From positions 4,330,501-4,394,500 of the forward strand of contig NZ_CP027860.1 of NCBI RefSeq assembly GCF_003015185.1: 64,000 bases of DNA. Direction: 5' to 3'. Below are positions 1 to 64,000 of this stretch, piece by piece. This DNA is from Ahniella affigens (GTDB lineage: Bacteria > Pseudomonadota > Gammaproteobacteria > Xanthomonadales > Ahniellaceae). Within the stretch, counting starts at the first letter, position 1. Every line of letters starts with the position of its first letter. The position numbers and the translations under genes were made by a program. The notes below the pieces were generated by a model. That model had not been told where the DNA came from. It saw nothing but the letters and a program-made list of their open reading frames with translations, and did no database searches.

Positions 1-402
1 GGCACCACCACCAGCGGTGCGATCATCTTCCAGTGGCACACGAAGGTGAAATACGCGTTTGATCTGCCACTCACTTATGTGCTCGGCGTGTTCGCAGTCG
101 ACAAGCGCCCCTACGACAAATTGAGCCCCGCGGACCGTACCGTGGTCGATCGCGAATTCGCCCAGGCGTTTCAAGATATCGAACTGGCCGCCGCCAAGGA
201 CAACGAAAACGCGTGGCAAACCTTGGTGAAGAACGGCGTCAGTTTTGTCAAACCGGATGCGACGGAACACCAGGCTTGGATCGATGTCGGAGTCCGGACC
301 CGCGATGCGATGGTCGCGAACGGCGGCATCTCCAAGGATCTGCTCGACAAGATTCTGGCGCTGAAGGCCGAATATCAGTCGCAACAGGCCGCGAAGCCAT
401 GA
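1..402 (+). CDS. dctP: TRAP transporter substrate-binding protein DctP, C-terminal part
   Basis: The frame is open from the first base of the window, so the gene starts upstream; about 133 residues remain. The remnant is the C-terminal, largely helical lobe of a DctP-type periplasmic solute receptor, which captures a small acid (often a C4-dicarboxylate or other carboxylate) and delivers it to the QM permease. The family assignment rests on the residue pattern (YDKLSPADR, then helices with DNENAWQTL) and on the next two genes being the matching small and large permeases 31 bp downstream. The internal GTG at 46 is not the real start. The substrate cannot be deduced from this fragment. Confidence 0.88.
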   Translation, partial: GTTTSGAIIFQWHTKVKYAFDLPLTYVLGVFAVDKRPYDKLSPADRTVVDREFAQAFQDIELAAAKDNENAWQTLVKNGVSFVKPDATEHQAWIDVGVRTRDAMVANGGISKDLLDKILALKAEYQSQQAAKP

Positions 403-433
403 CGGATCGCGGCGCAGCGACCCAATCGCCACG

Positions 434-916
434 ATGATTCAACGGGTCCTGAAAATTCTGGAGCAGATCGAAAACACCGCGATGGCGGTGCTTGCGCTGG
501 TGCTGATCTTTGCGGCCGCAGCGCAAGTAGTGCTGCGGCTGTTTGACGTCGGTGTCGTGTGGCTCGACCCGGTGCTGCGTGCGTTGGTCATGTGGATCGC
601 GATGCTCGGCGCCCTGGCTGCCACCCGACACGATAAACACATCAATCTGGATGCACTCACGCGCCTGCTGTCGGGTTGGTCATTGCGGGCAGCGCGCCTG
701 CTGACCTTGCTGTTTGCGGCAGCGATCTGCGTAGTGCTGGCCAACGCCTCGTATGGCCTGGTGCAGCTTGATCGGGAAAGTATGACGCCTCTGGTCAATG
801 ACATCCCCGCCTGGTGGGTCGAGGTGATCCTGCCCGTCGGCTTTGGCCTGATGGCCCTGCGCTTTGCGCTGCGCGCGTTTGTGCTGCCTGCCCCGTCGCA
901 GCCGGAGGCGACATGA
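434..916 (+). CDS. dctQ: TRAP transporter small permease DctQ
   Basis: A 160-residue protein with four predicted hydrophobic segments (about 15-37, 47-68, 81-108, 123-148), the size and topology of the DctQ/YiaM small permease. It forms the membrane complex with the large subunit and uses an ion gradient to import the solute brought by DctP. The segment WLDPVLRALVMW is typical of the family. The start is an ATG 31 bp after dctP. Its stop overlaps the dctM start as ATGA (913-916), which points to translational coupling within one operon. Confidence 0.92.
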   Translation: MIQRVLKILEQIENTAMAVLALVLIFAAAAQVVLRLFDVGVVWLDPVLRALVMWIAMLGALAATRHDKHINLDALTRLLSGWSLRAARLLTLLFAAAICVVLANASYGLVQLDRESMTPLVNDIPAWWVEVILPVGFGLMALRFALRAFVLPAPSQPEAT

Positions 917-2199
917 TCTGGCTGGCAATCCTCGCCATCATCGCGCTCGCCGCTTTTGGCGCCCCGCTGTTTGCGCTGATTGCGGCCGTGGCGTTGATTG
1001 GCTTGCAGTTGTCGGACTACGAAAGCACAGTGCTCGCAGTGGAGTTCAATCGCCTGGCGGAAAGCCCCGTCCTGATTGCGATTCCGCTCTTCACCATCGC
1101 CGGCTATGTCCTCAGCGAAAGCGGCGCGCCGAAGCGCCTGGTGCGCTTGACCGAAGCGATGTTCGGCTGGCTGCATGGCGGTCTCGCAATCGTCGCGATT
1201 CTGGCCTGCGCGATGTTCACGGCGTTCACCGGCGCATCGGGCGTCACCATTTTGGCCATTGGTGCGTTGATTTATCCGGCATTGCGCCAAGCGCAATACA
1301 GCGAGCGATTCTCGCTTGGGCTGGTGACCACTTCCGGCAGCCTGGGCTTGTTGTTTTTCCCGGCAGTGCCGTTGATTCTGTATGGCATCGTCGCGCAATC
1401 GCTCGGCACGTCACCGAGTGCCGGCGTCGAAGACATGATCAAGGCGGGGGCGCTCCCTGGCCTGCTGATGGTCAGCGCACTCGCCGCCTACAGCATGTAT
1501 GCCGCACCGAAGCGCGCCCATGACGTCCCATTCTCGGCGGCTGAACTCCGGGCCGCACTCTGGGATGCGCGTTACGAATTGCCATTGCCGTTCATCGTGC
1601 TCGGCGGTGTGTTCTTGGGCACCTTTGCCGCGTCCGAAGCGGCCGCGATCACCGCTGCTTACGTACTCATCATCACGGTGGTGATCCGCCGCGAAATTCC
1701 ACTGCAGCGGCTGCCGGCAGTGCTGCGCGAAGCCATGGAACTGGTCGGCGCCATTCTGCTGATTCTCGGCGTGTCACTGGGCTTGACCTATGTGCTGATT
1801 GATGCGGGCGTCCCGGAGCAGATCTTCGGCTTCGTCAACACGCACATTGGCAACAAATGGGCGTTTCTCCTGCTGCTGAATGGATTTCTGATCATTCTCG
1901 GCATGTTGCTCGATATTTTCTCGGCGACGGTGATCATGGTCCCCATCCTGGTGCCGATCGCCATCTCGTACGGCATTCATCCGGTCCATCTCGGCATCAT
2001 TTTTCTGGCCAACATGCAGCTCGGTTATTTCACGCCGCCAGTGGGCATGAATCTGTTCATCGCCAGTTTTCGCTTCAAGACGCCCGTGTTGGTGCTGACC
2101 CGTGCCTGCGTACCGTTTTTCTTCGTGCTGCTGGCCTGCGTGCTGTTGATCACCTATTGGCCAGGTCTGTCGCTCTGGTTCATACCGCCGTCGCCTTGA
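913..2199 (+). CDS. dctM: TRAP transporter large permease DctM
   Basis: A 428-residue polytopic membrane protein of the DctM/SiaM type, the ion-coupled transport channel of the TRAP system. Visible family marks are the N-terminal hydrophobic pair, a first half with AIPLFTIAGYVLSESG, FTGASGVTILAIG, and a C-terminal half with LGMLLDIFSATVIMVPIL and FTPPVGMNLFIAS. The ATG at 913 is chosen because it overlaps the dctQ stop (ATGA); a longer frame starting at 814 would run inside dctQ. It ends the operon and its last 20 bp overlap the convergent gene on the other strand. Confidence 0.95.
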   Translation: MIWLAILAIIALAAFGAPLFALIAAVALIGLQLSDYESTVLAVEFNRLAESPVLIAIPLFTIAGYVLSESGAPKRLVRLTEAMFGWLHGGLAIVAILACAMFTAFTGASGVTILAIGALIYPALRQAQYSERFSLGLVTTSGSLGLLFFPAVPLILYGIVAQSLGTSPSAGVEDMIKAGALPGLLMVSALAAYSMYAAPKRAHDVPFSAAELRAALWDARYELPLPFIVLGGVFLGTFAASEAAAITAAYVLIITVVIRREIPLQRLPAVLREAMELVGAILLILGVSLGLTYVLIDAGVPEQIFGFVNTHIGNKWAFLLLLNGFLIILGMLLDIFSATVIMVPILVPIAISYGIHPVHLGIIFLANMQLGYFTPPVGMNLFIASFRFKTPVLVLTRACVPFFFVLLACVLLITYWPGLSLWFIPPSP

Positions 2200-3097
2200 G
2201 CAAGCGGGCGATGACGTCTACGTACGCCTGTTTGGCTGGCAACTGCGACGCCCGCACGCCTTCGTCGAGCTCATAGAGAAATTGCCGCAGATTGTGCCGC
2301 TCGTTCAAACCGGTGCGGCTGCCGAAGACGTCCGACCAGTTGGGTACGGTCTCCGGGTGATCAAATTGCGCCAGTGCCGTGACCCACGAATCGGCCGTCA
2401 GCTCATTCCGATGCATCAGCATCAACACCGCCCGAGCCAAACGCTCGCTTTCGCCGTCGATATAGGCGTATTGGCCGTGTGCTCCCACTTGGCCCAGCAA
2501 CGCGTCCTGGAAGCCACGTAACGCGGGCGCCTTGACCCGGTCATTCAGGCCGAGTTGCATGACCCAATCCGCCGCATGCGCCACACCGTGGCGCCAGCCG
2601 ATCGACTCGGAGAAACCGCGATAGTCCCGACATTGGCGAAGGTACGCGGTCGCGTCCGCGACCAGCCGCTGTCTGAGCGCCGGCTCAAAATGCGGTTTGA
2701 TTCGATCCGTGCGCGCGAGTTCGGACAACACCAATGCGGCAAATGGCCGGCGGACGCCAGCTGGATCGGGAGTCGTATCCGCGAGATCGTCCAGCAGCTG
2801 CACGGTCCACCGCGCCACGTGCTCGTCGGCAAACACGCCACTGCGCAGCCACGTCGCATAGGCTTCGTACGCGACCTGGTCGCGCAGCACCGGATCGGGG
2901 TCTTTGAGGCAGGCCAGCAGCGCGTCGCCCAAGCGCACCCGCTCTGCGGGGTCTGACACGGCAAACTGGTTGGCTCGGAGCGTCAAAAGGCGCGCCTTGT
3001 CCCAATCAGCTGGCGGACACGCCGCTGCCGACGCGGCACCGGCACAACACCATGCGGCGCACAGCAGCGCATTTAGCGCTGAAAGACGAATCAACAT
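2180..3097 (-). CDS. DUF2785 family secreted protein
   Basis: A 305-residue protein with an N-terminal signal peptide (MLIRLSALNALLCAAWCCAG, cleavage near the AxAAA stretch). The rest is helical and matches in pattern the DUF2785 family: RRPFAALVLSELARTD, SESIGWRHGVAHAADW, DGESERLARAVLML and NERHNLRQFLYELDEGV. The family has no established function that I know of; its alpha-helical layout resembles HEAT-like repeats. The ATG at 3097 follows an AGGGAGG ribosome site by 6 nt, so an upstream in-frame extension to 3205 is rejected. It is convergent with dctM and overlaps it by 20 bp. Confidence 0.82.
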   Translation of the reverse strand: MLIRLSALNALLCAAWCCAGAASAAACPPADWDKARLLTLRANQFAVSDPAERVRLGDALLACLKDPDPVLRDQVAYEAYATWLRSGVFADEHVARWTVQLLDDLADTTPDPAGVRRPFAALVLSELARTDRIKPHFEPALRQRLVADATAYLRQCRDYRGFSESIGWRHGVAHAADWVMQLGLNDRVKAPALRGFQDALLGQVGAHGQYAYIDGESERLARAVLMLMHRNELTADSWVTALAQFDHPETVPNWSDVFGSRTGLNERHNLRQFLYELDEGVRASQLPAKQAYVDVIARLLKATAV

Positions 3098-3338
3098 CGG
3101 CAACCTCCCTGACAATTTGCCGTATTTTGGCCACCTGATTCTGCCGACGGCATCGGATCCACACCATCGATGCGCGTTCAATGATCCCGTCGGCTCAAGC
3201 CACAAGCATGACAGTACCGGGGTTTGCTTGAATTGGTGGTTCTGACATCCATTTCAGCCTTGGCCGCCTGCCGGGCTTCCGGCATGCTTGGCCACTTTCT
3301 TGGCACCACTCCCTTCGCTGGACGGAATAAGCGTACGC

Positions 3339-5375
3339 ATGAGCCTGACCCTGAACTGGCATCTCCCGGATTTTTCCCGAATTGATATCGCGCGCATCGT
3401 CCCAGAGCTCGAAGCGCGGCTCGCCGACAATCGTGCCCGCATTGACGCGCTGAGCGCTCAGACTGCCCCTGACTTCGACGCGTTGATGGGTGCTTGGGAG
3501 GATATCGAGGAACAGAGCGGTCGCTGGTTTCAACCGATCTCGCATTTGCACAATGTGCGCGATCAGCCGGAACTTCGCGAGGCCTATGGTGAAGCCATCG
3601 AGCTGTTGACCGACTACGGCACCTGGGTTGGCCAGCATGCTGGCTTGTGCGCCAAGGTCAAGGCATTGCAAGCCAGCCCCGACTTTCCGGGCTTGAACGC
3701 TGCGGCGCAAAAGCTTGTTGCCGATGCGTTGCGCGACTTCCGGCTCAGTGGCGTCGATCTGCCACCGGATCAGCGCGAACGCTACAAGACCATCGCGAAT
3801 CAGCTGGCGCGCCTCAGTACCGAGTTTGAGCAAGCCGTGTTGGACGCGACGGAAGCTTGGTCGCTGGATGTCCCCGAAGGCGACACGCGTCTACTCGGCC
3901 TGCCACCATCGGCCTTGGCGCAATTCAAGGACGCGGCCGAACAGGCCGGCGTCACGGGCTATCGGATCAGCCTGAAGGCGCCGAGCTATTTGGCGGTGTT
4001 GACTTATGCCGAGGACCGCGGCCTGCGCGAAACGCTTTATGCCGCCTATCAAACTCGGGCGTCGGATCAAGGCCCGAACGCCGGTACGTTCGACAATACA
4101 GCGCGCATCCACGAGGTCATGCGCTTACGTCAGGAATCGGCCCAACTGTTGGGATTTGAGACATCCGCACACGAATCACTCGCCGGTAAAATGGCGGTGA
4201 ACCCGGCCCAAGTGCTGGCGTTTTTGCAGACGCTTGCCGAGGACGCCCGACCGCAGGCACAACGTGATCTGGACGAGCTGAATCAGTTTGCCCGAGAGCA
4301 CTTGAATCTAGAGTCACTGGCACCCTGGGACATCGCGTTTGTCTCGGAAAAGCTGAAGCAGGCCAAGCACCAGATTAGCGACGAGGACTTGAAGCCCTAT
4401 TTCCCGGTCGACCCAGTCCTGGCTGGGATGTTTGGATTGGTCGAGCGGCTGTTCGGGATTCGGATTCGCGAACGGCAGGGCGTGGATCGATGGCATCCGG
4501 ATGTGCGCTTCTTCGAGTTGGTGGATGCCCATGACGACGCCTTTGCCGGGTTCTACCTGGACTTGTTCGCGCGCACCGGCAAACGCGGGGGCGCATGGAT
4601 GGATGTGTGCACGAGCCGGCGTTTGGACGGCACCTTGGTACAGGTTCCCGTCGCGTTCCTGACCTGCAATGCACCGCCGCCGACCCGCGAACTCCCCAGT
4701 CTGCTGACCCACGATGACGTCGTCACACTGTTCCACGAATTCGGGCATGGCCTGCACCATATGCTGACCGAGGTCGGATACCCGAGTCTGGCCGGCATTG
4801 AGGGCGTCGAATGGGACGCCGTGGAGCTTCCGAGCCAGTTTTTGGAAAACTTCGCGTGGGACCCGAACGTGCTGCGCGCATTGGGCCGGCACTGGGAGCA
4901 TGGCGATGCGTTGCCGGAGGATCTGATTCAGAAACTGCTGGCCACGCGGCACGACCAAGCCGGTATGTTCCTGGTTCGCCAACTGGAATTCGCGCTGTTC
5001 GATTTCCGACTGCATCTGGAGTACCAGCCGGGCCTCGACCTGCAGGCGTTGATCCAGTCCATTCGCAACCAAGTCGCCGTGGTGCAGCCGCCCGCCTGGC
5101 AGCGCTTTGCGCACAGTTTCACGCACATTTTCAGCGGCGGCTATGCCGCGGGCTATTACAGCTACCTGTGGGCCCAAGTGCTGTCGGCTGACGCCTTTGA
5201 GCAATTTCGCGCGGTCGGCGGAATTGATCCCGCACTTGGCCGACGGTTTCGTGAAGCCGTTCTGGCAGTCGGCGGTTCGCGACCAGCGGCCGAAAGTGTC
5301 CGCGCCTTTCTCGGCCGCGACCCCGACCCCAAGGCGCTGCTCAGAAGCTACGGCATCGCGACGCGCGCGCACTGA
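3339..5375 (+). CDS. prlC: Oligopeptidase A (M3 family metallopeptidase)
   Basis: A 678-residue M3-family zinc endopeptidase that degrades short peptides, including cleaved signal peptides, in the cytoplasm. The zinc site H466-E-F-G-H470 lies at the usual place about two thirds along, followed by GLHHML and the downstream glutamate region VEWDAVELPSQFLENF. Length agrees with OpdA/PrlC (about 680). No signal peptide is present. The start at 3339 (MSLTLNWHLPDF) fits the family; an upstream in-frame ATG at 3288 would add 17 residues of no family character. The gene stands alone, with DUF937 convergent downstream. Confidence 0.93.
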   Translation: MSLTLNWHLPDFSRIDIARIVPELEARLADNRARIDALSAQTAPDFDALMGAWEDIEEQSGRWFQPISHLHNVRDQPELREAYGEAIELLTDYGTWVGQHAGLCAKVKALQASPDFPGLNAAAQKLVADALRDFRLSGVDLPPDQRERYKTIANQLARLSTEFEQAVLDATEAWSLDVPEGDTRLLGLPPSALAQFKDAAEQAGVTGYRISLKAPSYLAVLTYAEDRGLRETLYAAYQTRASDQGPNAGTFDNTARIHEVMRLRQESAQLLGFETSAHESLAGKMAVNPAQVLAFLQTLAEDARPQAQRDLDELNQFAREHLNLESLAPWDIAFVSEKLKQAKHQISDEDLKPYFPVDPVLAGMFGLVERLFGIRIRERQGVDRWHPDVRFFELVDAHDDAFAGFYLDLFARTGKRGGAWMDVCTSRRLDGTLVQVPVAFLTCNAPPPTRELPSLLTHDDVVTLFHEFGHGLHHMLTEVGYPSLAGIEGVEWDAVELPSQFLENFAWDPNVLRALGRHWEHGDALPEDLIQKLLATRHDQAGMFLVRQLEFALFDFRLHLEYQPGLDLQALIQSIRNQVAVVQPPAWQRFAHSFTHIFSGGYAAGYYSYLWAQVLSADAFEQFRAVGGIDPALGRRFREAVLAVGGSRPAAESVRAFLGRDPDPKALLRSYGIATRAH

Positions 5376-5441
5376 CCCTATCGGCGCGCGCCCTGAGGAA
5401 GCCGGCGCCTGACTCGGGTTCCTCCGCGCCAAGATCGCGCG

Positions 5442-6074
5442 TCAGCGATTGCCGCCAAACAGGCCGCCCAGCACCTGGCCTGCCATCGGAGCGAGATCGG
5501 CAAAGTCGACGTCGCCGTCGCCATCACGATCCAGTACGGCCCCCAGCAAGCCACCGCCGCCGGGCTGGCTTTGCGCCTGTGGCCGCGCCCCGCCAATCAA
5601 GCCCAGCAGATCACCTAGGCCACCAGACGACAGCCCTTTCTGCTGCTGCGTCTTACCAATTTGCGCCATGACGATGGGCGCGAGAATCTTCAACAACTGC
5701 GCGGCGCTACCCTGATCCAGACCACTGCTGCGACCCAGCCCGACCGCCGCGCGATCCTGACGGGCGCCGAACACATGCTTGAGGATGGACTCACCTTGGC
5801 TCGCAACCGGATTGGCTGCCTGACCGCCACCGAGCAGGCCGCCCAGCAGACCACCAATGTCGACATTGGCATGGTCGCGCGCCACCGCGCGGTGCAGGGC
5901 CTCGGCACCGTTGGGCTCCGCAGCGTTCCGACCCATCGCACCCAGAATCAGCGGCAACGCCTGCTGCACGGCACCTTGCGTCTGCGCCGGACTGGCGCCG
6001 ATCTGCCGGCCAATCTGCTGCATCGCGTTGTCATCGAGAATCCCCATCAAACCCTGCAAGATTTCTGCTGCCAT
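5442..6074 (-). CDS. DUF937 (YidB-like) protein with a C-terminal calcium-type loop
   Basis: A 210-residue DUF937 protein. The N-terminal part (about 1-140) has the family's helical and glycine-rich pattern: GILDDNAMQQIGRQIGAS, LPLILGAMGRNA, GGLLGGLLGGG. The last 30 residues contain DRDGDGDVDFADL, the spacing of an EF-hand or dockerin-like calcium loop. Family function is unknown to me. The ATG at 6074 is preceded by GGAGG at about 10 nt; a longer frame to 6158 lacks such a site. Monocistronic, convergent with prlC. Confidence 0.82.
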   Translation of the reverse strand: MAAEILQGLMGILDDNAMQQIGRQIGASPAQTQGAVQQALPLILGAMGRNAAEPNGAEALHRAVARDHANVDIGGLLGGLLGGGQAANPVASQGESILKHVFGARQDRAAVGLGRSSGLDQGSAAQLLKILAPIVMAQIGKTQQQKGLSSGGLGDLLGLIGGARPQAQSQPGGGGLLGAVLDRDGDGDVDFADLAPMAGQVLGGLFGGNR

Positions 6075-6231
6075 GATCCAAGCCTCCGCTGATTGTTGAG
6101 CGCCCACTTTGCCACAGCGGGGGGCTGGCCGCGCGCCGGACTTTGCGAACCTTTTCAAGCGCGCGATTCAGCCGGTGTCAGGTTCCGAAAATGGACTGCA
6201 GTCGATTTGCGTCACCTCGGGAAATGCGTTG

Positions 6232-7479
6232 TCACGCTTGCAAACGATGAGATCGCATCGTTTCGGCAATTCGCCGCAGGCGCTCATCGCGAACCGCGGT
6301 CGCAATCTGCTCGCCTTGCAGGCCGCGCTCGACAAATGGCCGGGCTTGCACTGCGGCGGCTGCGGTGAACGTTGCGAGCATGGGTGCCGCACTCGGGTAG
6401 TCGGCATCGGGCATATTGGCCCGGCCGGCCTTGTCCGCATGGCAGGCGAGCAGCAAGTCGGGCAGCAGCTTCGGGCGGCGGAACAAGTCCAGTCGTTCGA
6501 ACAGGTCGAGGATCGAACCCGCACGCAGCTCACCGAATCGATGCACATTCAAATGATCGACGCAGACGTGCTCGGCCAGCCGGGCGAGCTCGGTCGGCAC
6601 CTTGAATCGGGCGTTGAATGCCTGCACCAAAGGGCGACCGTTCTGCTCGTGATACAGGTGCTTCGGCAGCACGTCGGCGGGTGTCACGGCCTTACCCAGA
6701 TCATGCAGTAGCACCGCGAATGCGACGCCGACGTTGCCGGGGGCCAGGCGTGCCGCAGCGTCGAGCGCCAGTGCCAAGTGCACGCCGGTATCGTATTCCG
6801 GATGAAACTCAATGCGCTGCGGCACCTGATACAACGCGTCGAGTTCGGGAAAGATCACCCGCAATGCGCCAGACGCGCGCAGTACCTGGAGAAACGCGCT
6901 CGGCCTCGGTTCAACCAGCGCGCGCAGCAATTCCGCCAGCACGCGCTCGGGCACCAGGTGCGCCACTTCGCCAGCACGAACCATCTCCTGCATCAACGCG
7001 AGGGTTTCGGGCGCAACCCGGAAGCCCAGCGGGGCATAGCGCGCGGCAAACCGGGCGACGCGCAGCACGCGGACCGGATCTTCGACAAAGGCCTCCGATA
7101 CGTGCCGCAGCCAACGATCGGCCAAATCCCGCTGCCCGTCGTAGGGGTCGATCAGCGTGCCGTCTTCGGCTTCGGCGATGGCATTGATCGTCAGATCGCG
7201 CCGGCGCAGGTCATCTTCCAGGGTCACGTCCGGGTCACTGCTGATCACAAACCCGCGATAGCCTGGAGCCGATTTTCGCTCCGTCCTGGCGAGCGCGTGC
7301 TCTTCTTTGGAGTCCGGATGCAGGAAGACCGGGAAGTCTTTGCCGACCGGTAGAAAGCCCTGAGTCAGCATATCGTCGACCCGGGCACCAACGACCACCC
7401 AGTCGCGATCTTTGACCGGCCGGTTCAGCAGGCGATCGCGTACGGCACCGCCCACAAGAAAGCGTTGAAAGGAGCTCAC
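6232..7479 (-). CDS. cca: CCA-adding enzyme (tRNA nucleotidyltransferase) with HD domain
   Basis: A 415-residue class II tRNA nucleotidyltransferase that builds or repairs the 3' CCA end of tRNA. The N-terminal nucleotidyltransferase core shows FLVGGAVRD (8-15) and the KDRD carboxylates (D24, D26), then RRRDLTINAIA and the RVLRVARFAARYA region. The C-terminal HD phosphohydrolase domain has HDLGKA, as in the multifunctional enzymes of E. coli type. Length agrees with that group. It starts with ATG at 7479. No clear operon partner. Confidence 0.95.
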   Translation of the reverse strand: MSSFQRFLVGGAVRDRLLNRPVKDRDWVVVGARVDDMLTQGFLPVGKDFPVFLHPDSKEEHALARTERKSAPGYRGFVISSDPDVTLEDDLRRRDLTINAIAEAEDGTLIDPYDGQRDLADRWLRHVSEAFVEDPVRVLRVARFAARYAPLGFRVAPETLALMQEMVRAGEVAHLVPERVLAELLRALVEPRPSAFLQVLRASGALRVIFPELDALYQVPQRIEFHPEYDTGVHLALALDAAARLAPGNVGVAFAVLLHDLGKAVTPADVLPKHLYHEQNGRPLVQAFNARFKVPTELARLAEHVCVDHLNVHRFGELRAGSILDLFERLDLFRRPKLLPDLLLACHADKAGRANMPDADYPSAAPMLATFTAAAAVQARPFVERGLQGEQIATAVRDERLRRIAETMRSHRLQA

Positions 7480-7583
7480 CTGATTTTCCTTAACACTTCA
7501 CACATATTCCACATTACCTTGACGTCTGTCGACGTCTCATCGAACGTTCTATCCTTGCCAAACCGATCCGCCTCCGAGCGACC

Positions 7584-8444
7584 ATGGTCATCCGACTGCG
7601 CACTGTAACCCATTCCCTATTGGCCTTGAGCTTCTGCTGGTCCGGTCTCGCTGGCGCGGCCGAACTTGGCCGGATCAACGCGACCGGCGGATTGCTCAAC
7701 CTGGAGGGCAGTGGCGGCGGCGGTTTGTTGCCTTGGTCCACGATGGCCGGCCTGAGTACGGATCCCGGCGTGGATTGGCTCGCCGGCTCCGCTTTTGTCC
7801 AGCTGGACGATTATTCGGTGCACACCGTGTCAGTTGCGGGCTCTTGGAACGACCGCGCCGAATGGAGCCTGGCGCATTCCCGATTGCGCATCGATACCCA
7901 CCCGGGCAGCCTGGCCGTCGACCAGACACTCATTGGTGGCAAGTGGCGTCTTGCCGGCGATCTGATCTATGGCAAGGTGCCGCAAATCAGCATTGGTGTG
8001 CAGGCCCGCTGGCTCCAGGACGACGCGCTCGCTTTGGCCCTCGGCGCTGATGATGATTTCGGCATCGACTTCTATGTTGGCGCGTCCCGCTTGATTCTGG
8101 ATGGGCCATTTCATCGTAACTGGTTGATCGCGGGCAACGTGCGCGCCACGCGCGCCAATGAACTCGGCTTCCTGGGTTTTGGCGGCGACGAGTCCAATGA
8201 CTATGCGCTGGCCGGTGAAGTTTCGACCGCGTTGTTCTTGAATCCCAACTGGGCGGTCGGCGCTGAGTTCCGGCACAAGCCCGATCATCTGCACGCAATC
8301 AACGAAAGCAATTGGTATGACGCCTTCGTGGCCTGGTTCCCGAACAAGCAAGTCAATGTCGCTGTCGCATACGCAAACGCCGGGACAATTGCCGGGCAGG
8401 ACCATCAGGATGGCTTTTATGTGTCGGTCAATGTCAATCTCTAA
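7584..8444 (+). CDS. DUF3034 family outer-membrane-type protein
   Basis: A 286-residue exported protein. A signal peptide covers about residues 1-25 (ends near LAGAAE). The mature part alternates polar and hydrophobic residues as in outer-membrane beta barrels and ends in NVNL. It begins with LGRINATGGLLNLEGSGGGG and has GLSTDPGVDWLAG, the pattern of the DUF3034 family found in Gammaproteobacteria. Function is not known. The truncated haemoglobin gene starts 14 bp after its stop, so the two are probably co-transcribed. Confidence 0.78.
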   Translation: MVIRLRTVTHSLLALSFCWSGLAGAAELGRINATGGLLNLEGSGGGGLLPWSTMAGLSTDPGVDWLAGSAFVQLDDYSVHTVSVAGSWNDRAEWSLAHSRLRIDTHPGSLAVDQTLIGGKWRLAGDLIYGKVPQISIGVQARWLQDDALALALGADDDFGIDFYVGASRLILDGPFHRNWLIAGNVRATRANELGFLGFGGDESNDYALAGEVSTALFLNPNWAVGAEFRHKPDHLHAINESNWYDAFVAWFPNKQVNVAVAYANAGTIAGQDHQDGFYVSVNVNL

Positions 8445-8457
8445 GGTATGTGCCCGT

Positions 8458-8898
8458 ATGTTGCCAAGACTCATCGCCTCCCTGATGCTGGCCTGCACCG
8501 TACTGCTGTTCGGTGCGTGCGCGACGCAACGCGTCGGCACGCACACCAGCCTCTATGATGATCTGGGCGGCGCTGCCGGGGTCGCGCATATGGTTGATGA
8601 GATCGTTACCGAATTGCACACCGACCCGAAGCTTGCTGACTTGTTTACGGAAACGGACGATGCGTATTTCAAGGAACGTTTGAACGAGCAGATCTGCAAC
8701 TTGACCGACGGCGGTTGCGAGTACACAGGGCTCAGCATGGAAGAGGCGCATAGCGGAATGGATCTGTCCCATGCGCAATTCAACGACTTTGTCGAAGCCT
8801 GCAGACGCGCGATGACCCGCGCCGGCGTGACCGTCGGCAACCAGAACCGCCTGCTTGCGCTACTGGCGCCGATGCACGGGCAAGTGATTCATCAGTAG
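8458..8898 (+). CDS. Group 1 truncated haemoglobin with lipoprotein signal
   Basis: A 146-residue protein with two parts. Residues 1-21 form a lipoprotein signal (MLPRLIASLM then LLFGAC with Cys21 as lipidation site). The rest is a group 1 (TrHbN-like) truncated haemoglobin: SLYDDLGGAAGV at helix A/B, KERLNEQICNLTDGGCEYTG, and the proximal haem ligand His98 in EEAHSGM. Such globins bind O2 or NO. The export signal would put this one in the periplasm, anchored to a membrane. The ATG at 8458 is chosen because a weak AAGG lies about 11 nt upstream; an in-frame ATG at 8431 would overlap the previous gene. Confidence 0.87.
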   Translation: MLPRLIASLMLACTVLLFGACATQRVGTHTSLYDDLGGAAGVAHMVDEIVTELHTDPKLADLFTETDDAYFKERLNEQICNLTDGGCEYTGLSMEEAHSGMDLSHAQFNDFVEACRRAMTRAGVTVGNQNRLLALLAPMHGQVIHQ

Positions 8899-9029
8899 AT
8901 CGCGTCACCAGCGCAAGACGTGCACGCAAGGCAGCACTGATGCGGATCGAGATGACTTGCGCGACGTCCGGCATCAGCCCGGAATCAGCGTGTACCCCCC
9001 GACTCTGCTCGAACACGCAATAACCAACC

Positions 9030-9390
9030 CCCTCTCCCACGCGAGTGGGAGAGGGCTGGGGAGAGGGCTACTTGCCACAGTGCATCGTGGTGAAAATCGC
9101 GCATCGTCGCTGGCAGTTTGATGCGCGAATAAGCGCACCTTTCGGGGCGACTCCCTCTCCCACGCGAGTGGGAGAGGGATGGGGAGAGGGCTACTTGCGA
9201 CAGTGCACCGTGGTGAAAATCGCGCATCGTCGCTGGCAGTTTGATGCGCGAATAAGCGCACCTTTCGGGGCGACTCCCTCTCCCACGCGAGTGGGAGAGG
9301 GCTGGGGAGAGGGCTACTTGCGACAACTGCGCCGTTTAAGAATCGCGCGTCATCGCTGACAAGTTTGTGCGCGAAAGGCCACACATTTGC
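9030..9390. repeat. 123-bp tandem repeat with a strong palindrome
   Basis: Three units start at 9030, 9153 and 9276, exactly 123 bp apart; the third decays after about 9325. Each begins with the perfect palindrome CCCTCTCCCAC-GCGA-GTGGGAGAGGG, followed by a GGGGAGAGGGCTACTTGC stretch and a common A/T-richer part. Translations of either strand only restate the repeat. It fills most of the 515 bp between the haemoglobin gene and the next gene. No other gene is seen in 8899-9414. Confidence 0.93.
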
Positions 9391-9414
9391 TCCGACCGAT
9401 CATGTAACGCTTCG

Positions 9415-9876
9415 TCAACGCTCCAACGACGCATCCAGATTCGCGCGCAGGTGCGCCTCGGCTTGCTCTGGTTGATCGTGCTTGATCGCCCAGAGTGCCA
9501 GCCGCCGATGGGCCAGACGCATCAGTTCTGGATGTTGCCCCTGGCGCACAATGTCCTCGTACATCTGCACTGCTGATTCCGGTTTGCCTTGACGCCGATA
9601 CAGGCGCTCCAGCGCCAGAGCATCAAGCTCTGCCGTGGTGCGAGATGCCTGGGCGATCGCACGCCTGTCCGCGCGTCGCTCGATCCGCGCCAGGTGCCGC
9701 CAAGCTGCCCGCACGCGCCAACCGTGGCAGGCGCGAATACGCCAACAGTGCCGCGGGCTAACTTGCAGATGCACACCCATCCCAATGCCATGCCGATGCG
9801 CCGACGCAACCGGACTTGCCATGCCAAGCATGAGCGCCACGAGCACGCCTCCGACCATCACCACGATGCGATTCAT
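9415..9876 (-). CDS. Small exported protein with a TPR-like C-terminus
   Basis: A 153-residue protein. The first 27 residues (MNRIVVMVGGVLVALMLGMA then SPVASA) form a signal peptide. A basic middle part follows, with many Arg and His residues. The C-terminal 85 residues have a TPR-like helix pair (ALALERLYRRQGKPESAV, then MRLAHRRLALWAIKHDQPE, then EAHLRANLD). I do not recognise the family. The ATG at 9876 follows a GGAGG site by about 5 nt; the frame is open upstream to 10134 without a better start. Confidence 0.68.
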   Translation of the reverse strand: MNRIVVMVGGVLVALMLGMASPVASAHRHGIGMGVHLQVSPRHCWRIRACHGWRVRAAWRHLARIERRADRRAIAQASRTTAELDALALERLYRRQGKPESAVQMYEDIVRQGQHPELMRLAHRRLALWAIKHDQPEQAEAHLRANLDASLER

Positions 9877-10183
9877 TGTGCCTCCAATCTGTTGGTTGCC
9901 GGCACGGATTGTGCGGCTCACCCAACAGAACGCGATGCGAACGCAATGGTTGACGCTGCCGCAAGCCCAAGATGAGTGGCGCCTTAAAGTCGGCAGCCGC
10001 TCGCATGTCAACCAAGTCAGATGCACTGGTTCGAACGCCGCCGAGACAACGCAGTCGGAACCGGTTCTGCGTCCCAAATCTCGCCCGACTTGCGTGCGAC
10101 GGAACGGAAGCAGGCTGTTGCAAACCGCGCGCACTCGCAGGCTTGCGATATGCCGCCTTGAACAACCGCACTGAGCCTACTGA
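9877..10183. other. Intergenic stretch with no supported gene
   Basis: About 307 bp between two minus-strand genes. Open frames cross it in several phases, but none has a ribosome site or a recognisable product. It presumably holds the promoter of the gene ending at 9415. I see no repeat or terminator in it. Confidence 0.6.
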
Positions 10184-10630
10184 CTACTGACCACTGCCCT
10201 CGCGATCATCCCATTCCGCCCCAAAGCATTGCCACTCGCCGTCGATTTTCTGCCAGTGACTGACGACATGAATCTGATCCAAATGATCCGGCATGACGCC
10301 TCGGCCGCCGCTGACTACAGCGGAAACGCGCACGGTGGCGCGATCGCCGAACAGCTCAATCTCGGCTGGTCCGCGCGTGATCGACAGCTTCGGATTGCGA
10401 AACCGCAGGCCCACCATGTAGGCGTGCAATTGTTCTTTGTTGAAGCCATTGCTACCAGACTGGAAGTCATCTGAGACGTAGTCCATGAATTCACCGGGGC
10501 GCTGCGACTCGATCGCCAATTCCATTGCGTCCATATTGGCGCGCAGGCGACTGGCGTCGTCGTCGCCGCTGCACGCAGTGAGCGTCATCATCAGCGTCAG
10601 CACGATCACCATGACTCGGTTTGCGCGCAT
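10184..10630 (-). CDS. Putative lipoprotein with a possible NTF2-like domain
   Basis: A 148-residue protein beginning MRANRVMVIVLTLMMTLTAC, a lipoprotein signal with lipobox LTAC. The mature part (DAMELAIESQRPGEFMDYVSDD, then IELFGDRATVRV, then HWQKIDGEW) has the helix-then-sheet order of NTF2/SnoaL-like ligand-pocket proteins, an inference from pattern only. The ATG at 10630 follows AGGAG by 7 nt; an in-frame ATG at 10648 is the alternative. Divergent from the DMT transporter gene. Confidence 0.72.
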   Translation of the reverse strand: MRANRVMVIVLTLMMTLTACSGDDDASRLRANMDAMELAIESQRPGEFMDYVSDDFQSGSNGFNKEQLHAYMVGLRFRNPKLSITRGPAEIELFGDRATVRVSAVVSGGRGVMPDHLDQIHVVSHWQKIDGEWQCFGAEWDDREGSGQ

Positions 10631-10812
10631 CGCCAAGCTCCTGTTCATCGGTTGCACCGCGCAACTGTATCCGGTCGCCATCGACCGCGCGACTTCAGTC
10701 CGGGCAACATGCCATACGCCAGACGTGCCCGGGAATTGACCCGAATCCGCGTCGCGACATGACTTCCGGTGCGGGAGCTGAACGCCTTGCGACTGATAGA
10801 CTTTTCGACCTC

Positions 10813-11733
10813 ATGAACTCTCCCTTTTCTGCGTCATCGCCCTGGCGCGCTGCGCTGCTGATGGCGGTCAGCGCCGTGTTTTTTGCCCTGATGGCGGTGA
10901 TGATTCGACTGTCATCGACCGATTTGCATCCGTTTCAGATTGCCTTCTTTCGATGTTTCTTCGGCTTTCTGTTCACGATTCCGCTCGTGTGGCACCACGG
11001 GCGCGGCCTCCTGAAGACCGACAAGCTCTGGCTCTATTTTCTGCGGTGCGGCATCGGCATTTTTTCGATGCTCTCCGGCTTTTGGGCCGTGGTCCATTTG
11101 CCCTTGGCGCAGGCGGTGGCGTTGACGTACTCGACGCCATTGTTTGTCACCATTGGTGCCGCGGTGGTGTTGCATGAAATCGTCCGCGCGCGCCGCTGGA
11201 CTGCGGTGCTGATTGGTTTTGTCGGTGTGTTGGTGATCGTGCGGCCATTTGACCAGCACTTGAGCTATGCCACCTGGATTGCGCTGATGTCGGCCGCGCT
11301 GAGCGCCGCCGTGTCGATCAGCATCAAGTTTCTGTCGCGTACGGAAAAGCCCGACACCATTGTGTTCTACAGTTCTGCCATCTGGGTGCCACTTTCATTG
11401 TTACCCGCCCTGATGTTCTGGACCACACCGCATGGCTGGACCTGGGTCTTCGTCGTGCTGGCCGGACTATTCGGCACGCTCGGCCATATGTTTTGGACGC
11501 GTGCCTACAAGCTCGGCGATGCCTCCGCGCTGACGCCCATCACCTACTTGCAGCTACCAGTCGTCAGCCTGTTTGCATTTTGGTTGTTCGATGAAGTCAT
11601 GGACCGTTACACCCTGATCGGCGCCCTGATCGTCTTTGGCAGCAATCTCTACATCGCCCATCGCGAAGTGCAAATCGCCCGGCGGGCCATTACGGACACC
11701 CAAATCGGCGGCGACAGCAGCAATTTGCGCTGA
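10813..11733 (+). CDS. DMT family transporter (two EamA domains)
   Basis: A 306-residue membrane protein with about ten hydrophobic segments in two homologous halves, the drug/metabolite transporter layout. The first half shows ALMAVMIRLSSTDLHPFQIAF and RCFFGF; the second shows ALSAAVSISIKFLSRTEKPD and the typical ending GDASALTPITYLQLPV and GALIVFGSNLYI. Related proteins export amino acids or metabolites, or import S-adenosylmethionine; the substrate is not readable here. The start at 10813 (MNSPFSASSPW) gives a normal N-terminus; an in-frame ATG at 10759 is possible and neither has a strong ribosome site. Confidence 0.88.
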   Translation: MNSPFSASSPWRAALLMAVSAVFFALMAVMIRLSSTDLHPFQIAFFRCFFGFLFTIPLVWHHGRGLLKTDKLWLYFLRCGIGIFSMLSGFWAVVHLPLAQAVALTYSTPLFVTIGAAVVLHEIVRARRWTAVLIGFVGVLVIVRPFDQHLSYATWIALMSAALSAAVSISIKFLSRTEKPDTIVFYSSAIWVPLSLLPALMFWTTPHGWTWVFVVLAGLFGTLGHMFWTRAYKLGDASALTPITYLQLPVVSLFAFWLFDEVMDRYTLIGALIVFGSNLYIAHREVQIARRAITDTQIGGDSSNLR

Positions 11734-11929
11734 GGCAACGCATTCGCCAGACACGGCATACATACCTGGCAGCGATATCTATGACCTATGGCACATTCCC
11801 AAAATGCCGGATCGTTTGACGCTCGGGGGACCCGGGGGGATTCGGTCCAGCCAGTGCTGATGCTGCACGGCGGTGCCGCTTGCCATGACCGGGCAGCCAG
11901 TTCCCAGGAATCACAATGAGGTCACGCCC

Positions 11930-12412
11930 ATGAAGCGGAAACTTTTGGCAGTGTTGTGCCTTTACCTGTGCGCTCAAGCCAGCGCGCTCGCGTGGATGCA
12001 AACGAGCGACGATGCCGGCGCCAAGGCAAATCCCGTGCGCCATTACGAAGCAGTCATTGCCGACATCCGGGTCAATCTTGAACCTGGCGGCAAGTACGCC
12101 TATGTGCCGCAAAACGATCGCCCGGCGGTGGAGGAACAACTGGGCATCATCTCCAGCATCCTGGCCAAGGTCGATTCGATCGATGAACTGAATCAGCGCC
12201 GCAAGATTCGCCTCTTCAACGCCCAAGAGAAGCTCAATGGCCTGCTCCTCCAATCCGAAGACAATCGCGAGCATTGCCAGGCGACCAAGCTGACCGGCAC
12301 ACACATGACCAAAACCGTGTGCCTGACCAACAAGCAACGCGAAGAAGCGGAAGAAACACGCCGCCGGTTCACCAACAGCTACGTGCACGGCTTTGGCTCA
12401 CCAAACGGCTGA
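11930..12412 (+). CDS. Secreted C-x14-C paralogue 1 of 4, function unknown
   Basis: A 160-residue protein with a signal peptide (MKRKLLAVLCLYLCAQASALA). The mature domain has LEPGGKYAYVPQNDRP, EEQLGIISSIL, IRLFNAQEKLNGLL and then C-x14-C within the HCQATKLTGT to KTVC stretch, followed by a charged helix. The next three genes on the strand carry the same domain, so this is a local family. The two cysteines probably form a disulfide in the periplasm (inference). I do not recognise the family. This is the most divergent copy. A GAGG lies about 9 nt before the ATG. Confidence 0.8.
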   Translation: MKRKLLAVLCLYLCAQASALAWMQTSDDAGAKANPVRHYEAVIADIRVNLEPGGKYAYVPQNDRPAVEEQLGIISSILAKVDSIDELNQRRKIRLFNAQEKLNGLLLQSEDNREHCQATKLTGTHMTKTVCLTNKQREEAEETRRRFTNSYVHGFGSPNG

Positions 12413-12612
12413 TCGGCACTGTATCGGGCAGCGGCGGCCTAACCGGTGCCCGGCAGCGCTTAGCGGCGCTCTGAACGCGTTCAGAGTCGTTGCGGGTCGT
12501 GGATGGCCCATCCAAACACAACTATCGTCGAACAAACATCAAACACTGGCTGCCAGGACGGTGGTCAGCAAGCGGCGCCATCCAAGTGATGGCTGACAAT
12601 CGGAGGACTAGA
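12413..12612. other. Spacer with an 18-bp perfect palindrome
   Basis: The spacer between paralogues 1 and 2 contains the perfect palindrome CTCTGAACG-CGTTCAGAG at 12469-12486. Its half-site TTCAGAG recurs in the hairpins after paralogue 2 (13462-13481) and near 13575. No gene is seen. The palindrome could be an operator or a single repeat unit. Confidence 0.55.
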
Positions 12613-13101
12613 GTGAACAAGACCCAAGCAATAATCCTGGCAATCGGAATCAGCCTCGCTGGCAGCGCCGGCGCCTTCATGGCCAAACAGCCCAGCAGCG
12701 CGATTCCAAAAGAATATGCGGCAACCGAATTTAGCGTGATTGCCAATGAAATTCGGATCCAGATGGAACCAGGTGGCCGATATGGCTACGTCCCGAAGAT
12801 CGACCGCCCGAAGATCGAAGAGCAGCTCAACATGATGGCCAGCCTATTGAAGGGTGTGAGTGTCATTGAAGAGCTCAGCGCCGACGACCGCGTCCGCCTG
12901 TTCAATGCTCAAGAACAGGTCAATGGCCTGCTGCTGCAGCATGATGCCAACCGTCTGGTCTGCGAAAAGACCCGAGTCACCGGCAGCCACCGTCCGCGCA
13001 CGGTTTGCATGACATATGCCGAACGCGAAGCCGCACGCGAAGACGCAGCCCGTACGTTCCGGGTGTACAACCGCGGCATCAACCCCGAACCGAACGGCTG
13101 A
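12613..13101 (+). CDS. Secreted C-x14-C paralogue 2 of 4, function unknown
   Basis: A 162-residue protein with signal sequence NKTQAIILAIGISLAGSAGA. The mature domain shows IQMEPGGRYGYVPKIDRP, IEEQLNMMASLLKGV, VRLFNAQEQVNGLLLQ, then CEKTRVTGSHRPRTVC (C-x14-C) and MTYAEREAAREDAA. It is nearly identical in motif to paralogue 3. The start is a GTG at 12613, chosen because GGAGG lies 6 nt upstream; ATG codons further upstream lack a site. A strong terminator follows at 13148. Confidence 0.82.
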   Translation: MNKTQAIILAIGISLAGSAGAFMAKQPSSAIPKEYAATEFSVIANEIRIQMEPGGRYGYVPKIDRPKIEEQLNMMASLLKGVSVIEELSADDRVRLFNAQEQVNGLLLQHDANRLVCEKTRVTGSHRPRTVCMTYAEREAAREDAARTFRVYNRGINPEPNG

Positions 13102-13147
13102 GCCACAACCCTCCAACAGGTTGTCACACTGACCTGCAGGAACCACC

Positions 13148-13182
13148 AAAACGTCCGGCCTTGAGCCGGACGTTTTGTTTTT
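13148..13182 (+). terminator. Rho-independent terminator after paralogue 2
   Basis: A 12-bp perfect stem AAAACGTCCGGC / GCCGGACGTTTT with loop CTTGA, followed by GTTTTT. It lies 46 bp after the stop of paralogue 2 and separates that gene from paralogue 3. Confidence 0.9.
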
Positions 13183-13270
13183 GGACGTCGCAACAGTCCG
13201 CGATCGGCCGCCCCCTGGACTTACCGCGACGGAACCTCTGAGGGGCCATGCGGGCATGAACGCCCAGGAG

Positions 13271-13481
13271 GGACGTATTCAGACCCGCCCCGAAACCTGA
13301 TCGACTTGTCTGCCCAAATACGCGTGTCTCTATGGAGGGTCTGAATAAGTCCATCCTGGACTTTCAGACCCACAATGAGTCCGGCACATGTCCGGACTCA
13401 TTGGTCCAGAATCAAGCACTTGCGTGCTCGATTCTGGGCGGGCCATCCATGGCCCGCATCGCCTCTGATCGGGTTCAGAGG
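13271..13481. repeat. Array of tiled hairpins, no coding content
   Basis: Consecutive perfect or near-perfect hairpins, each of different sequence: 13337-13371 (GGGTCTGA and AAGTCC arms around an ATCC loop), 13374-13402 (AATGAGTCCGG arms, loop CACATGT), 13406-13437 (CCAGAATC and AGCAC arms, loop TTGC), 13438-13457 (GCGGGCC arms around ATCC) and 13462-13481 (CCTCTGA arms). In addition 13271-13286 is complementary to 13337-13352 at 15 of 16 bases. The order of loops is repeated in the array at 62435. It occupies most of the 580 bp between paralogues 2 and 3. Confidence 0.88.
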
Positions 13482-13682
13482 CTCCCTATGCGTGTTTGAT
13501 ATCGAGCGTGGCGAATCGGCCTGGGACGCCCTGCCCAAACCGGCCAACAACAGCTCGCCGGTATCAGCGCGCGGTTAGGGCGCCTCTGAACCCGTTCAGC
13601 GGCGACGCGGGTCTGAAAGCCCAGGATTCACGCAATCAGACCCTCCTTGGCACCGTGCAGCACCCACCAATCGGAGACGAGT

Positions 13683-14171
13683 ATGAAACCAGTCAAGACC
13701 ATGTTGTTCGCGATCTGCGTGACCCTGGCGGGCACGTCAGCGGCTTTCACCGCAAAACAACCCGACACAGCGATCCCCAACCAATACGCCGTCAACGAGT
13801 TCAGCACCATTGCTGATGGCATCCGAATCCAGATGGAGCCCGGCGGTCGCTACGCCAACGTTCCCAATATCGATCGCCCACAGATCGAAGACCAACTGAG
13901 TGTGATGGCAAGTCTGCTCAACGGTGTCGCCAGCGTTGAGGACCTGAATCCAACCGACAAGGTACGCCTGTTCAATGCCCAGGAACGCGTCAATAGCCTG
14001 CTGCTTCAGCACGACAACGAGCGCTTGTTCTGCGAGAAAACGCGAGTCACGGGCAGCCACCGCCCGCGCACTGTTTGCATGACCTACGCCGAGCGCGAGG
14101 CCGCCCGCGAATCGGCAGCACGGCTGTTCCGCACTTACGATCGCGGCATCAGCCCGGAGCCGAACGGTTGA
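13683..14171 (+). CDS. Secreted C-x14-C paralogue 3 of 4, function unknown
   Basis: A 162-residue protein with signal peptide (MKPVKTMLFAICVTLAGTSA). The mature part repeats the domain of its neighbours: IQMEPGGRYANVPNIDRP, IEDQLSVMASLLNGV, VRLFNAQERVNSLLLQ, CEKTRVTGSHRPRTVC and MTYAEREAARESAA. It is closest to paralogue 2, so the pair probably arose by a recent duplication. The ATG at 13683 follows GGAG by about 7 nt. The inverted pair GGGTCTGA / TCAGACCC at 13609-13640 lies just before it. Confidence 0.82.
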   Translation: MKPVKTMLFAICVTLAGTSAAFTAKQPDTAIPNQYAVNEFSTIADGIRIQMEPGGRYANVPNIDRPQIEDQLSVMASLLNGVASVEDLNPTDKVRLFNAQERVNSLLLQHDNERLFCEKTRVTGSHRPRTVCMTYAEREAARESAARLFRTYDRGISPEPNG

Positions 14172-14335
14172 TCCTGGACGCGGTGCCAAGGACGGCACCG
14201 AACGGTTGAATCCGGGGCCTGGCCCCAAGCGCCCCTTCCGCATTGGCGATCCGTGCGCATGCATGACTGCAGTAGGATGCGCGGCTCTGGGTTCCGCCTT
14301 TATGATCGGGGTTCACTTCCCGATCTGGCAGACTG

Positions 14336-14827
14336 ATGAACGCTTACCGCACCGCCTTGACGCTGTTTGTACTGACGACCGGCCTTCTGATGACCGACGC
14401 GCACGCCGGCAAGAAGAGCAAGAATGCACCCGTCATTCCACCGGCCACCAATGCAGCCGAATTCGAGAAGCTTGCCGCCGACATCCGCGGCGGCCTGACT
14501 GGTGGCGGCCGCTTCGAATATGTTCCGGCTAGCCAGGAACGCACGTTGCGTGATCAGTTGGATGTCATCGCCAGCCTGCTCGCCAAGGGCGACCCGAAAG
14601 CGCTTGATGATGCCGATAAGGTCGCACTCTTCAACGCGCAGGAGCAGGTCAACGGCATCCTGACCGAATACGACGGCAATCGTCTGATCTGCCAAAGCCG
14701 ATCGCGCACCGGCAGCAATCGTCGAGAAACGGTCTGCCAAACCTATGCGGAACTGCGCGCGGCCAGGGATGCCGCCGAACGCATGATTCGCGATGCCAAC
14801 AATCAACAGTTGCCAAAGGGCGGCTGA
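14336..14827 (+). CDS. Secreted C-x14-C paralogue 4 of 4, function unknown
   Basis: A 163-residue protein with signal peptide (MNAYRTALTLFVLTTGLLM, cleavage near AHAG). The mature part has LTGGGRFEYVPASQERT, LRDQLDVIASLLAKG, VALFNAQEQVNGIL, then CQSRSRTGSNRRETVC (C-x14-C) and QTYAELRAARDAAE. More divergent than copies 2 and 3, but the cysteine spacing and the LFNAQEQVN core are kept. It is followed by a terminator at 14866, closing the four-gene cluster. Confidence 0.8.
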   Translation: MNAYRTALTLFVLTTGLLMTDAHAGKKSKNAPVIPPATNAAEFEKLAADIRGGLTGGGRFEYVPASQERTLRDQLDVIASLLAKGDPKALDDADKVALFNAQEQVNGILTEYDGNRLICQSRSRTGSNRRETVCQTYAELRAARDAAERMIRDANNQQLPKGG

Positions 14828-14865
14828 CACCGTTTGGTTGTCCAGAGTCAAGCCGATGATTCCTG

Positions 14866-14894
14866 AAAAACGCGCCCAATGTGGCGCGTTTTTT
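14866..14894 (+). terminator. Rho-independent terminator after paralogue 4
   Basis: Stem AAAAACGCGCC / GGCGCGTTTTT with loop CAATGT and a T run to 14894. It closes the C-x14-C gene cluster 39 bp after the last stop. Confidence 0.92.
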
Positions 14895-15003
14895 ATGCGC
14901 TCCCGCTGCGCCGCTCTCGGTAACGTGCAATAGCGGCCGTGGCTGCGGCATGACCACGCAATGGCTATGATGAGAACGACCACCGCTAGTCGAGAGCCGC
15001 TAC

Positions 15004-16056
15004 GTGACCGCCCCTGAGTCGCCCGTTCCACTTGCCGCGCTGCCGGCGCCCCCGAGCAGCACCGGCGCGATGCGTCGATATGCACGCTACGGTGGCATTG
15101 CCGTGATCGCACTGCTGTTACTGAACCTTGGGCTGATGTGGTATGCCGATCACCCAGCCGAGCCATTTGATCCGGTCGCAGTGGCGGCGGCACGTGCGAA
15201 ATCGAAGGGGGTCCCGCTCGTCCTGGGGCAGACACTGACCCTGACCGAAATCGAACTCGTCCAACGCACGCTGGACAAACCCGGTGGCTACCTGTCGAAC
15301 GACATTCTGCCGCCCGGGGTGCTGCTCGACAATGTTCCGAATTGGGAGTTCGGTGTATTGGTGCAGGTACGCGACCTGTCGCGATTTCTGCGTGGCGAAT
15401 TCAGCAAGTCACAAGCGCAGTCGACTGAGGATACAGACCTCGCCGAGGCGGAGCCGCATTTTGCCTTCAGCAACAACCGCTGGTTGCTGCCGTCGAGCGA
15501 GAGTGAGTACCGTGCCGGCATCAGCCGCACGGAGTCGTATCTCGATCGCCTGGCCGACCAGGATCAGCTCGATGCCCAGTTCTATGCCCGTGCCGACAAT
15601 CTGAATTTGTACCTCGGCGAAGTCGAACGGCGACTCGGCAACCTGTCGAAGCGACTCTCGGAGGGTGTGGCGCGTACCGAAGTCGCCGCCAGCATGGGCA
15701 CTGACCCAAACGCGCCGCCAAACGCGTCGACGCCGGCCGAGACCGTTCGGCAGACCCCTTGGTCCCAGATCGACGACGTATTCTATGAAGCGCGCGGTGC
15801 CTGCTTTGCGCAGGTCCATATTCTGAAAGCAATCGATCACGACTTTGCGCGCGTGCTCGACGACAAGAACGCGCGGGTGGCACTTCGCCAGATCATTCAG
15901 GAACTCGAAGCCACTCAGGCGCCGCTGAACAGTCCGGTGATCTTGAACGGCTCGCCCTACGGGTTCTTTGCGAACCACTCGCTGGTGATCGCCAACTACA
16001 TTTCGCGTGCCAACGCAGCGATTGGCGATCTACGTTTGCAACTGGAGCGCGGCTGA
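15004..16056 (+). CDS. DUF2333 family membrane-anchored protein
   Basis: A 350-residue protein of the DUF2333 family. One transmembrane helix (about residues 29-46, GGIAVIALLLLNLGLMWYA) follows a short proline-rich cytoplasmic tail, so most of the protein is periplasmic. Family-like segments are GGYLSNDILPPGVLLDNVPNWE, VQVRDLSRFLR, NNRWLLPSSESEY, and a C-terminal SPYGFFANHSLVIANYISRANAAI. Function is unknown. The start is a GTG at 15004 with a GAGAG site; the ATG at 15070, just before the membrane helix, is the alternative. Confidence 0.85.
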   Translation: MTAPESPVPLAALPAPPSSTGAMRRYARYGGIAVIALLLLNLGLMWYADHPAEPFDPVAVAAARAKSKGVPLVLGQTLTLTEIELVQRTLDKPGGYLSNDILPPGVLLDNVPNWEFGVLVQVRDLSRFLRGEFSKSQAQSTEDTDLAEAEPHFAFSNNRWLLPSSESEYRAGISRTESYLDRLADQDQLDAQFYARADNLNLYLGEVERRLGNLSKRLSEGVARTEVAASMGTDPNAPPNASTPAETVRQTPWSQIDDVFYEARGACFAQVHILKAIDHDFARVLDDKNARVALRQIIQELEATQAPLNSPVILNGSPYGFFANHSLVIANYISRANAAIGDLRLQLERG

Positions 16057-16089
16057 CCCGGTGGGCCACCCGCGCACAATTGCGGTCGA

Positions 16090-17316
16090 TCATCCGCCGC
16101 GCGGCCGGAATATCCCAACCGGGCTGCCAATCGTGTAGTCCGGAAACACCGAACTCAGATTGCTGTTGCCATGCCGTTTGCTGAGCGCTTCGGCCAGCAC
16201 ATCGCGGTAGTCGATCGTGATATCCAGATCGCCGTTGTAAAGCCGCGCATCGCTGAGTCCCGGCCACGCCCGATAGACCTGTCCGCCCAGCACGCCCCCG
16301 CCCATCGCAATCGTGCAGAACGCACTTCCATGGTCGGTGCCAGACGATGCGTTCTGGTACGCGCGACGACCGAACTCTGTCATGGTCAACACCGTCACGT
16401 TCGCCATGTTCACTGCGCCAAGATCGGTGTGGAATGCGGCCAGGGTGTTGGCCAACTCACCGAGCAGCGTGTTCATTTGCGGGGCTTCGTTGTTGTGATG
16501 GTCCCAGCCACCGATATCCGCGCTTGCGACTTCGAGACCAACACCCGCTTTGATCAATTGCGCAATCTGCTGCATCTGACTTCCGAACGTCGTGTTCGGA
16601 TAGGTGGCGCCATGTTCGACCGGGTACTGCAGCGGATTCGCTTGACTCAACTCGTCGATCGAACCAAGTGCCTGGGTACCCGTGGCGGCGAGCAAATCGT
16701 TGGTGTCGTAGAGACGCTGGAGCTGCGCTTCCAGCAGTGCCTTCCGCTTGGATTGCGTTTGGAGCGTGAAATCCCCGATGCTGCGAAGCCCAATGACCGG
16801 CGCCGGCCCCCGCAACGAGCCGGGCAAGGCGTTGCCAACCGCAACGGACTGGAAACTGGCGTCGCCACCGATCACGCTCAAATGTCGATTCAGCCAACCA
16901 GTCGTCACGCTGCGAGTTGCCATGGTGGCGCGTTCGATCCGGTCCTGACACTCAAAGTGGCTGCGACTCTCGTGTTTGAAGCCGGTCGCCTGCACGACCG
17001 CCAATTGACCTGCCTGGTAGATCGGCAGTAGCGGCGCCAGGCTCGGGTGAAATCCAAAGAATCCGTCGAGATCGAGCACTGCACCCGTGCCCTGCCCCGG
17101 TCTCGGCAGCCCGATTGTCGGTCGCAACCGATAGTAGTCGGCATCGCCATACGGAACGACGGCATTCAAGCCATCCATGCCGCCGCGCTGAAACACCACC
17201 ACGAGCACGTCGCGATTGCTGTTGTTTGGGTTAGCGCCGAAGACGAGCTTCGGCATCGACAAGGCGGCCAGACTCAAGCTGCTGGACTTCAGAAAATCGC
17301 GTCGATTGAGTGACAT
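16090..17316 (-). CDS. DUF1501 family protein, probable Tat substrate
   Basis: A 408-residue DUF1501 protein (alkaline phosphatase/sulfatase-like fold). The N-terminus MSLNRRDFLKSSSLSLAAL is a twin-arginine signal. Inside are VVVFQRGGMDGLNAVVPYGD, FFGFHPSLAPLLPIYQAGQL, SRSHFECQDRIERA, DIGGWDHHN and MTEFGRRAYQNASSGTDHG, the conserved family blocks with probable metal-binding D and H residues. It follows the DUF1800 gene by 13 bp on the same strand; the two families nearly always occur together. The ATG at 17316 has GGGAG upstream. Substrate unknown. Confidence 0.92.
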   Translation of the reverse strand: MSLNRRDFLKSSSLSLAALSMPKLVFGANPNNSNRDVLVVVFQRGGMDGLNAVVPYGDADYYRLRPTIGLPRPGQGTGAVLDLDGFFGFHPSLAPLLPIYQAGQLAVVQATGFKHESRSHFECQDRIERATMATRSVTTGWLNRHLSVIGGDASFQSVAVGNALPGSLRGPAPVIGLRSIGDFTLQTQSKRKALLEAQLQRLYDTNDLLAATGTQALGSIDELSQANPLQYPVEHGATYPNTTFGSQMQQIAQLIKAGVGLEVASADIGGWDHHNNEAPQMNTLLGELANTLAAFHTDLGAVNMANVTVLTMTEFGRRAYQNASSGTDHGSAFCTIAMGGGVLGGQVYRAWPGLSDARLYNGDLDITIDYRDVLAEALSKRHGNSNLSSVFPDYTIGSPVGIFRPRGG

Positions 17317-17329
17317 GAGGATCTCCCGC

Positions 17330-18799
17330 TCAGCGATACTGGAAATAAGGCGACGCCAGCAACAACGCGCTGACTTCGATGATGGCAGCCATTCGCACAC
17401 TGCTCTTGACGGGCCGATCCACGGGCGCACTGCCGGCAACCAGGTTGATCAGTTGCTCCCGATCGGCCGGCGCCAAGCTACGTCGTAGCAGGCGCGTCGT
17501 CAGCGCATCGACAATCTGCGCTGGGGTTTGGACTGACACCGGAAGCAGACGCGACATCGATACCTCAATTGCCGCGCCGAACTGCCCTTCGACGGTTGCA
17601 ATCGCAAAGTTCCAGCGCGTCAGCACGGAGCTCGTGTTGGTCCAATAGCCCTGAACATCGGGGTATCCATTCGGAGCCGGCCAGTTGAACGGGATCTGAT
17701 TCAGCTCCGAAAGCACTTCGGTAACCACGCGATAAAACTGATTGCCGAGGCGCGCGCCCAACACGCGGATCACCGCGTTGACATACTCCGCCGGTCTTTT
17801 CATTTTGTTGTCCGCCGATGCGCGGAACTCGGCAGACCGGAACATCACCGACAGCACGGTCGGGATGTGGCCCTGACTGGACAAGAACGACGCCGCCATG
17901 GCATCGACCAGCGTCTGTGGGGGATTGTCGGAGACGAATCGGCGGGCGAGCTTGCGGCTGATGAACTGCGCCGTACTCGGATGTGCGGCCAGGCGCTCCA
18001 GCAGCAGATCGCCTTCGGACTCGCCAACGCCAGCCGGGTAGTCCTGGCCCAGCGCTACCTTTGCAGTGAAGTCATGCGCGAGTGAGCGGAACAGGAAGCG
18101 GATGTCCGCGCCGCCCGTGGTCGACGTGTTGAAACTCCAGCCGGTCAGAATGCGTGCGACCGCTTTGACATCGTCCTCGGTGTAACCCCCATCGACCCCG
18201 AGCGTATGCAACTCCATCAGCTCGCGCGCGTAGTTTTCGTTCGGGCCGGTGGCAACATTCGCGTAGTTGTCCAGGTAGTACAACATTGCCGGGCTGCGCG
18301 CGCTGGACTTCAACAGATCGACAAAGCGGCCCATCGCATGCTTGCGGACGACTTCGCGGTCATCTACGGTCTTGAACTGGCGCAGCGGCCCGTCAACCTG
18401 CTCGATGTTGAAATGATTGGTCCAGAACTCGACCATGATTTCGTAGAGCTGGCGGGGGCTGAAAATCTGCCGGATGTAGGCAGCGGCCCGAAGCTCGGCT
18501 ACCGCGACGGCTCCGCGGCCGTCGAGGCGAGCATCCTCGATCAACTGCAGGTTGGTCCAGGTCGTGGTGGGCAACGCGGTGCGGATCACGTTCTCGACCG
18601 CCGAATCGTCCAGCTCGGCGAAATTGAGCTGCTGGTTCAGCCAGCCGTCAAATCCGAGCTGGCTCGCAATAACCACATCGGCCTCGGTGGGACCAAAGGT
18701 CGTTCGATTCAGCAGATGCAATAGGTCGCCCGGCAACGGCAGACTGGCGTCCAGCTGCTTGGCCTCGGAAAACTGAAGCGTCCCAATATTGATGTCCAT
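17330..18799 (-). CDS. DUF1800 family protein
   Basis: A 489-residue DUF1800 protein, first gene of the pair with DUF1501. Family blocks visible are LLHLLNRTTFGPTEADV, EFWTNHFN, YLDNYAN followed by NENYARELMELHTLGVDGGY, RILTGWSF, and LARRFVSDNPP. It is largely helical and not clearly signal-peptide bearing, so export may depend on its Tat-exported partner (inference). The ATG at 18799 is preceded by GGAGG at 6 nt, which excludes a GTG/ATG further up at 18817. Function in the family is undetermined. Confidence 0.92.
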   Translation of the reverse strand: MDINIGTLQFSEAKQLDASLPLPGDLLHLLNRTTFGPTEADVVIASQLGFDGWLNQQLNFAELDDSAVENVIRTALPTTTWTNLQLIEDARLDGRGAVAVAELRAAAYIRQIFSPRQLYEIMVEFWTNHFNIEQVDGPLRQFKTVDDREVVRKHAMGRFVDLLKSSARSPAMLYYLDNYANVATGPNENYARELMELHTLGVDGGYTEDDVKAVARILTGWSFNTSTTGGADIRFLFRSLAHDFTAKVALGQDYPAGVGESEGDLLLERLAAHPSTAQFISRKLARRFVSDNPPQTLVDAMAASFLSSQGHIPTVLSVMFRSAEFRASADNKMKRPAEYVNAVIRVLGARLGNQFYRVVTEVLSELNQIPFNWPAPNGYPDVQGYWTNTSSVLTRWNFAIATVEGQFGAAIEVSMSRLLPVSVQTPAQIVDALTTRLLRRSLAPADREQLINLVAGSAPVDRPVKSSVRMAAIIEVSALLLASPYFQYR

Positions 18800-19017
18800 G
18801 CCTGCCTCCAACCGCACTACTGAATGAGAATTGCGCGATTATTGTGTTGCCGTGCCGTCCTGCCAGGCAACCACCCCGGTCGGGCCGAAACGCGGCAGAC
18901 TGTAAAGGTTCCGAACGCTCGTCGCGGGAAATGGTTGACATGTCATGGCAGACTTCAGCCAGTTTTGCTACAAAGCGGCGCCTGAATCGACAGGCAGCCT
19001 GCTCATGGAGGTCCAAA

Positions 19018-19329
19018 ATGCCACGTTTTTCGTCTTTTGTCCTAGGATTGACGCTCATTTCGGCACTGTCGCCGACCTACGCCGACACCCTGCTGATTGA
19101 GCGCCAGGAACGCGCCCAGGGCGTCATGCATCCGGCCAAGGGCATGCTGAAAAGCCAGGTCGAACAACAATACGGCGCGCCGGTCAGCAAGAGTGACCCG
19201 GTGGGCCAGCCGCCCATCAGCAAATGGGACTACGGCAGTTTCACGGTCTATTTCGAGAACGACCACGTGATCACCTCGGTCCTGAACAAGTCCTCTGCCC
19301 GCGAGCAGGGCCCGAAGCCGGCGCAATGA
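19018..19329 (+). CDS. Small secreted protein, unknown function
   Basis: A 103-residue protein with signal peptide MPRFSSFVLGLTLISALSPT-YADT. The mature part has MLKSQVEQQYGAP, then VGQPPISKWDYGSFTVYFENDHVITSV; I have the impression of similar short hypothetical proteins in other Gammaproteobacteria, with a BamE-like strand pattern, but no established role. The ATG at 19018 follows GGAGG by 6 nt. Its stop overlaps the aguA start as ATGA (19326-19329), so it is the first gene of the aguAB operon. Confidence 0.8.
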   Translation: MPRFSSFVLGLTLISALSPTYADTLLIERQERAQGVMHPAKGMLKSQVEQQYGAPVSKSDPVGQPPISKWDYGSFTVYFENDHVITSVLNKSSAREQGPKPAQ

Positions 19330-20361
19330 CGTCAGCTTCGACTGCGCGGTTCCCTGCGGAGTGGGAAGCTCAGGACGCCGTGCTGATTGCCTGGCCGCAT
19401 GCCGATACGGACTGGCGTGACAACCTGGCCGATGTCGAGTCGACTTATGTCGCACTCGTGCTGGCCATCACGCGGTTTCAGCGCTGCGTGATCGTGGTCG
19501 CCGACGCGCCATTGCGACAGCAGGTGGAGACACGCTTGGCGGGAGCCGGCGTCGATGCCAGCCGCATCAAGCTGGTCGAAGCCGAGTACGACGACACCTG
19601 GCTCCGCGATTCCGGCCCAATCACGTTGGTCACGGGCAGCGGCTTTGTCCTCAACGATTTCCGCTTCACGGGCTGGGGTGGCAAGTTTGGCGCGAGCCGC
19701 GATGACTTGCTGATTACCCGCCTGATTGAGCAAGGCGTGTTCCGGCAGGCGCACCACCGTCGCATCGACTTTGCGCTGGAAGGCGGCGCCATCGAGACGG
19801 ATGGCCACGGCAGTTTGCTGACCACGTTCATCTGCCTGCACCAACGCCACCCGCACCTGAGTCGCGAGCAATTGGTAGCGACGCTGTCGGAGGCGCTGGC
19901 AGTTGACCGCGTCATGATGCTCGAACACGGCGAATTGCAGGGCGACGACACCGATGCGCACATCGACACGCTCGCCCGCCTGACCGATGCGGAGACGATT
20001 GTCTATCAAGGCTGCGCCGACGCGACCGACCCGCACTATGCATCGCTCGCCGATATGGCCAGCGAGATTGCTGCGCTGAAAATGCGCGACGGCAAGCCGT
20101 ATCGGACATTCGCGCTGCCTTGGGCGCACGCCATCCACGATGCCGGCGGACGGCGGCTCGCGGCGTCTTATGCCAATTTTCTGATGATCAACGGGGCCGT
20201 ACTGTTGCCGGTGTATGGCGATCCTGCGGACGCCGAAGCCGTGCGCGTGCTGCAACAGGCTTGCCCGGACCGCGAGATCGTGCCGGTGCCGGCGCGCCCT
20301 CTGATCGAACAAAATGGCAGCTTGCATTGCATCACCATGCAGCTGCCGCGAGGAGTGTTGA

Positions 20362-20372
<11 letters not shown>
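19326..20372 (+). CDS. aguA: Agmatine deiminase
   Basis: A 348-residue member of the agmatine/peptidylarginine deiminase family, which converts agmatine to N-carbamoylputrescine and ammonia. Conserved blocks are FPAEWEAQDAVLIAWPH, YDDTWLRDSGPIT, FRFTGWGGKF, ALEGGAIETDGHGSLLTT and the catalytic Cys335 in GSLHCITMQLP near the C-terminus. The start ATG overlaps the stop of the previous gene. The next gene encodes the following enzyme of the pathway and overlaps by 11 bp, supporting the assignment. Confidence 0.94.
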
Positions 20373-21246
<874 letters not shown>

Positions 21247-21316
21247 AGCCGAGTCGCTTCAGCGGTCGGCCGGGGCAGCACGTATTTCACCCTGCTACCA
21301 TGGCGGATTCACCCTG

Positions 21317-21347
21317 CCCGCCGCAGTTTGCGGCGGGTGTCTTCTTG
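21317..21347 (+). terminator. Rho-independent terminator after aguB
   Basis: Stem CCCGCCGCA / TGCGGCGGG with loop GTT, followed by the T-rich TGTCTTCTTGTT. It ends only about 12 nt before the start of the next gene, so it closes the aguAB transcript and leaves that gene to its own or read-through transcription. Confidence 0.75.
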
Positions 21348-21358
21348 TTGAGGTTCGC

Positions 21359-22606
21359 TTGACCACTGAAAGCTCTGCTCCCGACGCAATCGTGCCCGAA
21401 ACCGATCCACTGCAGGGTCAGCCCATTCGGCGCGTCCAGCGCGACGGCACCGAGTTCGTGCTGCTCGGCACGGCCCACGTGTCGAAACGAAGCGCCGAAG
21501 CCGTCAGCGCACTCCTCGCACAGGAATCGTTTGACGCCGTGGCGGTCGAGCTCTGTCCGCATCGGGCCGATGCGCTCAAAAATCCAGATGCAATCGCGAG
21601 CATGGACTTGCTGCGGGTGCTGCGCGAAGGCAAAGCGGGCGTGATCGCTGCGGGTCTGGCGCTCGGCGCGTTCCAACGTCGCCTGGCCGATCAGTACGGC
21701 ATCGAGCCCGGTGCCGAGATGCGGCGTGCGCTCGATGAAGCCAAACACCGCAATTTGCCGGTCTGGCTGATTGACCGCGATGTTGGGTTGACGCTCCGCC
21801 GGGCACGGGCCGCGCTCGGCTTCTGGGCGCGCGCCGAAATGGCCTCCGGCTTGGTCGCGAGCCTGATCTCGACCGACGAAATCAGCGAGGAAGACGTCGA
21901 AAAGCTCAAAGAAGGCGACATGCTGCAGTCCACGTTCGCCGAGTTCGCGAAACAATCGGCGCCGCTTTATCGCGCAATGATCGAAGAGCGCGATCACTAC
22001 ATGGCAGCGCGTTTGCGAGAGGAAGCGGCCAAGTCGAGCGCGGCGCCAGCCAAAGTGCTGGTGGTCATTGGCGCCGGCCATCTGGCAGGCACCGAGACCG
22101 AATTGCAGGAGGCGAAGGCCGCGCCTGCCGAGATCATTGCGCCCGTCACGGCCGAACCCAAGCCCGGCTGGATCGCCAAGTGGATCGGCATCGCCTTGAC
22201 CGTGCTCGTCGTCGTGGGCTTCGGTTTTGCATTCATGCGTAGCGCGGATTTGGGTTGGGACTTGTTGCTGCAATGGGTACTGATTCTCGGCACGGGCGGT
22301 GCGATCGGCGCCGCGCTGGCCCTCGCGCATCCGCTCAGCATTGTGATTGCGTTCCTTGTATCGCCGCTGACACCGTTTCATCCGGCACTCAGCTCCGGCA
22401 TGTTTTCCGGCGCATTCGAACTCTGGCTGCACAAGCCGACTGTCGCCGATTTCCAGCGCCTGCGCGATGATGTGCGCGAGCTCAAGGGCTGGTGGCGCAA
22501 TCGCGTCTCACGCGTGTTCGTCGCATTCTTTCTCACCAACCTCGGCACCGCGATTGCGTTCTACGTTGCGACGGCGCGATTGGGCACCGCGTTTCTGCCG
22601 GACTGA
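21359..22606 (+). CDS. TraB/PrgY family membrane protein
   Basis: A 415-residue protein of the TraB/PrgY (Tiki/EreA-related) family. The N-terminal domain has VLLGTAHVSKRSAEAV, VAVELCPHRADAL and, further on, VVIGAGHLAGTE; the HVS and GAGH histidines and nearby acidic residues are the probable metal-site residues of the superfamily. The C-terminal third has four or five hydrophobic helices (about 275-415). Enterococcal PrgY limits pheromone activity; the role in proteobacteria is not established. Start is TTG at 21359 with GAGG 7 nt upstream, and no better ATG exists nearby. Confidence 0.85.
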   Translation: MTTESSAPDAIVPETDPLQGQPIRRVQRDGTEFVLLGTAHVSKRSAEAVSALLAQESFDAVAVELCPHRADALKNPDAIASMDLLRVLREGKAGVIAAGLALGAFQRRLADQYGIEPGAEMRRALDEAKHRNLPVWLIDRDVGLTLRRARAALGFWARAEMASGLVASLISTDEISEEDVEKLKEGDMLQSTFAEFAKQSAPLYRAMIEERDHYMAARLREEAAKSSAAPAKVLVVIGAGHLAGTETELQEAKAAPAEIIAPVTAEPKPGWIAKWIGIALTVLVVVGFGFAFMRSADLGWDLLLQWVLILGTGGAIGAALALAHPLSIVIAFLVSPLTPFHPALSSGMFSGAFELWLHKPTVADFQRLRDDVRELKGWWRNRVSRVFVAFFLTNLGTAIAFYVATARLGTAFLPD

Positions 22607-22624
22607 TCAGCGCAATACGACTAC

Positions 22625-23500
22625 GTGTTGCAGGCGGGCCTTCAGGCCCGAACCTATCTTGCTGCAAGATCCATTCGCGGCTGAAGCCGCTCCCACAAAA
22701 ACCATCGTTCCAAACCACACTTGCGGCAAGGTCGGTTGCCTTTTTGTAGGAGGGCCTTCAGGCCCGAACCAGTCTCGCCGCAAGATCCATTCGCGGCTGA
22801 AGCCGCTCCCACAAAAACCACCGCCTTGAACCATTCTTGCCGCAAGATCACCTACTGCTTGTAGGAGGGCCATAAGGCCCGAACCAATCTTGCCGCAAGA
22901 CCCATTCGCGGCTGAAGCCGCTCCCACAAAACCCTTGTTCCAAACCACACTTGCGGCAAGGTCGGTTGCCTTTTTGTAGGAGGGCCTTCAGGCCCGAACC
23001 AGTCTTGCCGCAAGATCCATTCGCGGCTGAAGCCGCTCCCACAAAAACCATCGTTCCAAACCACACTTGCGGCAAGGTCGGTTGCCTTTTTGTAGGAGGG
23101 CCTTCAGGCCCGAACCAGTCTCGCCGCAAGATCCATTCGCGGCTGAAGCCGCTCCCACAAAACCATTGTTCCAAACCACACTTGCGGCAAGGTCGGTTGC
23201 CTTTTTGTAGGAGGGCCTTCAGGCCCGAACCAGTCTTGCCGCAAGACCCATTCGCGGCTGAAGCCGCTCCCACAAAAACCAGTGTTCCAAACCACACTTG
23301 CGGCAAGGTCGGTTGCCTTTTTGTAGGAGGGCCATAAGGCCCGAACCAGTCTTGCCGCAAGATCCATTCGCGGCTGAAGCCGCTCCCACAAAAACCCTTG
23401 TTCCAAACCACACTTGCGGCAAGGTCGGTTGCCATTTTGTAGGAGGGCCTTCAGGCCCGAACCAAGCTCGCCGCAAACCCAAATTCGCAGCCAAAAGCCA
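22625..23500. repeat. Array of eight 115-bp repeats with two palindromes per unit
   Basis: Seven full units begin with TGTAGGAGGGCC at 22745, 22860, 22975, 23091, 23206, 23322 and 23438, spaced 115 or 116 bp; a first degenerate unit starts near 22625 and the last is cut. Each holds a GGGCCTTCAGGCCC palindrome, a GCGGCTGAAGCCGC palindrome before CTCCCACAAAA, and a TTGCGGCAAGG segment. Some copies have CATAAGG in place of CTTCAGG with the palindrome broken or shifted. Frames open across it only translate the repeat. It fills the whole space between the TraB and the next gene. Confidence 0.95.
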
Positions 23501-23529
23501 ATCCCGGAAGCGCTCGGCGCAAACCTCAA

Positions 23530-24369
23530 TTATGGTGACCCAATGGCCACATCCCGGACTTTCAAGCCCGAGGTGTGCCGTGTCACGACGAGCGACACCG
23601 CCTCGGCTTGACGACTCGGAATCGCAACGTGCACCCAGCCCAGATCCGCGTCGCTCAATTGCTCCATATCCGTTTGGACCTCAAATACGTCGGCCGAGAC
23701 CGGAAAGACCTCAGCACCAAACAACCTTTCAAACGCTTCACGCAAATGCTCCGGACCCGGCGCGCAATGCCCGGGTGCGAGCATCGCATGGGCGGCCGAC
23801 CACTGCCGGTCGAGCAGCAAATGGACAAATGAACTCGCCACCGCCGCCGCCTGCTCGGCATCGGTCTCAGCGCGCATGGGCATCGCCGCGCGCGCATGCT
23901 GACGGCGTGCGCGGGCACGCGCCAACGACGAAATCACGCTGCCCGTTTCCGATGTTGCATCGTGATCTTCCCATTCGACCACCCGAACAAGCGATGCTCG
24001 CGACAATTGGCTCGGAACCCGACCGTCAGCCTTGACGCCGCAGCGCTCGATCGCTGCCCTCGCCGCATCGTCGTAAACAGACCCGAACAGCCCCTGAAAT
24101 GCCGCGATTGCACGATGCCAATCGCCCAGACTTTCGAGCACCAATGCCTTGGAGAAGCGATGCCCAAGATCGTCGGGGTCGATCATCGCCGCAAAATCGT
24201 AGTAGTCGAGGGCAGCGGACAAATGCCCCCGATGCATCATCATTCCGGGACAGCCAGGCATGGCCACCCAGTCGGGTCCGCCGACGAGCTCTACCGGCTT
24301 TTTGCCAGCTGTTTCGTATCGATTTGCCAGAGCGGTCATCGCCGCCGCCGCGCGCGTTCGCGTGTTCAT
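23530..24369 (-). CDS. Hypothetical protein with TPR-like and NTF2-like pattern
   Basis: A 279-residue cytoplasmic protein; I do not recognise the family. Residues about 45-115 have a TPR-like helix pair (GHLSAALDYYDFAAMIDPDD, FSKALVLESLGDWHRAIAAFQ). Residues about 175-270 (AAVASSFVHLLLDRQWSAAHAML, then a sheet-rich end) resemble the size and order of an NTF2-like domain; both readings are inference. The ATG at 24369 has GGGAG about 9 nt upstream. It ends at the edge of the 115-bp repeat array. Confidence 0.7.
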   Translation of the reverse strand: MNTRTRAAAAMTALANRYETAGKKPVELVGGPDWVAMPGCPGMMMHRGHLSAALDYYDFAAMIDPDDLGHRFSKALVLESLGDWHRAIAAFQGLFGSVYDDAARAAIERCGVKADGRVPSQLSRASLVRVVEWEDHDATSETGSVISSLARARARRQHARAAMPMRAETDAEQAAAVASSFVHLLLDRQWSAAHAMLAPGHCAPGPEHLREAFERLFGAEVFPVSADVFEVQTDMEQLSDADLGWVHVAIPSRQAEAVSLVVTRHTSGLKVRDVAIGSP

Positions 24370-24565
24370 GATCGGTTCTCCCGTTGCCCTGCGCCGAGAT
24401 TCTACGAACCTCGATCAAACCTAACGTCGAGAAATCTTGCAGGCGCCCGAGAATCCGGTCATCCGCGCGTAACGCGTGTAAATTGGATTGGGGGAACGCT
24501 CACGCTTGCCCCCTCAGAACACCCTGCACACCTGCCGCTGACCCGGCGTGTTTTGACCGATGCCC

Positions 24566-26794
24566 CTAGTCGCATCCGTTGCCTTCGAAACCGTCAGCGT
24601 AAAGCCGCGTGTGCATCAGGGGATAGGCGAACAGGCCGACCTGGGTGGTAGTAAGCGGGGCCAACGTATTCATGGAGCCGCCGACGAGCACGCGCTCGCC
24701 CTGTTCCAGGACTGCGTTTGCCGCATCCGGCACCAACGGCGCAAATTCCGGATCGATCGCGTTGATGCCCCCATCGAGCATGAGACGAAACAGGTTCTGT
24801 CGCGGCAAACCGGCCACAGAATCGAACGCGCCCGCAATCATCAGCCCGTCGCGACTCCACGCCATCGACCGAACCGGGCCATTCAGCGCCGGATCGAATG
24901 AACCCTGGAATTGACCGGTCACGGCATTCACACGCGCAAAATACGGCGCTGGCGCGCCATTCACGCTCTGGAATTGCCCTCCGAGATAGAGCCGATCCAG
25001 CGGTCCTCGTTGAATCGTATGCACACCGCTGTCGGTGTTGGCGGTAAACGCGGCCTGCAGATGCATCGAGGCACCTGGTTGCAGCTTGGCGATGAATGCG
25101 CGCTCGGCACCCGCGATCACCGAAAACTCGCCCCCCACGTACAGACCGTCGCACGTTTTCAGCAGCGTACGCACCTCGCCATCTGCCGAGACAATCCAAG
25201 GCGTCACGGTTCCCGAGAAATCAAACTCGGCAAGATTGAGCCGTGTCGTACCCGATGGTCCGACCGAATTGAAACTACCGCCAACCCGTATCGTTTGATT
25301 TGCTTCGTCCAGCACAATCGCATTGACGTTTGGCGTCGCAGAACCTCGGGGATGTGCGGCAAACGTCGAATCTACGACGCCGTCGACAGAAAGACGTGCG
25401 AGACTGAGCATCTGAATGTCGGAGACCCGACGAAACGTGCCGCCGATGAATAGATCGGTCGCGGTTGCCGCAAGTGCATGCACGACGCCGTCTGCGTTCG
25501 GCGCGAACGAAGGTACCAGCGCACCGGTTGAATCGAGGCGGAGAACGCCCTGTCGACGCACCGGCGGCACTTCGCCGCGGACGCGCGTGAAGCGTCCGCC
25601 AACAAAAGTGCCGCCTTCTGGTGCCGGCGCCAGGGCATGCACTTCGCCGCGATGTTCGGCGTAGATTGGCCATTGTGTGGCCAAAGCGCCCGTTGTGCGA
25701 TCGAGCAAGGTCGCGCCTGGCGAATAGCCACCGCCAGCCCCGACGAAGTCACCCACCGCCAGAACACGATCAGGCGCTAATTCCATTCCCGCCATTGCGA
25801 AATTGCCGCCGAGCAAGTTCGGATCGAATCCCGTGTCGATATCGGCTGTTGCCTTGTCGATACGAGCGAGACGCTCGATTGGATGGCCGTCGATCTGCGT
25901 GAACGGTCCGCTAAAGTACACGTGGGTCGCCGTCACATCGAGGCTGGTGACGCAGCCATGCGTGAGGTTGACTGACCAGTCATCGCGCGCCCCCGTGTCA
26001 GGATCGACGCGGGCCAGAAAATCAAGAAAGCAGCCGGCAGCGTAAATCTTGCCTCCGTCTGCAACCAACTCTATGACGGTCGACGAAAAATCTGGCGCCC
26101 AAGCGTGCAGCGCTCCGGTGTTGGCATCAATTCGGGCCGCTCGCTGCCGTGCCGCTCCTGCAAACTGGGTGAAATATCCGCCGATGTAGAGCCGGTCGCC
26201 GGAGACCAGCAGTTCGGTGATGCTGCTGTTCATCTGCGGTGCAAACCCGGGTAGCAGTGCGTTAGTACCAAGGTCGATCTTGGCAAAGTTGACTTGCGCG
26301 GTCGCGCCAACTTGGATGAACTGCCCGCCTATGAACAGGCCGCTTGGATGTACCGCAAGCGCCGAAAAGCTATAGCTCGTCGATGAGCCGAAATTCGGAT
26401 CGAAGGATGCCAGCGCGCCGCTGGCGAGCGAGACTTCGGCGAGGCCTTGACGCGCCACACCATTGACAGCCGTGAACCGGCCCGCCAAGAACAGCCGATC
26501 CCCCGACAATGCCATGTCGTCAACGATGCCCGTCACCGATACCTGCCACCCGGCATCAATGCTGCCGCTCGGCAACAGCTTGCCCATACTCGCGTGTTCC
26601 TGGTCCCCCAGGAAGCGGAACCCTCCGGCGATGATCGCCCCGCCATCGCCGGTTCGAAGCGCCGCCGTACCGGTCCCGAAATCGCGCAAGTCCAGTTGGG
26701 GCACTGGCAGTGGCGTCGGCGACTGCGCAAGCGCAGCGGTGCAACAGAACGAGACCAGCATCCAGCAAGCGGATCGAAAGAATCGCTGCAACAT
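24566..26794 (-). CDS. Secreted delta-60-repeat (beta-propeller-type) protein
   Basis: A 742-residue exported protein with signal peptide ending in AALAQS. The mature part is built of about 12-14 repeats of 45-60 residues, each with a core such as LFLAGRFTAVNGVARQGLA, LYIGGYFTQFAGAARQRAA or LFIGGTFRRVSDIQMLSLAR, followed by D-x-x-T/S-G-A/x-L-x-x-F-D/A-P. This is the delta-60 repeat (DUF5122) pattern of secreted beta-propeller proteins. A C-terminal DGFEGNGCD end is typical of extracellular proteins of this group. Ligand unknown. Starts ATG at 26794. Possibly a cell-surface or secreted binding protein. Confidence 0.83.
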   Translation of the reverse strand: MLQRFFRSACWMLVSFCCTAALAQSPTPLPVPQLDLRDFGTGTAALRTGDGGAIIAGGFRFLGDQEHASMGKLLPSGSIDAGWQVSVTGIVDDMALSGDRLFLAGRFTAVNGVARQGLAEVSLASGALASFDPNFGSSTSYSFSALAVHPSGLFIGGQFIQVGATAQVNFAKIDLGTNALLPGFAPQMNSSITELLVSGDRLYIGGYFTQFAGAARQRAARIDANTGALHAWAPDFSSTVIELVADGGKIYAAGCFLDFLARVDPDTGARDDWSVNLTHGCVTSLDVTATHVYFSGPFTQIDGHPIERLARIDKATADIDTGFDPNLLGGNFAMAGMELAPDRVLAVGDFVGAGGGYSPGATLLDRTTGALATQWPIYAEHRGEVHALAPAPEGGTFVGGRFTRVRGEVPPVRRQGVLRLDSTGALVPSFAPNADGVVHALAATATDLFIGGTFRRVSDIQMLSLARLSVDGVVDSTFAAHPRGSATPNVNAIVLDEANQTIRVGGSFNSVGPSGTTRLNLAEFDFSGTVTPWIVSADGEVRTLLKTCDGLYVGGEFSVIAGAERAFIAKLQPGASMHLQAAFTANTDSGVHTIQRGPLDRLYLGGQFQSVNGAPAPYFARVNAVTGQFQGSFDPALNGPVRSMAWSRDGLMIAGAFDSVAGLPRQNLFRLMLDGGINAIDPEFAPLVPDAANAVLEQGERVLVGGSMNTLAPLTTTQVGLFAYPLMHTRLYADGFEGNGCD

Positions 26795-26970
26795 GATTTG
26801 TGCTCCTGGCTGTGCGAACTCAACGTGCTACACGATCTCGGCAATGATTCGTTCGGCGATTTACAACCGCTACGCGGATTTTGCCGAGCGAATCGATCAT
26901 TCGTTCGGCGCGATTCGGTGACCGCAGACCACATACTCGTTCATGGATAGATGCGTAAGAGAATGCAGGA

Positions 26971-27114
26971 CGCAATAAGCGCAGCGCATTGCGCCGCAAA
27001 ACCCCCCTAAGTCTTGACGACGCGGAGCCGCAGTCGCGTCAGACTTGCTCCTGTCGAGAGCGGATCGCCAATCCATTCGAAACCCACAATCGGCGCAACA
27101 CGCTGCGCCTATTG
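26971..27114. repeat. Inverted pair of REP-like palindromes
   Basis: Two 23-nt arms, 26973-26995 and 27092-27114, are reverse complements with three mismatches (core GCGCAGCG). Each arm is itself palindromic (first: CGCAAT-GCGC-GCGC-ATTGCG). This is the arrangement of a REP doublet. It occupies the middle of the 382-bp gap between the delta-60 protein and the next gene; nothing else is seen in that gap apart from presumptive promoters. Confidence 0.65.
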
Positions 27115-27177
27115 CCCCCTGCAAACTTGTAGGTGCGGGCTAGGCATGCTCGGCACCAAGCCCGCACATCAGCGGAC

Positions 27178-27609
27178 TTACAGCGGAAAACCGACTGTTC
27201 CAAGACCGCATTGGCTTACGGCATAACTTCGTTCCGTCGGCCACCACAGATGGCGCTCACCCGTCTCCGTGTTGACGTAGTAAAAGCCGGCCTTGACGTA
27301 ATAAGCGCGGGCGAACAGACCGCCGTAGCCATAGGAATCGTAGTAAGCCGTGTCACCTGTTTGCGAGTACGGCATCCACGCGTTGCCGTAGGGTTCCCAC
27401 GACCAGCTCAGCACGTTCGAATCATAGGGCAACACGTAGGCGGCGCAGATGCCGTCATACTGCGAACCCAAGTGCTCACACCCGCAGATCACCGTTGCAT
27501 CCGGGTTGGTGATGTGACGATACTCGAACACTGGCGCCGATTGCGCCGACGCGGCGAGTCCAACCAAAGCCAATATTGGTCCTGCAACAAAGCGTGCGAT
27601 TGTTTTCAT
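27178..27609 (-). CDS. Small secreted aromatic-rich protein, unknown function
   Basis: A 143-residue protein with signal peptide MKTIARFVAGPILALVGLAA-SAQS. The mature part has four cysteines (ICGCEHL, GICAAY, SQCGLG), suggesting disulfides, and is rich in Tyr and Trp (SWSWEPYG, YYDSYGYGG, AYYVKAGFYYVN, HLWWPTERSY). I do not recognise the family. The ATG at 27609 follows TGGAG by about 7 nt. It marks the left edge of the accessory island. Confidence 0.7.
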   Translation of the reverse strand: MKTIARFVAGPILALVGLAASAQSAPVFEYRHITNPDATVICGCEHLGSQYDGICAAYVLPYDSNVLSWSWEPYGNAWMPYSQTGDTAYYDSYGYGGLFARAYYVKAGFYYVNTETGERHLWWPTERSYAVSQCGLGTVGFPL

Positions 27610-27826
27610 CGGGCTACTCCAAAGTGGATCGTCAAAGTAATGCCGGGGCTGCGATCGACTGCGAACGAGTTAACCGGCAACAGATTCACGCGAAATCGCA
27701 CGAGCCAAATGATCACGCCTTGCGATGCGCTTCGATTGGCATCCACGACAAGTTGGCGACAAGGTTACGCTGATCATGGCCGTCAGTTCTTCAACGATGC
27801 GAATGGCGCTGACGTTCCTGGAAGAA

Positions 27827-28346
27827 TGACCATTCTGGACATAATGACCATTCTGACAGACCATTCTGGACAGGCACCAACCCGAGTGGGCGAGCCTGAG
27901 CTACTTGACGAAAGGAGTACCTCTCGAAACGTTCAAAACTCCAGAGTGCAAGCCAGGACCACGAGCTAGCCATCTCCAAGTAATGGCTAGCCCCAAACAG
28001 ACCATTCTGGACAGGCACCCGGACCATTCTGGACAGGCACCAACCCGAGTGGGCGAGCCTGAGCAGAGGCAAGCCCGGACAGAGGGCAAGTCCGGAGAGG
28101 GCAAGTCCAGACACGCACTAATTCATGGCACCGAACGAGAGGCAAGTCCGGACACGCACCAATTCATGGCACCGAAGAATAAGCGCGACCAAACGTTGCG
28201 GTTAGCCGCCGGCTTTCAGGTATCAAACCTAGCTCGTCTTTGGGCAAGTCCGGACACGCACCAATTCGTGGCGCCGCAGAAGAAGCGCAAGCAATCGTTT
28301 CGGCTTGCCGCCGGCTTTCAGGTATCAAACCTAGCTCGTCTTTGAG
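27827..28346. repeat. Cluster of GGACA-type repeated words and a 102-bp direct repeat
   Basis: The motif GACCATTCTGGACAGGCACC occurs at about 27859, 28002 and 28021, with a 40-bp direct repeat that continues into CAACCCGAGTGGGCGAGCC. From 28061 the related GGCAAGTCCGGACACGCACC word takes over. Units 28142-28242 and 28243-28344 are a roughly 102-bp direct duplication. No credible gene is present; the 985-bp space 27610-28595 holds only these words and unremarkable DNA up to the transposase stop. Confidence 0.85.
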
Positions 28347-28595
28347 AGCAGGCTAAGCCCAACACCGCTCGACCGCGTTTCCTCGCCAAAGCAGTTCGGT
28401 GCGCAAGTGAGCGCGTCAGATTGCTGTGAGTCTAGGAGTTGCTCTCTAGGTCGCCGGCACGAACTGGCTCGCATTTGGCAATGCCGCAAAGCGTGGCGTC
28501 TGCGGCTTGATCAACTGGGGACCGGAAATTTGGTGTGACTGAATGGCGAACATGACCAGTAGTCTTTGAACCGATCTCGCCGCTCGCGGACCAAT

Positions 28596-29567
28596 TCAGA
28601 ATGCCAACGCCTGTCGATACACCTTCCGGGCCAACTGATAGCCAACCAGCCAACGTCGCCCGGTGTCCGCTGCGAATTGAATCAGGCGATCGAGTGCGCC
28701 CAGTGCCGACACTCTGGCTTCGCCAAAGCCTCGCACTTGCTGATCCCATTGATCCGGATCGATTTTGAGCGCCATCATGATTGGCCGCACTTCGTCTGAG
28801 ATTCGTCCGGGCTTTCCTTGGTGCCAGTGGCGGCCAGTAAAGTCCGCCAGCAGAAGGTAACTTTGGCTGGACAAGCTTAGCCCTCCCTGCTTAATTCCCG
28901 CGATCGATTCAAGTGGGTGCTCGGCCAAAGGCGCTTCTGCTCCAATCTGAGCGATTCGGCGCTGCGCACTCGTGTGCTTCGAGCTCGGGAGGTCGGTCGC
29001 CATCTTGGCCCGAATCGGATTAAGGTCCGCATACACCATGGCCGCCAACAGCGCCCGCTCGTCGACCAATGCTTGCGCCTTGAATCGACCCTCCCAGAAC
29101 CGACCGGTGCAGCCGTCTTCCCTATTCGCCTGCCGAGCAATCGGTTCAACCAGACTCTTCATGAACCAACTCAAGTTCCGAAGTCGATCGCGATATTCAG
29201 CAACTAGTTCCGGCGCCGCGGCGATATTCACGATTCGAGTCTTCTGCGAACCCGGATCACCAGAACCAGGAAACGCCTGACACCATCGGACCGCGACTTC
29301 TTCATCAGACCAACCCGCAGCGGCACTCGCATCAATCTTAAGGACCACGTGCAGATGATTGCTCATCACCGCATAGGCATAGATCGAGACCGAGTAGACC
29401 TCGGCTAACATCAACAATCGCTCTTCGATCAATTCTCGACGATGTTCGTAGTCGATGCCGGTCAAGGGATCAACGCCGCACAGCCAAGCACGCCGAACAC
29501 AGCGACTGACGCAGTGATAGTAACCAGTGCAATTCGGTGGAACCGTTCGTTCGCGGGCTTGGGGCAT
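28596..29567 (-). CDS. REP-associated tyrosine transposase (RAYT, IS200-like)
   Basis: A 323-residue member of the Y1/HUH transposase family, RAYT branch. Visible are the N-terminal YYHCVSRCVRRAWLCG, the HUH metal motif in AVMSNHLHVVLKID, the RLRNLSWFMKSL region carrying the conserved helix before the catalytic Tyr, and CTGRFWEGRFKAQALVDERALLAAMVYADLNPIRAKMA. RAYTs nick and join single-stranded DNA at REP hairpins. The frame is intact. TTCTGAATTGGT occurs in inverted copies at both ends (the stop-codon side and about 29658), and an ATTTCTGAG/CTCAGAAAT hairpin lies just upstream (29635-29656). Confidence 0.92.
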   Translation of the reverse strand: MPQARERTVPPNCTGYYHCVSRCVRRAWLCGVDPLTGIDYEHRRELIEERLLMLAEVYSVSIYAYAVMSNHLHVVLKIDASAAAGWSDEEVAVRWCQAFPGSGDPGSQKTRIVNIAAAPELVAEYRDRLRNLSWFMKSLVEPIARQANREDGCTGRFWEGRFKAQALVDERALLAAMVYADLNPIRAKMATDLPSSKHTSAQRRIAQIGAEAPLAEHPLESIAGIKQGGLSLSSQSYLLLADFTGRHWHQGKPGRISDEVRPIMMALKIDPDQWDQQVRGFGEARVSALGALDRLIQFAADTGRRWLVGYQLARKVYRQALAF

Positions 29568-29690
29568 GTTGAGCGCCTTCCGTGGCGGGGTTTTCGACTA
29601 ATTCTTGCTCCACCACTGGCCGAGCGCATTGGCGGATTTCTGAGATTTGCCTCAGAAATTTCTGAATTGGTGCGTGTCCGCTATTGCCGC

Positions 29691-29979
29691 AAGCGGAGCT
29701 GACCGGGCGCGTCATAGATCGACAAGCTACCTAACGACAGCGCGCATCTGCGGAACCAGTAGCCGATCACTGGCGCGCCAAGACCATCGCATCCATCGGG
29801 GGACGTTGTCCCCCTTCTTATGGGCACCACGCTATGACGCCAGTGCCGACGAGGCTACGATGCAAACTTGGTCGGGGCACGAAAATCGTGCGACGCAAGA
29901 GTGGGAAAACAGGCCAAATCCTCACAAAATCGTACGCTGCCAATTTGGCACGAAATGCGATGGGAGTGAGGTGCGCTAC
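29691..29979 (+). repeat. 289-bp ExeA-end element, copy 1
   Basis: It begins with the last codons and stop of an ExeA-like ATPase gene (AAGCGGAGCTGA) and continues through a fixed noncoding part: a GGGGGAC/GTCCCCC hairpin followed by TTCTTAT, then a G/A-rich stretch ending GTGCGCTAC. The rest of the ATPase gene is absent. It lies 82 bp beyond the stop of immunity gene 1. Copies 2 and 3 are at 33702 and 34348. The 5' side (29568-29690) holds only the RAYT upstream hairpin. Confidence 0.88.
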
Positions 29980-30061
29980 ATCGTGTCCGCTATTATTCGC
30001 TCATAGGGTCTACTGACCTAAGCTGATGCGTGTCCCTTCTCACCGAAGGAATTTCTTGGTG

Positions 30062-30496
30062 TCATGGTTTCCCACAATCGCTCGAATGTCGAGCCTGTGG
30101 CTGCAAACTGAGCAGTGCATCCAAGAGTTTAGATAAGTCAGTGTTTGCGGCCACACAGAATTCTGGATCGTTTACGCGAAACCATTCCCGCCCGGCTGCA
30201 CTCGAACGTTCAGGACGCTGATCAAGCTTAGAGGGATAGATGGCATACTGTCTGGAAATCCCCGAGCGCATGAGTGTCCATTCGGTACGCCCGGAGTAGA
30301 CCTGAAGCGCTCGCTCGAAGAGATCTTGAAATTCCGCTTCCTTTTCAACGCAAACACGGACAACTATCAGGGGCGGATATCGAAGTCCGCTGAGAGACAT
30401 TGGCGAAACACGGAACCACGTGATCATGCGACGAGCACTGAGTTCTTTGGTCAGGAGCCACGCTGCAGAAGGTCGAAGTTCACTGGCATCAATCAT
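30062..30496 (-). CDS. Candidate immunity protein for the papain-fold RHS toxin
   Basis: A 144-residue cytoplasmic protein with no recognised family, starting right at the stop of RHS toxin gene 1: TGATG, where the ATG shares a base with the stop. AAAGGA lies 8 nt upstream. Contents include a Trp-rich start (SAAWLLTKELSARRMITWFRV), a hydrophobic strand (LIVVRVCVE) and a basic-acidic middle. Position directly after a polymorphic-toxin tip is the usual place of the cognate immunity gene, so the role is inferred from context only. A 289-bp element follows at once. Confidence 0.68.
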   Translation of the reverse strand: MIDASELRPSAAWLLTKELSARRMITWFRVSPMSLSGLRYPPLIVVRVCVEKEAEFQDLFERALQVYSGRTEWTLMRSGISRQYAIYPSKLDQRPERSSAAGREWFRVNDPEFCVAANTDLSKLLDALLSLQPQARHSSDCGKP

Positions 30497-32994
30497 CACA
30501 TTGGTCCTTTACGGAGTCTCTTGGTCTTGTCGCTTGGATCGAGGAGCCGGTGCGATATCCCACTTGGATTAGCCGACCTCATAGATCTAACATAGTCCTT
30601 CTTTGAAAAAGGCGCCTTCGAAACGAAGGGATCGTAAATGTATACCCCGTCCGAGTAGACGCTATGGTAGGCGAATCCCGAGTCATCAATTGAATTCGGA
30701 AGCATGAGAGCCTCCCTATTTCCTTGTCCCATCACGCTATCATAGTTGCTCGGCCAGTCCATGTTCCGCGGCCCCATCACTACGATTTCTCCACTTCCGC
30801 CGTTCGCTTGCATTAATTGCTCCGCGTAGTCGGTGCAATAGACATCACAAGGATCCGAACTTAGGTAATGAGTTCTCAATTCCGCAAGCCTCGTTGATGC
30901 TGCCTCGCTTGGCCCTTGACTGCCTGGCAGTGCCTCACGCTTCGTCGATGCGGCTGGCTGCGCTTCGCCCTCGACACTGACTCTTATCTTGAATGCACGG
31001 GGAGAGCTTTGCGAAGTCAAAGGCGCAATTGACGAACCTTCAATCTCGGGAAAGTCTCCTCTCCTAGCCATAAGCGGAGGCATCATCTCATTGTCGACTG
31101 CGCCAACGCGACGGATACTCCCTGCCATCGAACTTACTTCGCGCCCAGCCGATCCGGTCAACCGCGCGATACCGACGCCGCCGCTTCGTATTAGTGACGC
31201 AGCCCCCGTCGCACCTGACGCAACATCAAGCCCAACGCCCATGCTGATTCTTGCAGCCGCTCGATAGTCGCCGGCCGCTAGTGCGGCATCTGCCGCAGCC
31301 ATGCGACGCCCGAGATTGTCGCCAATCGCATCGATCGGATTGTTCGCTAGAAAGCGGTATACCGCGTAGGAACGATCCTCAAGCTTGGCGTCACCGCCCG
31401 TGTCCACCAAACCGAAGGTCTGATACTTGATCTGTGCACTATGCACTTCTGATCCTAGTTCCAACAAAGAAGCCGCTGTTTCGACAGCGAATTCTTGAAT
31501 CGCGTCGGCTCTGCCAGCCTTTTCTTGAATGTTCCGTTGAATCATGGCGTCGGCTCGGGCAATGTCTTCCGACCGATTCATTTGACCCCGAATCAATGCG
31601 AGGTCAGCTCCGAACGAATCTCGCCCGCGGCGCCCATCCGGATCCACAAACACCACCGGACTCCCATTCCCATACAAGTACTTGTTGAACGTAATCGGTC
31701 GATTCACATCGCCGTTGGCGGGATCGCTGCTGTTGAACTGGCCGAGGATCGGGTCATACCAACGGGCATTGGCGTAGTAGAGGCCCAGGTCTTGGTCTTT
31801 CTGGTAGCCGGTATAACCGATGCTTTGCTGGTCGTTGCTGACCAGGTTGGCTTGGCCGGATAGGCGCGGGTTGCTGTTGGCGTCAGCACTGCTGCCGGGC
31901 GCGCTGCTCTGGCCGTTGGCGGTTTGCTTTTCGGTATTGCCCCAGGCGTCGAGCGTGTTCGACACGACCGGATCACCCTGGCTGTCGCTGATCACGACCG
32001 GGGTGTTCAGGGCGTCGAGTTGATAAAAGTGGATGTTGGCCTGGGGATTGTTGCTGCCGCCGCCATTGCCGCTTGGGGCAAAGCGGATATGGCGATCGAG
32101 CTTGGCACCGTAGCGATAGCTGTCGGTGATCTTCAGGCCGTCGGCGTTCGGGGTTTGCGTGGCCGCGCTGCCGGGAATCGCCTCATGCAATAGGTTCAGG
32201 CCTTCGCGAAGCTCATAGGTCACACTCGCCGAAGCCGGCTGCGGTTGGCCATTCAGCCAAGGCGTTTCAATCCGGGCAACTTTCTGGTCTTCAGCGTCGT
32301 AGACAAACTGCAGCGTCGGGGCGTTCTGGCTGTTCGGTACGTCGGGCTCGGCCTTGATCAGCCGATCCCTGGCATCGAAGGTGTAGGTGGTCGCATTGAC
32401 CAGTACCAAGGGCAGACCGCGCCAGAGCTCGCGTCGTGTGCGATTGCCATAGCCGTCATATTGATACCGAACCTCCAGCTGGTTGACCGGATCCACCACC
32501 CGTGTCAACTGATCGCGCTCGTTGTAGGTAAATGTCTTCTGACTCAGCACCACGTTGTCAGACCAACGTGTGACGGTTTCTGAAAGGCGATTGCCGACGC
32601 CATCCAAGGCCCAAGTGGTGTAGGTATCTGGATTGGCGGCGTCTGGTGGCGACTGCGATTCTAAGGCTTGAACCAGACGATCATCGTGGTCGTAGTTATA
32701 GATCGTTTGACGGCTTCGGGCCGACTGGCCCGGCAGCGCCGCTTCGGTTCGCGTTTCGCCAATGCGATTTCCATTGCTGTCGTAGTTGTACTGGAGCGTG
32801 AGCGTGGCAACACTGTTCTTGCTGTAAGCAATCTGCGTGAGCCGCTTGGCCGAGTCGTACTGCCAGAAGCTCTCCACGCCGTTGCTGTGATTGATCGACT
32901 CCAATCGGCCATCCGTCCGCCAGCTCATGCTGCTCAAGCCATCATTGCTCGACGCCGCCAACACGCGGTTAGCTTCGTCAAACGTCTGCGTCAT
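30496..32994 (-). CDS. RHS protein, 5'-truncated, with papain-fold toxin tip
   Basis: An 832-residue open frame from the first ATG, but RHS coding continues open to about 33090, where it is cut by an ExeA-type ATPase sequence, so the N-terminal part of the RHS shell is missing. YD repeats (YDxxGNRxxE, RDQLTRVVD) run to the core end DLGLYYANARWYDPILGQF and the cleavage-type motif NPVVFVDPDGR equivalent (GSPVVFVDPDGRRG). A linker of about 180 residues follows, almost the same as in the second RHS gene. The C-terminal 110 residues have CDVYCTDYAEQL, then AYHSVYSDGVYIYDPFV: Cys, His and Asp as in papain-fold toxins. Expression is uncertain without a start region. Confidence 0.85.
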   Translation of the reverse strand: MTQTFDEANRVLAASSNDGLSSMSWRTDGRLESINHSNGVESFWQYDSAKRLTQIAYSKNSVATLTLQYNYDSNGNRIGETRTEAALPGQSARSRQTIYNYDHDDRLVQALESQSPPDAANPDTYTTWALDGVGNRLSETVTRWSDNVVLSQKTFTYNERDQLTRVVDPVNQLEVRYQYDGYGNRTRRELWRGLPLVLVNATTYTFDARDRLIKAEPDVPNSQNAPTLQFVYDAEDQKVARIETPWLNGQPQPASASVTYELREGLNLLHEAIPGSAATQTPNADGLKITDSYRYGAKLDRHIRFAPSGNGGGSNNPQANIHFYQLDALNTPVVISDSQGDPVVSNTLDAWGNTEKQTANGQSSAPGSSADANSNPRLSGQANLVSNDQQSIGYTGYQKDQDLGLYYANARWYDPILGQFNSSDPANGDVNRPITFNKYLYGNGSPVVFVDPDGRRGRDSFGADLALIRGQMNRSEDIARADAMIQRNIQEKAGRADAIQEFAVETAASLLELGSEVHSAQIKYQTFGLVDTGGDAKLEDRSYAVYRFLANNPIDAIGDNLGRRMAAADAALAAGDYRAAARISMGVGLDVASGATGAASLIRSGGVGIARLTGSAGREVSSMAGSIRRVGAVDNEMMPPLMARRGDFPEIEGSSIAPLTSQSSPRAFKIRVSVEGEAQPAASTKREALPGSQGPSEAASTRLAELRTHYLSSDPCDVYCTDYAEQLMQANGGSGEIVVMGPRNMDWPSNYDSVMGQGNREALMLPNSIDDSGFAYHSVYSDGVYIYDPFVSKAPFSKKDYVRSMRSANPSGISHRLLDPSDKTKRLRKGPM

Positions 32995-33089
32995 GGCGAC
33001 GGCGGTCGCATCCTGAGCCTGTAGACGATTGCCATTGGCATCCAGGCCAAACTTGAACCGCGCTTCAAAGTTGCTCAGCGCCGCATTGA

Positions 33090-33713
33090 GTGATCGTCTC
33101 GTTCACGCAAACCCTGCACACTTATCAGCCGATCCTCAGGCTGCTGGCTGAATCCATGCAAGTCACCGCGCCGATGAAAGACATCGAAAAAGAGCTGGTG
33201 CAAGCGGCCTATCGGCACGTACAATCGCAGAAGACGCTGACCATCGTCATTGATGATGCGCACTTGCTCGATGTTGGCATCCTGCGGCGCTTGCGGCTTC
33301 TGTTTGAACGCTTCCCGAAGAAGCACAGCTTGGTCCTGCTGGGTCATCCGGAACTGCTGCATCGTCTGTCGATGATGTGCAATGAGGACATCAAGAGCCG
33401 GATCAGTTACTCCAAACAGATCCTGCCACTGCATGATGCCGACCTCATCGCCTTCATCATCGCCGAACTCGCTGCGGTTGGCTTAGGCGCCAACACCTTC
33501 GACGAGGCCGCCTTGCAGGTCATCGCCCGCGCCGTTCAAGGCAACCTACGACTCTGCCGCAACCTCGCCCAAGCCAGCCTCATCGCCGCCTGCCTCGATC
33601 ACCAACGCATCGTCACCGTCAACCACGTCAACACCGCCTTGCTTCAACCACACTGGCGATCGCACGAGGCGTTGATCAAGCAACAGGTCAAACCTGAACC
33701 CAAGCGGCGCTGA
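33090..33713 (+). pseudogene. ExeA/TniB-type AAA ATPase, 5'-truncated
   Basis: About 207 residues of the C-terminal part of an ExeA/MuB/TniB-like AAA ATPase, the helper ATPase found next to DDE transposases or as secretion ATPase ExeA. Walker B (LTIVIDDAHLL) and the sensor-like VLLGHPELLHRL are present, then a helical C-terminal domain (FDEAALQVIARAVQGNLRLCRNLA). The Walker A region and the first hundred residues are missing, replaced by the truncated RHS gene on the other strand. No transposase partner is seen in the window. Confidence 0.82.
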
Positions 33714-33990
33714 CCGGGCGCGTCATCAATCAACGAGCAACCTAACGCCAGCGCGCATCTGCGGAACAAGTAGTCGGAAACCGGCGCGCCAGAACCATCG
33801 CAACCATCGGGGGACTTTGTCCCCCTTCTTATGGACAACACGCTATGACGCCAGTGCCGACGAGGCTACGATGCAAGCTTGGTCGGGGCGTGAAAATCGT
33901 GCGATGCCAAAATGGGAAAACAGGCCCAATCCTCAAAAAATCGTACGCTGCCAATTTGGCACGAAATGCGATGGCAGTGAGGTGCGCTAC
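33702..33990 (+). repeat. 289-bp ExeA-end element, copy 2
   Basis: Same element as at 29691 and 34348, here attached to the longest ATPase remnant. It starts at AAGCGGCGCTGA (the ATPase stop) and ends GTGCGCTAC. The GGGGGAC-TTT-GTCCCCC hairpin is perfect. Confidence 0.92.
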
Positions 33991-33991
33991 A

Positions 33992-34359
33992 ATCCGGAAC
34001 TGCTGCATCGTCTGTCGATGATGTGCAACGAGGACATCAAGAGCCGGATCAGTTACTCCAAACAGATCCTGCCACTGCATGATGCCGACCTCATCGCCTT
34101 CATCATCGCCGAACTCGCTGCGGTTGGCTTAGGCGCCAACACCTTCGACGAGGCCGCCTTGCAGGTCATCGCCCGCGCCGTTCAAGGCAACCTACGACTC
34201 TGCCGCAACCTCGCCCAAGCCAGCCTCATCGCCGCCTGCCTCGATCACCAACGCATCGTCACCGTCAACCACGTCAATAACGCCTTTCTTCAACCACACT
34301 GGCGATCGCACGAGGCGTTAATCAAGCAACAGGTCAAACCTGAACCCAGGCGGAGCTGA
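33992..34359 (+). pseudogene. ExeA/TniB-type ATPase, second C-terminal fragment
   Basis: Duplicate of the last 120 residues of the upstream ATPase remnant, from PELLHRLSMMCNED to the stop. It is fused in frame to the end of element copy 2, which is not true coding sequence. Differences from the first fragment are few (VNNAFLQ for VNTALLQ, RRS for KRR end). Confidence 0.85.
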
Positions 34360-34636
34360 CCGGGCGCGTCATAGACCGAAGAGCTACCTAACGCCAGCGC
34401 GCATCTGCGGAACAAGTAGTCGAACACTGGCGCGTCAAGACCATCGCAACCATCGGGGGACTTTGTCCCCCTTCTTATGGACAACACGCTATGACGCCAG
34501 TGCCGACGAGGCTACGATGCAAGCTTGGTCGGGGCGTGAAAATCGTGCGATGCCAAAATGGGAAAACAGGCCCAATCCTCAAAAAATCGTACGCTGCCAA
34601 TTTGGCACGAAATGCGATGGGAGTGAGGCACGCTAC
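34348..34636 (+). repeat. 289-bp ExeA-end element, copy 3
   Basis: Third copy, ending 22 bp beyond the stop of immunity gene 2. The placement mirrors copy 1, which ends 82 bp beyond the stop of immunity gene 1. It begins at the ATPase stop (AGGCGGAGCTGA) and ends GGCACGCTAC. Confidence 0.92.
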
Positions 34637-34658
34637 AGATACACTTGATAAAGGACAC

Positions 34659-35144
34659 TCAGGAATGTCTTGATTGTTGGGAGTCCTTCATTGCGTGTTT
34701 GGCTGCCTCAACCCATACAGGTCGACGAGGCAGTGCATTACCGCATAGAGGGCAGCCAACAACTCTTCTATTCCACGCTCTGTCGAATGCAGCTTCTGGA
34801 TCTGGCGTACCGAAATACAGAGCAGGTTCTGCCGCAAGCGCAATGAGACCTGCCCATCCACAATGCTTGCAGGTGTCCCTTTCCACATGAACCCGAATCC
34901 ACTCGGAATCATATTTGTAGAGTATTACTGCCCCCCACTTTTTTAGCCTCCCCCTCCTATCGAGGCCGAAACAGAACTCGTTCTGATGGGAGGCGACGAA
35001 CTCCAATTCATGAGCGCCCGACGCAACGAAGGATGGCGAGATATCTCTATCCAGAAAGGGCATTCCTGCTCTCACAATCTCCCAAGCGTCGGATTCAAGC
35101 ACGTATACCTTGGCACAATCAATTTCTAGTTCTTTATGACCCAT
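34659..35144 (-). CDS. Candidate immunity protein for the ART-like RHS toxin, zinc-ribbon type
   Basis: A 161-residue protein 20 bp after the stop of RHS toxin gene 2. It has two CxxC pairs (CKHCGW and CPLCGN, about 45 residues apart) that can form a zinc ribbon, with an acidic start (ELEIDCAKVYVLESDAWEIV). I do not know the family. The ATG at 35144 is preferred because GAAGGTGA lies upstream; a TTG at 35162 is possible. The immunity role is inferred from position behind a toxin tip. It has no similarity visible to immunity gene 1. Confidence 0.68.
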   Translation of the reverse strand: MGHKELEIDCAKVYVLESDAWEIVRAGMPFLDRDISPSFVASGAHELEFVASHQNEFCFGLDRRGRLKKWGAVILYKYDSEWIRVHVERDTCKHCGWAGLIALAAEPALYFGTPDPEAAFDRAWNRRVVGCPLCGNALPRRPVWVEAAKHAMKDSQQSRHS

Positions 35145-35164
35145 ACTGGCAATCACCTTCAAAT

Positions 35165-37234
35165 CTAAAGTTGCCCGGGAAGCTTCACTCGACTCAATCT
35201 ATTTGTGCCACCGATGATAACGTATTCGCTCTCCCCAGCGCCTTCAAGAGTCTGTTTGAGCAGCTCCGATCGAGGAACCAGGCCCCCAAACACATTGCCA
35301 TCCTTAGCGTACGTCGCTGCCACCTGTGGGTCAGTCGTAACGGACATCAAAGTCCTCGGAATACCGTACTCACGCTGAAGCTCAGTTCCTTTCGATGAAT
35401 GCGCCTCTATGTAGGCACGATCGCTTCCCATAGCCTCAATCCACTGTTGGTGCAGTGCCTGTGCTGTTGCATAGGCATCATCGATATCACCTCCATTTTC
35501 TAGAAGCGACCTGATTGCTGCGTCACTCATTAAGTGCCCAGTCTCGTCAAAAACTTGAATTTCCGTGCCCCTGTTTGTCCCGCGATAGACATAGACATAA
35601 TCCCCGCCATCTGGCGACGATGTAGGCTCCACCACTGTTGCAGCGAGACCAGATTGGCTGTCACCAGTACCGCTTAGTTTTGCTGATGTACCTACTTCCG
35701 GAAAATCCCCACTCTTCGGCATATACGGCGGCATCATCTCGTTCTCAACAGCACCGATGCTGCGAAGGCTGCTTGCCATCGATCCAACTTCTTCAGTTGC
35801 GGCTGCAGTGATTCTTGCGATGCCAACAGCACCGCCCCTGATCAGAGACGCGGCTCCGGTGGCGCCTGACACAACATCGAGTTCGACGCCCATCCTGATC
35901 CGGGTAGCCGTCCGATAGTCACCCTCCGCTTGCGCAATGCTTGCTTGCGCCATTCGGCGTCCGATGTTCTCGCCGATCGCATCGATCGGGTGGTTTGCCA
36001 AGAAGCGATGCATTGCGTAGGAGCGATCCTCAAGTTTCGCATCGCCTCCTGTATCGACGAGTCCGAGAGTCTGGTACTTGACTTGTGCGCTATGCACTTC
36101 GGCTCCAAGCTCTAGCGTTGCTGTAAAGGATTCGGTTGCGAAGTGTTGTATCGCATCCGCTTTCCCGGCGTTCTCCAACATATTTCGCTCAATCAGCGCG
36201 TCTACCTGCTTGATTTCGCTCGGATCCGAGAGTTGGTTTCGAGACTGCAAGAGGGTGCAGGCAACACTGTCGCAACCCTTGCGTCCATCCGGATCCACAA
36301 ACACCACCGGATTCCCATTCGCATACAAATACTTGTTCAGCGTAATCGGCCGACCGGTATCGCCCGTCCACGGATCCATCGCCCCAAACCCACCAATCAG
36401 CGGGTCATAGAACCGCGCGCCGGCGTAGTACAGGCCGAGGTCTTCGTCCTTCTGGTAGCCGGTGAAGCCGATGGTTTGGTTGTCGTTCTTCAGCAACGCC
36501 GCCTGACCCGTCTGATTTGGGTCCTGGCTTTGATTGCCGGAGTTGATTGGCGCGGTGCTTTGGCCCTGTGCGGTCTGTTGGATCGTGTTGCCCCACGCAT
36601 CCACGGTGTTGCTGACAATGGCTTGGCCACTCGCGTCGGTCAGGATCAGCGGGGTGCCGAGGGCATCGAGTTGGTAGAAGCGGATGGTCGGTGTATCGGT
36701 ACCGTTGGGCCCGAACGACACATGCCGGTCCAGCTTGGCGCTGTTGCGGTAGGTGTCGGTGATGATCAGGCCTTGGCTGTTGCTGGTGCCGCCGGAACCG
36801 GGTTTGGCTTCGTGCAGCAGGGTTTGGCCGTCATAGAGGCTGACGGTGGCTTGGGCATTGGCTTGAACGGGGTTGCCATTGAGCCAAGGCGTTTCGATGC
36901 GGGCGATCTTGCGATCTTCGGCGTCGTAGACGAACTCGACGGTCGGGATGTTGGTGAGGTTCGGTGCTTCGGGTTCGGCTTTGATCAGGCGATCGCGGGC
37001 ATCGAAGCGGTAGAACGTGCGGCTGACCAAGGTATTGCCGGGGCCACGGGTGACGGTACGTTGCGTGCGGTTGCCGTTGAGGTCGTAGCCATACACCACG
37101 CGCAATTGCGTCACGCTGTCGGTGACGGTTTCCAGCTGATCGCGGGGGCTGTAGGTGTAGATCTTGCTGTTGAGCGCTTGGTTCGTCTGGGTATTCGTGA
37201 CGACTTCGGTCAGGCGGTTGCCGACCCGGTCCAA
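35165..37234 (-). CDS. RHS protein, 5'-truncated, with ADP-ribosyltransferase-like toxin tip
   Basis: A 689-residue frame starting at a TTG within the YD-repeat region; RHS coding is open to about 37352, then meets a stop, so the N-terminal shell is absent. YD repeats lead to LGLYYAGARFYDPLIGGF and NPVVFVDPDGRKG. A linker nearly equal to that of the first RHS gene follows (EVHSAQVKYQTLGLVDTGG, GATGAASLIRGGAVGIARI, AVENEMMPPYMPKSGDFPE). The last 150 residues carry VYVYRGTNRG, SVTTDPQVAATYA and ESEYVIIGG: Arg, Ser-Thr and Glu-x-Glu marks of an R-S-E class mono-ADP-ribosyltransferase. Target unknown. Probably silent unless transcribed from outside. Confidence 0.84.
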   Translation of the reverse strand: MDRVGNRLTEVVTNTQTNQALNSKIYTYSPRDQLETVTDSVTQLRVVYGYDLNGNRTQRTVTRGPGNTLVSRTFYRFDARDRLIKAEPEAPNLTNIPTVEFVYDAEDRKIARIETPWLNGNPVQANAQATVSLYDGQTLLHEAKPGSGGTSNSQGLIITDTYRNSAKLDRHVSFGPNGTDTPTIRFYQLDALGTPLILTDASGQAIVSNTVDAWGNTIQQTAQGQSTAPINSGNQSQDPNQTGQAALLKNDNQTIGFTGYQKDEDLGLYYAGARFYDPLIGGFGAMDPWTGDTGRPITLNKYLYANGNPVVFVDPDGRKGCDSVACTLLQSRNQLSDPSEIKQVDALIERNMLENAGKADAIQHFATESFTATLELGAEVHSAQVKYQTLGLVDTGGDAKLEDRSYAMHRFLANHPIDAIGENIGRRMAQASIAQAEGDYRTATRIRMGVELDVVSGATGAASLIRGGAVGIARITAAATEEVGSMASSLRSIGAVENEMMPPYMPKSGDFPEVGTSAKLSGTGDSQSGLAATVVEPTSSPDGGDYVYVYRGTNRGTEIQVFDETGHLMSDAAIRSLLENGGDIDDAYATAQALHQQWIEAMGSDRAYIEAHSSKGTELQREYGIPRTLMSVTTDPQVAATYAKDGNVFGGLVPRSELLKQTLEGAGESEYVIIGGTNRLSRVKLPGQL

Positions 37235-37355
37235 CGTCCAGACCGTTCGCGTGTTCGGGGTTTGTGGATTCGCTGGCGTATACGTAACTTCCGCAGACGT
37301 CAGGCGGTCGTCACTGTCGAAACCATAGTGCGTGTCGACCGTGCGCGTCGAACCT

Positions 37356-37665
37356 AATCATGTCACGAAGAGGCGCCCCACGCTGCGAAACCCCCGTTCG
37401 GCGCGATGGGCTGCGTCTATTGCGCCATACGGACCGATAGCTCTTGTTACGGGACAAACTATGTTCTTGACCTTGTGCGCGAAAACCTAAGATACCTTCC
37501 AGAACATACAGGGCATCCATGATGATGATGGTAGAAGCGATGCGTTTCACAATAGACGCCATTGTTTGGATCACACGCGTCGTCTGAAATTAGGGCGGTT
37601 CCTTCTATGACGAATTCAGGGAGACTGGCAAGCAATGCGGGCAGATCATCCCACCCCCGACCTGA
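37356..37665. other. Intergenic, degenerate palindrome, no gene
   Basis: The 310 bp upstream of the truncated RHS gene 2. It contains a GGCGCGAT/ATTGCGCC palindrome near 37400-37427, similar to the REP-like units at 26971-27114. No coding frame with a ribosome site is seen. Confidence 0.5.
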
Positions 37666-37836
37666 TTACAACTGAACGAGCTCACCTAACATAACTGGCG
37701 GCGACATCAGTCGATACGCTTCAAGGAATCGAATCCCCATCTCCCGAGCGAAGTGCTCAGCGTATTTTCGGACAGCGTCCTTTTCTACTCTTGCGTAGAC
37801 GTCAAAACTTGCCGGATCATCTAACACTGTTGTCAC
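37666..37836 (-). CDS. Small ORF, 56 residues, unknown function
   Basis: GTG start at 37836 with AGGGGA 4-9 nt upstream. The product is a compact, mainly helical 56-residue protein (TTVLDDPASFDVYARVEKDA, then VRKYAEHFAREMGIRFLEAY, ending GELVQL). It reads like a genuine small protein or the surviving end of an orphan immunity gene, but nothing identifies it. It lies on the same strand as and upstream of RHS gene 2. Confidence 0.45.
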   Translation of the reverse strand: MTTVLDDPASFDVYARVEKDAVRKYAEHFAREMGIRFLEAYRLMSPPVMLGELVQL

Positions 37837-38064
37837 ACTTTCCCCTATTGCTCAATTTTCACGTAGGCTTCAGCCGCCCAGAGGCCCTTCATGCTCGGAG
37901 AAGCAATCCGCAGCTCCTATTCCCAGCAAGAAGCCCTCAGCGAGAGGAGGTGGCAGTTCGCAGAGGATCGTGCCCCCCAGAGAAGCATGCTAAGATCAAC
38001 GCGCAGCACTTCAAGGCACAAGCCGTCGAATTGACCAGCTGCTGTCAGGGAATTTGGGGGAAGA

Positions 38065-39804
38065 ATGCACCGTGGTGACGCAGTTTCCGTAAATGCTGAT
38101 TCGATCAATATATCTGAGCAAGAATTGGCGCCAATTGGAATCTCCAACGCGTCAATCTGCTGGGCGCGTTGGCTACCCGATCGACGACTGGAAGCGGCAG
38201 GTACTCAGCAATACAGCCACTTGATCGTCTCACCGTTTGACATTACCTCATGGCCGGCGCTTTTCAATATTCGGCTCGTTCTAGATGATCGATCAGGGTC
38301 CCTCCAACGTGCACTCGCAGTTCTCTTAAATTGCAACCTAAACGTTCTCAGCATTGAAGGAACTCAAGCCGGACACCGGCATGCCGCGATAAATATTATT
38401 GGCGAAGCCATTGAACTGAAATCCTCACCGGCGATCTCAAGATTTGCGAACGGGGTCCTGGATGAAAATCGAACCTTTCTAAACTCCGATACTCGGGAGC
38501 ACGTTCACCAGCACTTCGCGCCAATGATGTTGCTGTTCGCGGACGAGCTGAAGGCCAAACTCTACGCCGGGCATGGTAAAGAGCACTTCTTAAGAACATC
38601 CTACGACTTTTCCACGGCAGGCAAGAGCGATCAAGTTCGCGGGACGCTCTATGATCCCGCTGAATTACCAGAGAATGTGCGCGACTTAGGATTTCGGCAC
38701 GCTCCACATGCAGTTAAGTGTGAGTGGATGCAGAGCCATGCGTTCTTTTGGCTTTACGGTAAGGGCGACCCGAGCCAGCGTATTATGCATTTCGATGCGA
38801 ACCAACGTTCGCTGCGGCCGGACGAAGACTGGCTGCAAGAATTTCGAAGTCAGGTCGAGAGCATTAAACCGCCATTCAGTACCGTTGCGACGATCAACTT
38901 TCTGGAGCAGTACCTGCGCGTAGCATTTTCACAGGCTGATCGACTCGGCAGCACTTACATTATGAAGACGCCCTATTCAGCCACCTATCAGACTCGTGAT
39001 AGTACAAAGGGATTGCTGTGTTCGGTAGTGTCGGAGATATCAGAGAGCAAGATAGGCATTCGAAGCGTTCAGATGTCAACTCAAGCAAAGGGCACGAGCT
39101 CTGAAGAGGGGACATTCACGTTTCTTGCGGACGCGAGAGTCATACCAGGGACATCGTCCACCAGAGTAGAGGCACTTAACGAACTTGCCGAAAGAGGCTT
39201 TGATGCGGCAACTTCAAGACTCCACCAACAAGGGTGTGAACTACAGCGAAAGCCATTCAGCATAGATCGCTTTGGGTCAAGAACGCTATTCTTGTCAGTC
39301 AACTTCGATTGGATGTTAAAGAGCAGGACTGATCTGCTTGGCCAAATTAAGCGCCTTGCCATTGAGTTCGGATTTGTTCTGGTTCTCGCCCACGACGACC
39401 ATGTCCCGCCGTTCCTCGCTCCGCTCTGGAAACCCAGAGCGAGAATTACAGAGAATATTCTCGGCTTGATCAGCGCGTGCGACGGCTTTTTGCAAATTCT
39501 CTCTGCAAACGTTTCGCCAAGCGCCAGACAAACGTCGCCCGAGACGCCGGCAAGCGCAGGCTGGCTGCTCTTCGAGTCCGGTGCGGCCAATGCCCTTCAG
39601 AAGCCATGTGAAGTTTGCTTCGACAGTTCAGTAAAGTGGGACGAAGGCCAATTTAACGAACGCCTAGGTACAGAAGCCGGTCGCGTAGTGACTATGTTCG
39701 ACGGCAATAGTAGTGACAAGGACGTTACAAATTCGATCCGGAATGCCGTTGCTAGAATACACAAGCAATGTGTCGAGAGAAGCACAAAGTCCGCAAAACC
39801 GTAA
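38065..39804 (+). CDS. Candidate defence protein: ACT-like N-terminus, TIR-like C-terminus
   Basis: A 579-residue cytoplasmic protein. About residues 66-115 have the beta-alpha-beta pattern of an ACT small-molecule sensor (LFNIRLVLDDRSGSLQRALA, NLNVLSIEG, HAAINIIGE). The middle (120-400) is not recognised. Residues 406-560 have a Rossmann-like TIR pattern: RTLFLSVNFDW, GFVLVLAHDDH, ILGLISACDGFLQIL and GWLLFESGAANALQKP, where Glu504 sits at the place of the TIR NADase glutamate. TIR effectors in bacteria deplete NAD or make signal nucleotides during phage attack; a role in defence is inferred. The ATG at 38065 follows GGGGGAA. A+T content is higher than in the core genes, which suggests transfer. 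Confidence 0.7.
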   Translation: MHRGDAVSVNADSINISEQELAPIGISNASICWARWLPDRRLEAAGTQQYSHLIVSPFDITSWPALFNIRLVLDDRSGSLQRALAVLLNCNLNVLSIEGTQAGHRHAAINIIGEAIELKSSPAISRFANGVLDENRTFLNSDTREHVHQHFAPMMLLFADELKAKLYAGHGKEHFLRTSYDFSTAGKSDQVRGTLYDPAELPENVRDLGFRHAPHAVKCEWMQSHAFFWLYGKGDPSQRIMHFDANQRSLRPDEDWLQEFRSQVESIKPPFSTVATINFLEQYLRVAFSQADRLGSTYIMKTPYSATYQTRDSTKGLLCSVVSEISESKIGIRSVQMSTQAKGTSSEEGTFTFLADARVIPGTSSTRVEALNELAERGFDAATSRLHQQGCELQRKPFSIDRFGSRTLFLSVNFDWMLKSRTDLLGQIKRLAIEFGFVLVLAHDDHVPPFLAPLWKPRARITENILGLISACDGFLQILSANVSPSARQTSPETPASAGWLLFESGAANALQKPCEVCFDSSVKWDEGQFNERLGTEAGRVVTMFDGNSSDKDVTNSIRNAVARIHKQCVERSTKSAKP

Positions 39805-40030
39805 GCCTTCTGCGAATCGACAGCGGATGCCCCGCGACTGCGATGTAAATTGCTTCCAATTGAAGATTCAAGAGACGCTATGAGCAGCCTTAGTGGACAG
39901 GCACCACATTCGGACGCCAGAGCGGACAAGCAACAATGTTCCATCCGGACGAATTGCACGCTAGCCCGCACCGCTTCTTGCTCATTGCGCCATCTGCGTT
40001 GCTCAGGCTGCTCTCGCGCCGGCGCGCCGG

Positions 40031-40177
40031 ATGTGCGGCCGCCTGGATCGCTATGAGCGCTATTCGATGATGATCAACTCCCTGAGCCGGGACAACAATT
40101 CGGCGCATGATCGCATGCATCTGATTGAGCTCACCGTTGCCGATGCTTTGTCGGGCCACGGCAACTATTACGGCTAA
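40031..40177 (+). CDS. Possible small ORF or gene remnant, 48 residues
   Basis: Open frame starting ATGTGCGGC and ending at TAA, giving MCGRLDRYERYSMMINSLSR and then a helical tail ending HGNYYG. The MCGR start recalls SRAP-domain proteins, but nothing after it supports that. No ribosome site is seen. The end overlaps the RHS remnant on the other strand. Likely a fragment. Confidence 0.22.
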   Translation: MCGRLDRYERYSMMINSLSRDNNSAHDRMHLIELTVADALSGHGNYYG

Positions 40178-40335
40178 GTCCAGACTGTACGCGTGTTCTG
40201 CGTTTTTGGATTCGCGGGCGTGTAGGTGACGTCCGTCGACGTCAACCGGTCATCCCAATCGAAGCGATAGTGGATGTGCACCGTTCGCGCGGGTTGACCC
40301 GAGAGGGCGATTTCGGTGCGGGTTTCGTTAACTCA
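40174..40335 (-). pseudogene. RHS remnant (YD-repeat fragment)
   Basis: In one minus-strand frame it reads NETRTEIALSGQPARTV, then HYRFDWDDRLTSTDVTYTP, ending NTRTVWT and a stop. This matches the truncated 5' end of RHS gene 2 (HYGFDSDDRLTSAEVTYTP, NTRTVWT) and extends it by about 17 residues upstream. It is bounded by stops at both ends. It shows that a further RHS copy once stood here, now reduced to 160 bp. The remaining DNA of 39805-40173 holds a GGACAGGCACC word near 39895 and no clear gene. Confidence 0.8.
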
Positions 40336-40461
40336 AACAGTCTCTCGTGCAATGCCACTGCCTCTGTCAGACCTGTCTCAAGGATGAACAGTGGCGCGGG
40401 CTTTGCACGTTCTCCGGGTGTCCGCCAGCGTGCCCATCCCGACCGGCTTTCCGCGGAACCC

Positions 40462-40530
40462 GTGATCAGTATCGCGTGGAATCACTGACCGCCATCGCGT
40501 GGATTTGCTGACCGACATGCGTGAAATGTG
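40462..40530. mobile_element. Three 23-bp direct repeats, likely IS21-type terminal remnant
   Basis: Units start at 40462, 40485 and 40508, spaced 23 bp, with the shared pattern [G/C]TGA[T/C]C-N-N-N-AT-N-GCGTG-[G/A]A. Regularly spaced transposase sites of about this length occur at ends of IS21-family elements. No istA or istB gene is left. The assignment to IS21 is inference from memory of such ends. Confidence 0.5.
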
Positions 40531-40642
40531 CACCAATTGCCGCCCGAACGAAATAGGTGCACTCTTCAGTGCGCAAGGATCGGTGATGTGGCGTTGGGAA
40601 CTGCCAAATCGCTCGAAGCGTTCCTACTGCGTGACTGCAAGT

Positions 40643-41725
40643 TCAATCCCATTGGCAAGTGGGACTAAAGAGCGTCTGGCTGGTGGTCTCTCCTGTCTCG
40701 AAACTCGATTTCATCAGGAGATCGGCGGGAGGCAGCTGAGCTGGACCCTTCATTGAAACCGTAAGATCGATCACACCACTGGTCAGCGGCCCTTGTGCAT
40801 TCCCGCAACGTTGATCGAAACTTGCTAGCAATCGCGTTGGTATCTGGTCGAATGAATCAAACGAGACATCTGACACATTGAACCCTCCAACCAATGTGTT
40901 GCAACCTGAGCCGTTGTAAGAGAAGTCAAGTCCCGGCGCCGTTGCCGCCTGAAACGGAAAACGCGTCGCATTGGGATAGTTGCCAACACCGAATACTTGT
41001 CCTTCAATCGGCGCGAAATCGAGAGACCAAAACCCACTTGGGTCTCCAGGCAGTGGCCCGTTGTAGTCCATGCTAGGCCCCGCTTCAAAGTTCCTGATTG
41101 GCCTGAGCGTTTGGCGGCTCAATGCGATGTTCGCAACACCGCCTGGCGCACTCCCTCCAATCGCGCCTGCCGCAGCTGAAAACTGAAGGCTGCCGGACGA
41201 GTTGGCAACCGGTTCGCGGAAGCCCCCTGTGGTAGGAACCGTTGAGTTGAACCTGACTTTTCCAGACACTGCCTCTCCGTAAGACTCGCATTGAATTGCG
41301 AAGTCGACAGCCAAAGCTGTTACCGTCCCAGACTGGTTCGTGGCAAGCTCACGAATCTGATACCGTCCGAACACACTGCTACACCCGGAGCCACCGAAAG
41401 CGAAGTCCAACCCGGGACGCGTCTGGCTAGAGAACCGTAAAGTTCGCTCGTAGCAACCAACTGCGAGGGGCGTCGACCCAATCGGATCGATGCTTAAGCT
41501 CCAGAACGGCGACGCGCCTGTTGGCTCTGACACATTGAGCCCACTGGTTAGATTGCCTGTCACGCGAATTGCGCCGGTCGCGTAGGATAAATTCTGATTC
41601 GTTCCAACAGGGAACGCTCCTGTGTCGGGCTGAACCACAAGCGCATCCTGCGCGGCTACGGCTGATGAGATCAGGCTGCCTGCTGCGAACGCAAATGCCA
41701 GCAAGTCGGTCGTGTAACGCTTCAT
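40643..41725 (-). CDS. Secreted protein with a duplicated module, unknown function
   Basis: A 360-residue protein with signal peptide MKRYTTDLLAFAFAAGSLIS (cleavage near AVAAQ). Two homologous halves follow: one has ERTLRFSSQTRPGLDFAFGG and SGCSSVFGRYQIRELA; the other ATRFPFQAATAPGLDFSYNG and SGCNTLVGGFNVSDVS, each ending with a single-cysteine QCE or QRCG. The C-terminal KSSFETGETTSQTLF resembles the SFE-type tails of secreted proteins in this order. Family not recognised. The ATG at 41725 has GGAG at about 8 nt; an upstream start at 41752 has none. Confidence 0.74.
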   Translation of the reverse strand: MKRYTTDLLAFAFAAGSLISSAVAAQDALVVQPDTGAFPVGTNQNLSYATGAIRVTGNLTSGLNVSEPTGASPFWSLSIDPIGSTPLAVGCYERTLRFSSQTRPGLDFAFGGSGCSSVFGRYQIRELATNQSGTVTALAVDFAIQCESYGEAVSGKVRFNSTVPTTGGFREPVANSSGSLQFSAAAGAIGGSAPGGVANIALSRQTLRPIRNFEAGPSMDYNGPLPGDPSGFWSLDFAPIEGQVFGVGNYPNATRFPFQAATAPGLDFSYNGSGCNTLVGGFNVSDVSFDSFDQIPTRLLASFDQRCGNAQGPLTSGVIDLTVSMKGPAQLPPADLLMKSSFETGETTSQTLFSPTCQWD

Positions 41726-41848
41726 GAGGGGTCTCCAATGACACGACCCCAATAGTAATGGGCAATTTCGTCACCAGACGCAAGTCCCAAGCAATAAAAG
41801 AGCACTGTTTTGCGCGGATGTTAAAGATCATCCGGAAGCGGCGCAGAC

Positions 41849-42070
41849 CTCGCACTTGTGGTGCGAGTTCGCCCACGATTGGCAGACATCGCGTGACTAG
41901 CCGAAGTGTCTCGGATTGTCGACACGCGAAATTGCTGAGCCCATCGCAACCCTTTGGCTGCCACGCATGAGAACTGCTACAAACAGGTGGAGTTGGGTAT
42001 TGAATGCGGTTTTCAGCCGATTTCCACCTCTAGCGCCCGCACCGAGTCCGGGCAAGTGCCGGACTCGGTG
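41849..42070. repeat. Two intergenic hairpins
   Basis: 41849-41867 has arms CTCGCAC/GTGCGAG around TTGTG. 42040-42070 has 12-bp perfect arms CACCGAGTCCGG/CCGGACTCGGTG around GCAAGTG. The second resembles the AGTCCGG hairpins of the arrays at 13374 and 62462. They lie in the 384 bp between the duplicated-module protein and katG; no gene is present there. The second may serve katG as a terminator, though it has no T run. Confidence 0.65.
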
Positions 42071-42109
42071 GAGGGCTGAGTGTGAAGTATGGATTGACTC
42101 GGACCCTGC

Positions 42110-44461
<2,352 letters not shown>

Positions 44462-44494
44462 GGATGTCGTTGCCGCGTGGTGCGCTCCCGAGAC

Positions 44495-45406
44495 TCAACC
44501 GATGGCGCGCACACCTGTTGGAAGATGCTGCCTCAACACGTCTGCAAGCATTTGTAGTTCCTGATGCCGGGCGTGGCCTTTGCGCCAGACCAAACCGATG
44601 CGGCGCGACTCGCCCTGCGCCAACGGCCGCACGATCAACATGTCGGCATCATTCGTTCGTACCGCCAATGCTGGCAATAGCGTGAGGCCAAGACCGGCGC
44701 CTACCAGTTGGCGGAGTGTTTCAAGGCTGGTTGCGCGGCAGTCGGCTATGTCGTCGCGTGCGGACTCGGCGATACCACAGGCCTGCAAGGCTTGACCGCG
44801 CAGACAATGCCCCTCAGTCAGCAACAGCAGTTTCTGATCGGCAAGCAGTTCGGCAGGCACCTTGTCGCGCGTCGCAAAGGCATGATCCTTGGGTGCGGCC
44901 ACAAAGAACGGTTCATCGAACAGTGGCACCTCAAACAGGCCGCGGTCATCGGCGGATGCGGGCAGCGCGAGCAACGCAGCATCGATCAGTTGCTCATCGA
45001 ATCGAAGCAACAGCTGCCCCGTCATCTCCTCGCGTACGATCAGCTGCAGCTTCGGATAGGCCTCGCGCACGGCGGTTAACGCCGACGGCAGATAGTAAGG
45101 CGCGAGGCTCGGGATGATGCCGAGATTCAATGCCCCTTCGAGCGGGCCACTGCGCAGACGGGTCAGGTGCAGAATGTCGTCGGCTTCGGCGAGCAAACGA
45201 CGGGCGCGCTCGACGATCTGCTGACCGATTGGCGTCAACGTGGGCACGCGCGGCTCGCGGTCGATCAGCGTTTGCCCGAGGTAGTCCTCCAGCTTTCGAA
45301 GCTGCGCCGACAACGTTGGTTGGGTAACGTGGCAGGCTTCGGCCGCGCGGCCAAAGTGCTGGAAGTCGGCGAGCGCCACCAGGTATCGAAGTTCACGCAG
45401 AGTCAT
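44495..45406 (-). CDS. oxyR: OxyR, LysR-type hydrogen peroxide regulator
   Basis: A 303-residue LysR-type activator. The N-terminal winged helix (LRYLVALADFQHFGRAAEAC, QPTLSAQLRKLEDYLG) binds DNA. In the sensor domain Cys201 and Cys210 (EGHCLRGQALQAC) have the spacing of the redox pair C199/C208 of E. coli OxyR, which forms a disulfide with peroxide. It sits between ahpF and katG, both expected targets. Start ATG at 45406. Confidence 0.95.
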   Translation of the reverse strand: MTLRELRYLVALADFQHFGRAAEACHVTQPTLSAQLRKLEDYLGQTLIDREPRVPTLTPIGQQIVERARRLLAEADDILHLTRLRSGPLEGALNLGIIPSLAPYYLPSALTAVREAYPKLQLIVREEMTGQLLLRFDEQLIDAALLALPASADDRGLFEVPLFDEPFFVAAPKDHAFATRDKVPAELLADQKLLLLTEGHCLRGQALQACGIAESARDDIADCRATSLETLRQLVGAGLGLTLLPALAVRTNDADMLIVRPLAQGESRRIGLVWRKGHARHQELQMLADVLRQHLPTGVRAIG

Positions 45407-45526
45407 GGGTTATTCACCAGAACGAATCCAGACACAATGCGATTGATTGCGAGAAATTACAAGGGCGCCGTGCCCGGTTTGGGCACAGCGCAGGTTGCGG
45501 ACGACGTCGTTGGCGGATATCGAGGA

Positions 45527-47104
45527 TCAGGCGGCCTGTTTTGCAGGCTCTGGGACCGCCATGCGGATCAGGTGATCGAAGGCCGACAACGCGGCTTTAG
45601 AACCCTCGCCCATCGCGATGACGATCTGCTTGTATGGCGTCGTCGTCACATCGCCCGCCGCAAACACGCCGGGCAGTGACGTGGCGCCCTTGGCGTCGAC
45701 GACAATTTCGCCGCGATTGGTGAGCTCCAACGCGCCCTTCAGCCAATCGGAATTCGGCAGCAGACCGATTTGGACAAAGATGCCTTCCAGATCGATCGTG
45801 CGCAGATCGTTGGTGCCGCGGTCCTTGTAGACGAGGCCGGTCACGCGCTGGCCATCGCCCTTCACTTCGGTGGTCTGCGCCGACACGATGACGCGCACGT
45901 TGGACAAACTGCGGAGCTTTCGCTGCAACACCGCGTCTGCGCGGAGCTGACCGTCGAACTCGATCAGCGTCACGTGACTGACGATGCCCGCAAGATCAAT
46001 CGCCGCTTCCACGCCGGAGTTGCCGCCGCCAATGACCGCAACGCGCTTACCTTTGAATAGCGGACCATCGCAGTGCGGGCAATAGGCCACGCCTTTGTTG
46101 CGGTACTCGGCTTCGCCCGGCACGTTCATCTGCCGCCAGCGGGCGCCGGTTGCGATGATCACCGTCTTCGAGCTCAGGCTTGCGCCGCTGGCGAGCTGGA
46201 TCGTGACGAGGTCATTGGCGACGCTGAGTTTCTCCGCGCGCTGCAGCTTCATCACGTCGACATCGTAATGACCGACATGGTTTTCCAATGCCGCGACCAG
46301 TTTGGGACCTTCGGTTTCGGGAACCGAGATCAGGTTCTCGATGCCCATGGTGTCCATGACTTGACCGCCGAAGCGCTCGGCAACCAAGCCGGTGCGAATC
46401 CCTTTGCGCGCAGCATAGACCGCCGCCGCAGCGCCCGCTGGGCCGCCGCCGACGATCAGCACGTCGAAGGGGTCTTTCTGCTTGAGCGTCTCGGCGTCGC
46501 GCGCTGCAGCGCCGGTGTCGAGTTTCGCGACGATTTCTTCGATGCTCATGCGACCGACTGCGAACAACTCGCCATTCAGGAACACGCTCGGCACGGACAT
46601 GACTTGGCGCGCTTCGACTTCGTGCTGGAACGCCCCACCTTCGATCGCGACATGGTCGATATTCGGATTCAGAACGGCCATCAGGTTCAGTGCCTGAACC
46701 ACATCCGGGCAGTTCTGACACGACAGCGAGAAGAAGCTCTCGAAACGAAGCGGGCCAGGCAGTTGCTTGATCGCTTCGATCGTTTCGGCCGATACCTTGG
46801 GTGGATACCCGCCAGCCTGCAGCAGCGCCAGTACGAGCGAGGTGAACTCGTGGCCCAGCGGGATACCGGCGAAGCGAAGTTTGATGTCGTGCCCAGGGCT
46901 GCCAACCGCGAACGACGGCACGCGCAGACTGGGGTCGTGCTGCTCTTGCACGGTGATCATCGCTGAAGCTTCCGCGATTTCGGCAAGCAGGGTTCGAAGT
47001 TCATGGGACGCGGCGCTCTCATCGACATTGGCGAGAAGCACCAGCGGCCGGGTCAGGCGCTCGAGATAGCTTTTCAGCGCGTCTTTCAGGTCTTGTTCCA
47101 ACAT
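45527..47104 (-). CDS. ahpF: Alkyl hydroperoxide reductase subunit F
   Basis: A 525-residue flavoprotein disulfide reductase that passes electrons from NADH to AhpC. The N-terminal double-thioredoxin domain has C129-Q-N-C132; the C-terminal thioredoxin-reductase-like part has the FAD motif [18 protein letters not shown], the redox centre YCPHCDGP, the NAD motif [17 protein letters not shown] and the second FAD motif GVFAAGDVT. The ATG at 47104 has GGAG 7 nt upstream; in-frame extension to 47158 is not needed. It follows ahpC by 265 bp with a hexanucleotide repeat in between. Confidence 0.95.
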
Positions 47105-47160
47105 GATTGGCTCCGCGAATTGGGAATGCTTGGTGTTGAGGACTCTGTACCGAGTCACAG

Positions 47161-47196
47161 TTAGAGTCAGAGTTAGAGTCAGAGTCAGAGTCAGAG
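47161..47196. repeat. Hexanucleotide tract (T[T/C]AGAG)6
   Basis: Six units of TTAGAG or TCAGAG in a row, 36 bp, ending 57 bp upstream of the ahpF start. It lies in the presumed promoter or leader region of ahpF. Such tracts can change length by slippage. Confidence 0.9.
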
Positions 47197-47369
47197 CGGG
47201 TCAGTATGTGTCCGCACCGATGCAGCAGCTCGCTGCGTGGTAACGCAGCACGAATTGACACAGCTCAGGCTATGCGGTGTTGTACTGGGCGCCATGGCGG
47301 ACACGATTGGTCCGCCACGGACCGTGTTGCTTGAGTCAGCACGACTGCTGACTCGCGTCGCGCGCTTGA

Positions 47370-47933
47370 TCAGATCTTGCCGACCAGATCCAGCGAAGGC
47401 TTCAGCGTCTTCTCGCCTTCTTTCCACTTGGCCGGGCACACTTCGCCTGGGTGCGAGGCGACAAACTGTGCAGCCTTCAGCTTACGCAGGGTTTCGCCCG
47501 TGTCACGCGCAATCGCGTTGTCATGGATTTCGAGCGTCTTGATCACGCCTTCCGGGTTGACAATGAACGTGCCGCGCAAGGCCAGACCTTCGGCGTCGAT
47601 ATGGACGCCAAATGCGCGGGACAGCGTGTGAGTTGGGTCACCGACCAGCGGGAACTTGGCCTTGCCAACGGCTGGCGAGGTTTCGTGCCACACCTTGTGC
47701 GAGAAGTGCGTATCGGTCGTGACAATATAGACCTCGGCATTGGCTTTCTGAAACTCGCCGTAATTGTTGGCCGCATCTTCGACTTCGGTCGGGCAGTTGA
47801 ACGTAAACGCGGCCGGCATGAATACGATGACCGACCACTTGCCCTTCATGCTCGCATCCGACACTTCCACAAACTTGCCGTTGTGGAACGCGGTGGTTTT
47901 GAACGATGGGATGCTGGTGTTAATCAGAGACAT
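47370..47933 (-). CDS. ahpC: Alkyl hydroperoxide reductase subunit C (typical 2-Cys peroxiredoxin)
   Basis: A 187-residue peroxiredoxin. Peroxidatic Cys47 lies in FTFNCPTEVED and resolving Cys166 in GEVCPAKW; the C-terminal tail of the sensitive typical 2-Cys type is present. The enzyme reduces hydrogen peroxide and alkyl hydroperoxides and is recycled by AhpF. The residue before the peroxidatic Cys is Asn in place of the usual Val. It begins the cluster ahpC-ahpF-oxyR-katG and has an OxyR-type site upstream. Confidence 0.96.
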   Translation of the reverse strand: MSLINTSIPSFKTTAFHNGKFVEVSDASMKGKWSVIVFMPAAFTFNCPTEVEDAANNYGEFQKANAEVYIVTTDTHFSHKVWHETSPAVGKAKFPLVGDPTHTLSRAFGVHIDAEGLALRGTFIVNPEGVIKTLEIHDNAIARDTGETLRKLKAAQFVASHPGEVCPAKWKEGEKTLKPSLDLVGKI

Positions 47934-47977
47934 TGCATTTCCTTGTAATGGATGGGAAGGATTAAAGGGGAACCGAC

Positions 47978-47983
47978 ACTATA
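47978..47983 (-). promoter_or_regulatory. Candidate -10 box of the ahpC promoter
   Basis: TATAGT on the minus strand, 45 bp before the ahpC ATG and 23 bp from the near edge of the OxyR-type site. The expected -35 position (about 48001-48006) has TTCCAA, a poor match, as usual for an activator-dependent promoter. The -10 lies within the loop of a GAACCGAC/GTCGGTTC hairpin. Confidence 0.5.
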
Positions 47984-48006
47984 GGGAGTCGGTTCTGGGT
48001 TTGGAA

Positions 48007-48043
48007 ATTGAGATTGACCATCTGCACCATCGTTGGTGTCTAT
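48007..48043 (-). promoter_or_regulatory. OxyR-type binding site upstream of ahpC
   Basis: On the minus strand: ATAG-N7-CGAT-N7-ATGG-N7-CAAT. This matches the E. coli consensus ATAG-N7-CTAT-N7-ATAG-N7-CTAT at 13 of 16 defined bases with every spacer exactly 7. It lies about 74-110 bp before the ahpC ATG, directly upstream of the -35 position. The rest of 47934-48296 holds no gene; a 12-bp hairpin with one mismatch (loop ACGGAC) is at 48205-48234. Confidence 0.65.
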
Positions 48044-48296
48044 CATCGACACGCGTTGCAGATGTCTTGACTGGTCGCAGTGAATGGCGACAGGCGGCAT
48101 GAATTCAAGACGGCACAATGGTGTGCGTCGCGTAGGCGTCATGATTGACTGCTCTACGAAACATCCGACTGGGTTCAGAGGCGATACGCGCAATGGCTCC
48201 GGCCCCGAATCAAGCAACGGACTGCTTGAATCGGTGGCCTTGAGTCTGGATCAGTTCTATGCCATGGCCAGCCGAAGCAACGTTGCTAGGCGCGGG

Positions 48297-49388
48297 CTAT
48301 GGCTCAGAAGCCGGCTTCGACGCCGGCCGAGCGTTCCAGTCGGTATGTTGCAGCTGCCCGGCTTCCACGTGTACGCGCCAATGCGCCATGACGTCGGCGC
48401 GGTGATGACTCTTGAAGTCGAACTGACTGGCAGGGCCAAGGGCGGTCACTTGTACGTCAGCAATGTCGAGTGGCTTGCCTGGCGCCAACGTCGTAGCTGA
48501 AGCGGTCGGCTCAACCAGCCACACGTTGCCGTCGGCGCCGCTCAGGACGGTGGCCTTGCCGTCGCCGTCAACAGCGAGCGCCGTTGCTTCGTCAATGCCA
48601 ATTCCGAACAACGCGGGTTCATGCTGGTCTGCGCGCAAGCGCGCAATCCAGCCGATCAAGCGACCCAGTCGATCCCTTTGCATGAAGTGGCTGTCGGTGA
48701 TGACATGATGGAGATGCGGTAGTTTGAGGAATTCGTTGATCAACGTGTTGCCAGGCCCCAGCGGATCGGCCAATGTTTCAGGCGCTGTGATACTGCCGCC
48801 ATCCAACGCGCCATAGACCCAAGCCCCTTGAATGGCGAGCCCGGCGCTCGTGCCACCGAGCGGGCGGCCTGCGGCGACATGCGCATTGATGGCGTCTTGA
48901 ATCGGCGTGCCACGCCAGAAGTTGACGTAGTTGGCCTGATCGCCTCCGGCAATGAAAATCACATCGGCGTGTTTGATGATGTCGAGCACGACTGGGTTTT
49001 CACTGGCCTCGCGGGCGCTGAACACCAGCGTGTCGACCGCCGCGATTCCGCCGATCTCGTCCAGAAAGAACGGGTTCAGATCGCCCTCACCAGACGCTCG
49101 GAGTACCACCAGGTGCCCATGGCCACCGCGCGCAAACAACCAATTGAAGGCAGCCTTAAAGTAATCGCCACCGCCCATCATCAGGATGCCGGGTTGCACC
49201 GGCGTGCGTGCAACCGATCCTTGCTTGACGGATCGATAGAGCGCATAGCCCGGACCCGAGGTCTGATCGATGGCGGTCGGGACGCTATCTGCGACGGTTT
49301 CGACGGCGACCGGGGCAGTATCGGCGATGGCGACCGTCGACGACGTGGCGAACAACAACAGGGCCAGGCAAACAAGCGTTCGCATCAT
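48297..49388 (-). CDS. Secreted S51-family peptidase (cyanophycinase-like)
   Basis: A 363-residue protein with signal peptide MMRTLVCLALLLFATSSTVA. The S51/glutamine-amidotransferase-like core shows ILMMGGGDYFKAAFNWL, ADVIFIAGGDQANYV and the nucleophile elbow GGTSAG with Ser181, then HHVITDSHFMQRDRLGR and GIGIDEATAL, as in cyanophycinases and related exported serine peptidases. No cyanophycin synthetase is near, so the substrate may be another peptide. The start ATG-ATG at 49388 has GGAG upstream. Confidence 0.85.
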   Translation of the reverse strand: MMRTLVCLALLLFATSSTVAIADTAPVAVETVADSVPTAIDQTSGPGYALYRSVKQGSVARTPVQPGILMMGGGDYFKAAFNWLFARGGHGHLVVLRASGEGDLNPFFLDEIGGIAAVDTLVFSAREASENPVVLDIIKHADVIFIAGGDQANYVNFWRGTPIQDAINAHVAAGRPLGGTSAGLAIQGAWVYGALDGGSITAPETLADPLGPGNTLINEFLKLPHLHHVITDSHFMQRDRLGRLIGWIARLRADQHEPALFGIGIDEATALAVDGDGKATVLSGADGNVWLVEPTASATTLAPGKPLDIADVQVTALGPASQFDFKSHHRADVMAHWRVHVEAGQLQHTDWNARPASKPASEP

Positions 49389-49557
49389 GCGTGCTCCGAG
49401 GGGAATCGGTCGATCGTGTCGGGATTGATGCCGGTTTGGCAAGTGCGGGCACTTAGTCGAACGTCCAATTGTGAAGAATCGGTGCGGGGCAGATGCTTGA
49501 GGGTCATTCTTGCTTACGCTCGCCCATTCCGTACGCGATTACACCAAGGAGTGTTCC

Positions 49558-52335
49558 ATGCGCAGTAAACCGCTCGCCATAGCCCTGAGCGCCGCGCTTG
49601 CCAGCATGTGCTGGCAGGCCGCTTTTGCTGAGTCCCAGACCACCGACGCCGACGTTTCAGAATCGGAGCTGGCAACGATCGAGGTCACCGGTTCGCGCAT
49701 TCCGCGTGCGCAGATCGAAGGGCCGGCCCCGATTACGACGATCGACTCGGAAGAGATCAAGGCAAGCGGATTCACGAGTGTTCCGGATGTGCTGCGCTCG
49801 CTGACCCAGAATGGCGGTGCCACGCAGAGTCAGCAGGATTTTGGTGCGGGCGACTTCTCGCCGGGTGCGCAGCAGGTTGATCTTCGCGGTCTCGGTCCGA
49901 ATCACACGTTGGTGCTCGTCAACGGGCGGCGTATCGCCGACTTTCCGCTGCCGTTCAACGGCCGCAGCAATTTCACCGATATCTCGAATATTCCGATCGG
50001 CATGATCGATCGGGTTGAGGTGCTGACTGGCAGTGCCTCGGCTGTGTACGGCTCCGACGCGATTTCCGGTGTCGTTAATTTCATTCTGAAGAAAGAGGTC
50101 GAGGGCACGTTCCTGGATGTCCGCTACGGCACCACCGAAGCCGGCGGCGGCGAATCGCTGCATGCCAACATTGCTACGGGCTTTACGCATGGTGCGTTGA
50201 ACGCAGTGGTTGGTGTCGAGTTGATCGATCAGCGCCCGCTCTGGGCCTATGATCGCGAAATTCAGGACTCTACGGCTGACGGCCCAACCACCAATTCCCG
50301 TTTAGCCCGTCGTGCGTATTTGCGCACCGATTGGTTCGATGACTATATCGACCCAGGCGAGGACACCTGCGCGGCGCTTGCCGATCAGAATGGCGGCACC
50401 ACCGGATATTTTGAGCGACCGAGGTTCGGTTTCTATTGCGGCAGTCAGGAGTCGATCGGGTACGGCACGATTCTGAGTGAGCGCAAAGGTCTGAACGCTT
50501 ATGGCAGCTTTACGCTGCCGCTTGATCAGGTGGAGCTGTTTGCCGATGTGCAGGCCGGCCATCACAAGGTGTCGTTGTTCAATGACGTGCAATCCTGGTC
50601 CTATCAAGCGCCTGATGGGAATGAGGAGGGCTATTTCTACAATCAGGCGACCGAGCAAGTGGAGTACTGGCAGCGCCAGTTCAGCCCGGAGGAAATGGGC
50701 GGGCTCGACAATGGCCAGGTCAAGACCACCCAGAAGACGTTTGGACTGGTCGTTGGCGCGAAGGGCACCTTTGGCGAGATGTGGGAATACGAGGCTTCGC
50801 TCAGCCATTCGCAGTACAAGGCGGTAATCGAGTGGCCGCAAATCGTGGCGAGCCTTGCCAACAGCCTGTTCCTGGGGCCTGCGCTTGGGATCAACGAGGA
50901 ATGGGGCTACGAGACGTTCAATGCCGATCCTGATCGGCTGTACACCCCGCTGACGCCGGCAGAATATGCGGCGATCTCGGACTACACGGTCTATCACCCG
51001 GAATCCGAGACGCAAACGGCCTCGTTCACGGTCACCAACCCCGCTTTGTTCGCCATGCCGGCCGGTGAGGCCGGGTTTGCGGGCATCGTCGAGGTGGGTC
51101 ATCAGCGCTACGATCTGAAGCCAGATGCACGGGCGACGGAATATTACTTCTACAGCTGGAAAGACTCGGACGGCTCAGGCAGCCGAAATCGCTGGGCCAC
51201 CGCAGGCGAGCTGCGCATGCCGCTGCTGGAGGGCTTGGATTTGAGCGTGGCAGGTCGTTACGACCAATATCGCTTCTCCGGTCGCAATGTGGGCAAAGCC
51301 ACTTACAGCGCCGGCCTGGAGTGGCGCCCGCTCGATACGCTGCTCGTTCGCGCCTCCTATGGCACCGGCTTCCGGGCCCCCGACCTTCACTACGTCTATG
51401 CCGGCATCGGCAACGACGAAACGTCCGGCACGGACTATTACCGCTGCCGAACCGAGGAGCCCGATTCTGACCTGGGCGATTGCTCTTACTCCGATGAAGG
51501 CCTGATCCGCACGCGCGAAGGCAACCGCGATCTGGACCCGGAGACCAGCAAGTCCTGGTCGGCGGGCTTGGTCTTCTCGCCGATGGACAACCTCGATTTA
51601 TCCGTTGACTATTTCGACATCGACATGCGCGATCAAGTGCAGGATTTGCGTGTCGACAACGTGCTGCAGGACGAGGCCAACTGCCGATTGGGGCAGACGC
51701 CTACCGGGCAGGCGGTGGATCCGAATTCGCCCAGTTGTCTCGACGCGATTGCCCGCGTCACGCGCAATGCGCAAGGCGAGCTGTACGGCATCTATGTCAA
51801 CCCGATCAATGTCGCCCGTGAAACGACATCGGGTGTCGACCTGGCGGCCAACAGCAGCTTCGACACTCAAATCGGCACCATCACCGTGCGCGCTGGCTAC
51901 ACCTGGGTCGACACGCACGATTTCCAGCAGTACACCGGTGATCCGGTGGAGGACGAGTTTGCGGTCAACAGCGGCTTTTATATTCCCAAGACCAAGGCCA
52001 ATCTGACGGTCGGCTGGAGCAACACCAATTGGTCCACGACCTTGCATGGGCAGCGGCTTGGGCGGATCGCGAGCTTTGACTCGTGGGCGTTCCAGGATAT
52101 CGAGCCTGACAGCGGCGTGGATCCCTGGGTGGACGCAACCTACCTCTACAACGCCACGGTGGGCTATGCGTTCAATGAGCGCGCCAAGCTGACGCTGACC
52201 ATCGACAATCTGACCGACGAGATGCCGCCACGCGATCCGACGCATGGTTCGTACCCGTACTACAACATGAGCTGGTTTGATTCCGTGGGTCGGAGCTATT
52301 TCGTGCAGTTCGCTTACCAGTTCGGCGGTCAGTAG
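49558..52335 (+). CDS. TonB-dependent receptor
   Basis: A 925-residue outer-membrane receptor with signal peptide MRSKPLAIALSAALASMCWQ. The plug (about 40-165) has IEVTGSRIPRAQIEGPAPIT, VDLRGLGPNHTLVLVNGRR and VEVLTGSASAVYGSDAISG, a form common in Xanthomonadales receptors. The barrel follows and includes LLVRASYGTGFRAPDLHYVY and a C-terminal end with aromatic YQFGGQ. It imports a ligand with energy from TonB-ExbBD; the substrate is not evident. The ATG at 49558 follows AAGGAG by 6 nt. A strong hairpin follows the stop. Confidence 0.93.
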   Translation: MRSKPLAIALSAALASMCWQAAFAESQTTDADVSESELATIEVTGSRIPRAQIEGPAPITTIDSEEIKASGFTSVPDVLRSLTQNGGATQSQQDFGAGDFSPGAQQVDLRGLGPNHTLVLVNGRRIADFPLPFNGRSNFTDISNIPIGMIDRVEVLTGSASAVYGSDAISGVVNFILKKEVEGTFLDVRYGTTEAGGGESLHANIATGFTHGALNAVVGVELIDQRPLWAYDREIQDSTADGPTTNSRLARRAYLRTDWFDDYIDPGEDTCAALADQNGGTTGYFERPRFGFYCGSQESIGYGTILSERKGLNAYGSFTLPLDQVELFADVQAGHHKVSLFNDVQSWSYQAPDGNEEGYFYNQATEQVEYWQRQFSPEEMGGLDNGQVKTTQKTFGLVVGAKGTFGEMWEYEASLSHSQYKAVIEWPQIVASLANSLFLGPALGINEEWGYETFNADPDRLYTPLTPAEYAAISDYTVYHPESETQTASFTVTNPALFAMPAGEAGFAGIVEVGHQRYDLKPDARATEYYFYSWKDSDGSGSRNRWATAGELRMPLLEGLDLSVAGRYDQYRFSGRNVGKATYSAGLEWRPLDTLLVRASYGTGFRAPDLHYVYAGIGNDETSGTDYYRCRTEEPDSDLGDCSYSDEGLIRTREGNRDLDPETSKSWSAGLVFSPMDNLDLSVDYFDIDMRDQVQDLRVDNVLQDEANCRLGQTPTGQAVDPNSPSCLDAIARVTRNAQGELYGIYVNPINVARETTSGVDLAANSSFDTQIGTITVRAGYTWVDTHDFQQYTGDPVEDEFAVNSGFYIPKTKANLTVGWSNTNWSTTLHGQRLGRIASFDSWAFQDIEPDSGVDPWVDATYLYNATVGYAFNERAKLTLTIDNLTDEMPPRDPTHGSYPYYNMSWFDSVGRSYFVQFAYQFGGQ

Positions 52336-52358
52336 GCGTCAGGCCTTGCATTACCGCT

Positions 52359-52387
52359 CCAGAGCCCGGGCGTCGTCCGGGCTCTGG
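52359..52387 (+). terminator. Terminator-like hairpin after the TonB receptor
   Basis: An 11-bp perfect stem CCAGAGCCCGG / CCGGGCTCTGG with a 7-nt loop, 24 bp after the receptor stop. No T run follows, so it may be a transcript stabiliser or a weak terminator. Confidence 0.55.
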
Positions 52388-52478
52388 AAGCGCGAATTCG
52401 GCGTTCTTCGGATCGCTGGGCCGCATCAGGATCGTCCGCGCCGGAGCAATGTGATCACGCTGCCCCGGGCCGGCTCGG

Positions 52479-52886
52479 TCAAAGCACTTTCGGATGTCGC
52501 GGACGATGTTCGGTTCCGGCACCCGGGGTGAGAAACAGAAGCGTGCAGTCGGCCGTGGCATCGGCGCTGTGCCAGATTCCCTGAGGCACCACCAAGAAGT
52601 CTCCGGGCGCGGCGAGTGTGCATCGCTGAAGCCCGTCCGGCTGCTCCAGTATCAGCGTCACGACACCGCTCAGCAGGCAGACCCATTCATCGCCTGCGGG
52701 GTGGCGCTCCCAACTCGTCCAGTTCTCGGAAAATCGAAACGAACTGAGTAAATAGCCGTGGTTCAATTCACCGAGCTGACCCTGTGCGAGTGCCTGCCAG
52801 AACGTATCGGTCACGGGAATCGGCGTGAGGCAGCCATCTGGACGCACATGCACGAAAGTGTCGACCACGTGTGTCTTGGCGCGCAT
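52479..52886 (-). CDS. Cupin domain protein
   Basis: A 135-residue single-domain cupin. The two cupin motifs are readable: WERHPAGDEWVCLLSGVVTLIL (G-x-H and E residues) and PGDFLVVPQGIWHSADA (the second His), which together bind a metal. Such proteins are often sensors or small dioxygenase/isomerase-like enzymes; no substrate can be given. The ATG at 52886 (MRAKTHVVDTFVHV) has AGGAG about 8 nt upstream; a longer frame to 53045 is not supported. Confidence 0.82.
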   Translation of the reverse strand: MRAKTHVVDTFVHVRPDGCLTPIPVTDTFWQALAQGQLGELNHGYLLSSFRFSENWTSWERHPAGDEWVCLLSGVVTLILEQPDGLQRCTLAAPGDFLVVPQGIWHSADATADCTLLFLTPGAGTEHRPRHPKVL

Positions 52887-53119
52887 CCAGAGTCTCCTGA
52901 ACCAAGGCCCAGAACTTAACGCAGTGCGGTGACCAACGTCATCACAACGCAGCACCTCGTCGCTGGTCCGACGCGCCGTAGGTGGGACTTTGCAACTCCC
53001 GTGCTGCTGGCGCGAGTCTGCCAAGTGAAGCGGCCCAGAACGCACAACGCCCGGACGTGCCGGGCGTTGGGTTGGACTGATGGCGTGCGCAGCGCGGCAT
53101 GGCGCCGGCCGTCAATCGA

Positions 53120-55054
53120 TCAGAGCTTGGTCTCGTCGATCGTGATCTCGATGCCATCGCGCAATGCCGCGCGGAACGCCTGCGCATCGGTTGAACCGAG
53201 TTGACCTTTCAGCGACTCCTTGGTGCTGTCCAGCGTGGCTTGATCCACCGTGGCCACATCGCCTGGCTTGACGGCTGTCAGCACCACCAAACCATACCGA
53301 CCATCGGCCAATTTGCTGAGCGCCGTGACTGGCTTGTCGGCCGCTGCTGGCTTGGCCAACTTGAAGACTTCTTTGACCATCGAGGCATCATGCGCAACCG
53401 ACTGCCGACCAACGGCGGTCGCGTCGGCAACAGTGGCGCCAACGCTCGTTGCGATCGCATCGAGGGCTTCGCCAGCCTGCAGGCGCTTGAATGCCGCGTC
53501 GGCCTCTTCCTTCGCCTTGGCGTCGGTTTTTTCCTGGGTCAGCTTGACCACAATTTCGGAACGGGCTTCGTCGAGCGTCTTGGCCGATTTCGGCTTGTAG
53601 TCGGTCACGCGAACCACAACCATCTGGGTCGGCGAGAGTTCGATCACGTCACTGACAGCGCCTTCTGATTTGCCCGTGTCGCTAAACACGAATTCCTGGA
53701 CATCCGGATTGCTTGCCACCCCAAATGCCATGCCTTTCGGGAACGCCGGAACCTGCTGGACCGTCCCTTTCACCGCTTTGGCAACCTCATCGAGCGTACC
53801 CACGGCAACGGCTGCGGCATCAAGCATGGCGCCTTCGAGATCGGCGAATTCGTCATCCCGGGCCTGCTGAATCGCCTCCTGCTCAAGTTGCGAACGCACC
53901 TCTTCAAACGGCTTGATCGCGGCCGGCCGAATCTCGCGCAGTTGAATCAAGTGAAAGCCTTGTGCCGTCTTGACTGGTTCCGACACCTTGCCGACTTCAA
54001 GTCCAAACAACGCGTCGATGAACGCTGGTTCAAAGACCTGCATCGGCGAATTCGGATCGGGCCGCTCAATGTAGCCCAGATCGCCGCCCGCTTCTTTCGA
54101 GCCGATATCGTCAGAACCCGACTTGGCGACTTCGGCGAAATCCTTGCCACCACGGATTTCAGCGAGCAGCGCGTTCGCCTTGTCTTGTGCCTTCTTGACG
54201 TCGTCGGCGCTGGCGGACTCGGCAACCTGCACCAGGATGTGTGACGTCAGACGGCCTTCGACGGTGCCGAAACGGGTCACTTCGCGCTGATAGGTATCGA
54301 GCAAGGTTGCTTCGTCCGGCGCGCTCGGCAGCGGCATGTTTGCCTGGTTCAACTCGACATACTCGATGGCCACCGTTTCTTCGTTGTTGAAGTCGGCCTT
54401 GTGGCTGTCGAAGTACTTTTTGATCTCGTCTTCCGACACGGCGTCAGCGGCCAACGTGGGCCGATTCAGCAACACATAGCGGAAGTCGCGGGTTTCGTTG
54501 TTCAGTGCCAGGTAGCGCTTGGCGTCGGCGTCCGTGATCGAAACGTCGCTGAACACGCGTTGCTCGAGTTGGCTCGTGATCGCGCCCTTGACCAGCAGTT
54601 CTTCAAACATCTGCGGCGTGTAGGAGGCGTTGCTCAGGATTTGGGCGTAGACCTCGGGATCGAACTTGTCGCCGAGGAACGCGGCCGGCACGTTCTTCTT
54701 GATTTCGTCGCGCAGACGCGTGGCCGATACCGTCATGCCCGCATTTTCGGCGGCCGCAAGCATCAACTCCTCATCGATCAACCGATCGAGCACGTTGCGC
54801 TTGAATTCTGGCGTATCGGTCATGCGCGCGTTGTAGCTCTCGCCAAACATCTGCTGCATTTGGTTGCGCTGCTGCTGCAGCCGCGTCCGATACTTGGTCT
54901 CGCTGATTTCGAGCTTGCCAACCTTGGCGACCGAGTTATCCACGCTCGCGACGAAGTAACTGTTGATGCCGAAGAACGCAAAGATGACCAGCAACGGCAG
55001 CATGATAAGGAAGGCCAACTTGCTTCCTGTTTTGTCGCGAATGTTCTGAAGCAT
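53120..55054 (-). CDS. ppiD: Periplasmic folding chaperone PpiD (SurA_N / parvulin type)
   Basis: A 644-residue inner-membrane-anchored periplasmic chaperone. One transmembrane helix lies at about 13-33 (LAFLIMLPLLVIFAFFGINS). The SurA-type N-domain follows (VLDRLIDEELMLAAAENAGM). A parvulin domain lies near 265-360 (SHILVQVAE, GGDLGYIERPDPNSPMQVFE, PVKTAQGFHLIQL). A second, degenerate domain completes the protein. It assists newly translocated proteins at the Sec translocon. It is the last gene of the protein-quality-control block, behind hupB and two tRNA genes. Confidence 0.93.
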   Translation of the reverse strand: MLQNIRDKTGSKLAFLIMLPLLVIFAFFGINSYFVASVDNSVAKVGKLEISETKYRTRLQQQRNQMQQMFGESYNARMTDTPEFKRNVLDRLIDEELMLAAAENAGMTVSATRLRDEIKKNVPAAFLGDKFDPEVYAQILSNASYTPQMFEELLVKGAITSQLEQRVFSDVSITDADAKRYLALNNETRDFRYVLLNRPTLAADAVSEDEIKKYFDSHKADFNNEETVAIEYVELNQANMPLPSAPDEATLLDTYQREVTRFGTVEGRLTSHILVQVAESASADDVKKAQDKANALLAEIRGGKDFAEVAKSGSDDIGSKEAGGDLGYIERPDPNSPMQVFEPAFIDALFGLEVGKVSEPVKTAQGFHLIQLREIRPAAIKPFEEVRSQLEQEAIQQARDDEFADLEGAMLDAAAVAVGTLDEVAKAVKGTVQQVPAFPKGMAFGVASNPDVQEFVFSDTGKSEGAVSDVIELSPTQMVVVRVTDYKPKSAKTLDEARSEIVVKLTQEKTDAKAKEEADAAFKRLQAGEALDAIATSVGATVADATAVGRQSVAHDASMVKEVFKLAKPAAADKPVTALSKLADGRYGLVVLTAVKPGDVATVDQATLDSTKESLKGQLGSTDAQAFRAALRDGIEITIDETKL

Positions 55055-55106
55055 GGCGAACTCGATCCCGGTTGATGAATTTCTGGCTATTGAAAAACTA
55101 GTCGTG

Positions 55107-55137
55107 AAAAAAACAAGGGCGCCTCGCGGCGCCCTTG
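55107..55137 (-). terminator. Rho-independent terminator after tRNA-Asp
   Basis: On the minus strand, CAAGGGCGCC-loop-GGCGCCCTTG with a 10-bp stem and a TTTTTTT tract. It stands just after the tRNA-Val/tRNA-Asp pair and before ppiD. Confidence 0.93.
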
Positions 55138-55144
55138 CTGATAT

Positions 55145-55221
55145 TGGCGGAGTGGACGGGGCTCGAACCCGCGACCCCCGGCGTGACAGGCCGGTATTCT
55201 AACCAACTGAACTACCACTCC
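55145..55221 (-). tRNA. tRNA-Asp (GTC)
   Basis: A 77-nt cloverleaf with acceptor GGAGTGG/CCACTCC, anticodon stem CCGGC/GCCGG and loop CTGTCAC (anticodon GTC). T arm has GGTTCGAGCC. CCA is encoded. Confidence 0.96.
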
Positions 55222-55230
55222 AAATTTTCT

Positions 55231-55305
55231 TGGTGGGTGCTGAGGGCATCGAACCCCCGACCCTCGCCTTGTAAGGGCGACGCTCTACCGCTGAGCTAAG
55301 CACCC
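55231..55305 (-). tRNA. tRNA-Val (TAC)
   Basis: A 75-nt cloverleaf with acceptor GGGTGCT/AGCACCC, anticodon stem TCGCC/GGCGA and loop CTTACAA (anticodon TAC). CCA is encoded. It lies 17 bp after hupB. Confidence 0.96.
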
Positions 55306-55322
55306 TCTGGCGAAAGAGTCGA

Positions 55323-55595
55323 TTAGTTTACAGCATCCTTCAGCGCTTTACCAGCCTTGAACGCAGGATTTTTTGACGCCTTGATTTTGATCGTGGCGCC
55401 GGTCTGCGGATTGCGGCCGGTACGAGCCGAACGCTTACGCACGGCAAACGTGCCAAAGCCAACGATTGCAACGCTGTCGCCCGACTTGAGCGCTTTCTTG
55501 ACGACCTTGATCATCGCGTCCAGCGCGCGGCCGGCGTCAGCTTTGCTCAGTTCGGCATTGTCGGCGATGTGGCTAATCAACTCACCTTTGTTCAT
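55323..55595 (-). CDS. hupB: DNA-binding protein HU-beta
   Basis: A 90-residue histone-like HU protein. It begins [20 protein letters not shown] and has [25 protein letters not shown], the beta-arm that bends DNA, and a Lys-rich C-terminus. It forms dimers that compact and bend DNA without sequence preference. It follows lon, the normal gammaproteobacterial order. Start ATG at 55595. Confidence 0.97.
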
Positions 55596-55773
55596 GTGCT
55601 ACTCCCTCAGGGAATTTTGGTATCCGGAAATTGTATGAATGACGGCGCAAGCGCCCTGCATTCTTTGTCTTGTTGCGCCATACAGAGAGCGTTGACGCAA
55701 CAGGCGCGACTTTATACCAGTGGAAAATGGGCTGCGCAACCAACTTCAGTCGAAAATGCGAATCCCCGCAAAC

Positions 55774-58212
55774 TCAATGTGCACGCGGGGTTTCGGCAGT
55801 CGGGGCGTCCGCGCTTTCAATCTTTGGCACCTCGACTTTTGGCGTTGGTTCAGAGTTGGCCGCAGGACGCATCGCGAAATCCTTCAACGCGATCTCCAGT
55901 ACCTCATCAATCCAGCGCACCGGCACGATCTTCAACGAGTCGGTGATTGTGGCTGGCACGTCAGCGAGATCCTTTTGATTTTCATCAGGAATCAGCACAG
56001 TCTGGATACCGCCGCGCTGGGCTGCGAGCAGCTTTTCCTTGAGTCCACCGATTGGCAAAACGCGACCACGCAGCGTGATCTCGCCCGTCATCGCCACATC
56101 CGCGCGCACCGGGACTTTGGTCAGCGCAGAGACCAGCGCCGTGCACATGGCAATGCCTGCACTCGGGCCATCCTTGGGCGTGGCGCCTTCCGGCACGTGG
56201 ATGTGGATGTCGTATTTCTGGTGGAACTCCGGGTCGATGCCAAAGCGATCGACGCGCGAGCGAACCACCGACAAGGCCGCCTGAATTGATTCCTGCATCA
56301 CATCACCGAGCTGGCCGGTGTGCGTCAATTTGCCCTTGCCAGGCACCACGGTGGCCTCGATCGACAGCAGATCGCCGCCAACCTGGGTCCACGCCAAGCC
56401 GGTCACCAGACCGACCTCGCTTTCGACTTCGGCGCGACCGAAGTTGAACTTGCGCACGCCCAGGAAATCGTCGAGGTTGTTGCTGTCGATGTCGATCTTC
56501 GTGGTGCTGCCGGCACTCTCGACCAGCTTCTTGACCGTTTTTCTGGACATCTTCGCGATTTCGCGATTGAGGTTGCGCACACCCGATTCGCGCGTGTAGT
56601 AGCGGATCGTGTCGAGCATCGCGTCGTGCGAAATGCTGAGCTCATTCGGTTTCAGGCCAGCACCAGCGACTTCCTTCGGCACCAGGTAGCGCTCGGCAAT
56701 GGCTAGCTTCTCGTCTTCCGTGTAGCCCGGAATGCGAATGACTTCCATGCGATCCAGAAGCGCAGGTGGGATGTTGAGCGAGTTCGCGGTGGCAATGAAC
56801 ATCACCTCTGACAAGTCGAATTCGACTTCCAGATAGTGGTCATTGAACGTGTGGTTCTGTTCCGGATCGAGCACTTCCAACAAGGCCGCCGACGGATCGC
56901 CACGGAAGTCCATCGACATCTTGTCGATCTCATCGAGCATGATCAGCGGATTCTTGACCTTGACCTTGGACAGGTTCTGCACGACCCGACCCGGCATCGA
57001 GCCAATGTAGGTGCGGCGATGGCCCCGAATCTCGGCCTCATCGCGCACGCCACCGAGCGCCATGCGCACGAACTTGCGGTTCGTGGCCCTGGCAATGGAC
57101 TGGCCGAGCGAGGTCTTGCCCACACCGGGCGGGCCGACGAGGCACAGGATCGGGCCCTTCATCTTCTTGACGCGGTTCTGGACGGCGAGATATTCCAGGA
57201 TGCGCTCTTTGACCTTCTCCAGGCCAAAATGATCGGCATCGAGAATCTTCTGCGCTTCGGCCAGATCGCTGCTGACTTTTGTCCGGCGGCGCCACGGCAC
57301 ATTGACCATCCAGTCAATGTAGTTGCGCACCACCGTTGCTTCGGCCGCCATCGGCGACATTTGCTTCAGCTTGTTGAGCTCGTTCTTGGTTTTGGTTTCG
57401 ATCGCTTTTGGCATGCCCGCCTTCGCGATCTTGCGCGCGAGATCTTCGATTTCGTTGGGCGCCTCGTCGAGTTCGCCGAGTTCTTTCTGAATGGCCTTCA
57501 TCTGCTCATTCAGGTAGTACTCGCGCTGACTCTTTTCCATCTGCGATTTGACGCGGCCGCGAATGCGCTTTTCGATCTGCTGCAGGTCGATTTCGCCGCT
57601 GACAAAACCGATAAGCAACTCCAGACGCTCATCCAGATTGATCGCTTCGAGCACACGCTGCTTGTCCTGCACGCGAATGCCAAGGTGGGCCGCGATCGTG
57701 TCGGCCAGGCGACCCGGATCCTCGATACCAGACAGGGTGGTCATCAGTTCCGGCGGAATCTTGCGATTGAGCTTGATGAACTGCTCGAACAGCGACAGCA
57801 GTGATTTGGTGGCCGCCTCAATCTCGCGGCTTGCTGGCCGCGCTTCGTCCTCGACGGAAACCATGTTGGCTGACAGGTAGCCCTGGCCGCCTTCATTGAT
57901 TGCCCGGAATTGGGCGCGCGCGATTCCCTCGACCAGCACTTTGATCGTGCCGTCCGGGAGTTTGAGCAATTGCAGCACGGTTGCGACCGTACCGACATTG
58001 AACAGGTCGCTGCCGGCAGGATCATCAGTGTCGGCGCTCTTCTGCGCAATCAACGCAATTCGCTTGTCGCCGGCCATCGCCGCCTCGAGCGCCCGCATCG
58101 ATTTTTCCCGACCGACGAAGAGCGGAATCGCCATTTCGGGAAACACGACGACATCGCGCAAAGGCAGCACCGGCAAACGGGCTGGGGACTTCGGGGCATC
58201 GGAACTGGTCAT
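55774..58212 (-). CDS. lon: ATP-dependent protease Lon (LonA)
   Basis: An 812-residue LonA protease that degrades misfolded and regulatory proteins. The N-domain begins [23 protein letters not shown]; the AAA module has Walker [12 protein letters not shown] and Walker B IMLDEIDK; the C-terminal protease domain has [11 protein letters not shown] with the catalytic Ser and the matching Lys in [10 protein letters not shown]. Length agrees with the family. It lies between clpX and hupB. The start MTSSDAPK at 58212 gives a short leader before the N-domain. Confidence 0.97.
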
Positions 58213-58435
58213 GAGCTTGCACTCCTAATGCTTGATCGGCAGCAGCACAGCGATGGCACAACCTGGACCATCGGTGGGCAACAGGCCGGATCAGCAGGTA
58301 CTGATCGGGCATATTGCCGCACGTGCTTGCCGCTGCCTGAACGGTGATGAGCCGGCGCGGTCACCAGTGCCCGTTTCGGGCAACTGGTGCAAGCCTGCGC
58401 GGCTCGCTTGATTGAGTCAAGTGAGGCCGGTCTGA

Positions 58436-58468
58436 AAAATAAAAAGGGTGCAGCCATGGCTGCACCCT
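58436..58468 (-). terminator. Rho-independent terminator after clpX
   Basis: On the minus strand the palindrome AGGGTGCAGCC-AT-GGCTGCACCCT is followed by TTTTTATTTTTC. It lies 19 bp after the clpX stop and separates it from lon. Confidence 0.9.
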
Positions 58469-58486
58469 GAATCGACACGGTTTGGC

Positions 58487-59764
58487 TCAATCGCCCACAG
58501 CTTTGGCGGTTGGTTGCGCGTTGCTGTAGATCAAATACGGCTCGGCGGTGCCATTGATGACCGCCTCGTCGACAACGACCTTGCTGACATTCTGCAACGA
58601 TGGCAGCTCGTACATCGTTTCGAGCAGCACTGATTCGAGAATCGTGCGCAGACCACGGGCACCGGTCTTCCGCTTCAGCGCCTTGCGCGCAATCGCTCGC
58701 AGTGCATCTTCACGGAACTCCAGATCGACATTTTCCATATCGAACAAGCGCTTGAACTGCTTGGTGATCGCGTTCTTCGGCTCGGACAGAATCTTGACCA
58801 GCGCTTCTTCGTCGAGCTCATCCAGCGTTGCGACCACAGGCAGGCGACCGACAAATTCCGGGATCAGACCAAACTTGATCAGGTCTTCGGGCTCAACCGT
58901 CTTCAATACATCGCCGACGCTCTGCTTTTTCGTCTTGGACCGGATCTCGGCCGAAAAGCCGATGCCGGTGGACTCTGAGCGCGCCTGAATGACCTTCTCC
59001 AGACCCGCAAACGCGCCACCGCAAATGAACAGGATGTTACGCGTATCGACCTGCAGGAACTCCTGCTGGGGATGCTTGCGCCCGCCCTGCGGCGGCACCG
59101 AGGCGACCGTGCCTTCAATCAGCTTCAGGAGCGCCTGTTGCACCCCTTCGCCCGACACATCGCGGGTGATCGACGGGTTCTCGGATTTCCGTGAAATCTT
59201 GTCGATTTCATCGATGTAGACAATGCCCGTCTGGGCCTTGTCGACGTCGTAATCGCACTTCTGCAGTAGCTTTTGAATGATGTTCTCGACGTCTTCACCG
59301 ACATAACCGGCTTCGGTCAACGTCGTCGCGTCGGCGATCGTGAACGGCACATTCAGCATGCGCGCCAGCGTTTCCGCCAGCAGCGTCTTGCCGGACCCGG
59401 TTGGACCGATCAGCAAAATATTGCTTTTGGCCAGCTCGACATCGTCGCTCTTGCTGCGCGATTCCAAGCGCTTGTAGTGGTTGTACACCGCCACCGCAAG
59501 CACCTTCTTGGCACGCCTCTGACCGACCACATACTGGTCGAGCGTGTCCATGATTTCCCGCGGTTTCGGCAGTTTGCTGCGCGCACCCGTGGCTTTTTCC
59601 TCGAGTTCTTCGCGGATGATGTCGTTGCAGAGCTCCACGCATTCATCGCAGATGAACACGGAGGGACCCGCGATCAGCTTACGTACTTCGTGCTGGCTCT
59701 TGCCGCAGAAGGAGCAGTAAAGCACCTTGCCCGATTCGCCGCGATTGCTTCGTTCATCCGTCAT
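58487..59764 (-). CDS. clpX: ATP-dependent Clp protease ATP-binding subunit ClpX
   Basis: A 425-residue AAA+ unfoldase that feeds ClpP. The N-terminal zinc domain has Cys17, Cys20, Cys39 and Cys42 ([19 protein letters not shown]). Walker A is [16 protein letters not shown], Walker [10 protein letters not shown]. The IGF-type loop for ClpP docking (TGIGFSAE) is present, as is the sensor-2 region [11 protein letters not shown]. It lies downstream of clpP with a weak hairpin between. Confidence 0.98.
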
Positions 59765-59816
59765 AGTCGCTCATCCAGACCGCGCCGCAACTGGGCTTTT
59801 GGCGCAGAATAACACA

Positions 59817-59835
59817 GCGGGCCGAAACGGCCCGC
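59817..59835 (-). terminator. Hairpin between clpP and clpX
   Basis: Arms GCGGGCC/GGCCCGC with loop GAAAC, followed on the minus strand by TGTGTTATTCTG. The stem is 7 bp and the T-rich tract imperfect, so it is at most an attenuating terminator. Confidence 0.45.
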
Positions 59836-59931
59836 GCTCCACAAATTGATGCAAAATCCAGCCCGATTCCGTGACCCGGGCAGGGATTTCGCGGTTTTGA
59901 TGCGATCCGGCATGCGTTGGCGGCAGCCTGA

Positions 59932-60549
59932 TCAGCTGGCCCGCAGGCTGTCGTCCGGGCGGCGCGCCAATACGGCGTCAACCAGCCCGTAGTCTTTGGC
60001 TTCGTCGGCGGACAGGAAATAGTCGCGCTCAACATCGCGCTCCACCTGCTCCAGCGGCTTACCCGTGTGCATGGCCATGAGTTTGTTCATTTTGGCCTTG
60101 ATCGACAGGATTTCCTTGGCATGAATCGCAATATCGGTGGCCTGACCCGAGAACCCGGCCGATGGCTGGTGGATCATGACCCGCGAATTCGGCAGGCAGA
60201 ACCGCTTACCCGACGCACCAGCCGCCAGCAGGAAGGCCCCCATCGAGGCGGCCTGGCCGAGGCAGATCGTGCTCACATCCGCCTTGATGAACTGCATCGT
60301 GTCGTAGATCGCCATGCCGGCGGTGACCGAACCACCGGGGCTATTGATGTACAGGCTGATGTCCTTTTCGGGGTTCTCGGCTTCCAGGAACAGCAGTTGG
60401 GCGACGATCACATTGGCCATGTAATCCTCGACCGGACCAACCGCAAAAATGACGCGTTCCTTCAGCAGACGGGAATAGATGTCATACGCCCGTTCGCCGC
60501 GTGAGGACTGCTCCACCACCATAGGGACGAGATTGAGATTCTGGATCAT
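59932..60549 (-). CDS. clpP: ATP-dependent Clp protease proteolytic subunit ClpP
   Basis: A 205-residue serine protease subunit. Catalytic Ser102 lies in [15 protein letters not shown] and His127 in [10 protein letters not shown]; the Asp is in the C-terminal region. It begins [28 protein letters not shown], the normal ClpP start with a short propeptide. The ATG at 60549 has GGAG upstream; a frame start at 60630 would add 27 residues of no family character. It follows tig. Confidence 0.97.
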
Positions 60550-60810
60550 GTGGTCTGCTCCGGTCTGGGGGCTTTGCTCTGGGGGCTCTGATCTGGGGGC
60601 TAAACTAGCACTGTCAAGCGTGAGGTGCATGCGAGCTTCGGCGTGCAGTCAGCACAAAAAGTTCTGAGCTGGTACAAAACTTTGCGCGAATGATTGGCTT
60701 TGCATGGCAACGAAGCGCTGACGGCTTGGCCAAGGGCTCGCCGGGTCGCGCTGTCGTTCGGGTAGGAAGCCGGGCTGCGAGGGATTGTCGCATTGGTCCC
60801 GAAATGCAGA

Positions 60811-60833
60811 ACGCCGGAGGGGCTCCGGCGTTC
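60811..60833 (-). terminator. Terminator-like hairpin after tig
   Basis: A 10-bp perfect stem AACGCCGGAG / CTCCGGCGTT with a 3-nt loop, 25 bp after the tig stop. The minus-strand tail reads CTGCATTTCG, without a good T run. Confidence 0.55.
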
Positions 60834-60857
60834 GGCGACAGGCATTGCAAGCGCAAA

Positions 60858-62162
60858 TCAGGCGTTCGGCTGCATCAGTTCGGCAAAGCCGATCTGCTTC
60901 GGCACGGTCTTGGCTTTCGCAAAAATCACGTCGATCACCTGATCCTCGATGACCCGACGGCGCAGTCCAGCCATCAACTGCTGATCCTTCGTGTACATCT
61001 CGATCACTTGTTCCGGCTCTTCGTAGGTCGACGCGATCGTGGCCAGTGCTTCATTGACGCGGTTATGATCGAGTTTCAGCTCGGCATGGCGAGCGATCGC
61101 ATCCAGCAGCACGCTGGCACTCACCCGGGCGCGGGCAGCATCCTTGAACACTTCCGCATCCATCGGCGCTTCATTGTCGCGACCGGCGCGCTTGGCCTGC
61201 TCCTGCGCCTGGCGCAGCATGCTGTTGGCTTCCGCGGCGATCATCGTCTTCGGCAGATCAGCCTGCGGGAACGTATTGACCAGGTGCTCGACCGCATGCA
61301 GTTTGTTGCGCGACTGCAGCGCGTTCTTCATTTCGCGCTCGAGGTTGGCGCGAACGTCCTGACGGAACTGATCGAGGCCACCGCTCACCACGCCGAAGCT
61401 GGCGGCAAACGATTCGTCCAGAGCCGGCAGATCCGAGGCCTGCACGCGCAGAATCTTGACCGAGAACGTGCCGTCCTTGTTGGCGAGCGCCGGCTCGCGG
61501 AACTCAGCGGGGAACGTCACGGGAATGGTCTTCTCGTCGCCAGCCGACAGGCCTTTCAGACCCTCGTCCAACGACTTGAACAGCGCGCCCGAGCCAATGA
61601 TGGTGCCAGCACGATCGGTGCCTTCAGCAGGCGTCCGAATGCCGTCGCCTTCAGCCGAAAACTCGAACACGATCATGTCGCCTTCGCCAGCAGCGCGATC
61701 AACCGGCAGCCATTTGCGGCGCTGTTGGCGCAGCGTATCGATCATGCGATCGACGTCGGCGTCGGTGACTTCCGATTCCAGATGGGTCAGTTCGATCTGC
61801 GACAGGTCAATCGCATTGATTTCGGGCATGACTTCGAACGACGCCACAAAACCAAACTCTTCGGCGCCAGCAGACGGATCGCGAGCGATGCTTGGCATCA
61901 TGGCGGGACGGAGCTTGTGCTCGTTGACCGCCTGTTCGAAGCTGCTGCTGACCACGTCATTGACGGCGTCGCTGCGGACTTGCGCACCAAAGCGCTGCTC
62001 GACCACTTTGGCCGGGACTTTGCCCGGACGGAAACCCTTGATGCGGACGGTCTGGCTCAGCTCGCGCAGACGGGCCTTGACTTGATCTTCGATGCGGCTC
62101 GCTGGCACGCGCACGGTCATCCGGCGCTCAAGCGCACCCAACTGCTCAACGGAAACTTGCAT
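60858..62162 (-). CDS. tig: Trigger factor (ribosome-bound chaperone and prolyl isomerase)
   Basis: A 434-residue trigger factor. The N-terminal ribosome-binding domain starts MQVSVEQLGALERRMTVRVP and has the signature IKGFRPGKVPAKVVEQRFG. The FKBP-type domain lies in the middle (DMIVFEFSAEGDG) and the C-terminal arms follow. It binds nascent chains at the ribosome exit. It is the first gene of the tig-clpP-clpX-lon block, with a tRNA-Leu upstream. Confidence 0.97.
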   Translation of the reverse strand: MQVSVEQLGALERRMTVRVPASRIEDQVKARLRELSQTVRIKGFRPGKVPAKVVEQRFGAQVRSDAVNDVVSSSFEQAVNEHKLRPAMMPSIARDPSAGAEEFGFVASFEVMPEINAIDLSQIELTHLESEVTDADVDRMIDTLRQQRRKWLPVDRAAGEGDMIVFEFSAEGDGIRTPAEGTDRAGTIIGSGALFKSLDEGLKGLSAGDEKTIPVTFPAEFREPALANKDGTFSVKILRVQASDLPALDESFAASFGVVSGGLDQFRQDVRANLEREMKNALQSRNKLHAVEHLVNTFPQADLPKTMIAAEANSMLRQAQEQAKRAGRDNEAPMDAEVFKDAARARVSASVLLDAIARHAELKLDHNRVNEALATIASTYEEPEQVIEMYTKDQQLMAGLRRRVIEDQVIDVIFAKAKTVPKQIGFAELMQPNA

Positions 62163-62253
62163 GAACGCTCCTCAACGACGTGTTTCTGTACGCAAGCGCC
62201 GACGCCGTTCCAGCGGCGGCAAGCAGACACTGCGAGGAGCGGATCGGCGACAC

Positions 62254-62338
62254 TGGTGCGAAAAGAGAGACTCGAACTCTCACGGATTACTCCGCTGGAA
62301 CCTAAATCCAGTGCGTCTACCAATTCCGCCATTTTCGC
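62254..62338 (-). tRNA. tRNA-Leu (TAG)
   Basis: An 85-nt class II tRNA with long variable arm. Acceptor GCGAAAA/TTTTCGC, anticodon stem CTGGA/TCCAG, loop TTTAGGT (anticodon TAG). CCA is encoded. Confidence 0.96.
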
Positions 62339-62348
62339 AGTGACGATT

Positions 62349-62423
<75 letters not shown>

Positions 62424-62434
62424 GTGTTTGCTGT

Positions 62435-62890
62435 TGAAGATTGCCCATCCTGGGCAACTTCAACTCGCAAGTCCGGCACAGGTCCGGACTTGCTCTCGCC
62501 GGCGGCATCGCTTGCGCGATGTCGTCGCGGGTGCACCATCCATGGTGCACTCGGTTCGCCACCTTTTGGGTGGCTTGGTAGCTGCTCGTGAAGATTGCCC
62601 ATCCTGGGCAACTTCAACTCGCAAGTCCGGCACAGGTCCGGACTTGCTCTCGCCGACGACATCGCTTGCGCGATGTCGTCGCGGGTGCACCATCCATGGT
62701 GCACTCGGTTCGCCACCTTTTGGGTGGCTTGGTAGCTGCTCGTGAAGATTGCCCATCCTGGGCAACTTCAAGTCGCGTATCTGGCACGTGTCCAGGTCCG
62801 CTCTCGCCGACAACATCGCTTGCGCGATGCCGTCGCGGGTGCACGATCCTTTGTACACACCGTTCGCTGCTTTTGGCAGCGGATTATTCG
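62435..62890. repeat. Three 154-bp repeats made of tiled hairpins
   Basis: Units start at 62435, 62589 and 62743, exactly 154 bp apart; the third is diverged. Each unit holds, in order: TTGCCC-ATCC-TGGGCAA, GCAAGTCCGG-CACAGGT-CCGGACTTGC, CATCGC-TTGC-GCGATG, GTGCACC-ATCC-ATGGTGCAC and GCCACC-TTTTGG-GTGGC. In the third unit the second stem is changed and its loop reads CACGTGT. The array fills the 470 bp between tRNA-Lys and tRNA-His. No gene is present. Confidence 0.92.
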
Positions 62891-62893
62891 TGT

Positions 62894-62971
<78 letters not shown>

Positions 62972-62993
62972 ACATCTAAACCTTGTACAGCAT

Positions 62994-63070
62994 TGGCGCG
63001 CCCGGCAGGACTCGAACCTGCGACCACCGGCTTAGAAGGCCGGTGCTCTATCCAACTGAGCTACGGGCGC
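62994..63070 (-). tRNA. tRNA-Arg (TCT)
   Basis: A 77-nt cloverleaf with acceptor GCGCCCG/CGGGCGC, anticodon stem CCGGC/GCCGG and loop CTTCTAA (anticodon TCT). CCA is encoded. Confidence 0.96.
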
Positions 63071-63091
63071 ATCGCTCAGTCACTAACGGTT

Positions 63092-63168
63092 TGGTCGGGG
63101 TAGAAGGATTTGAACCCCCGACATCCTGCTCCCAAAGCAGGCGCGCTACCAGACTGCGCTATACCCCG
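63092..63168 (-). tRNA. tRNA-Pro (TGG)
   Basis: A 77-nt cloverleaf with acceptor CGGGGTA/TACCCCG, anticodon stem CCTGC/GCAGG and loop TTTGGGA (anticodon TGG). CCA is encoded. Confidence 0.96.
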
Positions 63169-63261
63169 GGAACCGTGCCGGAATCCCGATCGTTACCGAG
63201 ACGAAGCATGCTATGCCTCGTTTCGGCTGGCGTCAACGACCCAAATTCCAGTCCATGTTGA

Positions 63262-63294
63262 CAAAATGACCCGGGGCGCAAAATGCGCCCCGGG
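63262..63294 (-). terminator. Terminator-like hairpin after tRNA-Arg (ACG)
   Basis: A 10-bp perfect stem CCCGGGGCGC / GCGCCCCGGG with a 5-nt loop, followed on the minus strand by TCATTTTGTC. It lies 15 bp beyond the 3' end of tRNA-Arg (ACG), so that tRNA is probably transcribed apart from the Pro-Arg-His group. Confidence 0.7.
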
Positions 63295-63308
63295 CCACTT
63301 ATTTGTAC

Positions 63309-63385
63309 TGGCGCGCCCGGAGAGATTCGAACTCCCGACCACCAAGTTCGTAGCCTGGTACTCTATCCAACTGAGCTACGGGCGC
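63309..63385 (-). tRNA. tRNA-Arg (ACG)
   Basis: A 77-nt cloverleaf with acceptor GCGCCCG/CGGGCGC and anticodon loop CTACGAA (anticodon ACG, read after A-to-I editing in bacteria). CCA is encoded. Confidence 0.95.
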
Positions 63386-63447
63386 GTGAGACGGAGAAGT
63401 ATGCCGAGTTCCTGGTAGATCGTCAACTACCCGAAACGCGGTTCCCG

Positions 63448-63477
63448 CAAAAAATAAAGCCGCCCGAAGGCGGCTTT
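63448..63477 (-). terminator. Rho-independent terminator after tRNA-Glu
   Basis: On the minus strand AAAGCCGCC-TTCG-GGCGGCTTT, a 9-bp stem with a stable UUCG-type loop, then ATTTTTTG. It lies 6 bp beyond the end of tRNA-Glu. Confidence 0.94.
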
Positions 63478-63483
63478 GAAAGA

Positions 63484-63559
63484 TGGCGTCCCCAAGGGGA
63501 TTCGAACCCCTGTTACAGCCGTGAAAGGGCCGTGTCCTGGGCCTCTAGACGATGGGGAC
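63484..63559 (-). tRNA. tRNA-Glu (TTC)
   Basis: A 76-nt cloverleaf with acceptor GTCCCCA/TGGGGAC and anticodon loop CTTTCAC (anticodon TTC). CCA is encoded. Confidence 0.95.
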
Positions 63560-63587
63560 AGATTCTTTTTCAATCTGCTTAATTTAT

Positions 63588-63663
<76 letters not shown>

Positions 63664-64000
63664 ACGCAGAAGCGAAACTATAAAACGAGTCCCAAGGGTG
63701 AGTCAAGCACCTTCCCAAAAATCGACATAGCCTGACACGCGCAGTGGGATTCGCTGCGTCGAGGCCGGCCTAGATTGGGCCCGGCAGACCGCTCTGATAT
63801 CTCTAAGCTCGAACTGCAGTCGACTCGGTGCCATCTTGCCCCACTCATTGTCAACCAATTCACGGGCTGCCGGCACGCACCATTGCCAAACGATGGCGGC
63901 GACCAGTCAGCAATCATCGACACCCGCTTCACGCTCCGCAGCCCCAAACAATCGAACAATGAACGTTGTCGCAGCGAGATGCGCGCAGATCATTCACCGA
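63664..64000. other. Window end, no supported gene
   Basis: The last 337 bp lie upstream of tRNA-Ala. A minus-strand frame of 93 codons (63678-63959) has no ribosome site and no recognisable pattern. The promoter of the Ala-Glu tRNA unit should lie at its left end. Confidence 0.5.

Follow-up and report, generated by a model that had tools for sequence, protein, structure and literature searches.

The 64,000-nucleotide stretch of Ahniella affigens DNA analyzed here (the window; contig NZ_CP027860.1, positions 4,330,501–4,394,500) contains two minus-strand RHS frames, RHS1 and RHS2, which we read, with a probability of roughly 0.7, as 3' remnants of two tandem RHS genes that belong to one family and diverged long ago, each carrying its own toxin tip and immunity gene, together with a shred of a third copy. 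Both fragments are new members of an established type of polymorphic toxin. The features of the region are listed in Table 1.

The RHS1 frame is open from 33102 to 30496, with recognizable RHS sequence from about 33090, and the RHS2 frame is open from 37357 to 35165, preceded by a stop codon at 37358–37360. The Rhs-associated core domain scores above its curated cut-off in both (TIGR03696, 32.5 bits), and PF03527 scores above its cut-off of 27.9 bits in RHS2. Each frame starts inside this core, lacks its 5' half, an N-terminal export part and a start codon, and is thus a fragment, in keeping with the 5' truncation noted in a preliminary description of the region. That description had also recognized a core and linker common to the two frames, and the BLASTP alignment bears this out with 336 of 561 residues identical (60%). 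The alignment comprises residues 123–683 of RHS1 and ends one residue past the sequence GDFPE, where similarity had been said to stop; the tips are mutually unrelated (best E 1.4), as are the genes that follow them (best E 0.64). The DNA identity is 66% over 1358 aligned columns (BLASTN; 31046–32386 versus 35697–37013) and substitution at synonymous sites has reached or nearly reached saturation, so no recent exchange is visible. The third RHS core remnant, which was absent from the preliminary description, matches the beginning of RHS2 at 78% identity over 37 amino acids and RHS1 at 40% over 52. The RHS1 and RHS2 frames are uninterrupted over 865 and 730 codons, which is long if the genes are dead, and retained modules would fit such lengths as well; this speaks against decay.

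Table 1. Features of the RHS region (window coordinates)
Feature	Position	Strand	Basis or remark
Right end of the transposable element (291 bp), third copy	29690..29980	+	90–92% to the other two
imm1, probable tip-1 immunity gene	30062..30496	-	HMM of nine ORFs behind tip-1 relatives
Tip 1, papain-like Cys-His-Asp domain, 182 aa	30496..31044	-	HMM of nine relatives, conserved triad, fold
RHS1 linker, 194 aa, ends GDFPE	31045..31626	-	66% identical to RHS2 linker
RHS1 core end PVVFVDPDGR	31630..31660	-	Contains 27-bp exact run 31634–31660
RHS1 core, 5'-truncated	31627..33090	-	TIGR03696, 60.8 bits
AAA ATPase gene of transposable element, 5'-truncated	33090..33713	+	AAA_22, 37.8 bits; PHROG "DNA transposition protein," E 4.8e-13
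646-bp tandem pair, 97%	33346..34637 (33346–33991, 33992–34637)	+	Each copy ends at the right end of the element
imm2, putative tip-2 immunity gene	34659..35144	-	Position only
Tip 2, ART-like by motif	35165..35695	-	YRGT, SVTT, ESEY
RHS2 linker, 194 aa, ends GDFPE	35696..36277	-	66% identical to RHS1 linker
RHS2 core end PVVFVDPDGR	36281..36311	-	Contains 27-bp exact run 36285–36311
RHS2 core, 5'-truncated	36278..37357	-	TIGR03696, 66.3 bits; PF03527, 31.6 bits
Third RHS core remnant, 52 codons	40177..40332	-	Sequence similarity to RHS2 and RHS1

Both RHS genes show two modular joints, one at VDPDGR, where the core ends, and one at GDFPE, where the linker ends. The linker was correctly described as common to both frames, but it is 194 residues long rather than about 180 when taken from the residue following VDPDGR through GDFPE. 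The longest exact DNA run between RHS1 and RHS2 is 27 bp long and encodes PVVFVDPDG at the core end (simulated P 0.0026 and 0.004), and the next longest is 14 bp. The codon composition also breaks at VDPDGR in both copies and is AT-richer from there on, with no such break at GDFPE. The GC3 of the cores is 0.73 in RHS1 and 0.775 in RHS2, comparable with seven resident ORFs (0.67–0.75), and falls to 0.55 and 0.59 in the linkers, 0.54 and 0.47 in the tips, and 0.49 and 0.47 in the immunity genes. The step from core to linker was not reached in any of 20,000 amino-acid-controlled permutations for either gene; the step from linker to tip has P 0.43 in RHS1 and 0.02 in RHS2. The preliminary description placed a fixed exchange boundary at GDFPE. 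Amino acid similarity does end there, but the composition break and the sole long stretch of identical DNA lie 194 codons upstream, at PVVFVDPDGR. Of the DPXG-(18)-DPXG motif given for Rhs core ends in the available text of PMC2935791, the second element reads DPDG in both frames and the first reads DPANG or DPWTG. RHS2 has an additional, smaller composition step between the linker and the tip plus immunity gene (P 0.004), an observation that counts against the reading preferred here.

Within the genome the linker is present at two places only, both in the window. A search of 100 relatives and the genome itself recovered it from this genome only, plasmids yielded none, and none of the 103 stretches that two peptide patterns picked out of the contig collection was confirmed as a relative, although the linker may be commoner than these searches could detect.

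Truncated cores followed by a tip and an immunity gene, arranged in a row and with AT-richer ends, resemble the dissociated or orphan Rhs tips of Enterobacteriaceae (Jackson 2009, PMC2935791; Poole 2011, PMC3150448; Koskiniemi 2014, PMC3967940). In the portions of these reports that are available, the orphans likewise consist of a core fragment, a variable tip and a small downstream gene, with AT-rich ends, a boundary at the DPXG core end, and neither start nor export part. The fragments might accordingly be displaced tips kept as a reloadable store, in which recombination between homologous core sequences brings laterally acquired tips into a full-length RHS gene and leaves the older tips displaced downstream; the 27-bp run could be a trace of such recombination. 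The published systems differ, however, in what those portions describe of parent and core. The search of the rest of the genome for a full-length RHS gene with the same linker, proposed in the preliminary description along with the store itself, found none, an outcome that the description had named as one that would refute it; seven other places with an Rhs core lack the linker. The cores of RHS1 and RHS2 are only 66% identical in DNA, whereas published cores of a single locus "were always identical" (PMC2935791, in the part available), and the Salmonella case, as far as the accessible text goes, shared 95% over 522 bp. A further difference from the orphan tips is that 194 residues of linker are shared past the core end, and the T6SS sheath protein VipB/TssC (PF05943), a single marker, was not found in the genome (0 of 1) with a positive E. 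coli control. A store of displaced tips is thus unlikely, and the data agree better with tandem paralogues in decay. A series of truncated tips does not by itself indicate such a store, and the DNA identity of the cores and the presence of a parent gene should be checked first.

According to the preferred reading of tandem decay, two RHS genes of one family, each with its own tip and immunity gene, would have stood side by side; no intact ancestor of RHS1 or RHS2 was seen, and the full-length tandem genes are postulated. At the core end, a core of resident composition would be joined to an AT-richer cassette that comprises the linker, the tip and the immunity gene, and at GDFPE different toxin domains would be attached to a shared linker that seems private to this family. 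Insertions of transposable elements and deletions would have removed the 5' end of RHS1, and the 5' end of RHS2 would have been lost by an event of unspecified kind. With the N-terminal export part missing, the toxin parts are presumably no longer active, and imm1 and imm2 may still be expressed. Alternatively, a local ancestor may never have existed, and two cassettes of core fragment, linker, tip and immunity gene could have been acquired separately, each from a different donor. The deep divergence of RHS1 and RHS2, the confinement of the linker to this genome among those searched, and the mobile-element debris around both fragments are consistent with this, but the core GC3 equals that of resident ORFs, and the closeness of the third remnant to RHS2 suggests a local family; separate acquisition is accordingly quite improbable.

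The debris includes a fragment of a transposable-element ATPase gene that lies head to head with RHS1, abutting its broken 5' end near position 33090, and shares 74% DNA identity with an element on an Undibacterium plasmid. The distance from a right end of the element to the stop codon is 82 bp for imm1 and 22 bp for imm2. On the Undibacterium plasmid pUKW01, an SMI1/KNR4 gene beside a HINT toxin has a right end 43 bp from its stop, and right ends are again nested. These positions beside imm1, imm2 and the SMI1/KNR4 immunity gene would be expected if the element targeted the immunity loci of polymorphic toxins and shaped them, but another copy on the same Undibacterium plasmid lies in or beside a gene for a carbohydrate-binding protein, and close copies were seen in only two of the genomes searched, so the association may be coincidence. 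Such targeting is considered very improbable. Relatives of Tnp at E ≤ 1e-20 occur in 5 of 398 genomes, and the ATPase was not found in viral contigs. Matches to the ATPase in 69 of 101 genomes are about 22–34% identical, are probably other AAA proteins, and were set aside.

ADP-ribosyltransferases (ART) carry, in order, an R, an S-x-T/S and an E-x-E motif. These occur in the expected order in tip 2, where YRGT starts at residue 37 of the tip, SVTT at 118 and ESEY at 155. Tip 2 is, from this motif, probably an ADP-ribosyltransferase with imm2 as its antidote. The order of Arg, S-x-T-T and E-x-E is shared with the Tox-ART-RSE toxins. This class is covered in the available part of Zhang 2012 (PMC3482391). 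Tip 2 differs from those toxins in that it matches no Pfam family at E ≤ 10, has no relative in the collections searched, and gives a single-sequence model with pLDDT 36.5, which is not usable. The collections were plasmids, viral contigs and phages, and overlapping sets of 369 genomes of the class, 398 of the phylum and 254 of the order, in which only the window itself was recovered; the best match among PDB sequences (E 0.31) is unrelated. One weak match outside the window (E 0.0067) was rejected as chance; it lies inside a 411-residue frame that looks like a dipeptidase. For imm2, the most likely start judged from the sequence is ATG 35144 rather than the first in-frame TTG at 35162. It has no significant family and no relative in plasmids or viral contigs.

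An HMM built from nine relatives scores tip 1 at 60.8 bits, as compared with 6.2 for the best of 1000 shuffles, and Cys, YH and Asp are conserved in order in all 10 rows of the alignment of tip 1 with these relatives. Its predicted fold has pLDDT 76.8 and pTM 0.78. Rows 1–20 of the VIA-align results for this model are NTAQ1, protein-glutaminases and SseI. The best match, NTAQ1, has Z 6.8 with an rmsd of 3.6–3.9 over 115 aligned residues and 13–16% identity, and the protein-glutaminases have Z 5.3–5.8 with 10–12% identity; structural Z scores below 8 can come from a common arrangement. Foldseek gave nothing at E ≤ 0.001, its best match being protein glutaminase at E 0.042. The papain-like assignment made for this tip in the preliminary description draws support from the conserved triad, the predicted fold and structure matches at modest scores. 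Tip 1 is most likely, to judge from the model, a papain-like cysteine enzyme of the protein glutamine amidohydrolase or peptidase type that would modify proteins of a bacterial competitor. Human NTAQ1 and bacterial protein-glutaminase have a papain-like fold with Cys-His-Asp, according to the accessible part of PMC4214742. The tip 1 model resembles this fold and has the same triad, and the weak PF18626 matches of two family members are in line with this, but tip 1 is shorter and is carried by toxins.

Profile searches placed tip 1 in no established family. At E ≤ 1, no papain-fold-toxin family of Pfam was matched by seven members of the tip-1 family, and the weak matches were to PF19890 in two of the seven (best E 0.094) and PF18626 in two of the seven (best E 0.13). 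NCBIfam gave an aminotransferase match only, taken as chance; a PDB profile search gave unrelated proteins only; the best PHROGs match (E 0.077) is of unknown function; PADLOC gave none, and tip 1 was not found in viral contigs. The Tox-PL1, Tox-PL2, Tox-PL3, Tox-PLC39 and Tox-PLDMTX families (Zhang 2012, PMC3482391) and Cpe1 (PMC12136450) are similar, as far as the available text describes them, in being Cys/His/Asp toxin domains that form the C-terminus of RHS and CdiA-type carriers and are followed by an immunity gene. Tip 1 is distinguished from the Tox-PL families by its lack of a significant Pfam or NCBIfam match, a comparison made with profiles and not directly with Tox-PL sequences. 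In the portion of PMC12136450 available, Cpe1 is closest to ComA/LahT of the C39 type, whereas tip 1 ranks nearest to NTAQ1 and protein-glutaminase. Literature searches joining polymorphic toxin, papain, deamidase, immunity protein and Rhs, or concerning a glutamine deamidase as an interbacterial type VI secretion toxin with immunity, returned nothing, a result by which the tip-1 family is not proven unpublished.

All nine tip-1 relatives are followed by an ORF of 129–157 residues that starts between 4 bp before and 52 bp after the tip stop. Against an HMM made from these nine ORFs, imm1 reaches 41.5 bits, and the best of 1000 imm1 shuffles scores 6.6. The start of imm1 is, from the sequence, most likely ATG 30496, overlapping the RHS1 stop, the first in-frame start being GTG 30499. 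The relatives of tip 1 sit on varied carriers and each is followed by an imm1 relative, which makes a strong case, by gene order, for a toxin-immunity pairing of tip 1 with imm1; the assignment of the downstream gene as the immunity gene of tip 1, made previously from the window, gains from the conservation of the pair at nine other loci. This toxin-antidote family is also found in very different bacteria. We tentatively suggest, as a possibility held at less than even odds, that tip 1 and imm1 represent an undescribed interbacterial toxin-immunity family in which a compact NTAQ1- or protein-glutaminase-like enzyme would deamidate glutamine in a target protein and move with its antidote among RHS, CdiA-type and actinobacterial carriers. 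If so, this family would contribute a toxin and antidote pair that is not yet curated and has a predicted glutamine-modifying chemistry.

Two minus-strand RHS frames in the window, designated RHS1 and RHS2, have a common core and linker followed by unrelated C-terminal domains (tip 1, papain-like, and tip 2, ART-like) and unrelated small genes (imm1 and imm2), as the preliminary description had proposed. The proteins are 60% identical over 561 residues, up to the GDFPE sequence at the end of the linker; direct comparison found no common sequence between the tips beyond this point or between imm1 and imm2. Both frames are 5'-truncated, as had also been noted, their first codons lying already within the core, and the reading of both modules as polymorphic toxins was correct in kind. 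A 579-residue ORF (38065-39804, plus strand) between RHS2 and a third shred of RHS core has only family matches below the cut-off, including a flagellar and an ACT-domain family, and no PADLOC match.

Features of the RHS region
Feature	Coordinates	Strand	Remark
RHS1, frame with RHS core	33090-30496	minus	imm1 directly after
RHS2, frame with RHS core	37357-35165	minus	imm2 directly after
imm1	30496-30062	minus	start predicted from sequence context
imm2	35144-34659	minus	start predicted from sequence context
Third RHS core shred	40332-40177	minus	
Truncated AAA ATPase gene	33090-33713	plus	head to head with the RHS1 5' end

A fixed joint had been placed at GDFPE; amino acid similarity does end there, but composition and DNA identity point to the core end. 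The cores of RHS1 and RHS2 have a GC3 of 0.73 and 0.775, comparable to that of seven large ORFs resident in the window (0.67-0.75); the linkers have 0.55 and 0.59, the tips 0.54 and 0.47, and imm1 and imm2 0.49 and 0.47. With amino acids held fixed, the difference between core and linker was reached in 0 of 20000 permutations for both genes; for linker versus tip, P was 0.43 in RHS1 and 0.02 in RHS2, and for linker versus tip plus small gene it was 0.26 and 0.004, the last value indicating a second, smaller composition step in RHS2. Alignment of the DNA of the two frames gave 66% identity (1358 aligned columns) and a single long exact run, of 27 bp, that encodes PVVFVDPDG at the core end and not GDFPE; the next longest is 14 bp. 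When codons were redrawn from the RHS genes' own usage, a run of this length arose in 0.26% of 5000 redraws (core and linker usage) and 0.4% of 4000 (core-only usage), and its 20-bp heart is found, among the loci compared, only in those spanning RHS1 and RHS2. The run may be a recombination trace or reflect tight constraint. Because the GC3 break and the run both lie at the core end, GDFPE is taken as the end of amino acid similarity. The break resembles that in published Rhs genes, which are described as having a GC-rich core up to DPXG and then AT-rich tips (PMC2935791).

Nei-Gojobori counts between RHS1 and RHS2 gave pS 0.65 (dS 1.5) and dN 0.39 for the core, and pS 0.82 (saturated) and dN 0.26 for the linker, with amino acid identity of 66% in the linker versus 58% in the core. 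The linker protein is under a tighter hold than the core, though the silent sites of the linker are randomized, and neither a recent swap nor a recent duplication is visible between the two genes. The proposed cassette exchange therefore stands as an exchange, but an old one.

The region had further been viewed as a store of displaced tips, a view that the genome (two contigs, estimated completeness 100%) does not support. DNA and profile searches located the linker at two places only, RHS1 and RHS2, and found no full-length RHS gene with this linker elsewhere; the seven other places among nine with an Rhs core above the cut-off match the RHS1 core weakly or not at all. A profile search of 100 relatives found no linker. 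In published displaced-tip loci the core fragments within one locus are identical, and in a tested Salmonella case 95% is shared over 522 bp (PMC3967940); in contrast, the cores of RHS1 and RHS2 have no such identity, and the window has no counterpart of the Salmonella feature. Since both published features are missing from the window, we prefer to regard RHS1 and RHS2 as decayed tandem paralogues. Against this preference, both frames are still open over hundreds of codons, as would also be expected of modules kept for use. The T6SS sheath gene VipB, used as one marker, was not found in the genome, with a positive E. coli control; routes other than the T6SS are also possible for RHS proteins. 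Two RHS-core genes of the genome (G000:C1 171618 and 1984777) have open frames of 4455 and 4468 residues, with near-identical core ends and different tails.

The part most worth following is the tip-1 family. Relatives of tip 1 occur in one of 72,556 plasmids, one of 368 other genomes of the class and seven further contig loci. These nine loci (L017, L019 and L020-L026) represent about seven independent relatives, because by eye they include two near-duplicate pairs, L020/L026 and the Nocardia pair L023/L025. In a Pfam scan of seven of these loci, L019 and L020 proved to carry hemagglutinin repeats and L017 to carry RHS repeats, L024 had an RHS match just below the cut-off, and L022, L023 and L026 had no match. 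All nine loci have an ORF of 129-157 residues whose start lies from 4 bp upstream to 52 bp downstream of the point where the tip frame ends. When these ORFs, picked by position alone, were made into an HMM, imm1 scored 41.5 bits against it (best of 1000 imm1 shuffles, 6.6); tip 1 scored 60.8 bits against the HMM of its relatives (best shuffle, 6.2). In pairwise comparison within a six-sequence set, imm1 matched the L017 gene (E 1.5e-7) and the L019 gene (E 7e-4). The L026 copy diverges from the other relatives before its end. That the two stay paired when the carrier differs strongly supports a reading of tip 1 and imm1 as a predicted toxin and its predicted immunity protein. On an Alkalilimnicola contig (L021, 923-4104), tips paired with small genes appear to stand in a row; one pair is of the tip-1 family, and the rest were recognized by eye.

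All 10 of 10 aligned rows of the tip-1 family keep Cys, Tyr-His and Asp (C31, H88 and D99 in sequence A4). A model predicted from seven rows (pLDDT 76.8, pTM 0.78) had modest structural matches: NTAQ1, protein-glutaminases and SseI occupy the first 20 rows of the structural alignment, other thiol enzymes come after them, and the best match has Z 6.8 (rmsd 3.6-3.9, 115 residues), where Z below 8 can reflect a common arrangement. As a yardstick, NTAQ1, with a Cys28-His81-Asp97 triad, is reported to match protein-glutaminase at a DALI Z of 7.0 (PMC4214742). Foldseek returned nothing at E <= 0.001 for this model (best, a protein glutaminase, E 0.042), and the Pfam matches to Gln_deamidase_2 (E 0.13) and DUF6363 (E 0.094), each in two of seven members, are below significance. 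Our first guess is that tip 1 is a predicted glutamine amidohydrolase, ahead of a predicted peptidase.

Tip 2 has the motifs YRGT, SVTT and ESEY in that order, which we take to be the ART order. Searches of plasmids, genomes, viral contigs, phages, the PDB and Pfam, and a single-sequence fold, gave no relative, family or usable fold. Two pairs of Cys residues can be made out by eye in the C-terminal half of imm2, for which family-profile searches gave no family above the cut-off. By its motifs tip 2 appears ART-like; imm2, by its position, is a putative immunity gene.

Transposable-element debris, the truncated AAA ATPase gene included, surrounds RHS1, with nested right ends of a DDE-transposase/AAA-ATPase element at 29690-29980 and 33090-34637. 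Two tandem copies of 646 bp and another of 291 bp (29690-29980) stop at a common right end, at 29980, 33991 and 34637, the only DNA matches to the element in the genome among the 40 of 52 candidates scored. The one matching plasmid of 72,556 records, pUKW01 of Undibacterium sp. KW1, has nested copies with a DDE transposase, an ATPase and a small ORF. Parts of 2288 bp (left) and 1057 bp (right), overlapping by 5 bp, flank an inner copy, and the array reads as one copy inserted into another with a 5-bp duplication. It lies 43 bp from the SMI1/KNR4 immunity gene of a HINT toxin; another pUKW01 copy is at a carbohydrate-binding-protein gene, and a preference for immunity genes is therefore not established. 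Downstream of tip 1 and imm1 is a Y1/REP-type transposase-like gene (28596-29567, minus strand; NF047646, 36.8 bits, cut-off 80), and a gene downstream of the tip-1 module in L017 (2400-2924, plus strand), similar by eye, is presumably of the same type. Other repeats in the window include tandem arrays at 22628-23491, 9027-9375, 62429-62876 and 28141-28344, whose periods are about 115, 123, 154 and 102 bp, and a 452-bp direct repeat (12654-13104 and 13724-14174) whose copies have diverged to 72% identity.
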